DNA from: a bacterium
GTDB lineage: Bacteria > Actinomycetota > Acidimicrobiia > Spongiisociales > JAENVV01
Length of the DNA: 47,576 bases
Direction of reading: 5' to 3'
Assembly (NCBI GenBank): GCA_024639975.1
Contig: JAHEFX010000006.1
Coordinates: forward strand, 1 to 47,576
Positions 1 to 47,576 of the stretch are shown piece by piece (position 1 is the first letter of the stretch; each line of letters opens with the position of its first letter). The position numbers and the translations under genes are program-made. A model generated the notes under the pieces. The model was not told where the DNA came from and did no database searches. It saw nothing but the letters and a program-made list of their open reading frames with translations.

Positions 1-211
1 AGTGGCGGGGGTTCGAGACCTCGATGTTGTTGGCCATGGTCATCGTGACCTCGGCGCCACACACCGAGCACCGGTAGTGCTGCAGGGTCTCGGAGATGTC
101 TTCGGGGTCGACTTCGTCAGGAGGTGTCGAGAGCATCCGGAGGAAGTAGATCGAGACGCGCCAGATCACGACGCCGATGACGGCCGCGATGATCCAGGTC
201 CAGAGGTCCAT
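1..211 (-). CDS. Partial small membrane protein with CxxC (zinc-ribbon-like) motif, runs off window start
   Basis: Open minus-strand frame from ATG at 211: MDLWTWIIAAVIGVVIWRVSIYFLRMLSTPPDEVDPEDISETLQHYRCSVCGAEVTMTMANNIEVSNPRH...; N-terminal TM segment then CSVCG. Absent from ORF track because truncated. Confidence 0.6.
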   Translation of the reverse strand, partial: MDLWTWIIAAVIGVVIWRVSIYFLRMLSTPPDEVDPEDISETLQHYRCSVCGAEVTMTMANNIEVSNPRH

Positions 212-271
212 CGGCGGGAGTGTATGGGGAGGTCCGACTTGGACCCGGCCCGATTGGCATACTCGGTCGGG

Positions 272-1201
272 ATGCGCCCTTCACCCGAGCTCGAAGCGAT
301 CACCCGGAGATACCTCGCTGCTCGAGCAGCCGCCAACTTCGCCCAGGTCCGAGGGACCTACTCATCGTCCGAGCACTTCACGGCCATCGGGACCGCCGTC
401 GAGGATTGGCTCGGCGCCGAAGGATTCCTCGAGGTGGTCCAGGAGGACTGGGAAACACTCCAGATCGGAACCGAGAAGGTTCGGCGGCTGGAGGCCTTCG
501 AGAACGGCGAGACGGGGTGGGTGGCGATGGAGGGAGAGCGCACGACTCCAACCGGCCATTCGTTCCTCTACCGCCTGACCATCGTCTTCACCATGGAGGA
601 AGGTGTCTGGAAAGCCATCCAGACCCACTACTCGGTGCCCGTCGAGGATGTGATCGTCCAGGGGCCCGAGCTGACCCAAACCCTCACCGACCTCCTCGGC
701 ACCGTCGAACCCCCGTCGGACGGCTCGACCGCCCGCACGGCGACCGTCCTGTTCACCGACGTCGTCGGCTCGACGGCGCTCGCCGAGGAATTGGGCGACC
801 TGGCCTGGTCGACGGCCATCGGCGAGCACTTCAACCGGCTGGCCGAGATCGTTCGGGAACACCATGGCACCGTCGTGAAGACCCTTGGCGATGGCGGGAT
901 GTACGTCTTCGACTCCGTCGGTTCCGGGCTTCGCGCTGCTGCCGCCATCCATGAGTCGCCCGACGACCTGGAGCTACGACTGGGGGTCCATACCGGCGAC
1001 CTCGTCGCCGCGGGCGACGACGTCCTGGGAGCGACCGTCGCCAAGGCAGCCCGAATCACAGCGGCGGCTGATGGGGGGCAGGTCCTCGTTTCATCGGCGA
1101 CGGCCTCCCTGGCAGCGACCGGTGAGTTCGCGTTCGGCCCACCCGTGACCCTCGAACTCAAGGGGCTGGCGGGCACGCACGTGGTCCACCAGTTGAACTG
1201 A
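272..1201 (+). CDS. SnoaL/NTF2-like domain fused to class III adenylate/guanylate cyclase catalytic domain
   Basis: ORF 2..1201, likely start at 272 (MRPSPELEAITRRYL). Cyclase motifs VLFTDVVGSTALAEELGD, TVVKTLGDGGMYVF, LGVHTGDLV, GATVAKAARITAAA. Confidence 0.8.
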   Translation: MRPSPELEAITRRYLAARAAANFAQVRGTYSSSEHFTAIGTAVEDWLGAEGFLEVVQEDWETLQIGTEKVRRLEAFENGETGWVAMEGERTTPTGHSFLYRLTIVFTMEEGVWKAIQTHYSVPVEDVIVQGPELTQTLTDLLGTVEPPSDGSTARTATVLFTDVVGSTALAEELGDLAWSTAIGEHFNRLAEIVREHHGTVVKTLGDGGMYVFDSVGSGLRAAAAIHESPDDLELRLGVHTGDLVAAGDDVLGATVAKAARITAAADGGQVLVSSATASLAATGEFAFGPPVTLELKGLAGTHVVHQLN

Positions 1202-1202
1202 A

Positions 1203-1232
1203 GAAGCCCCCCGAACCGGGCCGGGGGGCTTC
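1203..1232. terminator. Bidirectional hairpin between convergent genes
   Basis: GAAGCCCCCCGAACCGGGCCGGGGGGCTTC, 10-bp perfect stem. Confidence 0.75.
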
Positions 1233-1259
1233 GCTCTTCAGTAGGTGGTGGCCCGGTCG

Positions 1260-2441
1260 CTAGGCAACGGCCTCGATGATCGTGCCGTTGGCCATGCCGC
1301 CACCTTCGCACATCGACTGGAGGCCGTAGCGGCCGCCCGAACGAACGAGCTCGTGGACGAGCGTGGTCATCAAGCGGGCACCGGAGGCCCCGAGCGGGTG
1401 CCCGAGGGCGACCGCACCACCGTTGACGTTCGTGCGGTCGTAGAGCTTCTTGGGATCGGAGCCGCCGTGCTCGAGGCGCCAGGCGATCGGGACCGAGGCG
1501 AACGCCTCGTTGATCTCGAAGAGGTCGATGTCGTCGATCGTCAGGCCGGCCTTGTCCAGCGCCTTCTCCGTGGCCGGGATCGGCGCCGTCAGCATGAGGA
1601 TCGGGTCGGCACCGGCGAGGCTGAAGCTCACGAACCGCGCCATCGGCTTCAAGCCGAGCTCCTCGGCTCTCGACTCCTCCATGATGAGGAGCGCCGCCGC
1701 GCCGTCGGTGATCTGCGACGAGTTTCCGGCGGTGATCCGATGGTTCGGGTCGAACGCCGGCTGGAGGCTCGCCAGCTTCTCCATCGAGGTCGTGGGACGG
1801 ATGCCCTCGTCCTTGTCCATGATCTCGGTCGTCCCGTCCTCGAGCGTCACCTCGACCGGGATGATCTGGGTCTCGAAGCGGCCTTCCTCGGTGGCTCGCG
1901 CCGCCCGCTGGTGTGACTGGAGTGCCAGCTCGTCCATGTCCTCGCGGGAGATGTCCCACTTCTCGGCGATGAGCTGGGCGCTGATGCCCTGGGGCACGAG
2001 GTTGCCGTCGTACCGCTCCATCATCTGGTCGCCGAACGGCCGGCCAGGACCCTGCATCGCCGTGACTCCCATCGGGATGCGCGACATGCTCTCGATGCCG
2101 GCGGCGATCACCACGTCGTAGGCGCCTGCCATCACGCCTTGGGCGGCGAAATGGGCCGACTGCTGGGAAGAGCCACACTGGCGATCGATCGTGGTGCCCA
2201 CGACCGTCTCGGGGAACCCAGCGGCGAGCGCCGCGTTGCGACCGACGTTGAGGCCCTGCTCCCCGGTCTGCATGACACAACCCATGATCACGTCCTCGAC
2301 GAGTCCCGGGTCCAGGTCGTTGCGCTCCATGAGCGCCTTCAGGGGGATCGACGCCAGGTCGACGGGGTGGATGCCCTTGAGCTTGCCGTTACGGCGGCCC
2401 ATCGGCGTGCGGACGGCATCGACGATGACAGCATTTCGCAT
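1260..2441 (-). CDS. Thiolase family protein (acetyl-CoA acyltransferase)
   Basis: [23 protein letters not shown]..., active-site [43 protein letters not shown]. Confidence 0.93.
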
Positions 2442-2554
2442 GGAAGAGACCTCTGGTGGGGTGGTGCTGCGATTGTAGGAGCGCATTCAACAACCTCTTG
2501 AGGGTTCACTCAAAGTTGGGGCCGTGGGCCGGTCGGTGGTTAGGTTCGCCCACC

Positions 2555-3352
2555 ATGAGCAAACGGGTGCCCAAGAAGGCCTACGAGAACGAGTTGGAAC
2601 GGCTCCAGGTGGAGTTGGCCCAGTTGGCCCGCTGGGTCGTCTCCTCGGGGGCGCGGATCGTGATCCTGTTCGAGGGCCGGGATGCCGCCGGCAAGGGCGG
2701 GACGATCAAGCGGGTCACCCAGTACCTGAATCCTCGCATCGCGCGGGTGGTCGCCCTCCCAGCCCCAACCGAGCGCCAGAAGACCCAGTGGTACTTCCAG
2801 CGCTACATCGAGCACCTGCCGGCGGCCGGCGAGATCGTGCTGTTCGACCGCTCCTGGTACAACCGAGCCGGAGTCGAGCGGGTCATGAACTTCTGCTCCC
2901 CCGACGAATACCACCGCTTCCTGCACCAGGTCCCCATCTTCGAGCGTCTCCTCGATGAAGACGGGATCACGATGCGCAAGTACTGGTTCTCCGTCTCCCG
3001 CGACGAGCAGGAGCAGCGGTTCCGGGACCGCCTCGAGGACCCGATGCGCCGATGGAAGCTGTCGCCGATGGACCTGGAGTCGATGACTCGATGGGACGAC
3101 TACTCGAGGGCCAAGGACCAGATGCTCATCCACACCGACATCCCCGAGTCGCCTTGGTACGTGGTCCCGAGCGACGACAAGCGGTCCGCCCGGCTGAACA
3201 TGATCCATCACTTCCTGTCGACCGTCCCCTACGAGAAGCAGGAACCCCGGGTCCTGGAACTCCCCGAGCGGTCGGCGCCCACGGGATACGTACGTCCTCC
3301 GATGGACTCCCAGCACATCGTCCCCGACCACGCGGCCACGCTGATCGGCTAG
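2555..3352 (+). CDS. ppk2: Polyphosphate kinase 2 family protein
   Basis: MSKRVPKKAYENELERLQVELAQLARWV..., Walker A FEGRDAAGKGGTIKR, FDRSWYNRAGVERVM. Confidence 0.93.
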   Translation: MSKRVPKKAYENELERLQVELAQLARWVVSSGARIVILFEGRDAAGKGGTIKRVTQYLNPRIARVVALPAPTERQKTQWYFQRYIEHLPAAGEIVLFDRSWYNRAGVERVMNFCSPDEYHRFLHQVPIFERLLDEDGITMRKYWFSVSRDEQEQRFRDRLEDPMRRWKLSPMDLESMTRWDDYSRAKDQMLIHTDIPESPWYVVPSDDKRSARLNMIHHFLSTVPYEKQEPRVLELPERSAPTGYVRPPMDSQHIVPDHAATLIG

Positions 3353-3613
3353 TCAGTCGACCTCGATGGTCGGCGGTTCGCCGGATTCATCCTCTTCGCG
3401 GATGATCTCCTCGGCATCGCGCATCTCGATGTAGTGCTCGACCTCGGGTCGGAAGATGACATCGACTCCTGAAACGGCACGTGACGTGGTGCCCGCCGGT
3501 CGCGACGAATCCCGATAGAAGATCCAGCCCTTGGCAGCAGCCCAGGTGGCGAGGCGGTGCAGCCCATACAGGGCGACGACCACACCGACCGCGATGAAGA
3601 ACCACCCCCACAT
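3353..3613 (-). CDS. Small single-TM protein
   Basis: 86 aa, N-terminal TM segment MWGWFFIAVGVVVALYGLHRLATW then acidic tail; abuts ppk2 stop. Confidence 0.6.
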   Translation of the reverse strand: MWGWFFIAVGVVVALYGLHRLATWAAAKGWIFYRDSSRPAGTTSRAVSGVDVIFRPEVEHYIEMRDAEEIIREEDESGEPPTIEVD

Positions 3614-3671
3614 GGGACCATGTTCCCACGGACCTCACCACTTCGGACGACGGCGGCCACATACTCCCGGC

Positions 3672-4679
3672 ATGGAACTCGGACTCACCTCCTTCGCCGA
3701 GACGCACGGTGCCATCAGTCACGGCGAACGCCTCCGCAACGTCGTGGAGGAGATCGTCAAAGCCGAGGAGGTCGGACTCGACGTCTACGGGCTCGGCGAG
3801 CACCACCGGGTCGACATGGCCGCCTCGGCGCCGGCCATCACCCTCGCCGCGGCCGCCTCGGTCACCGAGCGCATCCGGCTCTCCTCCGCGGTGATCGTCC
3901 TCAGCTCCGCCGACCCGGTCCGCACCTTCCAGGATTTCGCCACCCTCGACCTCCTCTCGGAGGGCCGGGCCGAGCTCCTCATCGGCCGCGGCTCGTTCGT
4001 CGAGTCGTTTCCCCTGTTCGGTTACGACCTCGCCGACTACGACGACCTGTTCACCGAGAAGATGGAGTTGCTACTCGAGCTCCGAGCCAACGAACGGGTC
4101 ACCTGGCAAGGTTCGTTCCGGCCCCCCCTGCGGGACCAAGCCGTCTACCCACGCCCGCTGCAGGACCCGCTGCCCATCTGGGTGGGTGTCGGGGGCACGC
4201 CCCAGTCGGTGGTTCGAGCCGGAACGCTGGGCCTCCACGTGGCCCTGGCGATCATCGGCGGCGATCCCGCCCGCTTCAAGGTGTTCGCCGACCTGTATAG
4301 GCGGTCACTCGAAGCCGCTGGCCATGACCCAGCGGATTTCCCGCTCGCGGTCCACGGCATCGGGCACATCGCCGACTCCACCGAGCAGGCTGCCGACGAG
4401 ATCCGGCCGAGCTTCATGGCGATGATGACCAAGATCGGTCGAGAGCGCGGCTGGCCGCCGATGACGTCCCAGCAGTTCGACTGGATGCGCAGTCCCGAGG
4501 GCTCCCTCGTGGTCGGCGACCCCCAGGCGGTGGCCGAGAAGATCCTCTACTGGCAGGAGGTGCTCGGGATCGAGCGCTTCATGCTCCACACCTCGGCAGG
4601 GACGATTCCCCACGAGAAGACCCTGCAATCGATCGACTTGCTCGGAACCGAGGTGTCCCGTCTGGTCCGGGGTCGCTAG
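3672..4679 (+). CDS. LLM class flavin-dependent oxidoreductase
   Basis: MELGLTSFAETHGA..., GLGEHHRVDMAASAPAI, GRGSFVESFPLFGYDLADYDDLFTEKMELL, WVGVGGTPQSVVRAG. Confidence 0.9.
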   Translation: MELGLTSFAETHGAISHGERLRNVVEEIVKAEEVGLDVYGLGEHHRVDMAASAPAITLAAAASVTERIRLSSAVIVLSSADPVRTFQDFATLDLLSEGRAELLIGRGSFVESFPLFGYDLADYDDLFTEKMELLLELRANERVTWQGSFRPPLRDQAVYPRPLQDPLPIWVGVGGTPQSVVRAGTLGLHVALAIIGGDPARFKVFADLYRRSLEAAGHDPADFPLAVHGIGHIADSTEQAADEIRPSFMAMMTKIGRERGWPPMTSQQFDWMRSPEGSLVVGDPQAVAEKILYWQEVLGIERFMLHTSAGTIPHEKTLQSIDLLGTEVSRLVRGR

Positions 4680-5578
4680 CCGTTGGAGCGATCGACCCGG
4701 AGCCGATCGGGGAAGAAGGTCCGCACGGTCGGGTAGGCGAGCTCGACGGTCTCCTCGGCGGCGAAGGCCTTCAGGATCCCTCTCCAGACGTTGTCGGCGA
4801 TCGCGCGCCGCTCCCGCACCGGAATCAGGTAGCGACCAGAGACCTCTACTCCTGAGTCGAGCACGCTGATATAGGTCGTGGGATCGAGGTGCTGGTACCT
4901 GATGTAGTAGTCGTTGGCGGCATCGCGGATCTGCTTGGCCATCTTGCGTTCGGCCGGATCCGGTGCTGCAGCCATGACCGCCTCATGGACGAGTCGCTCC
5001 GCGAGCTCCCAGTCGGACTCGAATGTGACCAGGACGTGGACCTCGTCCCAGATGAGCGAGAAGCCCTCGGTGAAGTTGGCGAGTGCGTCGTTGAAGACCT
5101 GTCCGTTCGGGATGTGGACGAGCCGTCCCGTGGATTGGTCGGCCCCCACCCAGTTGCCGATCTCGAGGACGGTGAACCGGAAGGCCCTGACATCGACGAC
5201 GTCGCCGGCAACGCCGCGGATCTCGACCCGGTCGCCGACCTTGAACGGACGCCGGGTGATGATGAACAGCCAGCCGGCGAGGTTGCGCAGGACGTCCGTG
5301 AGGGCGATGGCGACACCGGCCGAGACGATGCCGATCCACGCGAGCACTCCTTCGAGGCCGCCGAGCCAGACATCGATGATCACGATGAGGGCCACCGTCG
5401 TCAGCGCGTAGGCGACCCATTTCTGCGACCGGTAACGCGTCTCTGGATCCTCGACCCGGCGCCGAAGGACGACGGTGGCCACCCAGCGGACCAGGATCAG
5501 GGCGACGATCACTCCCACGGTGACGAGCAGGTTCTGCTCGACCGTGGTGAGCCCGAGGTCGTCGAGGAATGCGGTCAT
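4676..5578 (-). CDS. MscS-family mechanosensitive ion channel
   Basis: IGIVSAGVAIALTDVLRNLAGWLFIITRRPFKVGDRVEIRGVAGDVVDVRAF. Confidence 0.88.
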   Translation of the reverse strand: MTAFLDDLGLTTVEQNLLVTVGVIVALILVRWVATVVLRRRVEDPETRYRSQKWVAYALTTVALIVIIDVWLGGLEGVLAWIGIVSAGVAIALTDVLRNLAGWLFIITRRPFKVGDRVEIRGVAGDVVDVRAFRFTVLEIGNWVGADQSTGRLVHIPNGQVFNDALANFTEGFSLIWDEVHVLVTFESDWELAERLVHEAVMAAAPDPAERKMAKQIRDAANDYYIRYQHLDPTTYISVLDSGVEVSGRYLIPVRERRAIADNVWRGILKAFAAEETVELAYPTVRTFFPDRLRVDRSNG

Positions 5579-5627
5579 GCGCGGAGCGTACCGGTGGGCT
5601 CGGCCCCAGTGAGAGGTTGGGTACCTA

Positions 5628-5645
5628 TGTCAAGGTCACTTGACA
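5628..5645. promoter_or_regulatory. Candidate operator 1, inverted repeat TGTCAAG-N4-CTTGACA
   Basis: TGTCAAGGTCACTTGACA, perfect 7-bp arms. Confidence 0.65.
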
Positions 5646-5665
5646 AGGAATGCTTGGTCCCGTAG

Positions 5666-5683
5666 TGTCAAGGTCCCTTGACG
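5666..5683. promoter_or_regulatory. Candidate operator 2, same inverted repeat
   Basis: TGTCAAGGTCCCTTGACG, 6/7 arm pairs; 38 bp from operator 1. Confidence 0.6.
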
Positions 5684-5703
5684 TTCAAACAAGGATGCTT
5701 GAC

Positions 5704-5847
5704 ATGCACCAATTCACAGCTGGAGCCGCGGTCGCCATCGGAACAGGTGTCGGCGCCGCCCTTTCCGCCTCCATGGGTGATGCCGGCTGGGCCATCGGAC
5801 TGGCCGTCGGACTCGTCCCCTACTTGGTCGCCCGACGGGCCCAATGA
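5704..5847 (+). CDS. Small hydrophobic protein (47 aa)
   Basis: MHQFTAGAAVAIGTGVGAALSASMGDAGWAIGLAVGLVPYLVARRAQ; overlaps next gene start (ATGA). Confidence 0.6.
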   Translation: MHQFTAGAAVAIGTGVGAALSASMGDAGWAIGLAVGLVPYLVARRAQ

Positions 5848-6206
5848 CCCGCCTGCTACTCGCCCTCGGCTCCTATGCCGCGCTTCTGCTGGTGTCCATC
5901 TGGTGGCTCGGGACCGAGGCGTTGTCGGACTCCCCGTGGCGGATCGTCGTCGCCCTACTACCCGTCCCGGCAGCGGCCTGGGCCCTGTGGGATTTCGTCG
6001 AGCGCGTCCGATCCCTCGATGAACTGCTCCGGCGCATCCATCTCGAAGCCCTGGCCATCGGGTTCGGTGGGACGCTGCTCGTCGTCTTCTCGTGGGGCTT
6101 TCTCGAGGGTGTCGGAATCGAGCCCCTGTCCGGATTCGTGGTGTTCGGGATCCTGATGGTCCTCTATGGGCTCGGACTCCTGGGGGCCCAGCGCAGGTAC
6201 CGATGA
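5844..6206 (+). CDS. Integral membrane protein, about 4 TM
   Basis: Hydrophobic 120-aa ORF MTRLLLALGSYAALLLVSIWWLG...; ATGA overlaps on both sides. Confidence 0.7.
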   Translation: MTRLLLALGSYAALLLVSIWWLGTEALSDSPWRIVVALLPVPAAAWALWDFVERVRSLDELLRRIHLEALAIGFGGTLLVVFSWGFLEGVGIEPLSGFVVFGILMVLYGLGLLGAQRRYR

Positions 6207-6400
6207 GGAACCGGTTGAAGGTCCTACGGGCCGAGCGGGATTGGTCGCAGGCGGCGCTCGCCGAGGAGTTGGGCGTGAGCCGTCAGACGGTGAACTCCCT
6301 GGAAACGGGGAAGTACGACCCTTCGCTCCCCCTGGCGTTCAAGGTGGCGTCGGTATTCGGCTTGTCGATCGAGGAGATCTTCGAACCCGACCCGGAATGA
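6203..6400 (+). CDS. XRE-family HTH regulator
   Basis: MRNRLKVLRAERDWSQAALAEELGVSRQTVNSLETGKYDPSLPLAFKVASVFGLSIEEIFEPDPE. Confidence 0.9.
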   Translation: MRNRLKVLRAERDWSQAALAEELGVSRQTVNSLETGKYDPSLPLAFKVASVFGLSIEEIFEPDPE

Positions 6401-6402
6401 GG

Positions 6403-6426
6403 TCGACCCGCCTTGCGGCGGGTCGA
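6403..6426. terminator. Hairpin terminator between XRE gene and tRNA-Ala
   Basis: TCGACCCGCC TTGC GGCGGGTCGA, perfect 10-bp stem. Confidence 0.6.
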
Positions 6427-6432
6427 TACACG

Positions 6433-6505
6433 TGGAGCTGAGGGGATTCGAACCCCTGACCCCCGCCTTGCAAAAGCGGTGCTCTGCCAACTGAGCTACA
6501 GCCCC
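6433..6505 (-). tRNA. tRNA-Ala(UGC)
   Basis: GGGGCTGTAGCTCAGTTGGCAGAGCACCGCTTTTGCAAAGCGGGGGTCAGGGGTTCGAATCCCCTCAGCTCCA; anticodon TGC; cloverleaf arms pair. Confidence 0.96.
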
Positions 6506-6541
6506 GAGGGACCACAGGATACCGAGAGGCAGCAATTGGGC

Positions 6542-7123
6542 CTATCGGCGAGTGGCGTCGATCACCAGGTCGATCGCCGGCCGGTCGGCGCCGTCCACGT
6601 CGCGCAGGCGCTCACCGTTCTCGGCAACATCGAGCCCTTCCAAGCGGGGCGCCATCTCTTCGGCATCCCAGAGCACTTGGGGGTACGGGGGTCCGCCATG
6701 ACCCTCGGAGGCGTTGCGGACGGCATGCCCGACCCCGAACAGCCGGCCGCCCGGTGCCAGGGCCTTGGTCGCGACCTCGAGCAGTTGATCCATCTCGGCG
6801 GCGAGGAAGTGGACGTAGAAGACGATGACAAGATCGAACTCGCCCTTGGGTTCGTAGGTGGTGACGTCTGCCACCTCCCAGGTGACCTCAGTGTCGCCGG
6901 CAAGCTTCTTGGCCTTCTCTATCCCGGCCGACGAGAAGTCCACACCGGTGACCTCCCAGCCATTCCGAGCGAGCCAGATGGCGTTGCGACCTTCGCCGCA
7001 GGCAAGGTCGAGGGCACGGCCGGGCGTCATGCCGTCGATGGCCGGCGGGAGGAACCGATTGGGCTCCGCCGACCAGATCAACTCCTTGGCGGCGTACCGC
7101 TCATCCCAATCAGATGCATCCAT
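6542..7123 (-). CDS. Class I SAM-dependent methyltransferase
   Basis: MDASDWDERYAAKELIWSAEPNRFL..., ALDLACGEGRNAIWLARNGWEVTGVDFS. Confidence 0.88.
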   Translation of the reverse strand: MDASDWDERYAAKELIWSAEPNRFLPPAIDGMTPGRALDLACGEGRNAIWLARNGWEVTGVDFSSAGIEKAKKLAGDTEVTWEVADVTTYEPKGEFDLVIVFYVHFLAAEMDQLLEVATKALAPGGRLFGVGHAVRNASEGHGGPPYPQVLWDAEEMAPRLEGLDVAENGERLRDVDGADRPAIDLVIDATRR

Positions 7124-7140
7124 CGGTTCGAGGCTACGCC

Positions 7141-7162
7141 CGAACCGGGGGCCCCCACCTAC
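7141..7162 (-). repeat. 22-bp repeat copy 1 (inverted)
   Basis: Reverse complement GTAGGTGGGGGCCCCCGGTTCG. Confidence 0.75.
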
Positions 7163-7200
7163 CCCTCCGGTGGACTCGAGCCCTCGGTTGCCCGAACGAG

Positions 7201-7222
7201 GTAGGTGGGAACCCAGGGTTCG
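7201..7222 (+). repeat. 22-bp repeat copy 2
   Basis: GTAGGTGGGAACCCAGGGTTCG. Confidence 0.75.
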
Positions 7223-7267
7223 CAGCGACCGGCTGTGTCGAATCGGGGGCTCGGGACGACCGCTCCG

Positions 7268-7289
7268 GTAGGTGGGGGCCCGCGGTTCG
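7268..7289 (+). repeat. 22-bp repeat copy 3
   Basis: GTAGGTGGGGGCCCGCGGTTCG. Confidence 0.75.
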
Positions 7290-7338
7290 GCTCATGTGGC
7301 AGAGGTATGGGGGCTCGTTATCATTCCGCTCCCACTTC

Positions 7339-7416
7339 GGGCCCATAGCTCAGCCCGGTTAGAGCGCTGCCCTGATAAGGCAGAGGTCCCTGGTTCAAGT
7401 CCAGGTGGGCCCACCA
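7339..7416 (+). tRNA. tRNA-Ile(GAU), CCA encoded
   Basis: GGGCCCATAGCTCAGCCCGGTTAGAGCGCTGCCCTGATAAGGCAGAGGTCCCTGGTTCAAGTCCAGGTGGGCCCACCA; anticodon GAT. Confidence 0.96.
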
Positions 7417-7447
7417 CGAAGGGACGGCTGCACGGACCGTCCCTTCG
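7417..7447. terminator. Hairpin downstream of tRNA-Ile
   Basis: CGAAGGGACGG CTGCACGGA CCGTCCCTTCG, 11-bp perfect stem. Confidence 0.75.
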
Positions 7448-7453
7448 TCGCGT

Positions 7454-8359
7454 TCAGACACAGAGCTCGCCGCTCACGCCCCGCTGGCAGAACGTCGTGG
7501 CCTCGACCGACTTGAGGGCCCAGCCGCCATCGATGCGCACGGCGAAGATGTGGAGTCGCTCGCCACCGACCGAGTCGTCACCGAAGCCGAGCACGTCGAT
7601 CGTGATCTCGCCCAAGTCCCCCTCGGTCGCCGGCGCGGTGATCACGTCCCGACGGGCCGAAGCCGGGAGGCTGGTGTCGCCCCGGGAGGCAGCCACCTCG
7701 ATGGCCAGTTCCTCGAGGGTCGGGGCCTCGAGCGGCCCGACGGCTGCGACGACCCAAGACGTGATGTCATCGGTGCCGCCGAGTCGGCTCAGGTATCGCT
7801 GGTTGACCCATCCCGTCACGCCGCCCGACTCGATCTCCCACCAGACGTCACCGCCTGGCAGCTGCCAACCTCGACCGGTGCCCCATATCCCCGCCGTCAT
7901 CGGATCGAGTTCGCCGACCACATCGAAGGACGCGCCCGGCCCACTCCGAACATTCAGGAGGTCATCCCACCGGACACCGACGACGCCGAGAACGGCTCCT
8001 TCGTCGGGGACCGGCACCCAGAAGTCGAATGGTTCCCCTTCCCACTCCGGAATGCTTGCCACGGTCGAAGTCGATGCCTGCCCCGTGGTCGACGTGGTCT
8101 CGGGTTCGGTCGTCGTCGAGGGGGCCGGCGTCGATGACGTCGTCGGCGACGTGGCAGGAGCCACGACGTCGTCGCCGCCGCCGCCCAACAATCGAACCGG
8201 GATGCCGATCACCAGCACCACTGCCGCAGCGATCAGCACCGCCCTGAGCGGGCCGGCGAACAGTGGTGTGCCCTCGGTTCCTGCGAACACCGGCGTGGGT
8301 GGGACGGCCCGACCCAGTTCCGGGTCGGCGCCCGAGAGGCGATCCATCGGGTCAGACAT
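7454..8359 (-). CDS. Membrane-anchored SH3b-domain protein, possible anti-sigma partner
   Basis: Single TM (LRAVLIAAAVVLVIGIPVRLL), Thr/Ser linker, SH3b-like LLNVRSGPGASFDVVGELDP...GWVNQRYL; start overlaps sigma gene stop. Confidence 0.72.
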   Translation of the reverse strand: MSDPMDRLSGADPELGRAVPPTPVFAGTEGTPLFAGPLRAVLIAAAVVLVIGIPVRLLGGGGDDVVAPATSPTTSSTPAPSTTTEPETTSTTGQASTSTVASIPEWEGEPFDFWVPVPDEGAVLGVVGVRWDDLLNVRSGPGASFDVVGELDPMTAGIWGTGRGWQLPGGDVWWEIESGGVTGWVNQRYLSRLGGTDDITSWVVAAVGPLEAPTLEELAIEVAASRGDTSLPASARRDVITAPATEGDLGEITIDVLGFGDDSVGGERLHIFAVRIDGGWALKSVEATTFCQRGVSGELCV

Positions 8360-8843
8360 GGGTGGCTCCTTCCAATTCTGTGGCGAGGCGGGAACGGGCA
8401 CGGGACAGACGCTTCCGAGCCGTTGGTTCAGACGTCCCGAGGGCGACGGCCAGCTCCAGTCCGGTCAGGCCCTCCCAGGCAACGAGCCGGAGGACCTCCT
8501 GATCGGACGAGCCCAATCGGCCCAGGGCGTCGAGTACTTCTGACGAGGTGTCCGGCGCGTCCGGGGCAGCGCCGGCCTTGGCACGCTCTGCCAACGCGAC
8601 CCGCCGGCGGTTGCTGCGTCGGGCGTTCGAGACGGCCTTGCGAGCCACGCCGTAGAGCCAGGCGAGCGGCTCGTCGGCATTCTCCAGCACATCGCGACGT
8701 CGCCAGGCGACCGTCCAGACGTCCGAAGCAGCATCCAGGGCAAGGTCATCGCCGACCCGTCGCCGGCAGTACCGGAAGACATCCGGGTACCAGCGCCGGT
8801 AGGCATCCTCGAAGGAGGTCTGGGTCTGCACTTGCGTCCTCAC
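8352..8843 (-). CDS. ECF-type RNA polymerase sigma factor
   Basis: FEDAYRRWYPDVFRYCRRRVGDDLALDAASDVWTVAWRR...EPLAWLYGVARKAVSNARR...TGLELAVALGTSEPTARKRLSRARSRL. Confidence 0.9.
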   Translation of the reverse strand: MRTQVQTQTSFEDAYRRWYPDVFRYCRRRVGDDLALDAASDVWTVAWRRRDVLENADEPLAWLYGVARKAVSNARRSNRRRVALAERAKAGAAPDAPDTSSEVLDALGRLGSSDQEVLRLVAWEGLTGLELAVALGTSEPTARKRLSRARSRLATELEGATHV

Positions 8844-8893
8844 ACCATGTCTGTGTCCACCAACCCGCCCATCGTGACACCTACGGTCACGAC

Positions 8894-9112
8894 ATGCGCG
8901 CCGGGACCATCGTGATCGTCGTCGGGGTCGTGGTCGTCCTCATCGGGGTGGCGATGCGATTCGGCCTGCTCTCGTGGTTCGGGAACCTCCCCGGCGACCT
9001 CCGCTGGGAGACCGAGAACACGACGGCGTTCGTCCCCATCACGTCGATGCTCGTCGTCAGCGTCGGCGGCTCGTTGGTCCTGAACCTCGTGCTGCGGTTG
9101 TTCCGCGACTGA
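8894..9112 (+). CDS. DUF2905-like small membrane protein
   Basis: MRAGTIVIVVGVVVVLIGVAMRFGLLSWFGNLPGDLRWETENTTAFVPITSMLVVSVGGSLVLNLVLRLF. Confidence 0.75.
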   Translation: MRAGTIVIVVGVVVVLIGVAMRFGLLSWFGNLPGDLRWETENTTAFVPITSMLVVSVGGSLVLNLVLRLFRD

Positions 9113-9124
9113 GTCGGCGTCTAC

Positions 9125-9320
9125 GCTCGCCATGCCCCCGCAAGGGCGGGGGTACCAACGAGGTTCCCCGCCAAAGGGGACGCAAGAGCGAAGTCCGGTG
9201 AGAACCCGGCGCTGTCCCGCAACCGTGAAGCCCTTCGAGGGATGAGCCGGGTCGCCTGCCCTGCTGGTCACGACACGGTCCCTCGGAGGAAGGGTCGTTC
9301 GTGCAGCCCAGGCTCACGAA
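9125..9320 (+). ncRNA. Cobalamin (B12) riboswitch
   Basis: Conserved core AAGTCCGGTGAGAACCCGGCGCTGTCCCGCAACCGTGA with flanking stems, just upstream of a BtuF-like gene. Boundaries approximate. Confidence 0.88.
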
Positions 9321-9356
9321 CTCACCTCCCTCCTCGTTTCCAGAGGAGAGGAACAG

Positions 9357-10292
9357 ATGCGACGGGCTCTCAGTACCGTCATCGCCACGGCCCTGGTGGC
9401 GACGGCCTGCACTGCAGGCTCGCCCACCCCGACCACCGATCCCCCATCGACGGCTTCCGGTGCCGGGCAGTTCCCCGTCACGGTCATGACCGGCACCGGC
9501 GAGGTCACCATCGATGCCCGGCCGGAGCGGATCGTCTCGCTCTCGAGTGCCGGTACGGAGATCCTGTTCGCCATCGGTGCCGGTGACCAGGTCGTGGTGG
9601 CCGACTCGTTCTCGGACCACCCACCCGAGGCGCCATTCGATCCGGAGCTGTCCGCCTTCGAGCCCAACGTCGAGGCCCTGGTCGAGGAGTACGACCCGGA
9701 CCTGGTGGTGTTGTTCTTCGACCCCGGGGAAGTGCAGGCATCCTTCGAGGCACTCGGTGTGCCGGTCATCGTCCAGTACGCGCCGATCGACATCGCCGGC
9801 ATCTACCCGCAGATGGAAGCCCTGGGCGCCGCCACCGGGAACGAGGACGAAGCCGTTGCGGCCATCGCCGAGATGACCAGCCGGATCGAAGCCACCACCG
9901 ACTCGGCCGGGGACGCCGGTCTGGGTGTGACCTACTACCACGAGATCGGCGAGGACCTCTACAGCGTCACGTCGGACACGTTCGTCGGCGATGTCTACGG
10001 CCAATTCGGCATGGTCTCCATCGCCGACCCGGCCGACGAGGACGGGTCTGCGTTCGGCTACCCCCAGCTCTCCGCCGAGTTCATCCTCGATGCCGACCCG
10101 GACCTCATCTTCCTGGCCGACACCGTGTTCGCCGGCCAGAGCGCCGAGACCCTGGCCGAACGACCCGGCTGGGACGTGCTCTCGGCGATCCCGGCCGGCG
10201 TGGTGGAGTTGGACGACGACGTTGCCTCCCTCGCCGGTCCGCGCATCGTCGAGTTCGTGGAGGCCATCGCAGCGGCCCTGGCGGCGCGATGA
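9357..10292 (+). CDS. btuF: ABC transporter substrate-binding lipoprotein, corrinoid type
   Basis: Lipobox-like signal LVATACTAG; PERIVSLSSAGTEILFAIGAGDQVVVADSFSDHPPEA; B12 riboswitch upstream. Confidence 0.88.
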   Translation: MRRALSTVIATALVATACTAGSPTPTTDPPSTASGAGQFPVTVMTGTGEVTIDARPERIVSLSSAGTEILFAIGAGDQVVVADSFSDHPPEAPFDPELSAFEPNVEALVEEYDPDLVVLFFDPGEVQASFEALGVPVIVQYAPIDIAGIYPQMEALGAATGNEDEAVAAIAEMTSRIEATTDSAGDAGLGVTYYHEIGEDLYSVTSDTFVGDVYGQFGMVSIADPADEDGSAFGYPQLSAEFILDADPDLIFLADTVFAGQSAETLAERPGWDVLSAIPAGVVELDDDVASLAGPRIVEFVEAIAAALAAR

Positions 10293-11326
10293 GCGGGCGG
10301 ACCGCTCGCGACGTCCCACGGGGCGCCATTGCCGCCGGCTTCGCGCTGGTGGTCGTGGCGACCCTCGTGGGGGTGCTGGGTGGTCCGGTGGACCTGCCCC
10401 TCGGCCCGACACTCGTCGAGCTCGCCGACCTCGTCATGCCCTGGGTCGACCTCGACTCGGGGCTGTCACCGACCGAGGCGACGATCCTCGCCGAGCTCCG
10501 ACTGCCGCGTGTCGTCCTCGCATTGCTGGTCGGGGGAATGCTCGGCTTGGCCGGCGGTTCGTATCAGGGGGTGTTCCGCAACCCCCTGGCCGACCCCTAT
10601 CTGCTCGGCATCGCAGCGGGTGCCGGGCTCGGGGCGACACTCGCATTCGTGGTCGAGGGTTCGTCGGCCTGGGTGCCGGCTGCAGCATTCGTCGGAGCGC
10701 TCGCGGCCGTGGCGGCCAGTGCCGCCATCGCGGGTTCCATGCGTGACGGCGCACGAGGACCCACGTTGATCCTCGCCGGCGTCGCCATGGCATCGTTCCT
10801 GACGGCCATCCAGACGTGGCTCCAACAGCGCAACGCCGAGACACTCCGCCAGGTCTACGCCTGGATCCTCGGCCGCCTGTCGACGGTCGGGTGGGACGAG
10901 GTGCTGGTCCTCCTCCCCTACGTGGCCATCGCCGCCGTCGTGCTCCTACCGCACGGGCGCCTGCTCGACGTGCTCGGTTTCGGCGACGATGAGGCCCGCT
11001 CCCTGGGGGTCGAGGTCGGTCGGGTCCGTTGGACCGTCCTCATCGCCGCCTCCCTCGCCACTGCCGCGGCGGTCGCCGTCGCGGGCCTCATCGGGTTCGT
11101 CGGAATCGTCATACCGCACCTGGTCCGACTGCTGGTCGGGACTTCCTACCGCGCCATCCTCCCGCTGTCGTTGCTGGGCGGGGGCGCATTCCTGGTCCTT
11201 GCCGACCTCGCCGCTCGAACGATGGCCGCTCCCGCAGAACTTCCGATCGGCGTGGTGACCGCCTTCGTGGGCGCACCCTTCTTCCTGCTGGTGCTCCGCC
11301 ACCAGGGCACCGAGGGGGCTTGGTGA
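10289..11326 (+). CDS. btuC: FecCD/BtuC-family permease
   Basis: LRLPRVVLALLVGGMLGLAGGSYQGVFRNPLADPYLLGIAAGAGLGATLAF...GFVGIVIPHLVRLL. Confidence 0.93.
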   Translation: MSGRTARDVPRGAIAAGFALVVVATLVGVLGGPVDLPLGPTLVELADLVMPWVDLDSGLSPTEATILAELRLPRVVLALLVGGMLGLAGGSYQGVFRNPLADPYLLGIAAGAGLGATLAFVVEGSSAWVPAAAFVGALAAVAASAAIAGSMRDGARGPTLILAGVAMASFLTAIQTWLQQRNAETLRQVYAWILGRLSTVGWDEVLVLLPYVAIAAVVLLPHGRLLDVLGFGDDEARSLGVEVGRVRWTVLIAASLATAAAVAVAGLIGFVGIVIPHLVRLLVGTSYRAILPLSLLGGGAFLVLADLAARTMAAPAELPIGVVTAFVGAPFFLLVLRHQGTEGAW

Positions 11327-12114
11327 TGCTCTCGATCGATGACCTGGTCGTGACCATCGACGACACCCGCATCGTCGGCCCCGTGTCGCTGCACGCCGAC
11401 GCGGCGACCTGGACCGGGATCATCGGGCCGAACGGAGCCGGGAAGACCACACTCCTTCGAGCGATCGCCGGCCTCCTCGAACACGACGGGGCGGTCTCGG
11501 TCGCCGGACTCGAGGTGGACGGCCTCGATCGACGGTCGAGGGCCAAGCGGGTCGCCTACGTCCCCCAGTCCCCCGCCCGCCCCGCAGGGATGCGCCTGGA
11601 GTCCTACGTGGCCGCCGGTCGCACCCCGCACCGCGGCTACTTGGCGGTGCCCGGCACCGAAGACGCTGCCGTCGTCCGATCCGTCCTTGCCGAGTTGGAC
11701 CTCCGGGGCCTTGCCGAACGGGAGGTCTCGACGCTGTCGGGAGGCGAGATGCAGCGCACGGCGATCGCTCGGGCCCTTGCCCAGGAACCCGACGTCCTGC
11801 TCCTCGACGAACCTACGGCTTCGCTCGACCTCGGCCATACGCAGGACGTGCTCTCCTTGCTCGACCGGCTCCGGTCCACTCGGGCGACGACCGTCGTGTC
11901 CGCCCTGCACGACCTCACGGTCGCGGCCCGCTTCGCCGACAACCTGGTCCTGCTCGACGGCGGCCTGATCGTCGCCGAGGGAAGCGCCGAGTCGGTTCTC
12001 CGGCCGGAGACGATCCGACGCCACTACGGCGCCCGGGTCCACGTGTTGCGCGACCCAGCAGGGTCGATGGCCATCGTGCCCGACACCGAGGAACCCCCTG
12101 CGGCGAAGCCCTAG
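11326..12114 (+). CDS. btuD: ABC transporter ATP-binding protein
   Basis: Walker A GPNGAGKTT, signature LSGGEMQRTAIARALAQEPDVLLLDEPTASLDL; TGATG overlap with btuC. Confidence 0.93.
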   Translation: MLSIDDLVVTIDDTRIVGPVSLHADAATWTGIIGPNGAGKTTLLRAIAGLLEHDGAVSVAGLEVDGLDRRSRAKRVAYVPQSPARPAGMRLESYVAAGRTPHRGYLAVPGTEDAAVVRSVLAELDLRGLAEREVSTLSGGEMQRTAIARALAQEPDVLLLDEPTASLDLGHTQDVLSLLDRLRSTRATTVVSALHDLTVAARFADNLVLLDGGLIVAEGSAESVLRPETIRRHYGARVHVLRDPAGSMAIVPDTEEPPAAKP

Positions 12115-12124
12115 GATCGATGCC

Positions 12125-12265
12125 ATGAAACGCCTGCTCCAGCTCCTCGCCGTCGCCGCGATCATCGGTGGCGTCGTGGCAGCCCTCCAGAAGAACAAGC
12201 AGCTGCCGGCTGCCGACGAGGGCATCTGGAAGCCCGTCGGCCCGACGGCCGAAACCGATCGGTGA
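12125..12265 (+). CDS. DLW-39-like small protein (46 aa)
   Basis: MKRLLQLLAVAAIIGGVVAALQKNKQLPAADEGIWKPVGPTAETDR; below ORF-track cutoff; overlaps next start. Confidence 0.55.
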   Translation: MKRLLQLLAVAAIIGGVVAALQKNKQLPAADEGIWKPVGPTAETDR

Positions 12266-12822
12266 TCGTCGGCATCGTGACGCCGTCGCCATTGCGGCGG
12301 CGCATGGAGCGCGTCCTCCAAGCCGAAGCGGGGGTGGATCTCGTCGATCTCGATGCCGGTGGCTCCGTCGAGTTCCTGGGGGTGCAGGAAGGCGTGGCCT
12401 GCGAGGTGGTCGCCTCCACTCGTATCCAGTTGCCGGCCGATCCCTACGGCTACCTGGCCGACCTCTTGGCCGAACGCGCCGTGTCGCTCTCCGGGGCGGG
12501 CGAGCCGGAGCTGGTGGCACACACCAGACCCGGCAAGAGCCTGGGACATGGCGAGGCCGTGACGTTCCCTCCGCCCGTTGGGGCACGTTGGGCGGCAGTG
12601 GAGGGCGACCGCCTGGTTGCGCCCCTGCAAGGTGACCTGGGTGCCGTGACCGTGACGGCGACCGGGATCCGAGGCATGGTGCGACTCGGCATCGCCGACG
12701 TCGGTGACTACCTGGCGGCGATCGCTGCGGTCACCCCACTACTGGCAGCAATCCGGGAGATGGACCCATTGGACGCCGCTGTTGGGGCAGGTCTGGAGTT
12801 GGCGGAGTTCGTCTCCGCCTGA
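12262..12822 (+). CDS. Hypothetical protein
   Basis: 186 aa, GTG start, translationally coupled to preceding small ORF. Confidence 0.6.
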   Translation: MIVGIVTPSPLRRRMERVLQAEAGVDLVDLDAGGSVEFLGVQEGVACEVVASTRIQLPADPYGYLADLLAERAVSLSGAGEPELVAHTRPGKSLGHGEAVTFPPPVGARWAAVEGDRLVAPLQGDLGAVTVTATGIRGMVRLGIADVGDYLAAIAAVTPLLAAIREMDPLDAAVGAGLELAEFVSA

Positions 12823-12825
12823 GAC

Positions 12826-13305
12826 CTACGAGGTCCAGATGACCTCGGTCTCGTCGTCCACACCGGTCAGGTCCTCGGCGGGCTTCGCCGCCGGTGCCGG
12901 GGCTACAGGGACCGACACCTGCACCTGCTGGGGGACGATCTCTTCGAGCACGACGACCTCGATGCCGCCGACGACGTCGGAGATCAGGTTGTACATGACC
13001 GCCATGAGCGTCGTCAGCCCGGTGAGCAGCACGGCGCCCGCAATGGCGAGGAACACGGCAGCACGGAACATCTGGTCGTCGGACGGGATGAGTGTCGCGG
13101 CGGTGAGGAACTCGGAGAGGAAGCTCGACAGCGTCGTCTCGATCATCTCGGGTATCCCGGCGGCATTGAGCATGCGCCAGAAGATGATCGAACCAAGGAC
13201 GAGGGCGAGCGCGCCCACGAGGTAGAAGACGAACGAGACCTTGAGGACCGTCCAGGGATCGAATTTGCGGATGATGCGCCGTACTCGGCGGACCTGGGTG
13301 TTCAT
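12826..13305 (-). CDS. DUF3566 membrane protein
   Basis: RRVRRIIRKFDPWTVLKVSFVFYLVGALALVLGSIIFWRML...GAVLLTGLTTLMAVMYNLISDVVGGIEVVV; typical position after gyrA in Actinobacteria. Confidence 0.85.
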   Translation of the reverse strand: MNTQVRRVRRIIRKFDPWTVLKVSFVFYLVGALALVLGSIIFWRMLNAAGIPEMIETTLSSFLSEFLTAATLIPSDDQMFRAAVFLAIAGAVLLTGLTTLMAVMYNLISDVVGGIEVVVLEEIVPQQVQVSVPVAPAPAAKPAEDLTGVDDETEVIWTS

Positions 13306-13407
13306 GGGAGCACCTGGGAGGGGGAGGTGGCGGACATTGTACCGGCGGGGTCGTGTACGCCCCGTGACCCCAACGACCGGCCCGCTCGGATTGGTTCCCG
13401 CACGAGG

Positions 13408-14625
13408 TCAGGCCCCGAGGTCGGCGAGCCAGGCACCGACGGAGGCGGCGGCGTCGTAGGCCCACTCCCGCCACGGCTCGATGGCAACCGAGCCGAGCTC
13501 GGCGTGGACGTGGCCATGGCCGTCGATGCCGGGATCGTCGGGGTCGGGTTCGACCATCTCCTCCAACGGCAGTGAGCTCTCCGGGAGGTCGAGGGTCGTC
13601 GTGGTCTCCTCGGTTGTCGTCGTCGGGAGGGTGTCGTCGGGTCCGACGTAGCCGAACACCGCGACGTCGGCGATCTTTCCCGGGATGTCGGCCTCCAGGT
13701 CGGCCTCCGTCAGCACGAGGAGGCCATCATCGGTCAACTCCAGCAGGATCGTCGAGACGGTCGGGGCCACCGTGGTCGAGGTCGCCTCCGGGATGGTCGT
13801 CGTACTCGGCGTCGTTCGTCCGACGGTCGTCGGTGGAGCCGTCGTGACCGGGGCGGTCGTGGTCGTCGGCGCCTTCGGGGCGGTCGTCGGCGGGGTCGTG
13901 GTGGCCGGGGCGACGGTCGTCGTCGTCGCATTCGGTGCCGTCGTGGTCGGAGCCGCCGTGGTGGTCGTAGCGGCAGGGGCCCCAGGCACTCCCGGAAGAC
14001 CCTTCGGCGCCGGTGAAGCACTGCTGACGTACGTGGTCGGGTTGTGCCAGACGCCGTTGGGGTCCTGGAACTCGAAGTGCACGTGGGCGCCCGAGTACTC
14101 GGCGTTCCCGCTGTCACCGAGCCAGCCGATGTGCTGGCCGGCCGACACCCGCGAGCCGTAGCCGATGCCGGCGACGATGCCCTGGCCGTTGCCGTCGTCG
14201 GTACCGGGCGTGTCGTTGTTGAGGTGGATGTAGTACGAGGTCCAACCGTCGTCGTGTCGGATGGCCAGCGAGCAACAAGTACTCGACACCCAGACGACGG
14301 TGCCGGAATCCACGGCGACGACCGGGGTCCCCTTGCTGCCCATCATGTCGACACCGAGATGGGGCCGGGAGCAGCTCGAGCCCCGGCATTGGCCGAACGT
14401 GTTCCAGTAGTTGACCGAGCCGGAGATCGGGAACACGAACGTGCCGCCGCGCAGTGGCGTACTCGAGTTGTTCACGGCAGGCGTGTTCCGGTCGTAGGGG
14501 ACGCCACCGGTGTCCTGGTAGGCACCGTTGACGAACGTCGGGTACTCCGCAGCCGACGCCGGGGCGGCTGCGAAGAGGATCGAAAGGGCGGCAAGCGCGA
14601 CGAACGCGCGACGAATGGAGCGCAC
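13408..14625 (-). CDS. Secreted M23-family metallopeptidase with Thr-rich C-terminal linker
   Basis: Signal peptide VRSIRRAFVALAALSILFAAAPASAAEY; HLGVDMMGSKGTPVVAVDSGTVVWV...HVHFEFQDPNG; long (A)TTT/P tract. Confidence 0.87.
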   Translation of the reverse strand: MRSIRRAFVALAALSILFAAAPASAAEYPTFVNGAYQDTGGVPYDRNTPAVNNSSTPLRGGTFVFPISGSVNYWNTFGQCRGSSCSRPHLGVDMMGSKGTPVVAVDSGTVVWVSSTCCSLAIRHDDGWTSYYIHLNNDTPGTDDGNGQGIVAGIGYGSRVSAGQHIGWLGDSGNAEYSGAHVHFEFQDPNGVWHNPTTYVSSASPAPKGLPGVPGAPAATTTTAAPTTTAPNATTTTVAPATTTPPTTAPKAPTTTTAPVTTAPPTTVGRTTPSTTTIPEATSTTVAPTVSTILLELTDDGLLVLTEADLEADIPGKIADVAVFGYVGPDDTLPTTTTEETTTTLDLPESSLPLEEMVEPDPDDPGIDGHGHVHAELGSVAIEPWREWAYDAAASVGAWLADLGA

Positions 14626-14678
14626 AACCCCAAGAGAATCGGCCGGGAACGCCAATTCCTTGAGGTCTCCAAAGAGAA

Positions 14679-14702
14679 ATCCCCCCGCTCCGACGGGGGG
14701 AT
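14679..14702 (-). terminator. Rho-independent terminator downstream of gyrA
   Basis: ATCCCCCCG TCGGAG CGGGGGGAT followed by TTCTCTTT on minus strand; a second hairpin lies at 14707-14728. Confidence 0.75.
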
Positions 14703-14749
14703 GGGACCCGTCGCCGGGAGGCGACGGGAGGGGGGATCTCTCCGAGCTG

Positions 14750-17700
14750 CTACTCCTCGTCGCCTCCGACCACGGTGAAGGCGACCAGTTCTCCGCCATC
14801 CTCCAGGCTCATGATCCTCACGCCGGTCGCTTCCCGCTGCTGGCGGGAGATGCTCTTCACTGCGATCCGGATTCCGATACCGGATGCGTTCATGACGAAG
14901 AGTTCATCGTCCAGCGTGATCGCCCTCGCCCCGACCAGGTGGCCGCGGACCCGGGTGAGCTTGATCGCCTTGACGCCGATCCCGCCACGGCCCTGCACGC
15001 GGAAGTGCTCGAGCAGCGTTCGCTTGCCGTAGCCACCGGAGGTGATCAATACGATCTCGTTGCTGTCGGCGCTCGATCCGGCCGCGACGACCTCGTCACC
15101 ATCGCGCAGCTTCATCCCGCGCACGCCCTGGGTGTCCCGACCCATCGGGCGAAGGTCGGTCTCGGCGAATCGGATGCCCTGCCCGGCCTTGGAGAAGATG
15201 AGCAGGTCGTTGTCGCCGTTGGTGGGACGGACCGCCACCAGCTCGTCGCCATCCTTCAGGCTGATCGCGATGACCGACTGGCGGGGCGTGTCGTAGTCCC
15301 CGAACGGGGTCTTCTTCGCCTGCCCCCGCTTCGTCACCATCACGATGTACTTCGCCTCGGAGAAGTCCTTCGTGTCGATCACGGCCTCGATGCGCTCGTC
15401 GGGCTCCAACGGCAGGACACCCTGGGCGATGACGCCCTTGCCCGTCCGGGACTGGACCGGGATCTGGTGGGCCTTGATCCGGTGGACGCGCCCGGTGTTC
15501 GTGAAGAACAGGAGGTTCTGGTGGGCCGACGTGTGGAGGACATGCTCCACGTAGTCGTCCTCGCGTAGGTCGGCGGCCTTGACCCCGCGCCCGCCCCGTC
15601 CCTGGGATCGGTAGACGTTTGCCTTCACCGATTTGATGAACCCATTGGCACTGATGGTGATGAACAGCTCGTCGTCGGCGATCAGGTCCTCGAGGGTGAA
15701 GTCACCGTCGTCGGGGATGATCTGGCTGCGCCGGTCACCGGCGTGCTTCGCGCGGATCTCGGCGAGCTCGTCGGAGATGATCGCCCGCCGCCGGGCCGGG
15801 TCGGCGAGGATCGCCTCCAGCTCGGCGATCGTCCCCATCAGCTCCTGGTACTCGGCCCGGAGCTCGCCGGTCTCCAGCGCCGTGAGGCGCCGGAGTGGCA
15901 TGTTGAGGATGTGCTGGGACTGGATCTCCGACAGCCCGAATCGATCCATCAGCGCCAGTCGAGCTCCCTCGACGTTCTGCGAGCCGCGGATGATCGCGAC
16001 GACCTCGTCGATGTTGTCGAGGGCGATGAGCAGGCCCTCGACGATGTGGGCCCGATCCTTGGCCTTCTGGAGGCGGAAACGGGTGCGCCGCTCGATCACC
16101 TCCATCTGGTGGTCGATGTAATACCCGATGATCTCGCCGACGTTGAGCGTTCTGGGCACGCCGTCGACCAGGGCAACGGCGTTCACGCCGAAGGTGTCCT
16201 GGAGCTGGGTCTGCTTGTGGAGTTGGTTGAGGACCACCTGGGGGATGGCGTCCTTCTTCAGCTCGATGACCAGCCGCGTCCCGTGCCGGTCGGATGACTC
16301 GTTCCGCAGGTCGGAGATGCCGAGGAGCTTCTTCTCGTTCACCAACTGGGCGATCTTTTCGAGCACCCGGTCCTGGCTGACCATGTACGGGAGCGCCCGG
16401 ACGATGATCGCCGTCTTGCCCCGGGGGAGCTCCTCCATCTCGGTGATGGCCCGCATCTTCACCGAGCCGCGACCGGTCAGGAGGGCGTCCTGGATGCCCT
16501 TCTTGCCGACCAGGTGGCAGCCGGTCGGGAAGTCCGGACCCTGGATGTAGTCGAGGTACGCCTCCGGCGGGGCGTCAGGGTTGTCGAGCCCGAATATGAC
16601 GGCATCGATGACCTCCCCGAGGTTGTGGGGCGCCATGTTCGTGGCCATCCCGACGGCGATGCCGGTGGACCCGTTGGCCAACAGGTTGGGAAAACGGGCC
16701 GGCAGCACCGACGGCTGGAGGTGCTCGCCGTCGTAGTTCGGCTCGAAATCGACCGTGTCCTCGTTGATCCCCTCGGTGAGGAACTTGGCGATGGCGGACA
16801 GACGCGACTCGGTGTTGTGGTTGACGAATCCGCCAGCGAGGAAGGCATGGTCGTCACTGTCGACCCGAACCGAGTACACCTCGCCCAGCCCTGTCTCCTC
16901 GACCGACTCGACGGTGGCATAGAAGTAGCCCGACTCGACGATCGGCAACACGGCGGCCATGAGCTCGGGGTCGTTGACCCGATCCATGATCTCCTTGCCG
17001 GCAGCCTCCCATCGCGAGACCCGGTCGAGGTTGTGCTTGCTCAACCATTCCCGGTTGCCCCGCGGGGCGTGAGCACGGATGAACTCCCCGATGAACGGGA
17101 TGGCATCCCCCGAGAGCGACCGAACGCGACCCGGACGATCGGTGAGGATCGCCTCGAGCTTGGTCCCCTTCGACCCGAAGAAGCCGACTCGAGAGGCAAA
17201 CAGCCGAGCATCCCGACGGTTCGAGATGATGACCTTCCATTCACCGGTCGCTTGCTCGAACACTCGCCCGATCACACCGAACTCGGCGAGGAGGAGTTGC
17301 ACGTCCTCGGCCAGAGCACGGCTACGGGTCGAGTAGGCGATCTGGATCGCCCCACGCGAAAGGCCGGAACACGAGCCGTCGCCCTCGTACAGAGAGGCCA
17401 GGAACCGGCGCTTGGCGTCAGCCGGGGCCTCCCAGACGAAGCCGGGGATCCGCTTCTGCGCGCTTCGGTCACCGAGGAGCTCGGCCAGCAAGCTCTCCTC
17501 GAACGCGTCCATGTTCTGGACGTCGAGCTCCCAGATCTCCTTGCCGGAGGGAAGCGTTCGTGACGAGACGTATCGCGGGCCGCCGACGACGACGTCGTAG
17601 GCATCCAACGTGGCTGCGAAGTACTCGGCGTCGGTGTTGCTGAACCCGGCTCGTCCTGGGGACGCGAACCCCTCTGCGATCCACGCTCCCGCGAGATGGG

Positions 17701-18457
17701 CAGCAGCGACCAGGAGGGGGTGTGCCTCCGAGTCACCATCGATGACCGTCCGCGAGATCGCGACCCGATCACCTGACTGCAATTCATCGAGGCGCTTCCA
17801 CAGCAACGCTGGCACGCCGGTCGAGTCCGTGAGTACCAGGACGGGATGGTTCTCGGTACCCGTCAACCCGAAGCCTTCCTTGGTCCTCAGGCGCAGGGTC
17901 TCCTGAATGCCCGAATGGAAGAACTTCGTCGCCACGACCGGGTCCCCGAGTCGATTGGCGACTTTGAGGTCGATGTCGGTGTTCGAGTCCGGCGTCGCTC
18001 CGGGAACCAGCGAGTCGATCCGCCTGGTGGAACCGTCGGCCATCCGGACCAGCGTTTCGCCGGCGACGCAGTAGCGCATCGCTGCCGGGGGGTCGTCGAT
18101 CGTGCCGAAGTTGCCCTGCGGGTCGATCAGCGGGACCCGGGTGTTGAAATCCTGGCCGAGACGCACCAACGCGTCGTAGATGGCGTCGTTGGAGTGCGGG
18201 TGGTACTTGCCCATCACGTTGCCGACGACGTTCGCCGACTTGCGATGACGCGAGGTGTAGTGCATCCCCTCCTCGAACATCGAGAAGACGATGCGGCGCT
18301 GGACCGGCTTCAGGCCGTCCCGGACGTCGGGGAGGGCCCGGGAGACGATGACCGACATGGCGTAGTCGATGAACGCCGTCTGGATCTCGTCATTGATGTC
18401 GATCCCGGGGACGCGCTGGACGTCCTCCGGTTCGATGGTGGTGGTGTCGTCGCTCAT
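14750..18457 (-). CDS. gyrA: DNA gyrase subunit A precursor containing an intein
   Basis: IDYAMSVIVSRALPDVRDGLKPVQRRIVFSM..., GNFGTIDDPPAAMRY|intein|TESRLSAIAKFL, C-terminal beta-propeller GQGIRFAETDLRPMGRDTQGVRGM. Confidence 0.98.
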   Translation of the reverse strand: MSDDTTTIEPEDVQRVPGIDINDEIQTAFIDYAMSVIVSRALPDVRDGLKPVQRRIVFSMFEEGMHYTSRHRKSANVVGNVMGKYHPHSNDAIYDALVRLGQDFNTRVPLIDPQGNFGTIDDPPAAMRYCVAGETLVRMADGSTRRIDSLVPGATPDSNTDIDLKVANRLGDPVVATKFFHSGIQETLRLRTKEGFGLTGTENHPVLVLTDSTGVPALLWKRLDELQSGDRVAISRTVIDGDSEAHPLLVAAAHLAGAWIAEGFASPGRAGFSNTDAEYFAATLDAYDVVVGGPRYVSSRTLPSGKEIWELDVQNMDAFEESLLAELLGDRSAQKRIPGFVWEAPADAKRRFLASLYEGDGSCSGLSRGAIQIAYSTRSRALAEDVQLLLAEFGVIGRVFEQATGEWKVIISNRRDARLFASRVGFFGSKGTKLEAILTDRPGRVRSLSGDAIPFIGEFIRAHAPRGNREWLSKHNLDRVSRWEAAGKEIMDRVNDPELMAAVLPIVESGYFYATVESVEETGLGEVYSVRVDSDDHAFLAGGFVNHNTESRLSAIAKFLTEGINEDTVDFEPNYDGEHLQPSVLPARFPNLLANGSTGIAVGMATNMAPHNLGEVIDAVIFGLDNPDAPPEAYLDYIQGPDFPTGCHLVGKKGIQDALLTGRGSVKMRAITEMEELPRGKTAIIVRALPYMVSQDRVLEKIAQLVNEKKLLGISDLRNESSDRHGTRLVIELKKDAIPQVVLNQLHKQTQLQDTFGVNAVALVDGVPRTLNVGEIIGYYIDHQMEVIERRTRFRLQKAKDRAHIVEGLLIALDNIDEVVAIIRGSQNVEGARLALMDRFGLSEIQSQHILNMPLRRLTALETGELRAEYQELMGTIAELEAILADPARRRAIISDELAEIRAKHAGDRRSQIIPDDGDFTLEDLIADDELFITISANGFIKSVKANVYRSQGRGGRGVKAADLREDDYVEHVLHTSAHQNLLFFTNTGRVHRIKAHQIPVQSRTGKGVIAQGVLPLEPDERIEAVIDTKDFSEAKYIVMVTKRGQAKKTPFGDYDTPRQSVIAISLKDGDELVAVRPTNGDNDLLIFSKAGQGIRFAETDLRPMGRDTQGVRGMKLRDGDEVVAAGSSADSNEIVLITSGGYGKRTLLEHFRVQGRGGIGVKAIKLTRVRGHLVGARAITLDDELFVMNASGIGIRIAVKSISRQQREATGVRIMSLEDGGELVAFTVVGGDEE
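16814..18070 (-). other. GyrA intein (419 aa) with LAGLIDADG homing endonuclease domain
   Basis: Starts CVAGETLVRMADGSTRRIDSLVPG, TGTENHPVL (block B), LAGAWIAEGFA and LASLYEGDGSC (DOD blocks C and E), YSVRVDSDDHAFLAGGFVNHN, +1 Thr. Confidence 0.96.
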
Positions 18458-18460
18458 GAT

Positions 18461-20374
18461 CTAAATGTCCAGGAAGCGGGTGTCCTTGGCGTTCTGCTGG
18501 ATGAACTCCTTGCGGGGAGCCACCTGGTCGCCCATGAGGATGGTGAACATCTCATCGGCGAACGCCGCGTCGTTGATCTCGACCCGAACGAGGCGCCGGG
18601 TCTCGGGATTCATCGCCGTCTCCCACAGCTCCGGGGCGTTCATCTCGCCCAGACCCTTGAATCGGGTCGGGTTGATGTTCTTCCCCGGGTTCGCCGCCTT
18701 CAACGCGTCGAGGTCGTCGTCCGTGTCCAGGTAGTGGACCTTCCGGCCGAGCTTCACCCGGTAGAGCGGCGGCAGGGCGATGTAGACGAAACCCGCCTCG
18801 ATCAGGCCACGCATGTGCCGGAAGAGGAGCGTCAGGAGCAGCGTCCGGATGTGGGCGCCGTCGACGTCGGCATCGGCCAGCAGGATCAGCTTGTGGTAGC
18901 GGGCCTTCTCGATGTCGAACTCGTCACCGATGCTCGTGCCCATCGCCGTGATGATCGCCTGCACCTCGTTGTTCTGGAGGGCCCGGGCGAGGCGGGCCTT
19001 CTCGACGTTGAGGATCTTTCCCCGGATCGGGAGGATCGCCTGGGTGCGGGAATCGCGCCCCTGCTTGGCCGGTCCCGCCGCCGAGTCGCCCTCGACGATG
19101 AAGATCTCGCTCTCGCCCGGATCGCGCGACGAGCAGTCGGCCAGCTTGCCCGGCAAGGACGACGACTCCAAGAGCCCTTTTCGTCGCGTGAGCTCGCGGG
19201 CCTTGCGGGCCGCCATACGGGCCTTCTGGGCGTTGAGGGCCTTGTCGATGATCCGCCGGGCCTCGGCGGAATTGCGCTCCAGCCAGACGGGCAGCAGCGA
19301 GTTGAGGGTCTTGTTCACGTACGAACGAATCTCGGTGTTGCCGAGCTTCGTCTTCGTCTGGCCCTCGAACTGGGGTTCGCGGACCTTGACCGAGATGATG
19401 GCGGTCAGACCCTCGCGGCAGTCCTCACCGGAGAGGTTGTCATCCTTCTCCTTGATGATGTTCTTGGCCCGTCCGAACTCGTTGAGCGCCTTGGTGAGCG
19501 CCGACCGGAAGCCCTCCTCGTGGGTGCCACCCTCGTGGGTGTTGATGTTGTTCGCGAAGGACAGGACGTTCTCGGCGTAGCCATTCGTCCACTGCATCGC
19601 GAGCTCCAGCTCGGCGTCGTCGGAGGAGTCCTCCATCGAGATGATCCGGGAGTGGATGGGCTCCCGTTTCTCGTTGAGGTACATGACGAAATCGACGATG
19701 CCCTTCTTGAACTCGAACACGACCTCGTCGGGCTCGTCCTCGCGTTCGTCGCGCAGGATGATCCGGGTTCCCTTGTTCAGGAACGCCATCTCCCGCAGTC
19801 GCGTGGCGACGGTGCGATTGTCGAAGCTGGTCGTCTCGGTGAACGTGTCCTCCGAGGGCCAGAACCGGATCGTGGTGCCGTTCTTCTTGACCGGCTTGCC
19901 CTTTTGGAGCTTGCCGGGGACCCCGAGGTGGAACTCCTGGGTCCAGACGTGACCGTCGCGCCTCACCTCGGCCTCGAGGGTCGTCGAGAGCGCGTTGACC
20001 ACCGACACACCGACGCCATGGAGGCCACCGGAGACCGTGTAGGCACCCTGCTCGAACTTGCCGCCGGCATGCAGCGTCGTCAGCACCGTCTCGAGCGTCG
20101 GCTTGCCGGTCTTCGGGTGCTTCTCGACCGGGATGCCCCGACCGTTGTCGACGACTTCGCAGCCGCCGTCGGCTCGCAGGGTCACGATGATCTTGTCGCA
20201 GAAACCGGCCATCGCTTCGTCGATGGCGTTGTCCACGACCTCCCAGATCAGGTGGTGGAGGCCCCGCGGCCCGGTGGACCCGATATACATGCCGGGCCGC
20301 TTGCGGACCGGATCGAGGCCCTCCAGGACGGTGATCTGCTGTGCGCCATACGACGCGTCGGTGCTGGTGGTCAC
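18461..20374 (-). CDS. gyrB: DNA gyrase subunit B
   Basis: [49 protein letters not shown]...[39 protein letters not shown]. Confidence 0.98.
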
Positions 20375-20463
20375 GTCACTCCTCTATGCCCTTGGGCCGG
20401 GAGTCGTGCTCGTCCCTGTGACCCTTCCCGGACCGGCTCAGGGCGTGGTCCGGGGTGGCGTTC

Positions 20464-20482
20464 TCACAATATTGTGATTATA
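20464..20482 (-). promoter_or_regulatory. gyrB promoter -10 (TATAAT, 20477-20482) abutting 14-bp palindrome TCACAATATTGTGA (20464-20477)
   Basis: Minus strand reads TTGGGT-N17-TATAATCACAATATTGTGA. Confidence 0.65.
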
Positions 20483-20546
20483 CCCCTGCCGGTGTGACAA
20501 CCCAACTCATGGGGGGTCGAAAATCCCTTGCGGCCCTAAGTGATTG

Positions 20547-20879
20547 TCAGGTCGGTCGAATTGTCTGACCACCAGCACGCGATCCGCGGGGCGGGACCAC
20601 CTTCACGACCTTGACCGCCTCGGTCCCGAGGGCGGCCGAGAGCGTCCCGACGAGGGCCTGTTCGCCATACCGCAGCGTCCCGACGAGCCCGGGCACGGCG
20701 GCCTCCACGAGCAACTCACCGCCCTGGAGGCCCAGTGGCTGGCTCACCCCCGCCCACGGTGGGCCGGCCAGCTCATCCCACTCGTCGCGGAGCCGGAGCA
20801 TCACCTCCACATCCCGGAGTCCCAGCCGGCCGAGGATCCGTCTGACGTCGCCGTCGATGCGGTTCAGGTCGTCTCTCAT
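20547..20879 (-). CDS. dciA: DUF721 (DciA-like) protein
   Basis: MRDDLNRIDGDVRRILGRLGLRDVEVMLRLRDEWDELAGPPWAGVSQPLGLQGGELLVEAAVPGLVGTLRYGEQALV; conserved slot between recF and gyrB; ATGA overlap with recF. Confidence 0.75.
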   Translation of the reverse strand: MRDDLNRIDGDVRRILGRLGLRDVEVMLRLRDEWDELAGPPWAGVSQPLGLQGGELLVEAAVPGLVGTLRYGEQALVGTLSAALGTEAVKVVKVVPPRGSRAGGQTIRPT

Positions 20880-21970
20880 TCGACCGTGCCCGGGGTGATC
20901 CGCCACCGCCGGCCTTCGACCGGGACTTCCTCGTCGCGTGCCGTGGTGATGAAGGCCTGACCCGACGGCAGCGCCGTCGCCAACGCGCGGGCCCTGCCCA
21001 TGTCCAGCTCGCTGAACACGTCGTCGAGCAGCATCACCGGTGCGACGCCGGCAACCGCCTGGGCTGCCTCTTGCTGGGCCAGTCGGAGTGACAGCACGAG
21101 GGTGCGTTGCTCGCCCTGGCTGGCCCGTACACGGACGTCTCGACCGTCGATCGTCCAACCCGGATCGTCCCGGTGTGGACCGACCGTCGTCACCCGTCGG
21201 TCCATGTCGGTCTCCGTCGCCTCCTCGAGGGCCGCCCACAATCTGGCGGCCCAGTCGTCCCGCGCTCCCGCCGGGTCGTTCAGGCCCCACGACGACTGGT
21301 AGGCGGGGACCACGGCCGTCTCCGACCCGGCCAGCGTCGCATAGGCCGCCGCCACCCGCGGGGAGAGGGCCTCGAGCGCCTCTGCTCGCCGAGTCATCAC
21401 CGCCGCCCCAGAGGCCGCCAGACGCTCGTTCCAGACGGCCAGGGTGGTCGGGTCGGCTCGCCGGCCCATCTGCTTCAGGAGGGCGTTCCTGTGGCGCACG
21501 GACCGCTCGTAGTCCGACTGGTCGGCCAGGGCGGCCGGCCAGAGGAGCGACGCGGCCCCGTCCAGGAACTCCCTCCGGTACGACGGCGAACGCTTGGCGA
21601 TGTCGAGGTCGTCCGGCTGGAAGACGACCACCCGAAGGTGTTCGGCCAGGTCCGAGGACCTCGAGAGCCGGGAGCGGTTGACCTGGATCCGACGCCGCCG
21701 ATCCGCGGGGACCTCGACCTCTATGAGCGAACGACGCTCCCCGTGGTCGACCTCGCCGCGAATGACAGCGGCGTCGGCACCCTCGGCGATGATCGCCTCG
21801 TCAGGGGCCCGGCGGAAGCTGCGGGCCCGGGCCAGGTAGCCGATGGCCTCGATGAGATTGGTCTTGCCGACGGCGTTCTCGCCGACGAGCACGTTGATGC
21901 CCTGATCCGGTTCGAACCGCAGCGATTCGTAGGTGCGGACCCCGGCGAGCTCGAGCCAGTCGAGCCGCAC
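20876..21970 (-). CDS. recF: DNA replication and repair protein RecF
   Basis: MRLDWLELAGVRTYESLRFEPDQGINVLVGENAVGKTNLIEAIGYLA...MLLDDVFSELDMGRA; GTG start. Confidence 0.96.
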   Translation of the reverse strand: MRLDWLELAGVRTYESLRFEPDQGINVLVGENAVGKTNLIEAIGYLARARSFRRAPDEAIIAEGADAAVIRGEVDHGERRSLIEVEVPADRRRRIQVNRSRLSRSSDLAEHLRVVVFQPDDLDIAKRSPSYRREFLDGAASLLWPAALADQSDYERSVRHRNALLKQMGRRADPTTLAVWNERLAASGAAVMTRRAEALEALSPRVAAAYATLAGSETAVVPAYQSSWGLNDPAGARDDWAARLWAALEEATETDMDRRVTTVGPHRDDPGWTIDGRDVRVRASQGEQRTLVLSLRLAQQEAAQAVAGVAPVMLLDDVFSELDMGRARALATALPSGQAFITTARDEEVPVEGRRWRITPGTVE

Positions 21971-21971
21971 C

Positions 21972-23057
21972 TCAGATCCGAATGGGCATCAGCAGGTAGA
22001 GGAAGTCCTCGTCGCCGCGCCCCCGGATGACACTCGGCTTCTGGCCGTCGCGGACATGGATCTCGACCTCGTCGGCACCGATCGCGCCGATGCCATCACC
22101 GAGGTAGCGGGGGTTGAAGGCGATCGTCACCTCGGCGTCCTCGCCCTCGTAGCCACCATCGATGTGCTCGACCTCGCCACCGACGTCCTGGCGGGTCACG
22201 GTCACCTCGACCCCACCCTCGGCCAGCTTCAGGCGGACCGGGATGTGGTCCTCGGCAACCAGGCTCGCCCGGCCCAACGCTTCGAGCAACACCGACTTCT
22301 CGAGGGTCACCCTGTTCGGGTAGGTGTCCGGGAGGAGCCGGCGGTAGTCGGGGAAGGCCCCTTCGATCAACCGCACGGTCACCGTGCCCTTGGGCGAGCC
22401 GAAGGCCGCTTCCCGGTCACCGATCGCCACGGTGACCGAATCGGACCCGATCGCCGCCGGCACCTCCCGGAGGGCTCGGGCCGGAATCAGGCCTGAGCCG
22501 TCGAGGGTGACGCCGGCGAGGGTCCGCACCGCCAGCCGGTAGGAGTCCGTGGCGACGAGACGGACACCCGATTCATCGTGCTCGACCTGCACCCCGGTGA
22601 GGACCGGGCGTGCCGAATCGACCGAGGCAGCCGTCACGACCTGCTTCACCGCTTCGGCGAAGACGTGTCCATCGATCGCAACCGCCCCGGTGAGATCGGG
22701 CTCAGGGACCTCCGGGAACTCGTCGACCGGCATCTCCCGAATGGCGAATCGCGGTCCGCGCCCCTCGATGACCAGCTCCTGGCCATCCGAGCGCAGCGTC
22801 ACCTGGCCGGCGGGCATCTTGCGGATGGCCTCGGTCACGAGCTTGGCGGGTACCACGAAGGAACCCTCCTCGAGTACCTCGACCTCGACGGCGGTGCGCA
22901 CGGTGATGTCCAGGTCCGTACCGGTGATCGAGAGGGAGGACCCCGCCACCCTGCAGAGCACGCCGGAGAGGATGGGCAGGGCGGCCCTGGTCCCGACGGC
23001 GCGGTTGGCTCGCCCGAAGGCGTCGGCTAGATCGTCACGGTCGGCGCGGATGTGCAC
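21972..23057 (-). CDS. dnaN: DNA polymerase III subunit beta
   Basis: MHIRADRDDLADAFGRANRAVGTRAALPILSGVLCRV...YLLMPIRI. Confidence 0.97.
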   Translation of the reverse strand: MHIRADRDDLADAFGRANRAVGTRAALPILSGVLCRVAGSSLSITGTDLDITVRTAVEVEVLEEGSFVVPAKLVTEAIRKMPAGQVTLRSDGQELVIEGRGPRFAIREMPVDEFPEVPEPDLTGAVAIDGHVFAEAVKQVVTAASVDSARPVLTGVQVEHDESGVRLVATDSYRLAVRTLAGVTLDGSGLIPARALREVPAAIGSDSVTVAIGDREAAFGSPKGTVTVRLIEGAFPDYRRLLPDTYPNRVTLEKSVLLEALGRASLVAEDHIPVRLKLAEGGVEVTVTRQDVGGEVEHIDGGYEGEDAEVTIAFNPRYLGDGIGAIGADEVEIHVRDGQKPSVIRGRGDEDFLYLLMPIRI

Positions 23058-23244
23058 GATTCGGTGGTCCTTCTTCTTCGTTACTGATCAGTAGGAGAAC
23101 GGTAGTAGGCAGTAGTAGGGGCTGTGGATTGTCGAAACCGGGCGTTTCTCGTTGGGGGGAGCGGGTCTTGGGGTGTGGGCTCTTTGTGGAAGGTCTGTGG
23201 GCCGTCCGACCTCCTTTGTGGAAGCCGCGAGAGCCTGTGGAGAG
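23058..23244. other. oriC: Candidate replication origin (oriC), dnaA-dnaN intergenic region
   Basis: Six same-orientation TGTGG half-boxes (23123, 23174, 23185, 23196, 23217, 23236), TAG-trinucleotide tract 23091-23119, 12-bp palindrome 23082-23093. Confidence 0.8.
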
Positions 23245-24582
23245 TCAGGGAGTTGTCCGCAGCCGTTGTGAAAGATCGTTGACCTTGTCGAACACGGTTC
23301 GGTCACTTGCCAACAGCAGTTTGATCTTGTCGATCGAGTGCAGGACGGTCGAGTGGTCCCGGTTGAAGCGGGTCCCGATCTGCACCAGGGAGTCGTCGGT
23401 GAGCTCCCGACAGAGGTACATGGCGATCTGGCGGGCGGTGACGAGCGGCTGCTTGCGGCTCTTCGACGTGAGGTCATCGGGGTGGAACCCGAACGACTCG
23501 GCCGTGACGGCGATGATCGCCGGCCCGTCGACCACGGGGTCGTCCTCGGAGGTGATGTCGGTCAGGAGCGCCTTGGCACGCTCCAGGGTCACCGGGTGAC
23601 CGTTCAGGCGGCTGTCGGCGGTGACCCGGGTGAGAGCGCCCTCGAGCTCGCGGATGTTGTTGAGGACGTGCTTGGCGATGAACTCGAGCACATCCCGGGG
23701 GATCGGCACGGGCGACGCTGCGGCGTTCTTCTGGAGGATGGCGATGCGGGTCTCGACGTCGGGTGGTTGGATGTCGGTGAGCAGACCCCACTCGAAGCGG
23801 CTCCGTAGGCGATCCTCCAAGGATGCCAACTCACGGGGGTGGCGGTCGGAGCTGATGACCATCTGCTTGCCCGACTCGTACAGGGCGTTGAACGTGTGGA
23901 AGAACTCCTCCAGCACCGATTCCTTGCCCTCGAAGAACTGCACATCGTCGAGGAGCAGTACGTCGATCGATCGGTACTTGGCCTTGAAGGCATCGGCCCT
24001 CCGGTCGCGGAGGGTCTCGATGAACTCGTTGAGGAAGCGCTCCGAGGTCACGTACCGGACGACTCGACCCGGATCGAGCAGGTGCGTCAGGTGTCCGACG
24101 GCGTGGAGCAGGTGGGTCTTGCCGAGGCCGGCACCGCCGTGGATGAACAACGGGTTGTAGAGCGCACCGGGCTGCTCGGCCACTGCCTGGGCCGCGGCGT
24201 GGGCGAACCGGTTGGAGGATCCGACGACGAAGTCCTCGAAGGTGTACCGGTGCAGGAGGGTCGGCGGACCGGGTTGGTGGGTCTGGGCCGGCGGGGTCGG
24301 ATCGGTGACGGGTGAAGCCGGCGGGAGGTCGAGCTGTGGCTCCGTCACGACCTCGAAGCTCAGTTCGACGGGGCCATAGACCTGCTCGGCGGCTTGCTCG
24401 AGCAGTGTCAGGTAGCGCTCCTTGATCCATCGGGTGTGCAGGTCCGAGGTCGTGTGGATGGTGAGGGTGCCGGGCCCGTCGGTGGCGGTGAGGGGGTCGA
24501 ACCACCGGTCCCAGGTACCGTCGGCGACGGATTGCCGAACGACACGTCGGAATCCTTCCCAGTTGCTCACCATCGTTTGCAC
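23245..24582 (-). CDS. dnaA: Chromosomal replication initiator protein DnaA
   Basis: LLHRYTFEDFVVGSSNRFAHAAAQAVAEQPGALYNPLFIHGGAGLGKTHLLHAVGH...QIGTRFNRDHSTVLHSIDKI. Confidence 0.98.
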   Translation of the reverse strand: MQTMVSNWEGFRRVVRQSVADGTWDRWFDPLTATDGPGTLTIHTTSDLHTRWIKERYLTLLEQAAEQVYGPVELSFEVVTEPQLDLPPASPVTDPTPPAQTHQPGPPTLLHRYTFEDFVVGSSNRFAHAAAQAVAEQPGALYNPLFIHGGAGLGKTHLLHAVGHLTHLLDPGRVVRYVTSERFLNEFIETLRDRRADAFKAKYRSIDVLLLDDVQFFEGKESVLEEFFHTFNALYESGKQMVISSDRHPRELASLEDRLRSRFEWGLLTDIQPPDVETRIAILQKNAAASPVPIPRDVLEFIAKHVLNNIRELEGALTRVTADSRLNGHPVTLERAKALLTDITSEDDPVVDGPAIIAVTAESFGFHPDDLTSKSRKQPLVTARQIAMYLCRELTDDSLVQIGTRFNRDHSTVLHSIDKIKLLLASDRTVFDKVNDLSQRLRTTP

Positions 24583-24609
24583 GTCAGCCCCTAATCAGCC
24601 CGGTTCGCG

Positions 24610-24641
24610 GTATCCACACAACTGTCCACAACTGTGGAAAA
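24610..24641. promoter_or_regulatory. Cluster of three DnaA boxes upstream of dnaA
   Basis: GTATCCACA (24610-24618), CTGTCCACA (24622-24630), TGTGGAAAA (24633-24641, inverted). Confidence 0.75.
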
Positions 24642-24702
24642 GCGCGCGCGGAGCCGCGAGAAGATCTACTTGTGCCTCGGGGGAAGTCGTCCGAGAGCGG
24701 CG

Positions 24703-24730
24703 AGTATATGGACGGTGAAGGGGTCGTCAA
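24703..24730 (-). promoter_or_regulatory. Predicted dnaA promoter
   Basis: Minus strand TTGACG-N16-TATACT. Confidence 0.65.
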
Positions 24731-24921
24731 AGGCGGGAAAACCGGCCGATTCCGCACCTGGTGCCCAATTCGGTGATTGCCGAATCAGCTAGAGCCGCAA
24801 GGGATAGTCACGGTTTGCCCACCAGGTGGCGTGTGGCAGGTCGGGAAAGGCAAGGTGTATCGGATGATTTCGCGGGGGCGCATTTGTTTTCGCGGTGTGG
24901 CGTCCGGGGGGTGGTCGCGTG

Positions 24922-24950
24922 TTGCAGTACTCCCCACCCGTCCGTAACCT
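24922..24950 (+). promoter_or_regulatory. Predicted rpmH promoter
   Basis: TTGCAG-N17-TAACCT, about 50 bp before rpmH ATG. Confidence 0.5.
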
Positions 24951-25000
24951 GTCGTTGCTTCCGTCCTTCTCCTCACCTCTGCCTCGACAGGAGTTCCCTC

Positions 25001-25135
25001 ATGAAGCGCACCTATCAGCCGAACAACCGACGCCGGAAGCGCAAGATGGGCTTCCGCAAGCGGATGCGCACCCGTGAAGGGCGCGCCACCATCTCGCGGC
25101 GTCGCCAAAAGGGCCGCAAGAGCATCTCGGCCTAG
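25001..25135 (+). CDS. rpmH: 50S ribosomal protein L34
   Basis: [44 protein letters not shown]. Confidence 0.98.
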
Positions 25136-25466
25136 GGCAGCGGCTATCCGCTCCCTCACCCGACGTGACGACTTCGAGCGTCTCTTCGCGTCCGGACACA
25201 AGACCCGATCGGGTGGTGTCACGGTCATCCGCGCCGATGGGCCCGATGACGGCTGCCGCGTCGGGATCGTGGCCGGCAAACGCGTCGGGGGCGCCGTCCG
25301 CCGCAACCGCGCCAAACGCCGCCTCCGCGCCGCCCTCGGCGAGGTCGGCCTTCCCCAGGGCCAGGACGTGATCGTGATCGCCGGACCGTCCGTCCCCGAC
25401 GTGGCCTTCCAGAAATTGGTTGGTTGGGTCGAGCATGGCTTGCATCGTGAGCCCGCCCGTGGATGA
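25074..25466 (+). CDS. rnpA: Ribonuclease P protein component
   Basis: [27 protein letters not shown]...[26 protein letters not shown]. Only GTG/ATG-type start found in frame is GTG 25074, inside rpmH. Confidence 0.88.
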
Positions 25467-25695
25467 GCGACAAGGCTTCGGCACTCGCTTCGGCCTGGCT
25501 GCGGTCCGGGGCTACCAGCGCTATGTCTCCCCCATGTCGGGACCGAATTGCCGCTTCCAGCCGACCTGTTCCCAGTACACGGCCGAAGCCATCTCGCGCT
25601 TTGGCCTCCTTCGCGGCACCGGGATGGGCATGGCCCGGCTCTCCAAGTGCCACCCGCTCCACGAGGGCGGCTACGACCCTGTTCCGGAGCGATAG
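25447..25695 (+). CDS. yidD: Membrane protein insertion efficiency factor YidD
   Basis: LAAVRGYQRYVSPMSGPNCRFQPTCSQYTAEAISRFGLLRGTGMGMARLSKCHPLHEGGYDPVP; start GTG 25447 or 25459. Confidence 0.93.
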   Translation: MSPPVDERQGFGTRFGLAAVRGYQRYVSPMSGPNCRFQPTCSQYTAEAISRFGLLRGTGMGMARLSKCHPLHEGGYDPVPER

Positions 25696-26616
25696 ATGAA
25701 CGCCATCATCCAGACCATCGGTGGACCGATCCTCGTCTTCCTCGAGTGGTTCTACGAGCTGATCCCGAGCCTCGGGGTGGCGATCATCGTGCTCACGTTC
25801 GTCGTGAACATGCTCCTGTTCCCGCTCGTGCTCAAGCAGACCCGATCGACAAAGGCCTTCCAGAAGATCGGCCCGGAGATCAAGAAGCTCCAGGAGAAGT
25901 ACAAGGACGAGCCACAGAAGCTTCAGGAGGAGATGGTCGCCCTCCAACGCGAGCATGGGGCGACACCCGGTGGTTGCCTCCTCCCGATGCTCGTCCAGCT
26001 CCCGATCTGGTGGGCGCTCTTCCGGGTGCTCCGCGACATCGGTAGCGACGATCCCGAAGCCCTGTTCACCGTCCATTCGGACACCGCGCTGGGCGCCGAC
26101 ATTGCTGACGGAAACGCCTATTTCTTGGGCTCTTGGTTCGGTTCCAACGACAGCACGGGCCTCCTCGACCTCACCGCCACCCCTTCCGAGGTGTTCTCCT
26201 CCGAGAGCTTCCTCGTCCTTGTCCCCTACCTGGTCCTGATCTTGTTGATGGTGCTCATGCAGTTCATCTCCCAGTTGGTCCAGCAGCGCTACAACGAGAG
26301 CGGCACGAACGTCGCCGACAACCCCCAGGCCAAGCAGATGCAGGTCGTGACCAAGGTCATGCCCGTGATGTTCGGAGTCTTCGCCTGGAACTTCGTCGCC
26401 GGCCTGACGGTCTACTGGACCACATCGAGCCTCGTGCGCCTGGGTCAGCAGCGTCTCATCAGTGTGATGGACGCTCGCCGGGAGGAGCAGGCAGCGGCAG
26501 CCAAGGCTTCGGAGAAGCCGGCCGTCGAGGCGGGGGACAACGAGGAAGAGCCCAAGAAAAAGCCGCAGCAGGGCTCGGCCAAGAAACAGCAGCGTCGCCG
26601 CAGAAGGAGGTCCTGA
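25696..26616 (+). CDS. yidC: Membrane protein insertase YidC
   Basis: LVLKQTRSTKAFQKIGPEIKKLQEKYKDEPQKLQEEMVALQREHGATPGGCLLPMLVQLPIWWALFRVLRD. Confidence 0.96.
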   Translation: MNAIIQTIGGPILVFLEWFYELIPSLGVAIIVLTFVVNMLLFPLVLKQTRSTKAFQKIGPEIKKLQEKYKDEPQKLQEEMVALQREHGATPGGCLLPMLVQLPIWWALFRVLRDIGSDDPEALFTVHSDTALGADIADGNAYFLGSWFGSNDSTGLLDLTATPSEVFSSESFLVLVPYLVLILLMVLMQFISQLVQQRYNESGTNVADNPQAKQMQVVTKVMPVMFGVFAWNFVAGLTVYWTTSSLVRLGQQRLISVMDARREEQAAAAKASEKPAVEAGDNEEEPKKKPQQGSAKKQQRRRRRRS

Positions 26617-26617
26617 G

Positions 26618-27463
26618 GTGGAGTTCGTAGAGGTCCGTGGAAAGAGTGTCGAGGTCGCCGTAGCCGGCGCACTCGCCGAACTCGGCATCGAATCCGAGGA
26701 GCAGGCCGAGATCGAGGTCATCTCCGAGGGCAAGAAGGGGTTCCTCGGTATGGGAGGCGAGGACGCCGTCGTGAAGGTCCGTCCGAAGCCCAAGAAGAAG
26801 CGCCGGCGTCGCCGTCGTGGCAAGGGCTCCGGATCGGGCGAGAACTCGGGCCAGCGTTCGGATCAAGGCACCGATACCCGGGGTCAGTCGAAGCCGTCGT
26901 CCCAGGGCTCCAGGCCCAAGGGTGAAGGGCAGAAGCCGAAGCGAGCCTCGTCCAGGCCGAAGCCGAAGAGCGACCCCGAGCCTGCCAAGGCCGAAGACCT
27001 CGACGAACAGACCGAGATCGTCGAGTCCTTCCTCACCGGTCTCATCGGGGCCTTCGGAATCGAGGGCGAAGTCACGGTGGAGACGAACAAGGGAGCCATC
27101 GAGGCCGCGGTTGCCGGCGAACACAGCGAGGCCTTGGTCGGCAACAAGGGTGCCGTCATGAACGCCGTTCAGGAAGTCACCCGAACCGTGGTGCAGCGCC
27201 GCTTCCACCAGCCCGCCCGGGTGAGGGTGGACGTTGCCGGGTACCGGGCGCGTCGCCGAGAGGCGTTGGCCATCTACGCCGAGCGCCTCGCCAAGCAGGT
27301 GATCGACGAGGGTGGCGAAATCATGCTGGAGCCCATGAATCCGGCCGATCGCAAGGTCGTACACGACACCGTCGGCGGGATCGACGGTGTCGAGTCCTAC
27401 TCCGAGGGCGATGACCCGCGACGGTCCGTGGTCCTCTCCAAGACCGAGGCAGCTGCCGAGTAG
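26618..27463 (+). CDS. jag: Jag/KhpB-family RNA-binding protein
   Basis: N-terminal Jag_N (VEVRGKSVEVAVAGALAELGI...KKGFLGMGGEDAVVKV), basic linker, KH and R3H-like C-terminus. Confidence 0.9.
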   Translation: MEFVEVRGKSVEVAVAGALAELGIESEEQAEIEVISEGKKGFLGMGGEDAVVKVRPKPKKKRRRRRRGKGSGSGENSGQRSDQGTDTRGQSKPSSQGSRPKGEGQKPKRASSRPKPKSDPEPAKAEDLDEQTEIVESFLTGLIGAFGIEGEVTVETNKGAIEAAVAGEHSEALVGNKGAVMNAVQEVTRTVVQRRFHQPARVRVDVAGYRARRREALAIYAERLAKQVIDEGGEIMLEPMNPADRKVVHDTVGGIDGVESYSEGDDPRRSVVLSKTEAAAE

Positions 27464-27482
27464 CCGACGCATCGAGTAGTCA

Positions 27483-27524
27483 GAAGAGCCCGGGGTGTTC
27501 CACGTGAAACACCCCGGGCTCTTC
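27483..27524. terminator. 42-bp inverted repeat (terminator-like) containing a parS site
   Basis: GAAGAGCCCGGGGTGTTCCACGTGAAACACCCCGGGCTCTTC; one mismatched pair overall. Confidence 0.8.
27496..27511. promoter_or_regulatory. parS: parS site 1
   Basis: TGTTCCACGTGAAACA, matches the canonical chromosomal ParB site. Confidence 0.95.
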
Positions 27525-27539
27525 CGCGTATCGGTTTGA

Positions 27540-28154
27540 ATGTTCCACGTGAAACACCGACAACTCCTCGACGTGGCGAAGTGGGCCGGGCTCGACCTGG
27601 GGGGAGAGCAGGAAGGGCAGCTGGAGCGCTACGCGGGGTGGCTCGCCGACGAAGCGCTCCAGGCGGGCGGTATCGGTCCTGACGAGGCCTCCCACGTCTG
27701 GGAGCGCCACATCCTGGACTCGTTGATGTTCGCGGCCGGCCTCGGGGCCGAAGAGTGGGTCCTCGATGTCGGGACGGGAGTCGGCCTGCCCGGGATACCG
27801 CTCTCCATCGCTCGACCCGAGACAGAGTTCCTACTCCTCGATCGATCTGGTCGGCGAGTGCGGCTGATCCGCAGAATCGCCCGTATTCTAGGGCTGGGGA
27901 ACGTAGAGGTCGTGGAGGCGGACGCACGTGCTTGGCTTCGCAACAGGGGACCGATCCCCTGTTTTGTCATGCGTGGTGTACTGCGGCCGCAGGCGCTGCT
28001 GACGTTCGGCACAGACCACCTCTCCCCCGGCGGGACTGCCGTGGTCGGTGCAGGATTGGATCCCATCGACCTGGATGGATTCGACCTGGTTCGATTTCCA
28101 GGGTCATCAGTGCTTGAACCCGGGAGGTGGCTGCGTATCATGCGGCAGCCATGA
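27540..28154 (+). CDS. rsmG: 16S rRNA (guanine527-N7)-methyltransferase
   Basis: MFHVKHRQLLDVAKWAGLD...VWERHILDSLMFA...WVLDVGTGVGLPGIPLSIARPETEFLLLDRSGRRVRLI. Confidence 0.93.
   Translation: MFHVKHRQLLDVAKWAGLDLGGEQEGQLERYAGWLADEALQAGGIGPDEASHVWERHILDSLMFAAGLGAEEWVLDVGTGVGLPGIPLSIARPETEFLLLDRSGRRVRLIRRIARILGLGNVEVVEADARAWLRNRGPIPCFVMRGVLRPQALLTFGTDHLSPGGTAVVGAGLDPIDLDGFDLVRFPGSSVLEPGRWLRIMRQP
27541..27556. promoter_or_regulatory. parS: parS site 2, overlapping rsmG start
   Basis: TGTTCCACGTGAAACA; encodes the MFHVKH N-terminus of RsmG. Confidence 0.95.
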
Positions 28155-28933
28155 GTACAGCCGTCGTAGCCATCTCCAACCAAAAGGGCGGCGTTGGCAA
28201 GTCGACGTCCGCCGTCAACCTCGGCGCAGCCCTTGCCGGCCTCGATCGGCGGGTCCTCGTCGTCGACATGGATCCCCAAGGCAATGCCACGTCCGGGCTC
28301 GGTATCGACCGAGCCTCGCTCGAGTCCTCCATGTACGAAGTCCTCCTCAAGGGCGTGGACCTCGAGGACTCGATAGAACCCACATCCACCGGGCGCCTGT
28401 TCGTGGCGCCGGCCACCATCGAGCTGGCCGCGGCGGAGATCGAGCTGGTATCGACCATGTCCCGGGAACTAAGGCTGAAATCAGCCTTGGAGAACTCCTT
28501 GGACCAGTACGACTACGTCCTCATCGACTGCCCCCCATCGCTCGGGCTGCTCACGCTAAACGGGTTCGCTGCGGCGACCGAGGTCCTGATCCCGATCCAA
28601 TGCGAGTACTACGCCCTGGAGGGAGTCAGCCAGTTGTTGAAGAACATCGAGTTGGTCCAAAGGTCGCTGAATCGGGACCTCGAAGTCAAGGGTGTGCTCC
28701 TGACGATGTTCGACGGCCGGACCAACCTCTCCGCCGACGTGGCGGCCCAGGTGCGGGAGTTCTTCGGCGAATCGACCTATCGGGCCGTGATACCGCGATC
28801 TGTCAAGCTCTCCGAAGCGCCGTCGTACGGTGAGCCGATCGAGTCCTTCGCACCCATGTCGCGAGGCGCCATCGCCTATCGCCACCTTGCCGGCGAGTTC
28901 CTGGCCCGACACGAGGAGGTCGACGGTGAGTGA
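28151..28933 (+). CDS. parA: Chromosome partitioning ATPase ParA
   Basis: MSTAVVAISNQKGGVGKSTSAVNLGAALAGLDRRVLVVDMDPQGNATSGLGI. Confidence 0.97.
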   Translation: MSTAVVAISNQKGGVGKSTSAVNLGAALAGLDRRVLVVDMDPQGNATSGLGIDRASLESSMYEVLLKGVDLEDSIEPTSTGRLFVAPATIELAAAEIELVSTMSRELRLKSALENSLDQYDYVLIDCPPSLGLLTLNGFAAATEVLIPIQCEYYALEGVSQLLKNIELVQRSLNRDLEVKGVLLTMFDGRTNLSADVAAQVREFFGESTYRAVIPRSVKLSEAPSYGEPIESFAPMSRGAIAYRHLAGEFLARHEEVDGE

Positions 28934-29786
28934 GAAGCGCTCGGGCCTTGGGCGGGGCCTCTCGGCCCTGATCCCGGAGGCGGAAGGTGCCAGCACGACC
29001 TACCGGGAGGTCCACCCCGACGAGGTCGCGCCGAACCCGCGGCAACCTCGCCGCACATTCGATGAGACCCTCCTGGAGGAACTGGCTGCATCCATCAAGG
29101 AAGTGGGCCTGCTGCAACCGATCGTGGTCCACGAGGAGAACGGGGGGTACGTCCTGTTGGCGGGTGAGCGCCGACTCCGCGCCGCCCGTCTGGCTGGTCT
29201 CGGGTCGGTACCGGCGGTCATTCGCCCCGCCAGCACCGAGGAGCGCCGGCTCTCCGAGGCATTGGTGGAGAACGTCCAGCGTGAGCAACTGCGCCCGATG
29301 GAGGAAGCAGCGGCCTACCAAGAATTGGTAGATGACTTCGGGCTCACGCACGAACAGGTGGCGGAGCGCGTCGGGAAGAGCCGTTCGTCGGTCTCGAACT
29401 CGATGCGGCTGCTCGGGCTACCGGCCTCGGTCCAGGGCCTCGTCGATCGCGGGGAGCTTGCCGCCGGGCACGCCCGTGCCCTGGCCGGGCTCGAGGACAA
29501 GGCGTATGCCGAGCACATCGCCGCCAAGGCCGCCGAGGAGGGCTGGTCGGTCCGCCAGGTCGAGGAGGCGGCTCGAGCCCGGAGGAACGACGAGCCCCTT
29601 GCCCCACCGGCCCCGGTGCTCCGAGAGCTTCGCCCACCCGCCATCGGCGAGTTGGAGGAGCGACTCCAAGAACGCCTCGGTACGAAGGTGAAGATCACCC
29701 ACAGGGGCGAGAAGGGGCGCGTGGTGATCACCTACGGCAATCTCGACGACCTCGAACGGATCGCCCGGTTCGTCTACGACCGCTAG
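28926..29786 (+). CDS. parB: Chromosome partitioning protein ParB
   Basis: SEKRSGLGRGLSALIPE..., NPRQPRRTFDETLLEELAASIKEVGLLQPIVV, LAGERRLRAARLAG, HEQVAERVGKSRSSVSNSMRLLGLP; GTG start. Confidence 0.96.
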   Translation: MSEKRSGLGRGLSALIPEAEGASTTYREVHPDEVAPNPRQPRRTFDETLLEELAASIKEVGLLQPIVVHEENGGYVLLAGERRLRAARLAGLGSVPAVIRPASTEERRLSEALVENVQREQLRPMEEAAAYQELVDDFGLTHEQVAERVGKSRSSVSNSMRLLGLPASVQGLVDRGELAAGHARALAGLEDKAYAEHIAAKAAEEGWSVRQVEEAARARRNDEPLAPPAPVLRELRPPAIGELEERLQERLGTKVKITHRGEKGRVVITYGNLDDLERIARFVYDR

Positions 29787-30763
29787 TCGGCGGCGTCGGC
29801 CTCGACGGCCGCTCGTTCGAAGAAGTCGTGGAGCCCGCGCACGACCCTCTCGGCCCATGGGGGCCCGATCGCGTCCGACGCGATCACGACCGCCGGGGCC
29901 CTGGTCTCGCGGAGCATGGGCAGTGCCCTCCCGTGTGCCTCGAGCCCGAGCGACTTCGCCATCGTCTCAGCCAGTAGTTGGCCGGCCGGCGAGTTCGAGA
30001 TCCCGGAGTCGAAGTAGTAGACGCCCTCGGTGTCCGAGGCAGGGAGTCGCAGGGAGACCACGAGGTCGCTCCCCAAGCGGTTTGCGCGTCGCGCACGCAC
30101 TCGTGGCTCGGCCTTGACGTCAGCGGCCCGTGAAACGAATCCTGCACCGCCCAATTTCTGGAAGTTCTCGGCCGCTGCGTGTGAGATCGGCCAGAGGCGG
30201 CTGTCCTCTTCGGGGGTGGCGCAACCGGCGTCGAAGAGAACGCGTGTTCCGACCACGGACGTCGGGAGCTGGCGGAGCCACTCGATCTCGCGGGCGGTCT
30301 CCTTGCCGATCCGTCGCGACGGTCGCTGGACGGAGACGATCTCGGACGCGACCGCCGGACCGGCGATGCCGTCCTCGCTCATGCCGCGGTTCTGCTGGAA
30401 CTCCCGGACGGCCCCGGCGGTGAGGGGACCGAAGATCCCATCGACCTTGTCTGCATCGAAGCCCAGGTCGTTGAGGCGGCGTTGGAGCTCGGCCACGTCG
30501 TCGCCTCGGAGCATCGGCCTTCGGTGGTAGAGCACCCGGTCCCCGAGGTGGAAGCCCGACTCGACGAGTGTCTGCCAGGTACGTGGGCCGACGACGGCGT
30601 CGGGATCGAGTCCGCGGTCGGTCTGGAACCGGCGAACGGCGGCGGAGGTCCCGTCACCGAACTCCCCGCGGGGATCGGGGTCGTGTGGGTAACCCAAAGC
30701 ATCGAGCCGGCCCTGGACATCCCGGACCGGCTCGCCCGAGTCACCGACCGTAACCAGTCGCAT
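29783..30763 (-). CDS. cwlM: CwlM-like protein: two peptidoglycan-binding repeats plus degenerate amidase_3 domain
   Basis: DVQGRLDALGYPHDPDPRGEFGDGTSAAVRRFQTDRGL and DVAELQRRLNDLGFDADKVDGIFGPLTAGAVREFQQNRG, then VLFDAGCATPEED...; no signal peptide; beside trxA/parB as in mycobacteria. Confidence 0.82.
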   Translation of the reverse strand: MRLVTVGDSGEPVRDVQGRLDALGYPHDPDPRGEFGDGTSAAVRRFQTDRGLDPDAVVGPRTWQTLVESGFHLGDRVLYHRRPMLRGDDVAELQRRLNDLGFDADKVDGIFGPLTAGAVREFQQNRGMSEDGIAGPAVASEIVSVQRPSRRIGKETAREIEWLRQLPTSVVGTRVLFDAGCATPEEDSRLWPISHAAAENFQKLGGAGFVSRAADVKAEPRVRARRANRLGSDLVVSLRLPASDTEGVYYFDSGISNSPAGQLLAETMAKSLGLEAHGRALPMLRETRAPAVVIASDAIGPPWAERVVRGLHDFFERAAVEADAAD

Positions 30764-30789
30764 GACCCGCAGTCTCGCAGTTGTCGCCG

Positions 30790-31116
30790 CTAGGCGAGGA
30801 ACTCCTTGAGCTCGGCTTCCATCGCGGCCTTCGGACGGGCGCCGACGATGCGACGCTTCTCCTCGCCGCCCTGGAACACGATCATCGTGGGGATGCTCAT
30901 GATCCCGTAGGAGGCCTGCGGTTGGGGGTGCTCGTCGATGTTGAGCTTGCCGATGGTGATCTTGTCGGCGTGCTCGGAGCCGATCTCTTCGAGTATCGGT
31001 GCGATCGCCTTGCACGGACCGCACCACTCGGCCCAGAAGTCGACGAGGATCGGCTTGTCCGAGGCAATGGCCTCACCGAAGCTCTCGTTGGTCAGCGTGA
31101 CGGTGTTGGCTCCCAT
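30790..31116 (-). CDS. trxA: Thioredoxin
   Basis: ILVDFWAEWCGPCKAIAPILEEIG. Confidence 0.97.
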   Translation of the reverse strand: MGANTVTLTNESFGEAIASDKPILVDFWAEWCGPCKAIAPILEEIGSEHADKITIGKLNIDEHPQPQASYGIMSIPTMIVFQGGEEKRRIVGARPKAAMEAELKEFLA

Positions 31117-31133
31117 CCGGGACTCCTCCTGGG

Positions 31134-32057
31134 TTACTCGTGCTCGCCGAGCCAGCGCTCGGCGTCGATGGCGGCACGGGCGCCGGAGCCCGCGGCGGTT
31201 ACGGCCTGACGGTAGACGGTGTCGTGGACATCGCCCGCGGCGAACACGCCGTCGACGGACGTCCGAGTCGACCCGTCGCCGGCGAGCAGGATGTACCCCT
31301 CGTCGTTGAGGTCGATCTGGCCGGCGAACAACTCGGTGTTGGGGTTGTGGCCGATGGCGACGAAGAACCCGTCGGCGGCCAACTCGGTCTCCTCGCCGGT
31401 GACCGTGTCGCTGAGCCTGACGCCGGAGACCTCGTTCTCGCCCAGGACCTCGGTCGCGACCGTGTTCCAGAGGATCTCGATCTTCTCATGGTCCTTGGCT
31501 CGCTGGGCCATGATCCGCGAGGCGCGGAACTCGTCGCGCCGGTGGACGATCGTCACCTTCGAGGCGAACTTGGTGAGGAAGAGGGATTCCTCCATGGCGG
31601 TGTCCCCGCCGCCGACGACCACGACGTGGCGGTCGCGGAAGAAGAAACCGTCGCACGTGGCGCAGGCGCTGACACCCCGGCCGGTGAGCTTCTCCTCGCC
31701 GGGAATACCCAGCCAGCGGGCAGAGGCGCCGGTGGAGATGATGACCGTCTCGGCTTCGTGGACGGCGCCACTGGCGGTGATCTTGAAGGGGCGGGACGAG
31801 AAGTCGACGGCGGTGACGTCGGTGGTCTCGAGGCGGGCGTCGAAACGCTCGGCCTGCTTGCGGAAGTTCTGCATCAGGTCGGGGCCCATGATGCCGTCGG
31901 GGAAGCCCGGGTAGTTCTCGACATCGGTGGTGATCATGAGTTGGCCGCCCGCTTGGGCGCCTTCGAACACGACCGGATTCAGATCGGCTCGGGCGGCGTA
32001 GAGGGCGGCGGTCAGACCGGCAGGTCCTGACCCGATGATGATGACCTTCTCAGGCAT
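31134..32057 (-). CDS. trxB: Thioredoxin-disulfide reductase
   Basis: [20 protein letters not shown]..., [63 protein letters not shown]. Confidence 0.97.
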
Positions 32058-32063
32058 GGGGGA

Positions 32064-32351
32064 TCAATCCTCGGCAGGGGGAACGGGATCGCGACGGGAC
32101 CAGAGCAACAGCCCGGCGACAACGAATATTCCCCCGAAGGCCGCCCACGCGGCGGTGACGCCGATGGCCTCCCCGACGATGCGGAACACACCGACCGAGA
32201 TGAACGTGAGGGCGACGAGGGCGAGCGTGGTCGCGACCATGCCGACCATGACCATCTTGATGATCTCGCGGACCCGGTCGACCGTGACCGAACGCACGCG
32301 GTCGGCGGTCTCTTCGAGGAAGTCGGCGAATTGGGTGGCCAGGCGATCCAT
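32064..32351 (-). CDS. Small membrane protein (holin-superfamily-III-like, 2 TM)
   Basis: MDRLATQFADFLEETADRVRSVTVDRVREIIKMVMVGMVATTLALVALTFISVGVFRIVGEAIGVTAAWAAFGGIFVVAGLLLWSRRD. Confidence 0.6.
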   Translation of the reverse strand: MDRLATQFADFLEETADRVRSVTVDRVREIIKMVMVGMVATTLALVALTFISVGVFRIVGEAIGVTAAWAAFGGIFVVAGLLLWSRRDPVPPAED

Positions 32352-32389
32352 CGGCCGGAGTGTATCGGCGCTCGAACGGAGCGGTTCCG

Positions 32390-33193
32390 TCAGGGCGTGC
32401 AACTCGTCTCGTTGACCACTTGCCAACCACCGTCGGCGGGCTCGAGCTCGAGCCGGGTCTCGGGGCCTTCGTCGCCGAACCAGGTGAGCACGACGAGGTC
32501 GGTGAGTTCTTCGACTACAGGGCGCCCCTCGACCTCGAGGCCGGCCGGTTGTTCCGCGACCAGCCGGTTGACGGCGGTCTCGATGTCCGGGTAGACGATG
32601 TCGGTGATCCAGCGCACCTTCTCGCCCTCGCATGCAGGCCCGCCTGCGGCGGTCTCGTCGAGGCCGCCATCGGCTCCGGCATCGGATTCAGCGCTGTCAT
32701 AGGCGGCGAAGTCGTCGGCGTCATCGGTGTCGGCTCCGCTCGTCGGGGCCTCCAACCGCTCGATCTCGCTCGACTCCTCTGCCGCACCCGACTGGGTGGC
32801 CGAGTCGGCGAGGTCGGCACCGATCGGGGAGAAGGTGTCGTCGCGAGAGTTCAAGAACCCGACGGCGCCCACGACGAGGACGAGGACTGCCGCCGCCGAG
32901 AACGCCCAACGGACCCAGGGCGAGGCCTTTGGCTGAGACGATGGTGTCGCCGGCGCGACAGGGGCGACCTCGTCGAGGACATGGAGCCGCAGTCGGGCAG
33001 CTTCGAGTTCGGAGAGAGGGGTGGCCGGGGCACCGAATTGCTCGACCACCGACTGCTGCTCTTCGAGCATGGCGGCGAGTGTGGGGTCGGCCGCCATGGC
33101 CTCGTCCAGGCGGGCGCGACCGGTCTCGTCGATGTCGCCGGCGAGGGCGTCGACGACGAGGGCTTCGATCTCGGGGGAGAGGTGGTCGCTCAT
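32390..33193 (-). CDS. Membrane anti-sigma factor
   Basis: N-terminal helical domain with single TM (WVRWAFSAAAVLVLVVGAVGFL); overlaps the upstream sigma gene. Confidence 0.72.
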   Translation of the reverse strand: MSDHLSPEIEALVVDALAGDIDETGRARLDEAMAADPTLAAMLEEQQSVVEQFGAPATPLSELEAARLRLHVLDEVAPVAPATPSSQPKASPWVRWAFSAAAVLVLVVGAVGFLNSRDDTFSPIGADLADSATQSGAAEESSEIERLEAPTSGADTDDADDFAAYDSAESDAGADGGLDETAAGGPACEGEKVRWITDIVYPDIETAVNRLVAEQPAGLEVEGRPVVEELTDLVVLTWFGDEGPETRLELEPADGGWQVVNETSCTP

Positions 33194-33750
33194 GAGCTAT
33201 CGGTTGGACGGTCGGAAGTCGCCTCGCGGTTCCCGAGGGCCTCGGCCAGCAGTCTGCGTCCTCGGAACACCCTCGACTTGATCGTCCCCCTGGCCACGCC
33301 GAGGATCTCTCCGGCGTCCTCGGTCCCGAGGCCGTGGACGTCGACGAGCACGACCGCCGCTCTGAACTCCGCAGGGATCGAGTCGAGGGCGGCCTGGAGC
33401 TCGGGTCGGAGACCGGCTGCTTCCACGGCCTCTTCGGCAAGGGGATCAGACGGCTCGTGGTGGTCGGCCATCGGAACGGTCGCGTGCCGCTTCTCGGCGC
33501 GCAGGCGGTCGTAGCAAGTGTTGACGGCCACCCGGTACAGCCAGGTCGAGAAGGCGGAACGACCGTCGAAGCGGTCGAGTTTGCGGAAGACGGTGACGAA
33601 GGTGTCCTGTGTGGCGTCGAGGGCCGCCTCGCGATCGCGCAGCGTCCTGAGGCAGACACCGAACACCCGGTCCTGGTGTCGGGCCATCAGCTCGTCGAAG
33701 GCCCGGCGGTCCCCATCGAGGCAACGGGCGATGAGCGTGGCGTCGTCCAT
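33190..33750 (-). CDS. sigM: ECF RNA polymerase sigma factor (SigM-like)
   Basis: DDATLIARCLDGDRRAFDELMARHQDRVFGVCLRTLRDREAALDATQDTFVTVFRKLDRF...ILGVARGTIKSRVFRGRRLL; synteny with mycobacterial sigM. Confidence 0.88.
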   Translation of the reverse strand: MDDATLIARCLDGDRRAFDELMARHQDRVFGVCLRTLRDREAALDATQDTFVTVFRKLDRFDGRSAFSTWLYRVAVNTCYDRLRAEKRHATVPMADHHEPSDPLAEEAVEAAGLRPELQAALDSIPAEFRAAVVLVDVHGLGTEDAGEILGVARGTIKSRVFRGRRLLAEALGNREATSDRPTDSS

Positions 33751-33775
33751 GCGTGTGGCCACGGTAAACGGAGAC

Positions 33776-35023
33776 TCAGTCGAACGTGGTTTCGCCGATC
33801 GACGCGACGTGTACCGGCCCGTCGGCAGGCAGATCGACGAGCCACAGCAGCCATACACCACCGGGTCGTTCCGGGAGGGCGATGTCGATGGTGCCGTCGT
33901 CGGCCCCGATCCTTTGGAGGGTCTCCCAGTCGGCGAGCTGTTGGGACGGGGCGGCTCGCCAATGGAGTGTCGCGATCGTCCCACTGGTCATCCGCTCGAT
34001 CACCAGGCGGGAAGGGGTCCCGGAGACCTCGAACGTGACCCCGACGCCGGCCTTGAGGAGCGGAAGGGGGTCGGCGTACTGCTCGGTCATCCAGGCGGTG
34101 GCCGGGTTCCCGTCGACGAGGTTCGGAAGGAGCCGGTCGTTCTCGGTACCGTCACCGAACGGGTCGAAGGACTCCACCCGGCCGATCTCTACCGAGCCAT
34201 CTACGGGCGTGCTGTCGGGTGTCGATCCCGAGGGCACGACCGCGGGGTTGGGGGCGAGTGTCGTGGCGACGGCGATCAGCGCTGCGGCGGCCACGAGGAG
34301 GATGATTGCGGTCAACCACCATCGACGGCCGGGGTCCTGGGGTTCGGGCTCGTTGGCGGTTGGAGATGGAACCGCTGCGAATCGCTCGGCCAGCGACGCC
34401 GCATCCAGATTCGACTCCCGGGCGGCTTCGAACGCCAGGTCGAGCTCGGTGGAGATGCCATCGATCATCTCCGACGGGGGGACCGTCCCTGCCGGCTCGC
34501 CCGTCAGGCCTTCCTCGAGCACCGCCGCAAGGGATCGCACGTCGGCTTCGGGGCTGGAGGTGATCGGTATGCGACCGAAGGCGGCGAGTTTCGCCGGACG
34601 CGCCGCCGAGAAGAAGACCGACGAACCGGTGATGGCCCCGTGCACGAAACCGACGTCGTGGAGGGCTTGCAGGCCGCGTGCCAGGCCCTCGGCGTTGGGG
34701 AGGAAGCCTGTCTGGTCGACCCCCAGCCCGGCCTCGCCCCGATCGGCGAGGCGGATGCCGCCCGGCCACTCGGAGATGGAGTAGGCACCGTCCTCGGTCA
34801 GGTCGACCTCGTAGACGCGTGCGACGTGCTGGTGGGTGACCGAAGCGCCGAGCCGGGTGTGCGAGAGGAAGGCCTCACGACGCTCGGGGGTCGACTCTGG
34901 TCCCAGGACCCGCACGAGCACGGGCCGGTCCAGTTGCTCGTCGGTCGCGAGCCACTCCTCGACGTCCCCGTCGCGTCCGATTCGTACCTCGAGGTGGTAC
35001 CGCTCGGGAAGGGGAGGTGGCAT
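33776..35023 (-). CDS. MviN-type pseudokinase with C-terminal ligand-binding-like domain, no MurJ portion
   Basis: Degenerate kinase fold (catalytic loop FVHGAITGSSVFFSA lacks HRD/DFG), TM WWLTAIILLVAAAALIAVATTL, extracytoplasmic LVDGNPATAWMTEQYADPLPLLKAGVGVTFEV. Confidence 0.75.
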   Translation of the reverse strand: MPPPLPERYHLEVRIGRDGDVEEWLATDEQLDRPVLVRVLGPESTPERREAFLSHTRLGASVTHQHVARVYEVDLTEDGAYSISEWPGGIRLADRGEAGLGVDQTGFLPNAEGLARGLQALHDVGFVHGAITGSSVFFSAARPAKLAAFGRIPITSSPEADVRSLAAVLEEGLTGEPAGTVPPSEMIDGISTELDLAFEAARESNLDAASLAERFAAVPSPTANEPEPQDPGRRWWLTAIILLVAAAALIAVATTLAPNPAVVPSGSTPDSTPVDGSVEIGRVESFDPFGDGTENDRLLPNLVDGNPATAWMTEQYADPLPLLKAGVGVTFEVSGTPSRLVIERMTSGTIATLHWRAAPSQQLADWETLQRIGADDGTIDIALPERPGGVWLLWLVDLPADGPVHVASIGETTFD

Positions 35024-35730
35024 CAGCAGCCCTTGCCCAACACGGAGAGGGCGCCCGTCGTGACCTCGAAGCCCTCGGAGCGATAGAGCCCGGCCGCCAC
35101 GGTGTTGTCCGGTTGGGTGTTGAGGATGATCGCCATGGCGCCTCGTCCCGAGGCCCATCTGCAGGCGGCGCGAACCAGCGACCGGCCGTGCCCGGCGCCC
35201 TGGGCCGATGGATCGACGGCAATGCGCTGCAGGTAGCCGGTGGACATCGCCTGACCGACGATGGCGAATCCGGTGACCCGCCCATCCTGACGGGTGACGA
35301 GGAACCGGTTGTTCGGTGTCGCCTGACGGGCCTCCTCGAGCCCGAGCGCTCCCATCCGCCACGCATCACCGAAGGCCGCATCGTCGATTCGAGCCGCTTC
35401 GACCCAGTCCTGGTCGGAGCCTTCCTCGACGGCGTGGTCCGGGGTCGGGATCGGCGTGACCAGGCTGCGCCGGTGTAGGTCGAGGGGCAAGGCCGGCGTG
35501 AACCCGGCGTCGATCCAGACCTTCGCCAATGATTGGTCGACGGGTGGCGAGAGGACTCGCTCCACGCCTTCGGCGCACAGGGCGCCGGCGCACTCGGAGA
35601 GGAACTCGGCGGAACCGCGTTCGAGGCGGAGTGCGGCATCGGGTGACGTGTCGTTCCATGGCCGGGCGAAGGCTTTCGCCCATCCCGACCGCAGGGTCAC
35701 CCGTCCCGGCCACGTGCCACGCATCCTCAT
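35023..35730 (-). CDS. GNAT-family N-acetyltransferase
   Basis: RVTGFAIVGQAMSTGYLQRIAVDPSAQGAGHGRSLVRAACRWA...NTVAAGLYRSEGFEV; TGATG coupling to pseudokinase gene. Confidence 0.85.
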   Translation of the reverse strand: MRMRGTWPGRVTLRSGWAKAFARPWNDTSPDAALRLERGSAEFLSECAGALCAEGVERVLSPPVDQSLAKVWIDAGFTPALPLDLHRRSLVTPIPTPDHAVEEGSDQDWVEAARIDDAAFGDAWRMGALGLEEARQATPNNRFLVTRQDGRVTGFAIVGQAMSTGYLQRIAVDPSAQGAGHGRSLVRAACRWASGRGAMAIILNTQPDNTVAAGLYRSEGFEVTTGALSVLGKGC

Positions 35731-35795
35731 GGCATGGAGGGTACGACGCAGCCTCGACTGCACCGCTCCGTGGCGGAGTGCCGATGTACGAAGGA

Positions 35796-35824
35796 AGGAG
35801 CCCCGGCCGACGGCCGGGGCTCCT
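35796..35824. terminator. Hairpin terminator downstream of pilT
   Basis: AGGAGCCCCGGCC GAC GGCCGGGGCTCCT, 13-bp perfect stem. Confidence 0.75.
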
Positions 35825-35847
35825 CGATCACTCGCTTGGAGGATGGA

Positions 35848-36927
35848 TCAGACGGCCAGCAGGCCCTTCTGTTCTGCCTTGACCCGGAGGTCATGGGGGC
35901 TGGTCGCCGCCGCCAGGGCGGTCTGGAAGCTGATCTGGCCCTCTTCGAACAGGCGAAGGATCGACTGGTCGAAGGTCTGCATGCCGTAGAACTCCGACTC
36001 GGCCATGACCTCGAGAAGGTTCATCGACTGGGCGGGATCGACGATCCGGTCGAAGATGCGACCATTGTTGATGAGGACCTCGGCAGCGACGACGCGACCG
36101 CCGTCCGTTCGCTCGAGCAGACGCTGGGAGATGACGGCCCGCAGCGTGGCAGCCAGCATCATCCGGATCTGGCGCTCTTGGTGGGGCGGGAACATGTCGA
36201 GGATGCGGTTCACGGTCTCGGGTGCGTCGATCGTGTGCATGGTCGAGAGGACCAGGTGGCCCGTCTCGGCCGCCCGCATGGCGGCCCGCATCGTCTCGGG
36301 GTCACGCATCTCACCGATGAGGAGCGCGTCGGGATCCTGACGGAGTGCCCGGCGGATCGCCTCGTTGAAGTCGATCGTGTCCATCCCGATCTCGCGCTGG
36401 GAGATGATCGAGTTCTTGTCACGGTGGAGCACCTCGATCGGGTCCTCGATCGTGATGATGTTGAGACGGCGCTGGGTGTTCATGTAGTCCAGCATCGAGG
36501 CCAGCGTCGTGGTCTTGCCCGAACCGGTGGGACCCGTCACGAGGACGAGGCCACGGGGCTCGTGGCTGAGGCGCTCGAGGATCGGCGGGAGCGCCAACTC
36601 GTCGAACGTGTAGGTGACCGGTAGCACTCGGCGCAGCACCAGGCTCACCGAACCGCGCTGGCGGTACGCATTCACGCGGAAACGACCGAGGGAGGCCTTG
36701 CCGTAGGCGAAGTCGGCCTCACCGGTGTTCCGGAACTCGACAGCAGCACGCTGGGTGAAGATCGCCTGGGCGTAGGCCTCGGTGTCGGCCGGCGTGAGCG
36801 TCGGGAGGGTGGTGTGGTGGAGCTCACCGTCAACCCGCATGACGGGCGGCGATCCCACCTTGAGATGCAGGTCCGATGCTTGGACCTCCATCATCTTCTT
36901 CAGTAGTTCGTCGAGGGGGACGGCCAT
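35848..36927 (-). CDS. pilT: PilT-like type IV pilus retraction ATPase
   Basis: LLKKMMEVQASDLHLKVGSPPVMRVDGEL..., GLVLVTGPTGSGKTTTLASMLDYMN, IITIEDPIEVLHRDKNSIISQREIG, ALLIGEMRDPETMRAAM. Confidence 0.92.
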   Translation of the reverse strand: MAVPLDELLKKMMEVQASDLHLKVGSPPVMRVDGELHHTTLPTLTPADTEAYAQAIFTQRAAVEFRNTGEADFAYGKASLGRFRVNAYRQRGSVSLVLRRVLPVTYTFDELALPPILERLSHEPRGLVLVTGPTGSGKTTTLASMLDYMNTQRRLNIITIEDPIEVLHRDKNSIISQREIGMDTIDFNEAIRRALRQDPDALLIGEMRDPETMRAAMRAAETGHLVLSTMHTIDAPETVNRILDMFPPHQERQIRMMLAATLRAVISQRLLERTDGGRVVAAEVLINNGRIFDRIVDPAQSMNLLEVMAESEFYGMQTFDQSILRLFEEGQISFQTALAAATSPHDLRVKAEQKGLLAV

Positions 36928-37041
36928 GACCGCGAGCCTCCAGGTAGAGCGATGATCCCCACTGGAATCGGCCGACCAGCCGAACCCCTTTAGGGAAAGT
37001 GCGAACCGCTCGAAAAGCCCTGTCGGTCCTACCCTGCCCGG

Positions 37042-38478
37042 ATGCTCCCAGACCGCCTCGGACGCATCATCGGCGCGGGTACCCCGGCCCATCGCCTGGC
37101 GACCCGCTTCCGCGACGCCGGGCACGACCTCTACCTGGTCGGCGGGAGCGTCCGCGATGCCCTGTTGGATCGGGAGTCGGTCGACCTCGACTTCACGACG
37201 GCTGCCAGACCCGACGAGATCAAGGGCATTGTCGAGGGGGTCGGCAAGGTGTTCACGGTGGGGGAAGCCTTCGGCACCATCGGGGTCATCGTCGATGGCG
37301 AGTTGGGCGAGATCACGACCTTCCGCTCGGAGATCTACCGGGACGACTCCCGCAAACCGAACGTGTCCTACTCGGACGACATCTCCGAGGACCTGTCCCG
37401 CCGGGACTTCACCGTCAACGCGATCGCCCTGCGCGTCCTCGACCCCGAGCCGGTCGACCCCTATGGCGGGTTGGCCGATCTCGCCGCCAAGCTGCTGAAG
37501 ACCCCGATCGGCCCCGAGGTCTCCTTCTCGGATGACCCGCTCCGGATGCTGCGCCTATTCCGGTTCGTCTCCCAGCTCGGGTTCCGGCCGACCGATGCCG
37601 CCCTGGCTGCCGTCGAGGAGATGGCTCCCCGCCTCGAGATCATCTCCGCCGAGCGGATCCGGGACGAGTTCAGCAAGCTGGTGATGGGCGAGCACGTGAC
37701 CGATGCCCTGGTGGGACTGGTCGAAACGGGCCTCGCCGCCCACTTCCTCCCCGAGTTGCCGGCGATGGCGATGGAGCAGGATCCCCATCACCACCACAAG
37801 GACGTCCTCGCCCATTCGATAGCGGTCACGGCGAAGACCACCAGCGGCAATCTCAGACTCCGCCTTGCCGCGCTCCTCCACGACGTCGGCAAGCCGGACA
37901 CCCGGGAGTTCCAGTCCGGGGGTGGCGTGACGTTCCACCACCACGAGGTCGTCGGCGCCAGGATGGCTCGGGCAAGGCTCAAGGCCCTTCGGTACCCCCG
38001 CGACGTGATCGGCGACGTCGGCCAGCTCGTGTTCCTGCACATGCGCCCGCACACCTTCAAGCAAGGCTGGACCGACTCGGCCGTCCGTCGGTATGTCCGG
38101 GACGCCGGGCCATTGCTCGACGACCTCAACGAGCTCGTACGCAGCGACGTCACCACTCGGAATCGGCGCCGAGCCGACGCGATCCAACGCCGGATCGACG
38201 AGCTGGAGACCAGGATCGGCAAGCTCTCGAAAGCCGAGGAGCTCGCCTCGCTCCGACCGCCGATCGACGGGACCCAGGTGATGGCCTTTCTGGGGGTCGG
38301 CCCCGGCAAGCAGGTCGGCGAGATCATGAACCTGCTCAACGAGCACCGAATCGAGGTCGGGCCCTACGACGAGGACGAGGCCTATCGGCTGGTTGCCGAG
38401 TGGGCCGCCCGAGCCGGAATCGACGTGCCCGATGTCGATGCGCGTCCCGCGACCACGAAGGCCAAGGACGAGGACTGA
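37042..38478 (+). CDS. pcnA: CCA tRNA nucleotidyltransferase / poly(A) polymerase family with HD domain
   Basis: DLYLVGGSVRDALLDRESVDLDFTT..., DISEDLSRRDFTVNAIAL, HHHHKDVLAHSIAV, ALLHDVGKPDT. Confidence 0.92.
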   Translation: MLPDRLGRIIGAGTPAHRLATRFRDAGHDLYLVGGSVRDALLDRESVDLDFTTAARPDEIKGIVEGVGKVFTVGEAFGTIGVIVDGELGEITTFRSEIYRDDSRKPNVSYSDDISEDLSRRDFTVNAIALRVLDPEPVDPYGGLADLAAKLLKTPIGPEVSFSDDPLRMLRLFRFVSQLGFRPTDAALAAVEEMAPRLEIISAERIRDEFSKLVMGEHVTDALVGLVETGLAAHFLPELPAMAMEQDPHHHHKDVLAHSIAVTAKTTSGNLRLRLAALLHDVGKPDTREFQSGGGVTFHHHEVVGARMARARLKALRYPRDVIGDVGQLVFLHMRPHTFKQGWTDSAVRRYVRDAGPLLDDLNELVRSDVTTRNRRRADAIQRRIDELETRIGKLSKAEELASLRPPIDGTQVMAFLGVGPGKQVGEIMNLLNEHRIEVGPYDEDEAYRLVAEWAARAGIDVPDVDARPATTKAKDED

Positions 38479-39932
38479 TGTCGTCCAGGGCCCCCATTGC
38501 CGTGCTTGCGGCGGCCCTGGCCTTCTCCGGATGTACCGGGTCCGACGCTCCGGGGACGACCGCGCCAGCGGCCACCGCCGGCACGTCGACGACGGTCGGC
38601 ACGACCGAACCTCCCCCGGTCACGTCGACCATCCCGCAAGGGGTCCATGCGGGGGAGGGCCTCGGCGACACCCTGTTCCCGAAGGCTGGGAACGAGGGAT
38701 ACGACGTCCAATCCGTCGACCTGGAGCTCGACTTCACCGAGGTCTTCGAAACGGGTCGGTTCTCTGGCGTCGTGACGCTGCGGATCGACCCGCTGGTCGC
38801 GCTCGACTCGTTCGTGATCGATGCCGGCGACCTGTCGCTGTCCGACGTGTCGGTCGACGATGAGTCGGCCGCCTTCGCCACCGACAGCAGCCAGGTGCGT
38901 ATCGATCCCGTCCCAGTCCTCGTCCCGGGCACCGTCAGCGTCGTGCGGGTCGTGTACTCGGGTTCGGTTCCCACCGATCGGGCCTTCAGGCCCGGAACCG
39001 GAGGAATCGTTCGCGACGAATCGCTGGTCTTCAGCATCGGCGAGCCCGAGGGATCGACGACCTGGATGCCCGGCAACGACCATCCGACGGACAAGGCGCC
39101 CTACGCGATCGCCGTGACCGTCCCCACCGGGATGGAGGCTGCTGCGGGAGGCCTGCTCGTGAGCACACTGACGGAGGGTCCGTCCACGACGTTCTTCTTC
39201 GAGCATCGGTTGCCGGTCGCCACCTATCTCGTCCCCTTCGCCGTTGGTGAACTCACCCGGGTCGACCGCTCCGCCGAGGGGTATGCCTGGCGCGACTACC
39301 TCGGGCCCGGTGTGGCGGAGGCCGCGGTCCTCGGGCGCCAGGACGAGATGATTCGCTACTTCGAGCAGTTCCTGGGCCCATACCCGTTCGAGGCGAACGG
39401 GGCCCTCGTGGTCGATCGGGACTTCTGGGGAGCGCTCGAGACCCAGACCCTTTCGACATACGAGACGAACGCCGTCCGGGGGTTCGTGGTCGCGCACGAG
39501 ATCGCCCACCAGTGGGTGGGGAACTCGGTGTCGGTGGCCGACTGGTCGGACATCTGGCTCAACGAGGGCTTCGCCACCTACCTCCAGTGGATGTGGGTCG
39601 ACCACGACGGGGGGGTGTCGCTGGACGAGGCCGTCGCCGAGGCACACGCCCGGATGCGCTCGACCGGACCGGGATGGGGCCCGGGCGAGCCCCCCGCCGC
39701 TGACATGTTCAACCGGATGGTCTACGACGGAGGAGCACTGACGCTCCATGCGCTGCGGGCCGAGATCGGCGACGAGTCCTTCTTCGAGGTGCTCGAGCGG
39801 TGGGTGACCGACTTCGCGTTCTCCAGCGCCTCGACGGCGGACCTGGTGGCCCTCGCCGAGGAGGTATCCGGTTCTGGGTTGGGCGACCTCTTCGACGATT
39901 GGCTGTTCGGCGACCTGCCCGATCTCCCCTGA
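38478..39932 (+). CDS. M1-family metallopeptidase, lipoprotein
   Basis: Lipobox FSGC; VAHEIAHQWVGNSVSVADWSDIWLNEGFATYLQ (HExxH-x18-E). Confidence 0.9.
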   Translation: MSSRAPIAVLAAALAFSGCTGSDAPGTTAPAATAGTSTTVGTTEPPPVTSTIPQGVHAGEGLGDTLFPKAGNEGYDVQSVDLELDFTEVFETGRFSGVVTLRIDPLVALDSFVIDAGDLSLSDVSVDDESAAFATDSSQVRIDPVPVLVPGTVSVVRVVYSGSVPTDRAFRPGTGGIVRDESLVFSIGEPEGSTTWMPGNDHPTDKAPYAIAVTVPTGMEAAAGGLLVSTLTEGPSTTFFFEHRLPVATYLVPFAVGELTRVDRSAEGYAWRDYLGPGVAEAAVLGRQDEMIRYFEQFLGPYPFEANGALVVDRDFWGALETQTLSTYETNAVRGFVVAHEIAHQWVGNSVSVADWSDIWLNEGFATYLQWMWVDHDGGVSLDEAVAEAHARMRSTGPGWGPGEPPAADMFNRMVYDGGALTLHALRAEIGDESFFEVLERWVTDFAFSSASTADLVALAEEVSGSGLGDLFDDWLFGDLPDLP

Positions 39933-39994
39933 TTGCCGCGTCGATCCGGGGTGCCGCTCCTATCGTCGGAGTCGATCTGAGAGGCGGAGGACCG

Positions 39995-40345
39995 ATGGAC
40001 GTCAGCTGGGGTGAGCTTTGGCTCTTCTACATCATTTCGATGGTGATCGGCTTGCTCGTCATCGCAACGCTGTGGATCATCTTCCAGAAGGCCGACAAGC
40101 CCGGCTGGGCTGCGATCGTCCCGTTCTACAACTCGTGGGTCATGTGCGAGGTGAGCGGCAAGCCGGGTTGGTGGATGTTCCTGCTCTGGATCCCGCTCGT
40201 GAACATCGTCATCGCCTTCGTCCTGCTCGCCGGCCTCGCCGAGAACTTCGGCAGGGGAGCCGGCTTTGCCATCGGCTTGTTCTTCCTGCCCTTCGTCTTC
40301 TTCCCGATCCTCGCCTTCTCCGACGACCAGTACGTCGGTCCCTGA
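39995..40345 (+). CDS. DUF5684-like small membrane protein
   Basis: FQKADKPGWAAIVPFYNSWVMCEVSGKPGWWMFLLWIPLVNIVIAFVLLAGLAENFGRGAGFAIGLFFLPFVFFPILAFSDDQY. Confidence 0.8.
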   Translation: MDVSWGELWLFYIISMVIGLLVIATLWIIFQKADKPGWAAIVPFYNSWVMCEVSGKPGWWMFLLWIPLVNIVIAFVLLAGLAENFGRGAGFAIGLFFLPFVFFPILAFSDDQYVGP

Positions 40346-40364
40346 ACCACCAGGCCACTCAGCA

Positions 40365-40404
40365 CCGTCGAGCCCTCGGGATCCCCCACCCGGGGGCTCG
40401 ACGG
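40365..40404. terminator. Hairpin terminator
   Basis: CCGTCGAGCCC...GGGCTCGACGG, 11-bp arms. Confidence 0.6.
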
Positions 40405-40558
40405 CGTTCGGGGCGGTGAGGGAGCTGGGCCCCGAGCACTGAAGACGGTGCGGCGACGAACCAACGAGAGATCCCGCCGCCAAGGGAGATGCGCCCCGCC
40501 GAGGAGCGGAGCGACGAGTTGGGAGGGGGGTCGACCCCGAGTCCCCGGCGCCTTGGTC

Positions 40559-40587
40559 TTGAATATCTATGCAGAGATGTGCATACT
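40559..40587 (+). promoter_or_regulatory. argC promoter with ARG-box-like operator TATGCA-N6-TGCATA (40568-40585)
   Basis: TTGAAT (40559-40564)-N17-CATACT (40582-40587); inverted repeat spans the spacer. Confidence 0.7.
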
Positions 40588-40595
40588 CCTGCGTC

Positions 40596-41621
40596 ATGCA
40601 GGTAGCCATCTTCGGCGCCTCCGGGTACGCCGGTGGCGAGCTCATTCGACTTCTCGATGCCCATCCGGGCTTCGACCCGACCCATCTCGGTGCCCACACC
40701 CAGGCTGGGAAGGCCTTGGGGGAGGTACACCCGCACCTCGACGGTGGGGACCGCGTCCTCGCCCCCAATGACCCCGAGATGCTCCCCGACGAGACGGACC
40801 TCGTCTTCCTGGCCCTCCCGCACGGGGCGTCGGCCGAGATCGGTGTCGAGTTGGTGGATGCGGGCATCTCCGTCGTCGACCTGGGAAGCGACTTTCGCCT
40901 CGACACCCACGAGCGCTACCTGCTGGCCTATGGATCCGAGCACCCGTACCCGCACAGGCTCGCCGACTGGGTCTATGGACTCCCGGAGCTCTTCGACGTG
41001 TCCGGCGCGACCTCCGTCGCCTCGCCCGGCTGCTACCCGACCTCGGCCATCGTCGGGCTCGCGCCGATCATCGCCGCCCACCTGGTCGACCCGACGTCGA
41101 TCACCGTCAACGCCGTGTCCGGCGTCACCGGGGCAGGGCGGAAGCTTGCCGACCAGTTCCTGTTCGGTTCCGTGGCCGAGGGCGTCGTTGCCTACGGGGT
41201 CGGCACGCACCGGCATCGTCCCGAGATGGAGATGGCGCTGGAGGCCTCGTCGGGCGTGGAGTCCGTCAATGTCACGTTCACCCCGCACCTCGTTCCGATG
41301 CAGCGTGGGATCGTTGCCACGTCCACGGCCCCGCTCGGGCACGCCGTCGAGCGGTCCGAGGTGCTCGACGTCCTCCGGGAGGCCTACGCCGGGAGACCGT
41401 TCGTCGAGGTCGTCGAGGAGCCACCGCAGTCCCGGTGGACAGTTGGCAGCAACAAGGTCCTCGTCACCGCCTACGTCGACCGTCACAGTGACTCACTCGT
41501 GGTGATCTCGGCCTTGGACAACCTCGTGAAGGGAGCGGCCGGTCAGGCGATCCAGGCCGCCAACATCATGACCGGGCAGGCCGAGACCAAGGGCCTGCCC
41601 CTCTCGGGATGGTTGCCGTGA
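40596..41621 (+). CDS. argC: N-acetyl-gamma-glutamyl-phosphate reductase
   Basis: MQVAIFGASGYAGGELIRLLDAHP..., SVASPGCYPTSAIVGLAPII, HRHRPEMEMAL. Confidence 0.97.
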   Translation: MQVAIFGASGYAGGELIRLLDAHPGFDPTHLGAHTQAGKALGEVHPHLDGGDRVLAPNDPEMLPDETDLVFLALPHGASAEIGVELVDAGISVVDLGSDFRLDTHERYLLAYGSEHPYPHRLADWVYGLPELFDVSGATSVASPGCYPTSAIVGLAPIIAAHLVDPTSITVNAVSGVTGAGRKLADQFLFGSVAEGVVAYGVGTHRHRPEMEMALEASSGVESVNVTFTPHLVPMQRGIVATSTAPLGHAVERSEVLDVLREAYAGRPFVEVVEEPPQSRWTVGSNKVLVTAYVDRHSDSLVVISALDNLVKGAAGQAIQAANIMTGQAETKGLPLSGWLP

Positions 41622-41664
41622 GGCACCGCCGAACGGATGCCGTCGGCCACCGAGGGAGGCAGAA

Positions 41665-42822
41665 GTGACCGTCACGAAACCGGCCGGCTTCATGGCAGCC
41701 GGCGGCCATGTCGGGATCAAGGGTGACGGGAGTCCGGACCTGACCCTGCTGGTAGCCGACCGCGCCGTGCCCACCGCAGCCGTCTTCACCACGAACGGTG
41801 CACCCGCAGCACCGGTCACCCTCAGCCGGGACCATGTGGCCAACGGATCGATTCGAGCCGTGGTGGTCAACTCCGGATGCGCGAACGCCGGCACCGGCGC
41901 CCCCGGAGCCGAGGCGGCTTGGAGGATGGCGGCGGTCACGGCGTCCGCGGTGGGTTGTGCCGCCGAAGAGGTCCTTGTGTGCTCCACCGGACCGATCGGC
42001 CCTCGCCTGCCGATGGCCGAGGTCGAAGCCGGGATCGGGCGCGTCGCCGTGGGCCTCACGAGCGGTGCCGCGGCCGACATGGAGGCTGCAGCCGGGATCC
42101 TGACGACCGACACCGCGACCAAGCAATCCGAGCACGGCGGACCGGGCTGGACGATCGGTGCGATCGCCAAGGGCGCCGCCATGTGCCGACCGGACATGGC
42201 GACCATGCTCGCCTTCGTCACCACCGACGCACTGCTCGATGCCCCCGCCGCAGAGGCGGCCCTCCGCGCAGCCGTAGCCACCAGCTTCAACAGTCTCAAC
42301 ATCGACGGCTGCCAGTCGACCAACGACACGGTGGTGCTCATGGCATCCGGGACTTCGGGCATCGAACCGGACCACAACGAGTTCACGGACGCCCTGGCCG
42401 CCGTCTGCGAGGACCTGGCTCGCCAAATGGCTGCCGATGGAGAAGAGACGACGAAGGTCGTCGACGTCGTGGTCGTCGGCGCCGAAGACGATGCGATGGC
42501 CCGGGGGTTCGGGCTGGCCATCACCGATTCGGATCTCGTCCGCTCGTCGTTCTACGGGGCCGACCCCAACTGGGGGAGGCTCCTCGCCGCCCTCGGTTCG
42601 AGCGGCCATCCGCTGGACCAGTCATCGGTCAACGTCGGCTACGAGGGTGTCGTGATCGCCGAAGGCGGTGCCGAGGTGGACTACGACCGCCAGGCCTTGA
42701 TCCCCAGACTACGTGGTGACTTCACGGTCGACGTGAGGGTCGGCCAGGGACCCGGGACCGCTCGGATCATCGCCGCCGACCTCACGCCCGGGTACGTCGA
42801 ATTCAACGGGGAGCCGTCATGA
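41665..42822 (+). CDS. argJ: Bifunctional ornithine acetyltransferase/N-acetylglutamate synthase
   Basis: AAFTTN-like VFTTNGAPAAPV, VVNSGCANAGTG, AKGAAMCRPDMATMLAFVTTDA, DGCQSTNDTVVLMASG. Confidence 0.97.
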   Translation: MTVTKPAGFMAAGGHVGIKGDGSPDLTLLVADRAVPTAAVFTTNGAPAAPVTLSRDHVANGSIRAVVVNSGCANAGTGAPGAEAAWRMAAVTASAVGCAAEEVLVCSTGPIGPRLPMAEVEAGIGRVAVGLTSGAAADMEAAAGILTTDTATKQSEHGGPGWTIGAIAKGAAMCRPDMATMLAFVTTDALLDAPAAEAALRAAVATSFNSLNIDGCQSTNDTVVLMASGTSGIEPDHNEFTDALAAVCEDLARQMAADGEETTKVVDVVVVGAEDDAMARGFGLAITDSDLVRSSFYGADPNWGRLLAALGSSGHPLDQSSVNVGYEGVVIAEGGAEVDYDRQALIPRLRGDFTVDVRVGQGPGTARIIAADLTPGYVEFNGEPS

Positions 42823-43733
42823 CCACCGGCCACACCTCACCCACGGAGCACCGGACGAGAGTGGCTTCGACCATGGGCAAGGCGCGCATCCTCATGGAGG
42901 CCATGCCCTACATCCGCCGGTTCGCCGGGGTGACGATCGTCATCAAGTACGGCGGGTCCGCCATGGTCGACCCGGAGCTCCAGGACTCCTTCGCCGCCGA
43001 TGTGACCCTTCTCTCGCTCGTCGGTCTCCGCCCGGTGATCGTCCACGGGGGCGGTCCGCAGATCTCGAAGGCGATGGCACGCGCCAACGTCGAGCCGAAG
43101 TGGGTCGACGGACTCCGGGTCACGGACGCCGAGACCCTCGGTGTCGTCCAGGAAGTGTTGGCCGGGCAGGTCAACCCGTCGATCGTCCGCAACCTCGTCG
43201 GCCACGGCGCCAAGGCCGTCGGCATGACCGGGATCGACGGTGGCCTTCTCACCGCCGAGCCCCGCGACGAGCGACTGGGCTTCGTCGGGCGGGTCACCGG
43301 GGTGGACACCGAGCTCGTGGGCGGGTTGCTCGACCAGGGGGTCGTGCCGGTCATCGCCCCGATCGCCCGTGGTGAGGACGGTTCGATCTACAACCTCAAC
43401 GCCGACACCGCCGCTGCTGCCATTGCCCGCAACCTCGGTGCCCAGAAGCTGATCTACCTCACCGACGTCGAAGGCTTGTACGAGGACCACGACGATGAAA
43501 CGACACTCCTGTCGCGGCTGGTCGTCGAGGAGGCGCGCGAGCTGCTCGAGGGAATCGACGGCGGTATGCGTCCGAAGGTCGAGTCCAGCGTGGAAGCCCT
43601 CGATGGAGGTGTCCGTCAGGTCCACATCCTCGACGGCCGGATCCAGCACTCGGTGCTCCTCGAGATATTCACCCCCGAAGGCATCGGCACGATGATCGTC
43701 ACGCCCGATTGGACGCCGGTCCATGTCGGTTGA
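42819..43733 (+). CDS. argB: Acetylglutamate kinase
   Basis: VIKYGGSAMVDPELQDSFAADVTLLSLVGLRPVIVHGGGPQIS...IYNLNADTAAAAIARNLGAQKLIYLTDVEGL. Confidence 0.97.
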   Translation: MTTGHTSPTEHRTRVASTMGKARILMEAMPYIRRFAGVTIVIKYGGSAMVDPELQDSFAADVTLLSLVGLRPVIVHGGGPQISKAMARANVEPKWVDGLRVTDAETLGVVQEVLAGQVNPSIVRNLVGHGAKAVGMTGIDGGLLTAEPRDERLGFVGRVTGVDTELVGGLLDQGVVPVIAPIARGEDGSIYNLNADTAAAAIARNLGAQKLIYLTDVEGLYEDHDDETTLLSRLVVEEARELLEGIDGGMRPKVESSVEALDGGVRQVHILDGRIQHSVLLEIFTPEGIGTMIVTPDWTPVHVG

Positions 43734-44178
43734 GCACCGTCTCTTCCGGATCCGGCGGTTGGTCGACTCCCGGGGGGTCGCCAGCCAGGAGGAGCTCGTC
43801 GAGCTGCTTGCCGGGGAAGGGATCGAGGTCACCCAGGCCACGGTCAGCCGGGACCTCCAGCGTCTCGGTGCCGTGAAGATACGGTCCAACGGTGACACCA
43901 GGTACGCGATCCCGGTTGACGCCGCCACCGATCCGGAGGCCGACTTCGCCGCCGTGCTCGCCGCCCGGGGACGCGGCATGGTGCCGTCGGCCAACCTGTT
44001 GGTCGTGAAGACCAGCCCCGGCGCAGCCCAGGTGGTGGCGGCGGCGATCGATGCCCTCGGACACGCTGAGGTCGCGGGCTCGGTGGCGGGGGACGACACG
44101 ATTCTCGTGATCGCGGCCGAGGGGACCACGGGTAGAGAACTGCAGTCCACGCTCGAATCGATAGGAGCAAACGCATGA
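43723..44178 (+). CDS. argR: Arginine repressor
   Basis: [50 protein letters not shown]...GDDTILVIA. Confidence 0.94.
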
Positions 44179-45377
44179 AGGTCGTACTCGCCTATTCGGG
44201 TGGCTTGGACACCTCCGTGATCCTGCGATGGATCAAGGAGACCTATGACGCCGAGGTGATCGCCTACACGGCCGACGTCGGACAGGGCGACGAGGTGGCA
44301 GAGGCCAAGGCAAAGGCCATCGCCACCGGTGCCGAAGTCGCCGTCGTCGAGGACCTCACCGAGGAGTTCGTCGCCGACTACGTCTTCCCGATGCTCCGTG
44401 CCAACGCCATCTACGAGGGCACCTACTTGCTCGGGACGTCCATCGCCCGGCCGACGATCGCCAAGGGAATGGTCGAGGTCGCGGAGAAGTACGGGGCGGA
44501 CGCCATCGCCCATGGCGCGACCGGGAAAGGCAATGACCAGGTCCGTTTCGAGCTCGCTGCCTACGCCCTCAAGCCGGACATCCGGGTGATCGCCCCGTGG
44601 CGGGAGTGGGACCTACGAGGTCGGGCCGATTGCATCGCCTACGCCGAGCGGCACGACATCCCGGTGCCCGTGACGCCCGAGAAGCCCTACTCCATGGACG
44701 CGAACATGCTCCACATCTCCTACGAGGGCGGCGTGCTCGAAGACCCGTGGAATGCCCCGCCGAAGGGCATGTTCAAGATGACGGTCGACCCCGAGGACGC
44801 CCCGGACGCCGCCGAGGAGCTGACGATCCACTACGAGAAGGGCGATCCCGTGTCCGTCGACGGCGTGGCCATGTCCCCGGCCGAGCTGCTCGCCCATCTC
44901 AACGAACGGGCCGGACGCCATGGTGTGGGCCGGATCGACATCGTCGAGAACCGCTTCGTCGGTATGAAGTCGCGCGGCGTCTACGAGACGCCCGGGGGCA
45001 CCGTGCTCCACGCCGCCCACCGGGCCGTCGAGAGCCTGACCCTCGACCGAGAGGTCATGCACCTGCGGGACGAGCTCATCCCCCGCTACGCCGAGATGGT
45101 CTACAACGGGTTCTGGTTCGCCCCCGAGCGCGAAGCGCTGCAGGCTTTCATGGACACGACGCAGGCGGACGTCAATGGCGAGGTCCGCCTGAAGCTGTAC
45201 AAGGGCTCGGTCCAAGTGCTCGGCCGCCGCTCGGACCTCCGGCTCTACGACGAGAAGACCGTCACGTTCGAAGATGACGACGAGGTCTATGACCAGGCCG
45301 ACGCCGCCGGATTCATCCGCCTCAACGCCCTGCGCCTCCGCAGGATGGCCGAAGCCCGGATCGGGGAGGGCGAGTAG
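44175..45377 (+). CDS. argG: Argininosuccinate synthase
   Basis: [23 protein letters not shown]..., [15 protein letters not shown]. Confidence 0.98.
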
Positions 45378-45445
45378 ATGCTCGACCGCAGGATCTGGGG
45401 AGAGACGGCTACGCCAGCAGGTCGGTACCTCACCGGAGGACGACC

Positions 45446-46798
45446 GTGACCCTCTGGGCCGGCCGCTTCAGTGACGGGCCTTCTGATGTCCTCTGGCGGT
45501 ACACGGCCTCGGACATCGATCGACGCCTGCTCCCGTGGGACGTCAAGGGGTCCATCGCGCATGTCTCGATGCTCGGCCGGACCGGGATCCTGCCCGAGGC
45601 CGAAGTCGAGGTGATCGTCGGCGGCCTCGAGGCGATCGCCGGCGAGGCGGCCGATGACGACTTCGAATGGCAAGATGGCGACGAGGACGTCCACACGGCC
45701 GTGGAGCGACGACTGGGTGAGTTGGTCGGTGGGGCCGGGGGTCGGCTCCACACCGGACGATCGCGCAACGACCAGATCGCCCTCGACCTGCGGCTCTACC
45801 TGTCCGACATGGCGCTGGATCGGATCCGTCAACTCCACGGAGCGGTTCGGACCCTGTGCGAGGTGGCCGAATCGGTCGGGGAGACAATCGTCCCGTCCTA
45901 CACCCACCTCCAGCAGGCCCAGGCCGTGCCCCTGGCCCACCACCTCCTCGCCTACGCCTGGATGTTCCTGCGCGATGCGCAGCGCTTCGACGACGTCCGG
46001 CGACGGCTCGAGGTCTCGCCGCTGGGCGCAAACGCGTCCGGGGGGTCGTCGCTACCGCTCGACCCGGCGGTATCGGCCTCCCTGCTCGGGTGGAGCGAGC
46101 ACTTCCAGAATTCGATGGACGCGGTCGGCTCCCGCGACCTGGCCGCCGAGTACACGTTCGTCTGCGCCCAGTCGATGGTGCATGCGAGCCGACTCGCCGA
46201 AGAACTGATCCAGTGGACGACCACCGAGTTCGGCTGGGCCACCTACGGGGACGAGTTCACGACCGGCTCGTCGGCACTGCCGCAGAAGAAGAACCCCGAC
46301 ATCGCAGAACTGGCTCGGGGCCGCGCCGCGGGAGCGATCGGGCAACTCACGGCCGTCCTCTCCCTCCAGAAGGGCCTGCCCCTCGCCTACAACCGCGATC
46401 TACAGGAGGACAAGGTGGCCGTGTTCGGCGCCGATGACCTCCTCGCCGGGACGCTGGAGGCCCTGCCGGCACTCCTCGGATCAGCCGAGTTCCATCCTCC
46501 TGCCCCGTCCTCGTGGGTATGTGCGCTGGACCTGGCCGAAGTGCTCGTGACTCGAGGCGTCCCGTTCCGGGAAGCCCACCACGCCGTCGGACGCCTGGTG
46601 ACAGCCCTCGTCGAGTCCGATCGCCGGCTCGCCGACGCCACCGAAGCTGACCTGTTGGCGGCCGACGAGCGCTTCGAAACCGCCGACCTCGAGCTCATCG
46701 ATCCCATCGAATCGGTCCGGCGGCGGGTGTCGCCCGGTGGCGGTTCCTTCGAGTCCGTGGGCGAGCAGCTGGCCGAGCTGCGCCGGCGCACCGGCTGA
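45446..46798 (+). CDS. argH: Argininosuccinate lyase
   Basis: LWAGRFSDGPSDVLWRYTASDIDRRL..., TGSSALPQKKNPDIAELARGRA. Confidence 0.98.
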   Translation: MTLWAGRFSDGPSDVLWRYTASDIDRRLLPWDVKGSIAHVSMLGRTGILPEAEVEVIVGGLEAIAGEAADDDFEWQDGDEDVHTAVERRLGELVGGAGGRLHTGRSRNDQIALDLRLYLSDMALDRIRQLHGAVRTLCEVAESVGETIVPSYTHLQQAQAVPLAHHLLAYAWMFLRDAQRFDDVRRRLEVSPLGANASGGSSLPLDPAVSASLLGWSEHFQNSMDAVGSRDLAAEYTFVCAQSMVHASRLAEELIQWTTTEFGWATYGDEFTTGSSALPQKKNPDIAELARGRAAGAIGQLTAVLSLQKGLPLAYNRDLQEDKVAVFGADDLLAGTLEALPALLGSAEFHPPAPSSWVCALDLAEVLVTRGVPFREAHHAVGRLVTALVESDRRLADATEADLLAADERFETADLELIDPIESVRRRVSPGGGSFESVGEQLAELRRRTG

Positions 46799-46801
46799 GT
46801 C

Positions 46802-47576
46802 GTGGCGAGCCCCGACGACCGACCCGCCGATCCCGCTCGCCGGGCCGCCATAGGGACGGTGGCGGCCGCGCTGGCGGTCGGGGCTACCTGGTGGCTCGGC
46901 TTCCGCGGCAGGGGTCAGATCGGGGCAGGCCCCACCACCACCATGCCTCCGACCACCACCACGCTGCCGGATACGTCGACGACGACAACGCCCCCGACCA
47001 CGACGGTGCCGCCAACGACGACCACCACGACACCCGAGACCACGACGACGGTCGAGGCGACGACGACCACCACCACGACCGAGTCGCCGACGACGACGTC
47101 TACGACCACCACGACCTCGACCACGTCGACGACCGAGCCGCCCACCACCACGAGTACCCCCACAACCACCACCACCGCCGTCGGGAACGGTGGCGTCGTC
47201 CTGGACGTCGTGAGCAAGGGTGAATGGGGTGCCCAGGCCGTCGGTACGGGCTTCGTGTCGCACTCGATCTCGCGGCTGACCCTCCACCACACGGCCGGGG
47301 CCTTGTCGGACAACTCGAAGGCGCCCGGGCATTGGAACGGAGCCCAGTCCTGGCACCTGCAGCAGGGCTGGCCCGACATCGCCTACCACTTCGGGGTCGA
47401 CCTCGCCGGGAACGTGTACCAAGGGCGTGACCCGGCCTACCGAGGGGACACCTTCACCGAGTACGACCCTGCCGGCCACTTCCTGGTCTGTTGCATGGGC
47501 GACTACAACGCTGCCACGCCGCCGGAGGCGATGCTCGAAGGGGTGGCTCGCATCTTCGCCTGGGCTTCATCCAGGT
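46802..47576 (+). CDS. Partial secreted N-acetylmuramoyl-L-alanine amidase (amidase_2/PGRP-like) with Thr-rich linker, runs off window end
   Basis: GTG 46802: VASPDDRPADPARRAAIGTVAAALAVGATWWLG..., about 80-residue Thr/Pro tract, then VSKGEWGAQAV...ISRLTLHHTAG...GWPDIAYHFGVDLAGNVYQGRDP. Missing from ORF track because truncated. Confidence 0.82.
   Translation, partial: MASPDDRPADPARRAAIGTVAAALAVGATWWLGFRGRGQIGAGPTTTMPPTTTTLPDTSTTTTPPTTTVPPTTTTTTPETTTTVEATTTTTTTESPTTTSTTTTTSTTSTTEPPTTTSTPTTTTTAVGNGGVVLDVVSKGEWGAQAVGTGFVSHSISRLTLHHTAGALSDNSKAPGHWNGAQSWHLQQGWPDIAYHFGVDLAGNVYQGRDPAYRGDTFTEYDPAGHFLVCCMGDYNAATPPEAMLEGVARIFAWASSR

Follow-up and report, generated by a model that had tools for sequence, protein, structure and literature searches.

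The window, a 47,576-bp stretch from the 179-contig draft of an Acidimicrobiia-like genome, contains the initiator gene dnaA and the sliding-clamp gene dnaN, which are separated by a gap of 187 bp between the dnaA end at 23245 and the dnaN start at 23057 (Table 1). The nearest named match of its DnaA comes from an Acidimicrobiia metagenome assembly (58% identity). Around the gap, the genes are ordered dnaA-dnaN-recF leftward, with rpmH-side genes rightward, an arrangement that fits an origin at the dnaA-dnaN gap. A gene for a DciA-family helicase operator (PF05258; 20547..21290, minus strand) lies between recF and gyrB and overlaps recF. The gyrA ORF (14750..18457, minus strand; 1235 aa) carries an intein-like insert with a LAGLIDADG domain, which matches the Pfam profile LAGLIDADG_3 and, slightly under the cut-off, Intein_splicing.

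Table 1 Features of the dnaA-dnaN region, with positions in the window.
Feature	Position	Strand	Details
dnaN, sliding clamp	21972..23057	minus	TIGR00663, 270 bits; trio array within its leader
50-bp stretch of lowest stability in the window	23070..23119		nearest-neighbour energies, -63.6 kcal/mol; predicted first opening region
Shifted triplets CTA CTA CCG	23100..23108	minus	sequence, comparison with relatives
Extra base (C) disrupting the triplet register	23109..23109	minus	common to closest relative G002
In-register trios 1-3, CTA CTA CTG	23110..23118	minus	trio strand 3'-GAT GAT GAC-5'
GC spacer GCCC, 4 nt	23119..23122	minus	4 nt in 46/54 relatives
Trio-proximal DnaA box CAATCCACA	23123..23131	minus	2 mismatches
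Upstream box of the tandem pair, GTTTCGACA	23130..23138	minus	degenerate, 3 mismatches to TTATCCACA
Degenerate box-like sites	23185..23244	minus	CTCTCCACA 23244-23236, GCTTCCACA 23225-23217, CCTTCCACA 23193-23185; weak matches only
dnaA, initiator	23245..24582	minus	TIGR00362, 490 bits; 3' end adjoins the origin gap
Box cluster upstream of dnaA	24610..24641	plus and minus	GTATCCACA, CTGTCCACA plus; TTTTCCACA minus; without trios

An earlier note on this DNA had quoted a 50-nt string from the gap as a DnaA-trio-like element. The string is found exactly on the minus strand, from 23131 down to 23082, and the order of box, GC cluster and CTA triplets is seen on the dnaA-to-dnaN strand, in the orientation published for the basal unwinding system (BUS). 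This strand reads CAATCCACA-GCCC-CTA CTA CTG-C-CTA CTA CCG, and the opposite-strand triplets, 3'-GAT GAT GAC-5', are oriented as in Bacillus subtilis. The single DnaA box described in the note is present, but it belongs to a co-oriented tandem pair with a 2-base overlap (23138-23123), the upstream member of which is degenerate. In relatives, the upstream position is occupied by TTGTCCACA, TTATCCACA and similar sequences, and CAATCCACA is the most frequent trio-proximal box form in the order. The run of CTA repeats likewise exists, but not as one continuous array: three in-register triplets are followed by a 1-nt slip and two more triplets.

The array of G002, CTACTACTC-G-CTACTAGG, has one extra base after the third triplet, as in the window, and the array runs without a break in the four g2 genomes of the family (for example, CTA TTA CTA CTA CTA CCG). 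Because the slip is shared with G002, whose DnaN is nearest to that of the window (74% identity versus 64-65% for g2), it looks inherited rather than an assembly error. Given the slip, the first three trios are probably the functional ones. Three trios are the minimum in published work, in which the first three are termed essential; by analogy, the window element should therefore still be functional despite the slip.

The published rule tolerates up to 2 mismatches in the box (4 in its partner) and asks for three or more NAN triplets on the correct strand within 16 nt of the box. In the window, CAATCCACA has 2 mismatches and its partner GTTTCGACA has 3, and exactly three in-register triplets follow the 4-nt spacer on the correct strand. 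The 1-nt slip after trio 3 breaks up what would be a long single-register array; the published definition does not demand such an array, and three trios suffice. When scanned across the whole window in a loose form (box with at most 2 mismatches plus three NAN within 16 nt), the rule gave 10 matches against a shuffle mean of 6.2, a difference that is not significant, so only the strict form counts as evidence; the loose motif, being about equally frequent in shuffles, was dropped as stand-alone evidence. The strict pattern TCCACA-N(2-5)-CTACTA has one match in the 47.6-kb window (both strands) and none in 60 dinucleotide-preserving shuffles of the window, and it was reached by 0.03% of shuffles of the 187-bp gap alone. 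Since the permissive rule is uninformative at window scale, conservation and register were taken as the real tests.

Fifty-nine relatives were considered and 54 dnaA-dnaN gaps, including that of the window, were extracted. A gap was scored as conserved if a box was followed by CTACTAC, each with no more than one mismatch. Alignment of these gaps, which the earlier note had proposed as a check, revealed that the box-GC-trio order is kept in 51 of the 54 genomes, and the element spans eight families of the order. The same combination was reached in 34 of 2700 shuffled gaps (1.3%) and was absent from the reverse strand of all 54 gaps. Three of the 54 genomes (L011, L127 and L132) were mis-anchored by the automatic rule; by eye, L011 reads CCCACA-ACGC-CTA CCA CTA CTA CTG, and L127 and L132 have CTA/TTA triplets nearby. 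As anchored, triplet 1 has C as its first base in all 54 gaps, T in the middle in 51 and A as its third base in 52, with triplets 3 and 4 more variable. The box-to-trio spacer is 4 nt in 46 of the 54 gaps, and the array starts 50-64 bases ahead of dnaN across the order (62 in the window). In most of the order the box 9-mers overlap by 2 bases, equal to a 7-bp offset; Bacillus-type loci have an offset of 8 bp and Streptomyces one of 9 bp, with box-to-trio spacing still at 4 nt. Family f3 (L021, L115, L120, L125 and L126) has a box-pair offset of 8 and a spacer of 5 nt, versus 7 and 4, so box-pair spacing is not constant within the order.

A 50-bp scan with nearest-neighbour energies located the lowest duplex stability among all 47,576 bases at 23070-23119, and the stretch that follows the array into the dnaN leader has 46% GC. 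In 46 of 54 loci, each spanning 1.9-4.4 kb, the array region overlaps with the 50-bp stretch of lowest stability, which in the relatives frequently begins at the first base of the array. The earlier statement that little AT-rich DNA lies beyond the element is thus wrong in relative terms, as no 50-bp stretch of the window is less stable than the array with its flank.

The GC skew of the window itself is noisy (47.6 kb of a draft genome), and sampling of G002 was uninformative. The origin site proposed earlier could be checked by skew in the near-complete relative G026, a 2.2-Mb single contig that carries the same element and has dnaA at 1.358 Mb. Sampled GC skew in G026 is negative in all samples from 232 kb to 1.33 Mb, reaches about zero at 1.36 Mb and stays positive from 1.45 Mb, switching sign at dnaA. 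Both the dnaA-dnaN context and this switch in the relative point to the dnaA-dnaN locus as the origin.

The window DnaA has the base-capture residues N185, I188, L191, K200 and E226 and the arginine finger R262, and among solved structures its closest relative is the B. subtilis chain 8btg. In B. subtilis, N187, I190, I193, R202 and E228 hold or flank trio bases (PMC10721633). N187, I190, E228 and R264 are identical in the window protein, and the trio-binding residues are retained with two substitutions, I193 to L and R202 to K. Of 52 DnaA proteins aligned from the order, 51 have Lys at the R202 position.

Register was also analyzed across the phylum, with the box pair as the sole anchor for 145 actinobacterial gaps. 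At least three of five triplets read N[TG]A in 115 of these gaps at the expected register, compared with 2-4 of 145 gaps at shifted registers and 2.6% in shuffles. Origins without CTACTA bear NGA triplets at the same place, as seen in Micromonospora (L046, L056), Cellulomonas (L060), Occultella (L100) and Luteimicrobium (L092). C-centred trios (NGA on the top strand) at the box-plus-4 register were observed in the dnaA-dnaN gaps of L046, L056, L060, L092, L099, L100 and L306-L337. They are conserved in the family of G261 (with Micromonospora, Winogradskya and Glycomyces types), one example being CGA TGA AGA CGA TGA on the top strand. A strict C-centred-array pattern gave 3 matches in 397 phylum genomes, one of which is the origin element of G261; the matches in L305 and L307, with no dnaA match at either locus, are probably due to chance. 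Family-level anchoring replaced this strict pattern for the counts. Among 26 box-pair-anchored origins of the G261 family, which come from related and hence not statistically independent genomes, 16 have at least three of five triplets reading NGA at the right register and 0 at other registers, and none has CTACTAC beside a box. In 20 distinct arrays from 26 tabulated origins of the family, the top-strand middle bases are G 67, T 27, C 6 and A 0. In the DnaA proteins of this family, the N187 equivalent is N in 31 of 31 and the R202 equivalent is Q in 31 of 31, versus K in Acidimicrobiia.

In B. subtilis, C can replace the central A of a trio, both A and C being functional (PMC10721633). Judged by sequence, the trio strand of the G261 family, with mostly C or A as the middle base, appears to match this substitution result. 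Natural trios not centred on A were merely raised as a possibility in the 2023 paper (PMC10721633), and no natural cases of C-centred trios were found in the papers available to our search; the published NAN search required a central A, so C-centred arrays would escape it. With the G261-family arrays as evidence, we consider it likely that the natural trio code is amino-base-centred (A or C) rather than A-centred. The slipped array of the window would then count as another type of deviation from the B. subtilis arrangement.

In most relatives, no DNA of the locus is weaker than the array and its flank, as would also be expected of an ordinary low-stability unwinding element, in which selection keeps duplex weakness and not triplet recognition. 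However, weak DNA requires neither a fixed box distance nor a register, whereas the observed register is exact and strand-specific, and the C-centred arrays of another family retain the register yet lose A/T content; we regard this explanation as unlikely. The region upstream of dnaA has DnaA boxes too, and the loose published pattern is frequent by chance, so the element could in principle be a chance match, or the origin could lie elsewhere, for example in that upstream region. Such a scenario is very improbable in view of the strict pattern appearing in 0 of 60 shuffles, the retention of the element in eight families of the order, and the upstream region, where a trio-like element was seen in only 1 of 51 relatives. 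Even harder to sustain is a role in dnaN regulation or as a dnaN leader, with a repeat that is incidental to replication. The array does lie 62 bases ahead of the dnaN start, but a search for a promoter-like or terminator-like site at the array found none, and the element is hundreds of bases from dnaN in other actinobacteria, indicating that its position is tied to the box pair and not to the gene.

Position, strand, spacing, order-wide conservation, the skew switch in G026 and the DnaA residues collectively support the DnaA-trio/BUS reading that the earlier note had put forward. Counting against it, neither box of the pair in the window matches the consensus perfectly, and the triplet register is lost after trio 3, so that the array only just reaches the published minimum. 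Overall, we are confident that the element is the BUS of this chromosome's origin. The analysis directly shows its sequence, its position, its conservation, its register and the weakness of the duplex.

By analogy with the published BUS mechanism (PMC8287927, PMC10721633), we infer that DnaA loading, base capture and trio-dependent opening take place at the window origin. DnaA would bind the co-oriented overlapping box pair at 23138-23123 as duplex. More ATP-DnaA subunits would then be loaded on the lower (trio) strand, from 3'-GAT-GAT-GAC-5', four bases past the box, and adjacent subunits would capture two bases per trio via the initiator-specific motif. This capture would separate the weak 50-bp stretch running into the dnaN leader, and helicase loading would follow at the opened stretch.

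The element resembles the B. subtilis BUS (boxes #6/#7 and DnaA-trios; PMC6669920, PMC8287927, PMC10721633) in its co-oriented box pair, its 4-nt spacer and its same-strand 3'-GAT-5' triplets between dnaA and dnaN beside weak DNA, as well as in the retained base-capture residues of DnaA. It differs in the box offset (7 bp versus 8), the degenerate upstream box, the array of 3 + 1 nt + 2, and the K and L at the R202 and I193 positions of DnaA, and it is known from sequence. DnaA-trios have previously been reported in a 70.6% GC actinobacterium. The oriC of Kocuria rhizophila (PMC12500396), a high-GC actinobacterium, has annotated DnaA-trios between dnaA and dnaN; it belongs to another class, and its origin spans ~600 bp with two box arrays. 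Box and trio elements are also shared with the BUS of Deinococcus radiodurans, Synechococcus elongatus and Helicobacter pylori (PMC8287927), members of distant phyla in which these elements were shown in vitro to be required for strand separation. Because actinobacterial trios were annotated earlier in Kocuria, the window element is no new kind; it is best described as a DnaA-trio/BUS member of predicted function, with a lineage-specific slip and a weak upstream box.

With register and chance controlled, the DnaA-trio layout emerges as the norm in a high-GC class that has received little study and phylum-wide, and even at ~66% GC no neighbouring DNA is weaker than the opening site. The C-centred arrays, if true, would be the natural counterpart of the B. 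subtilis substitution experiment, and would broaden the recognised trio motif and aid origin prediction in many actinobacteria.
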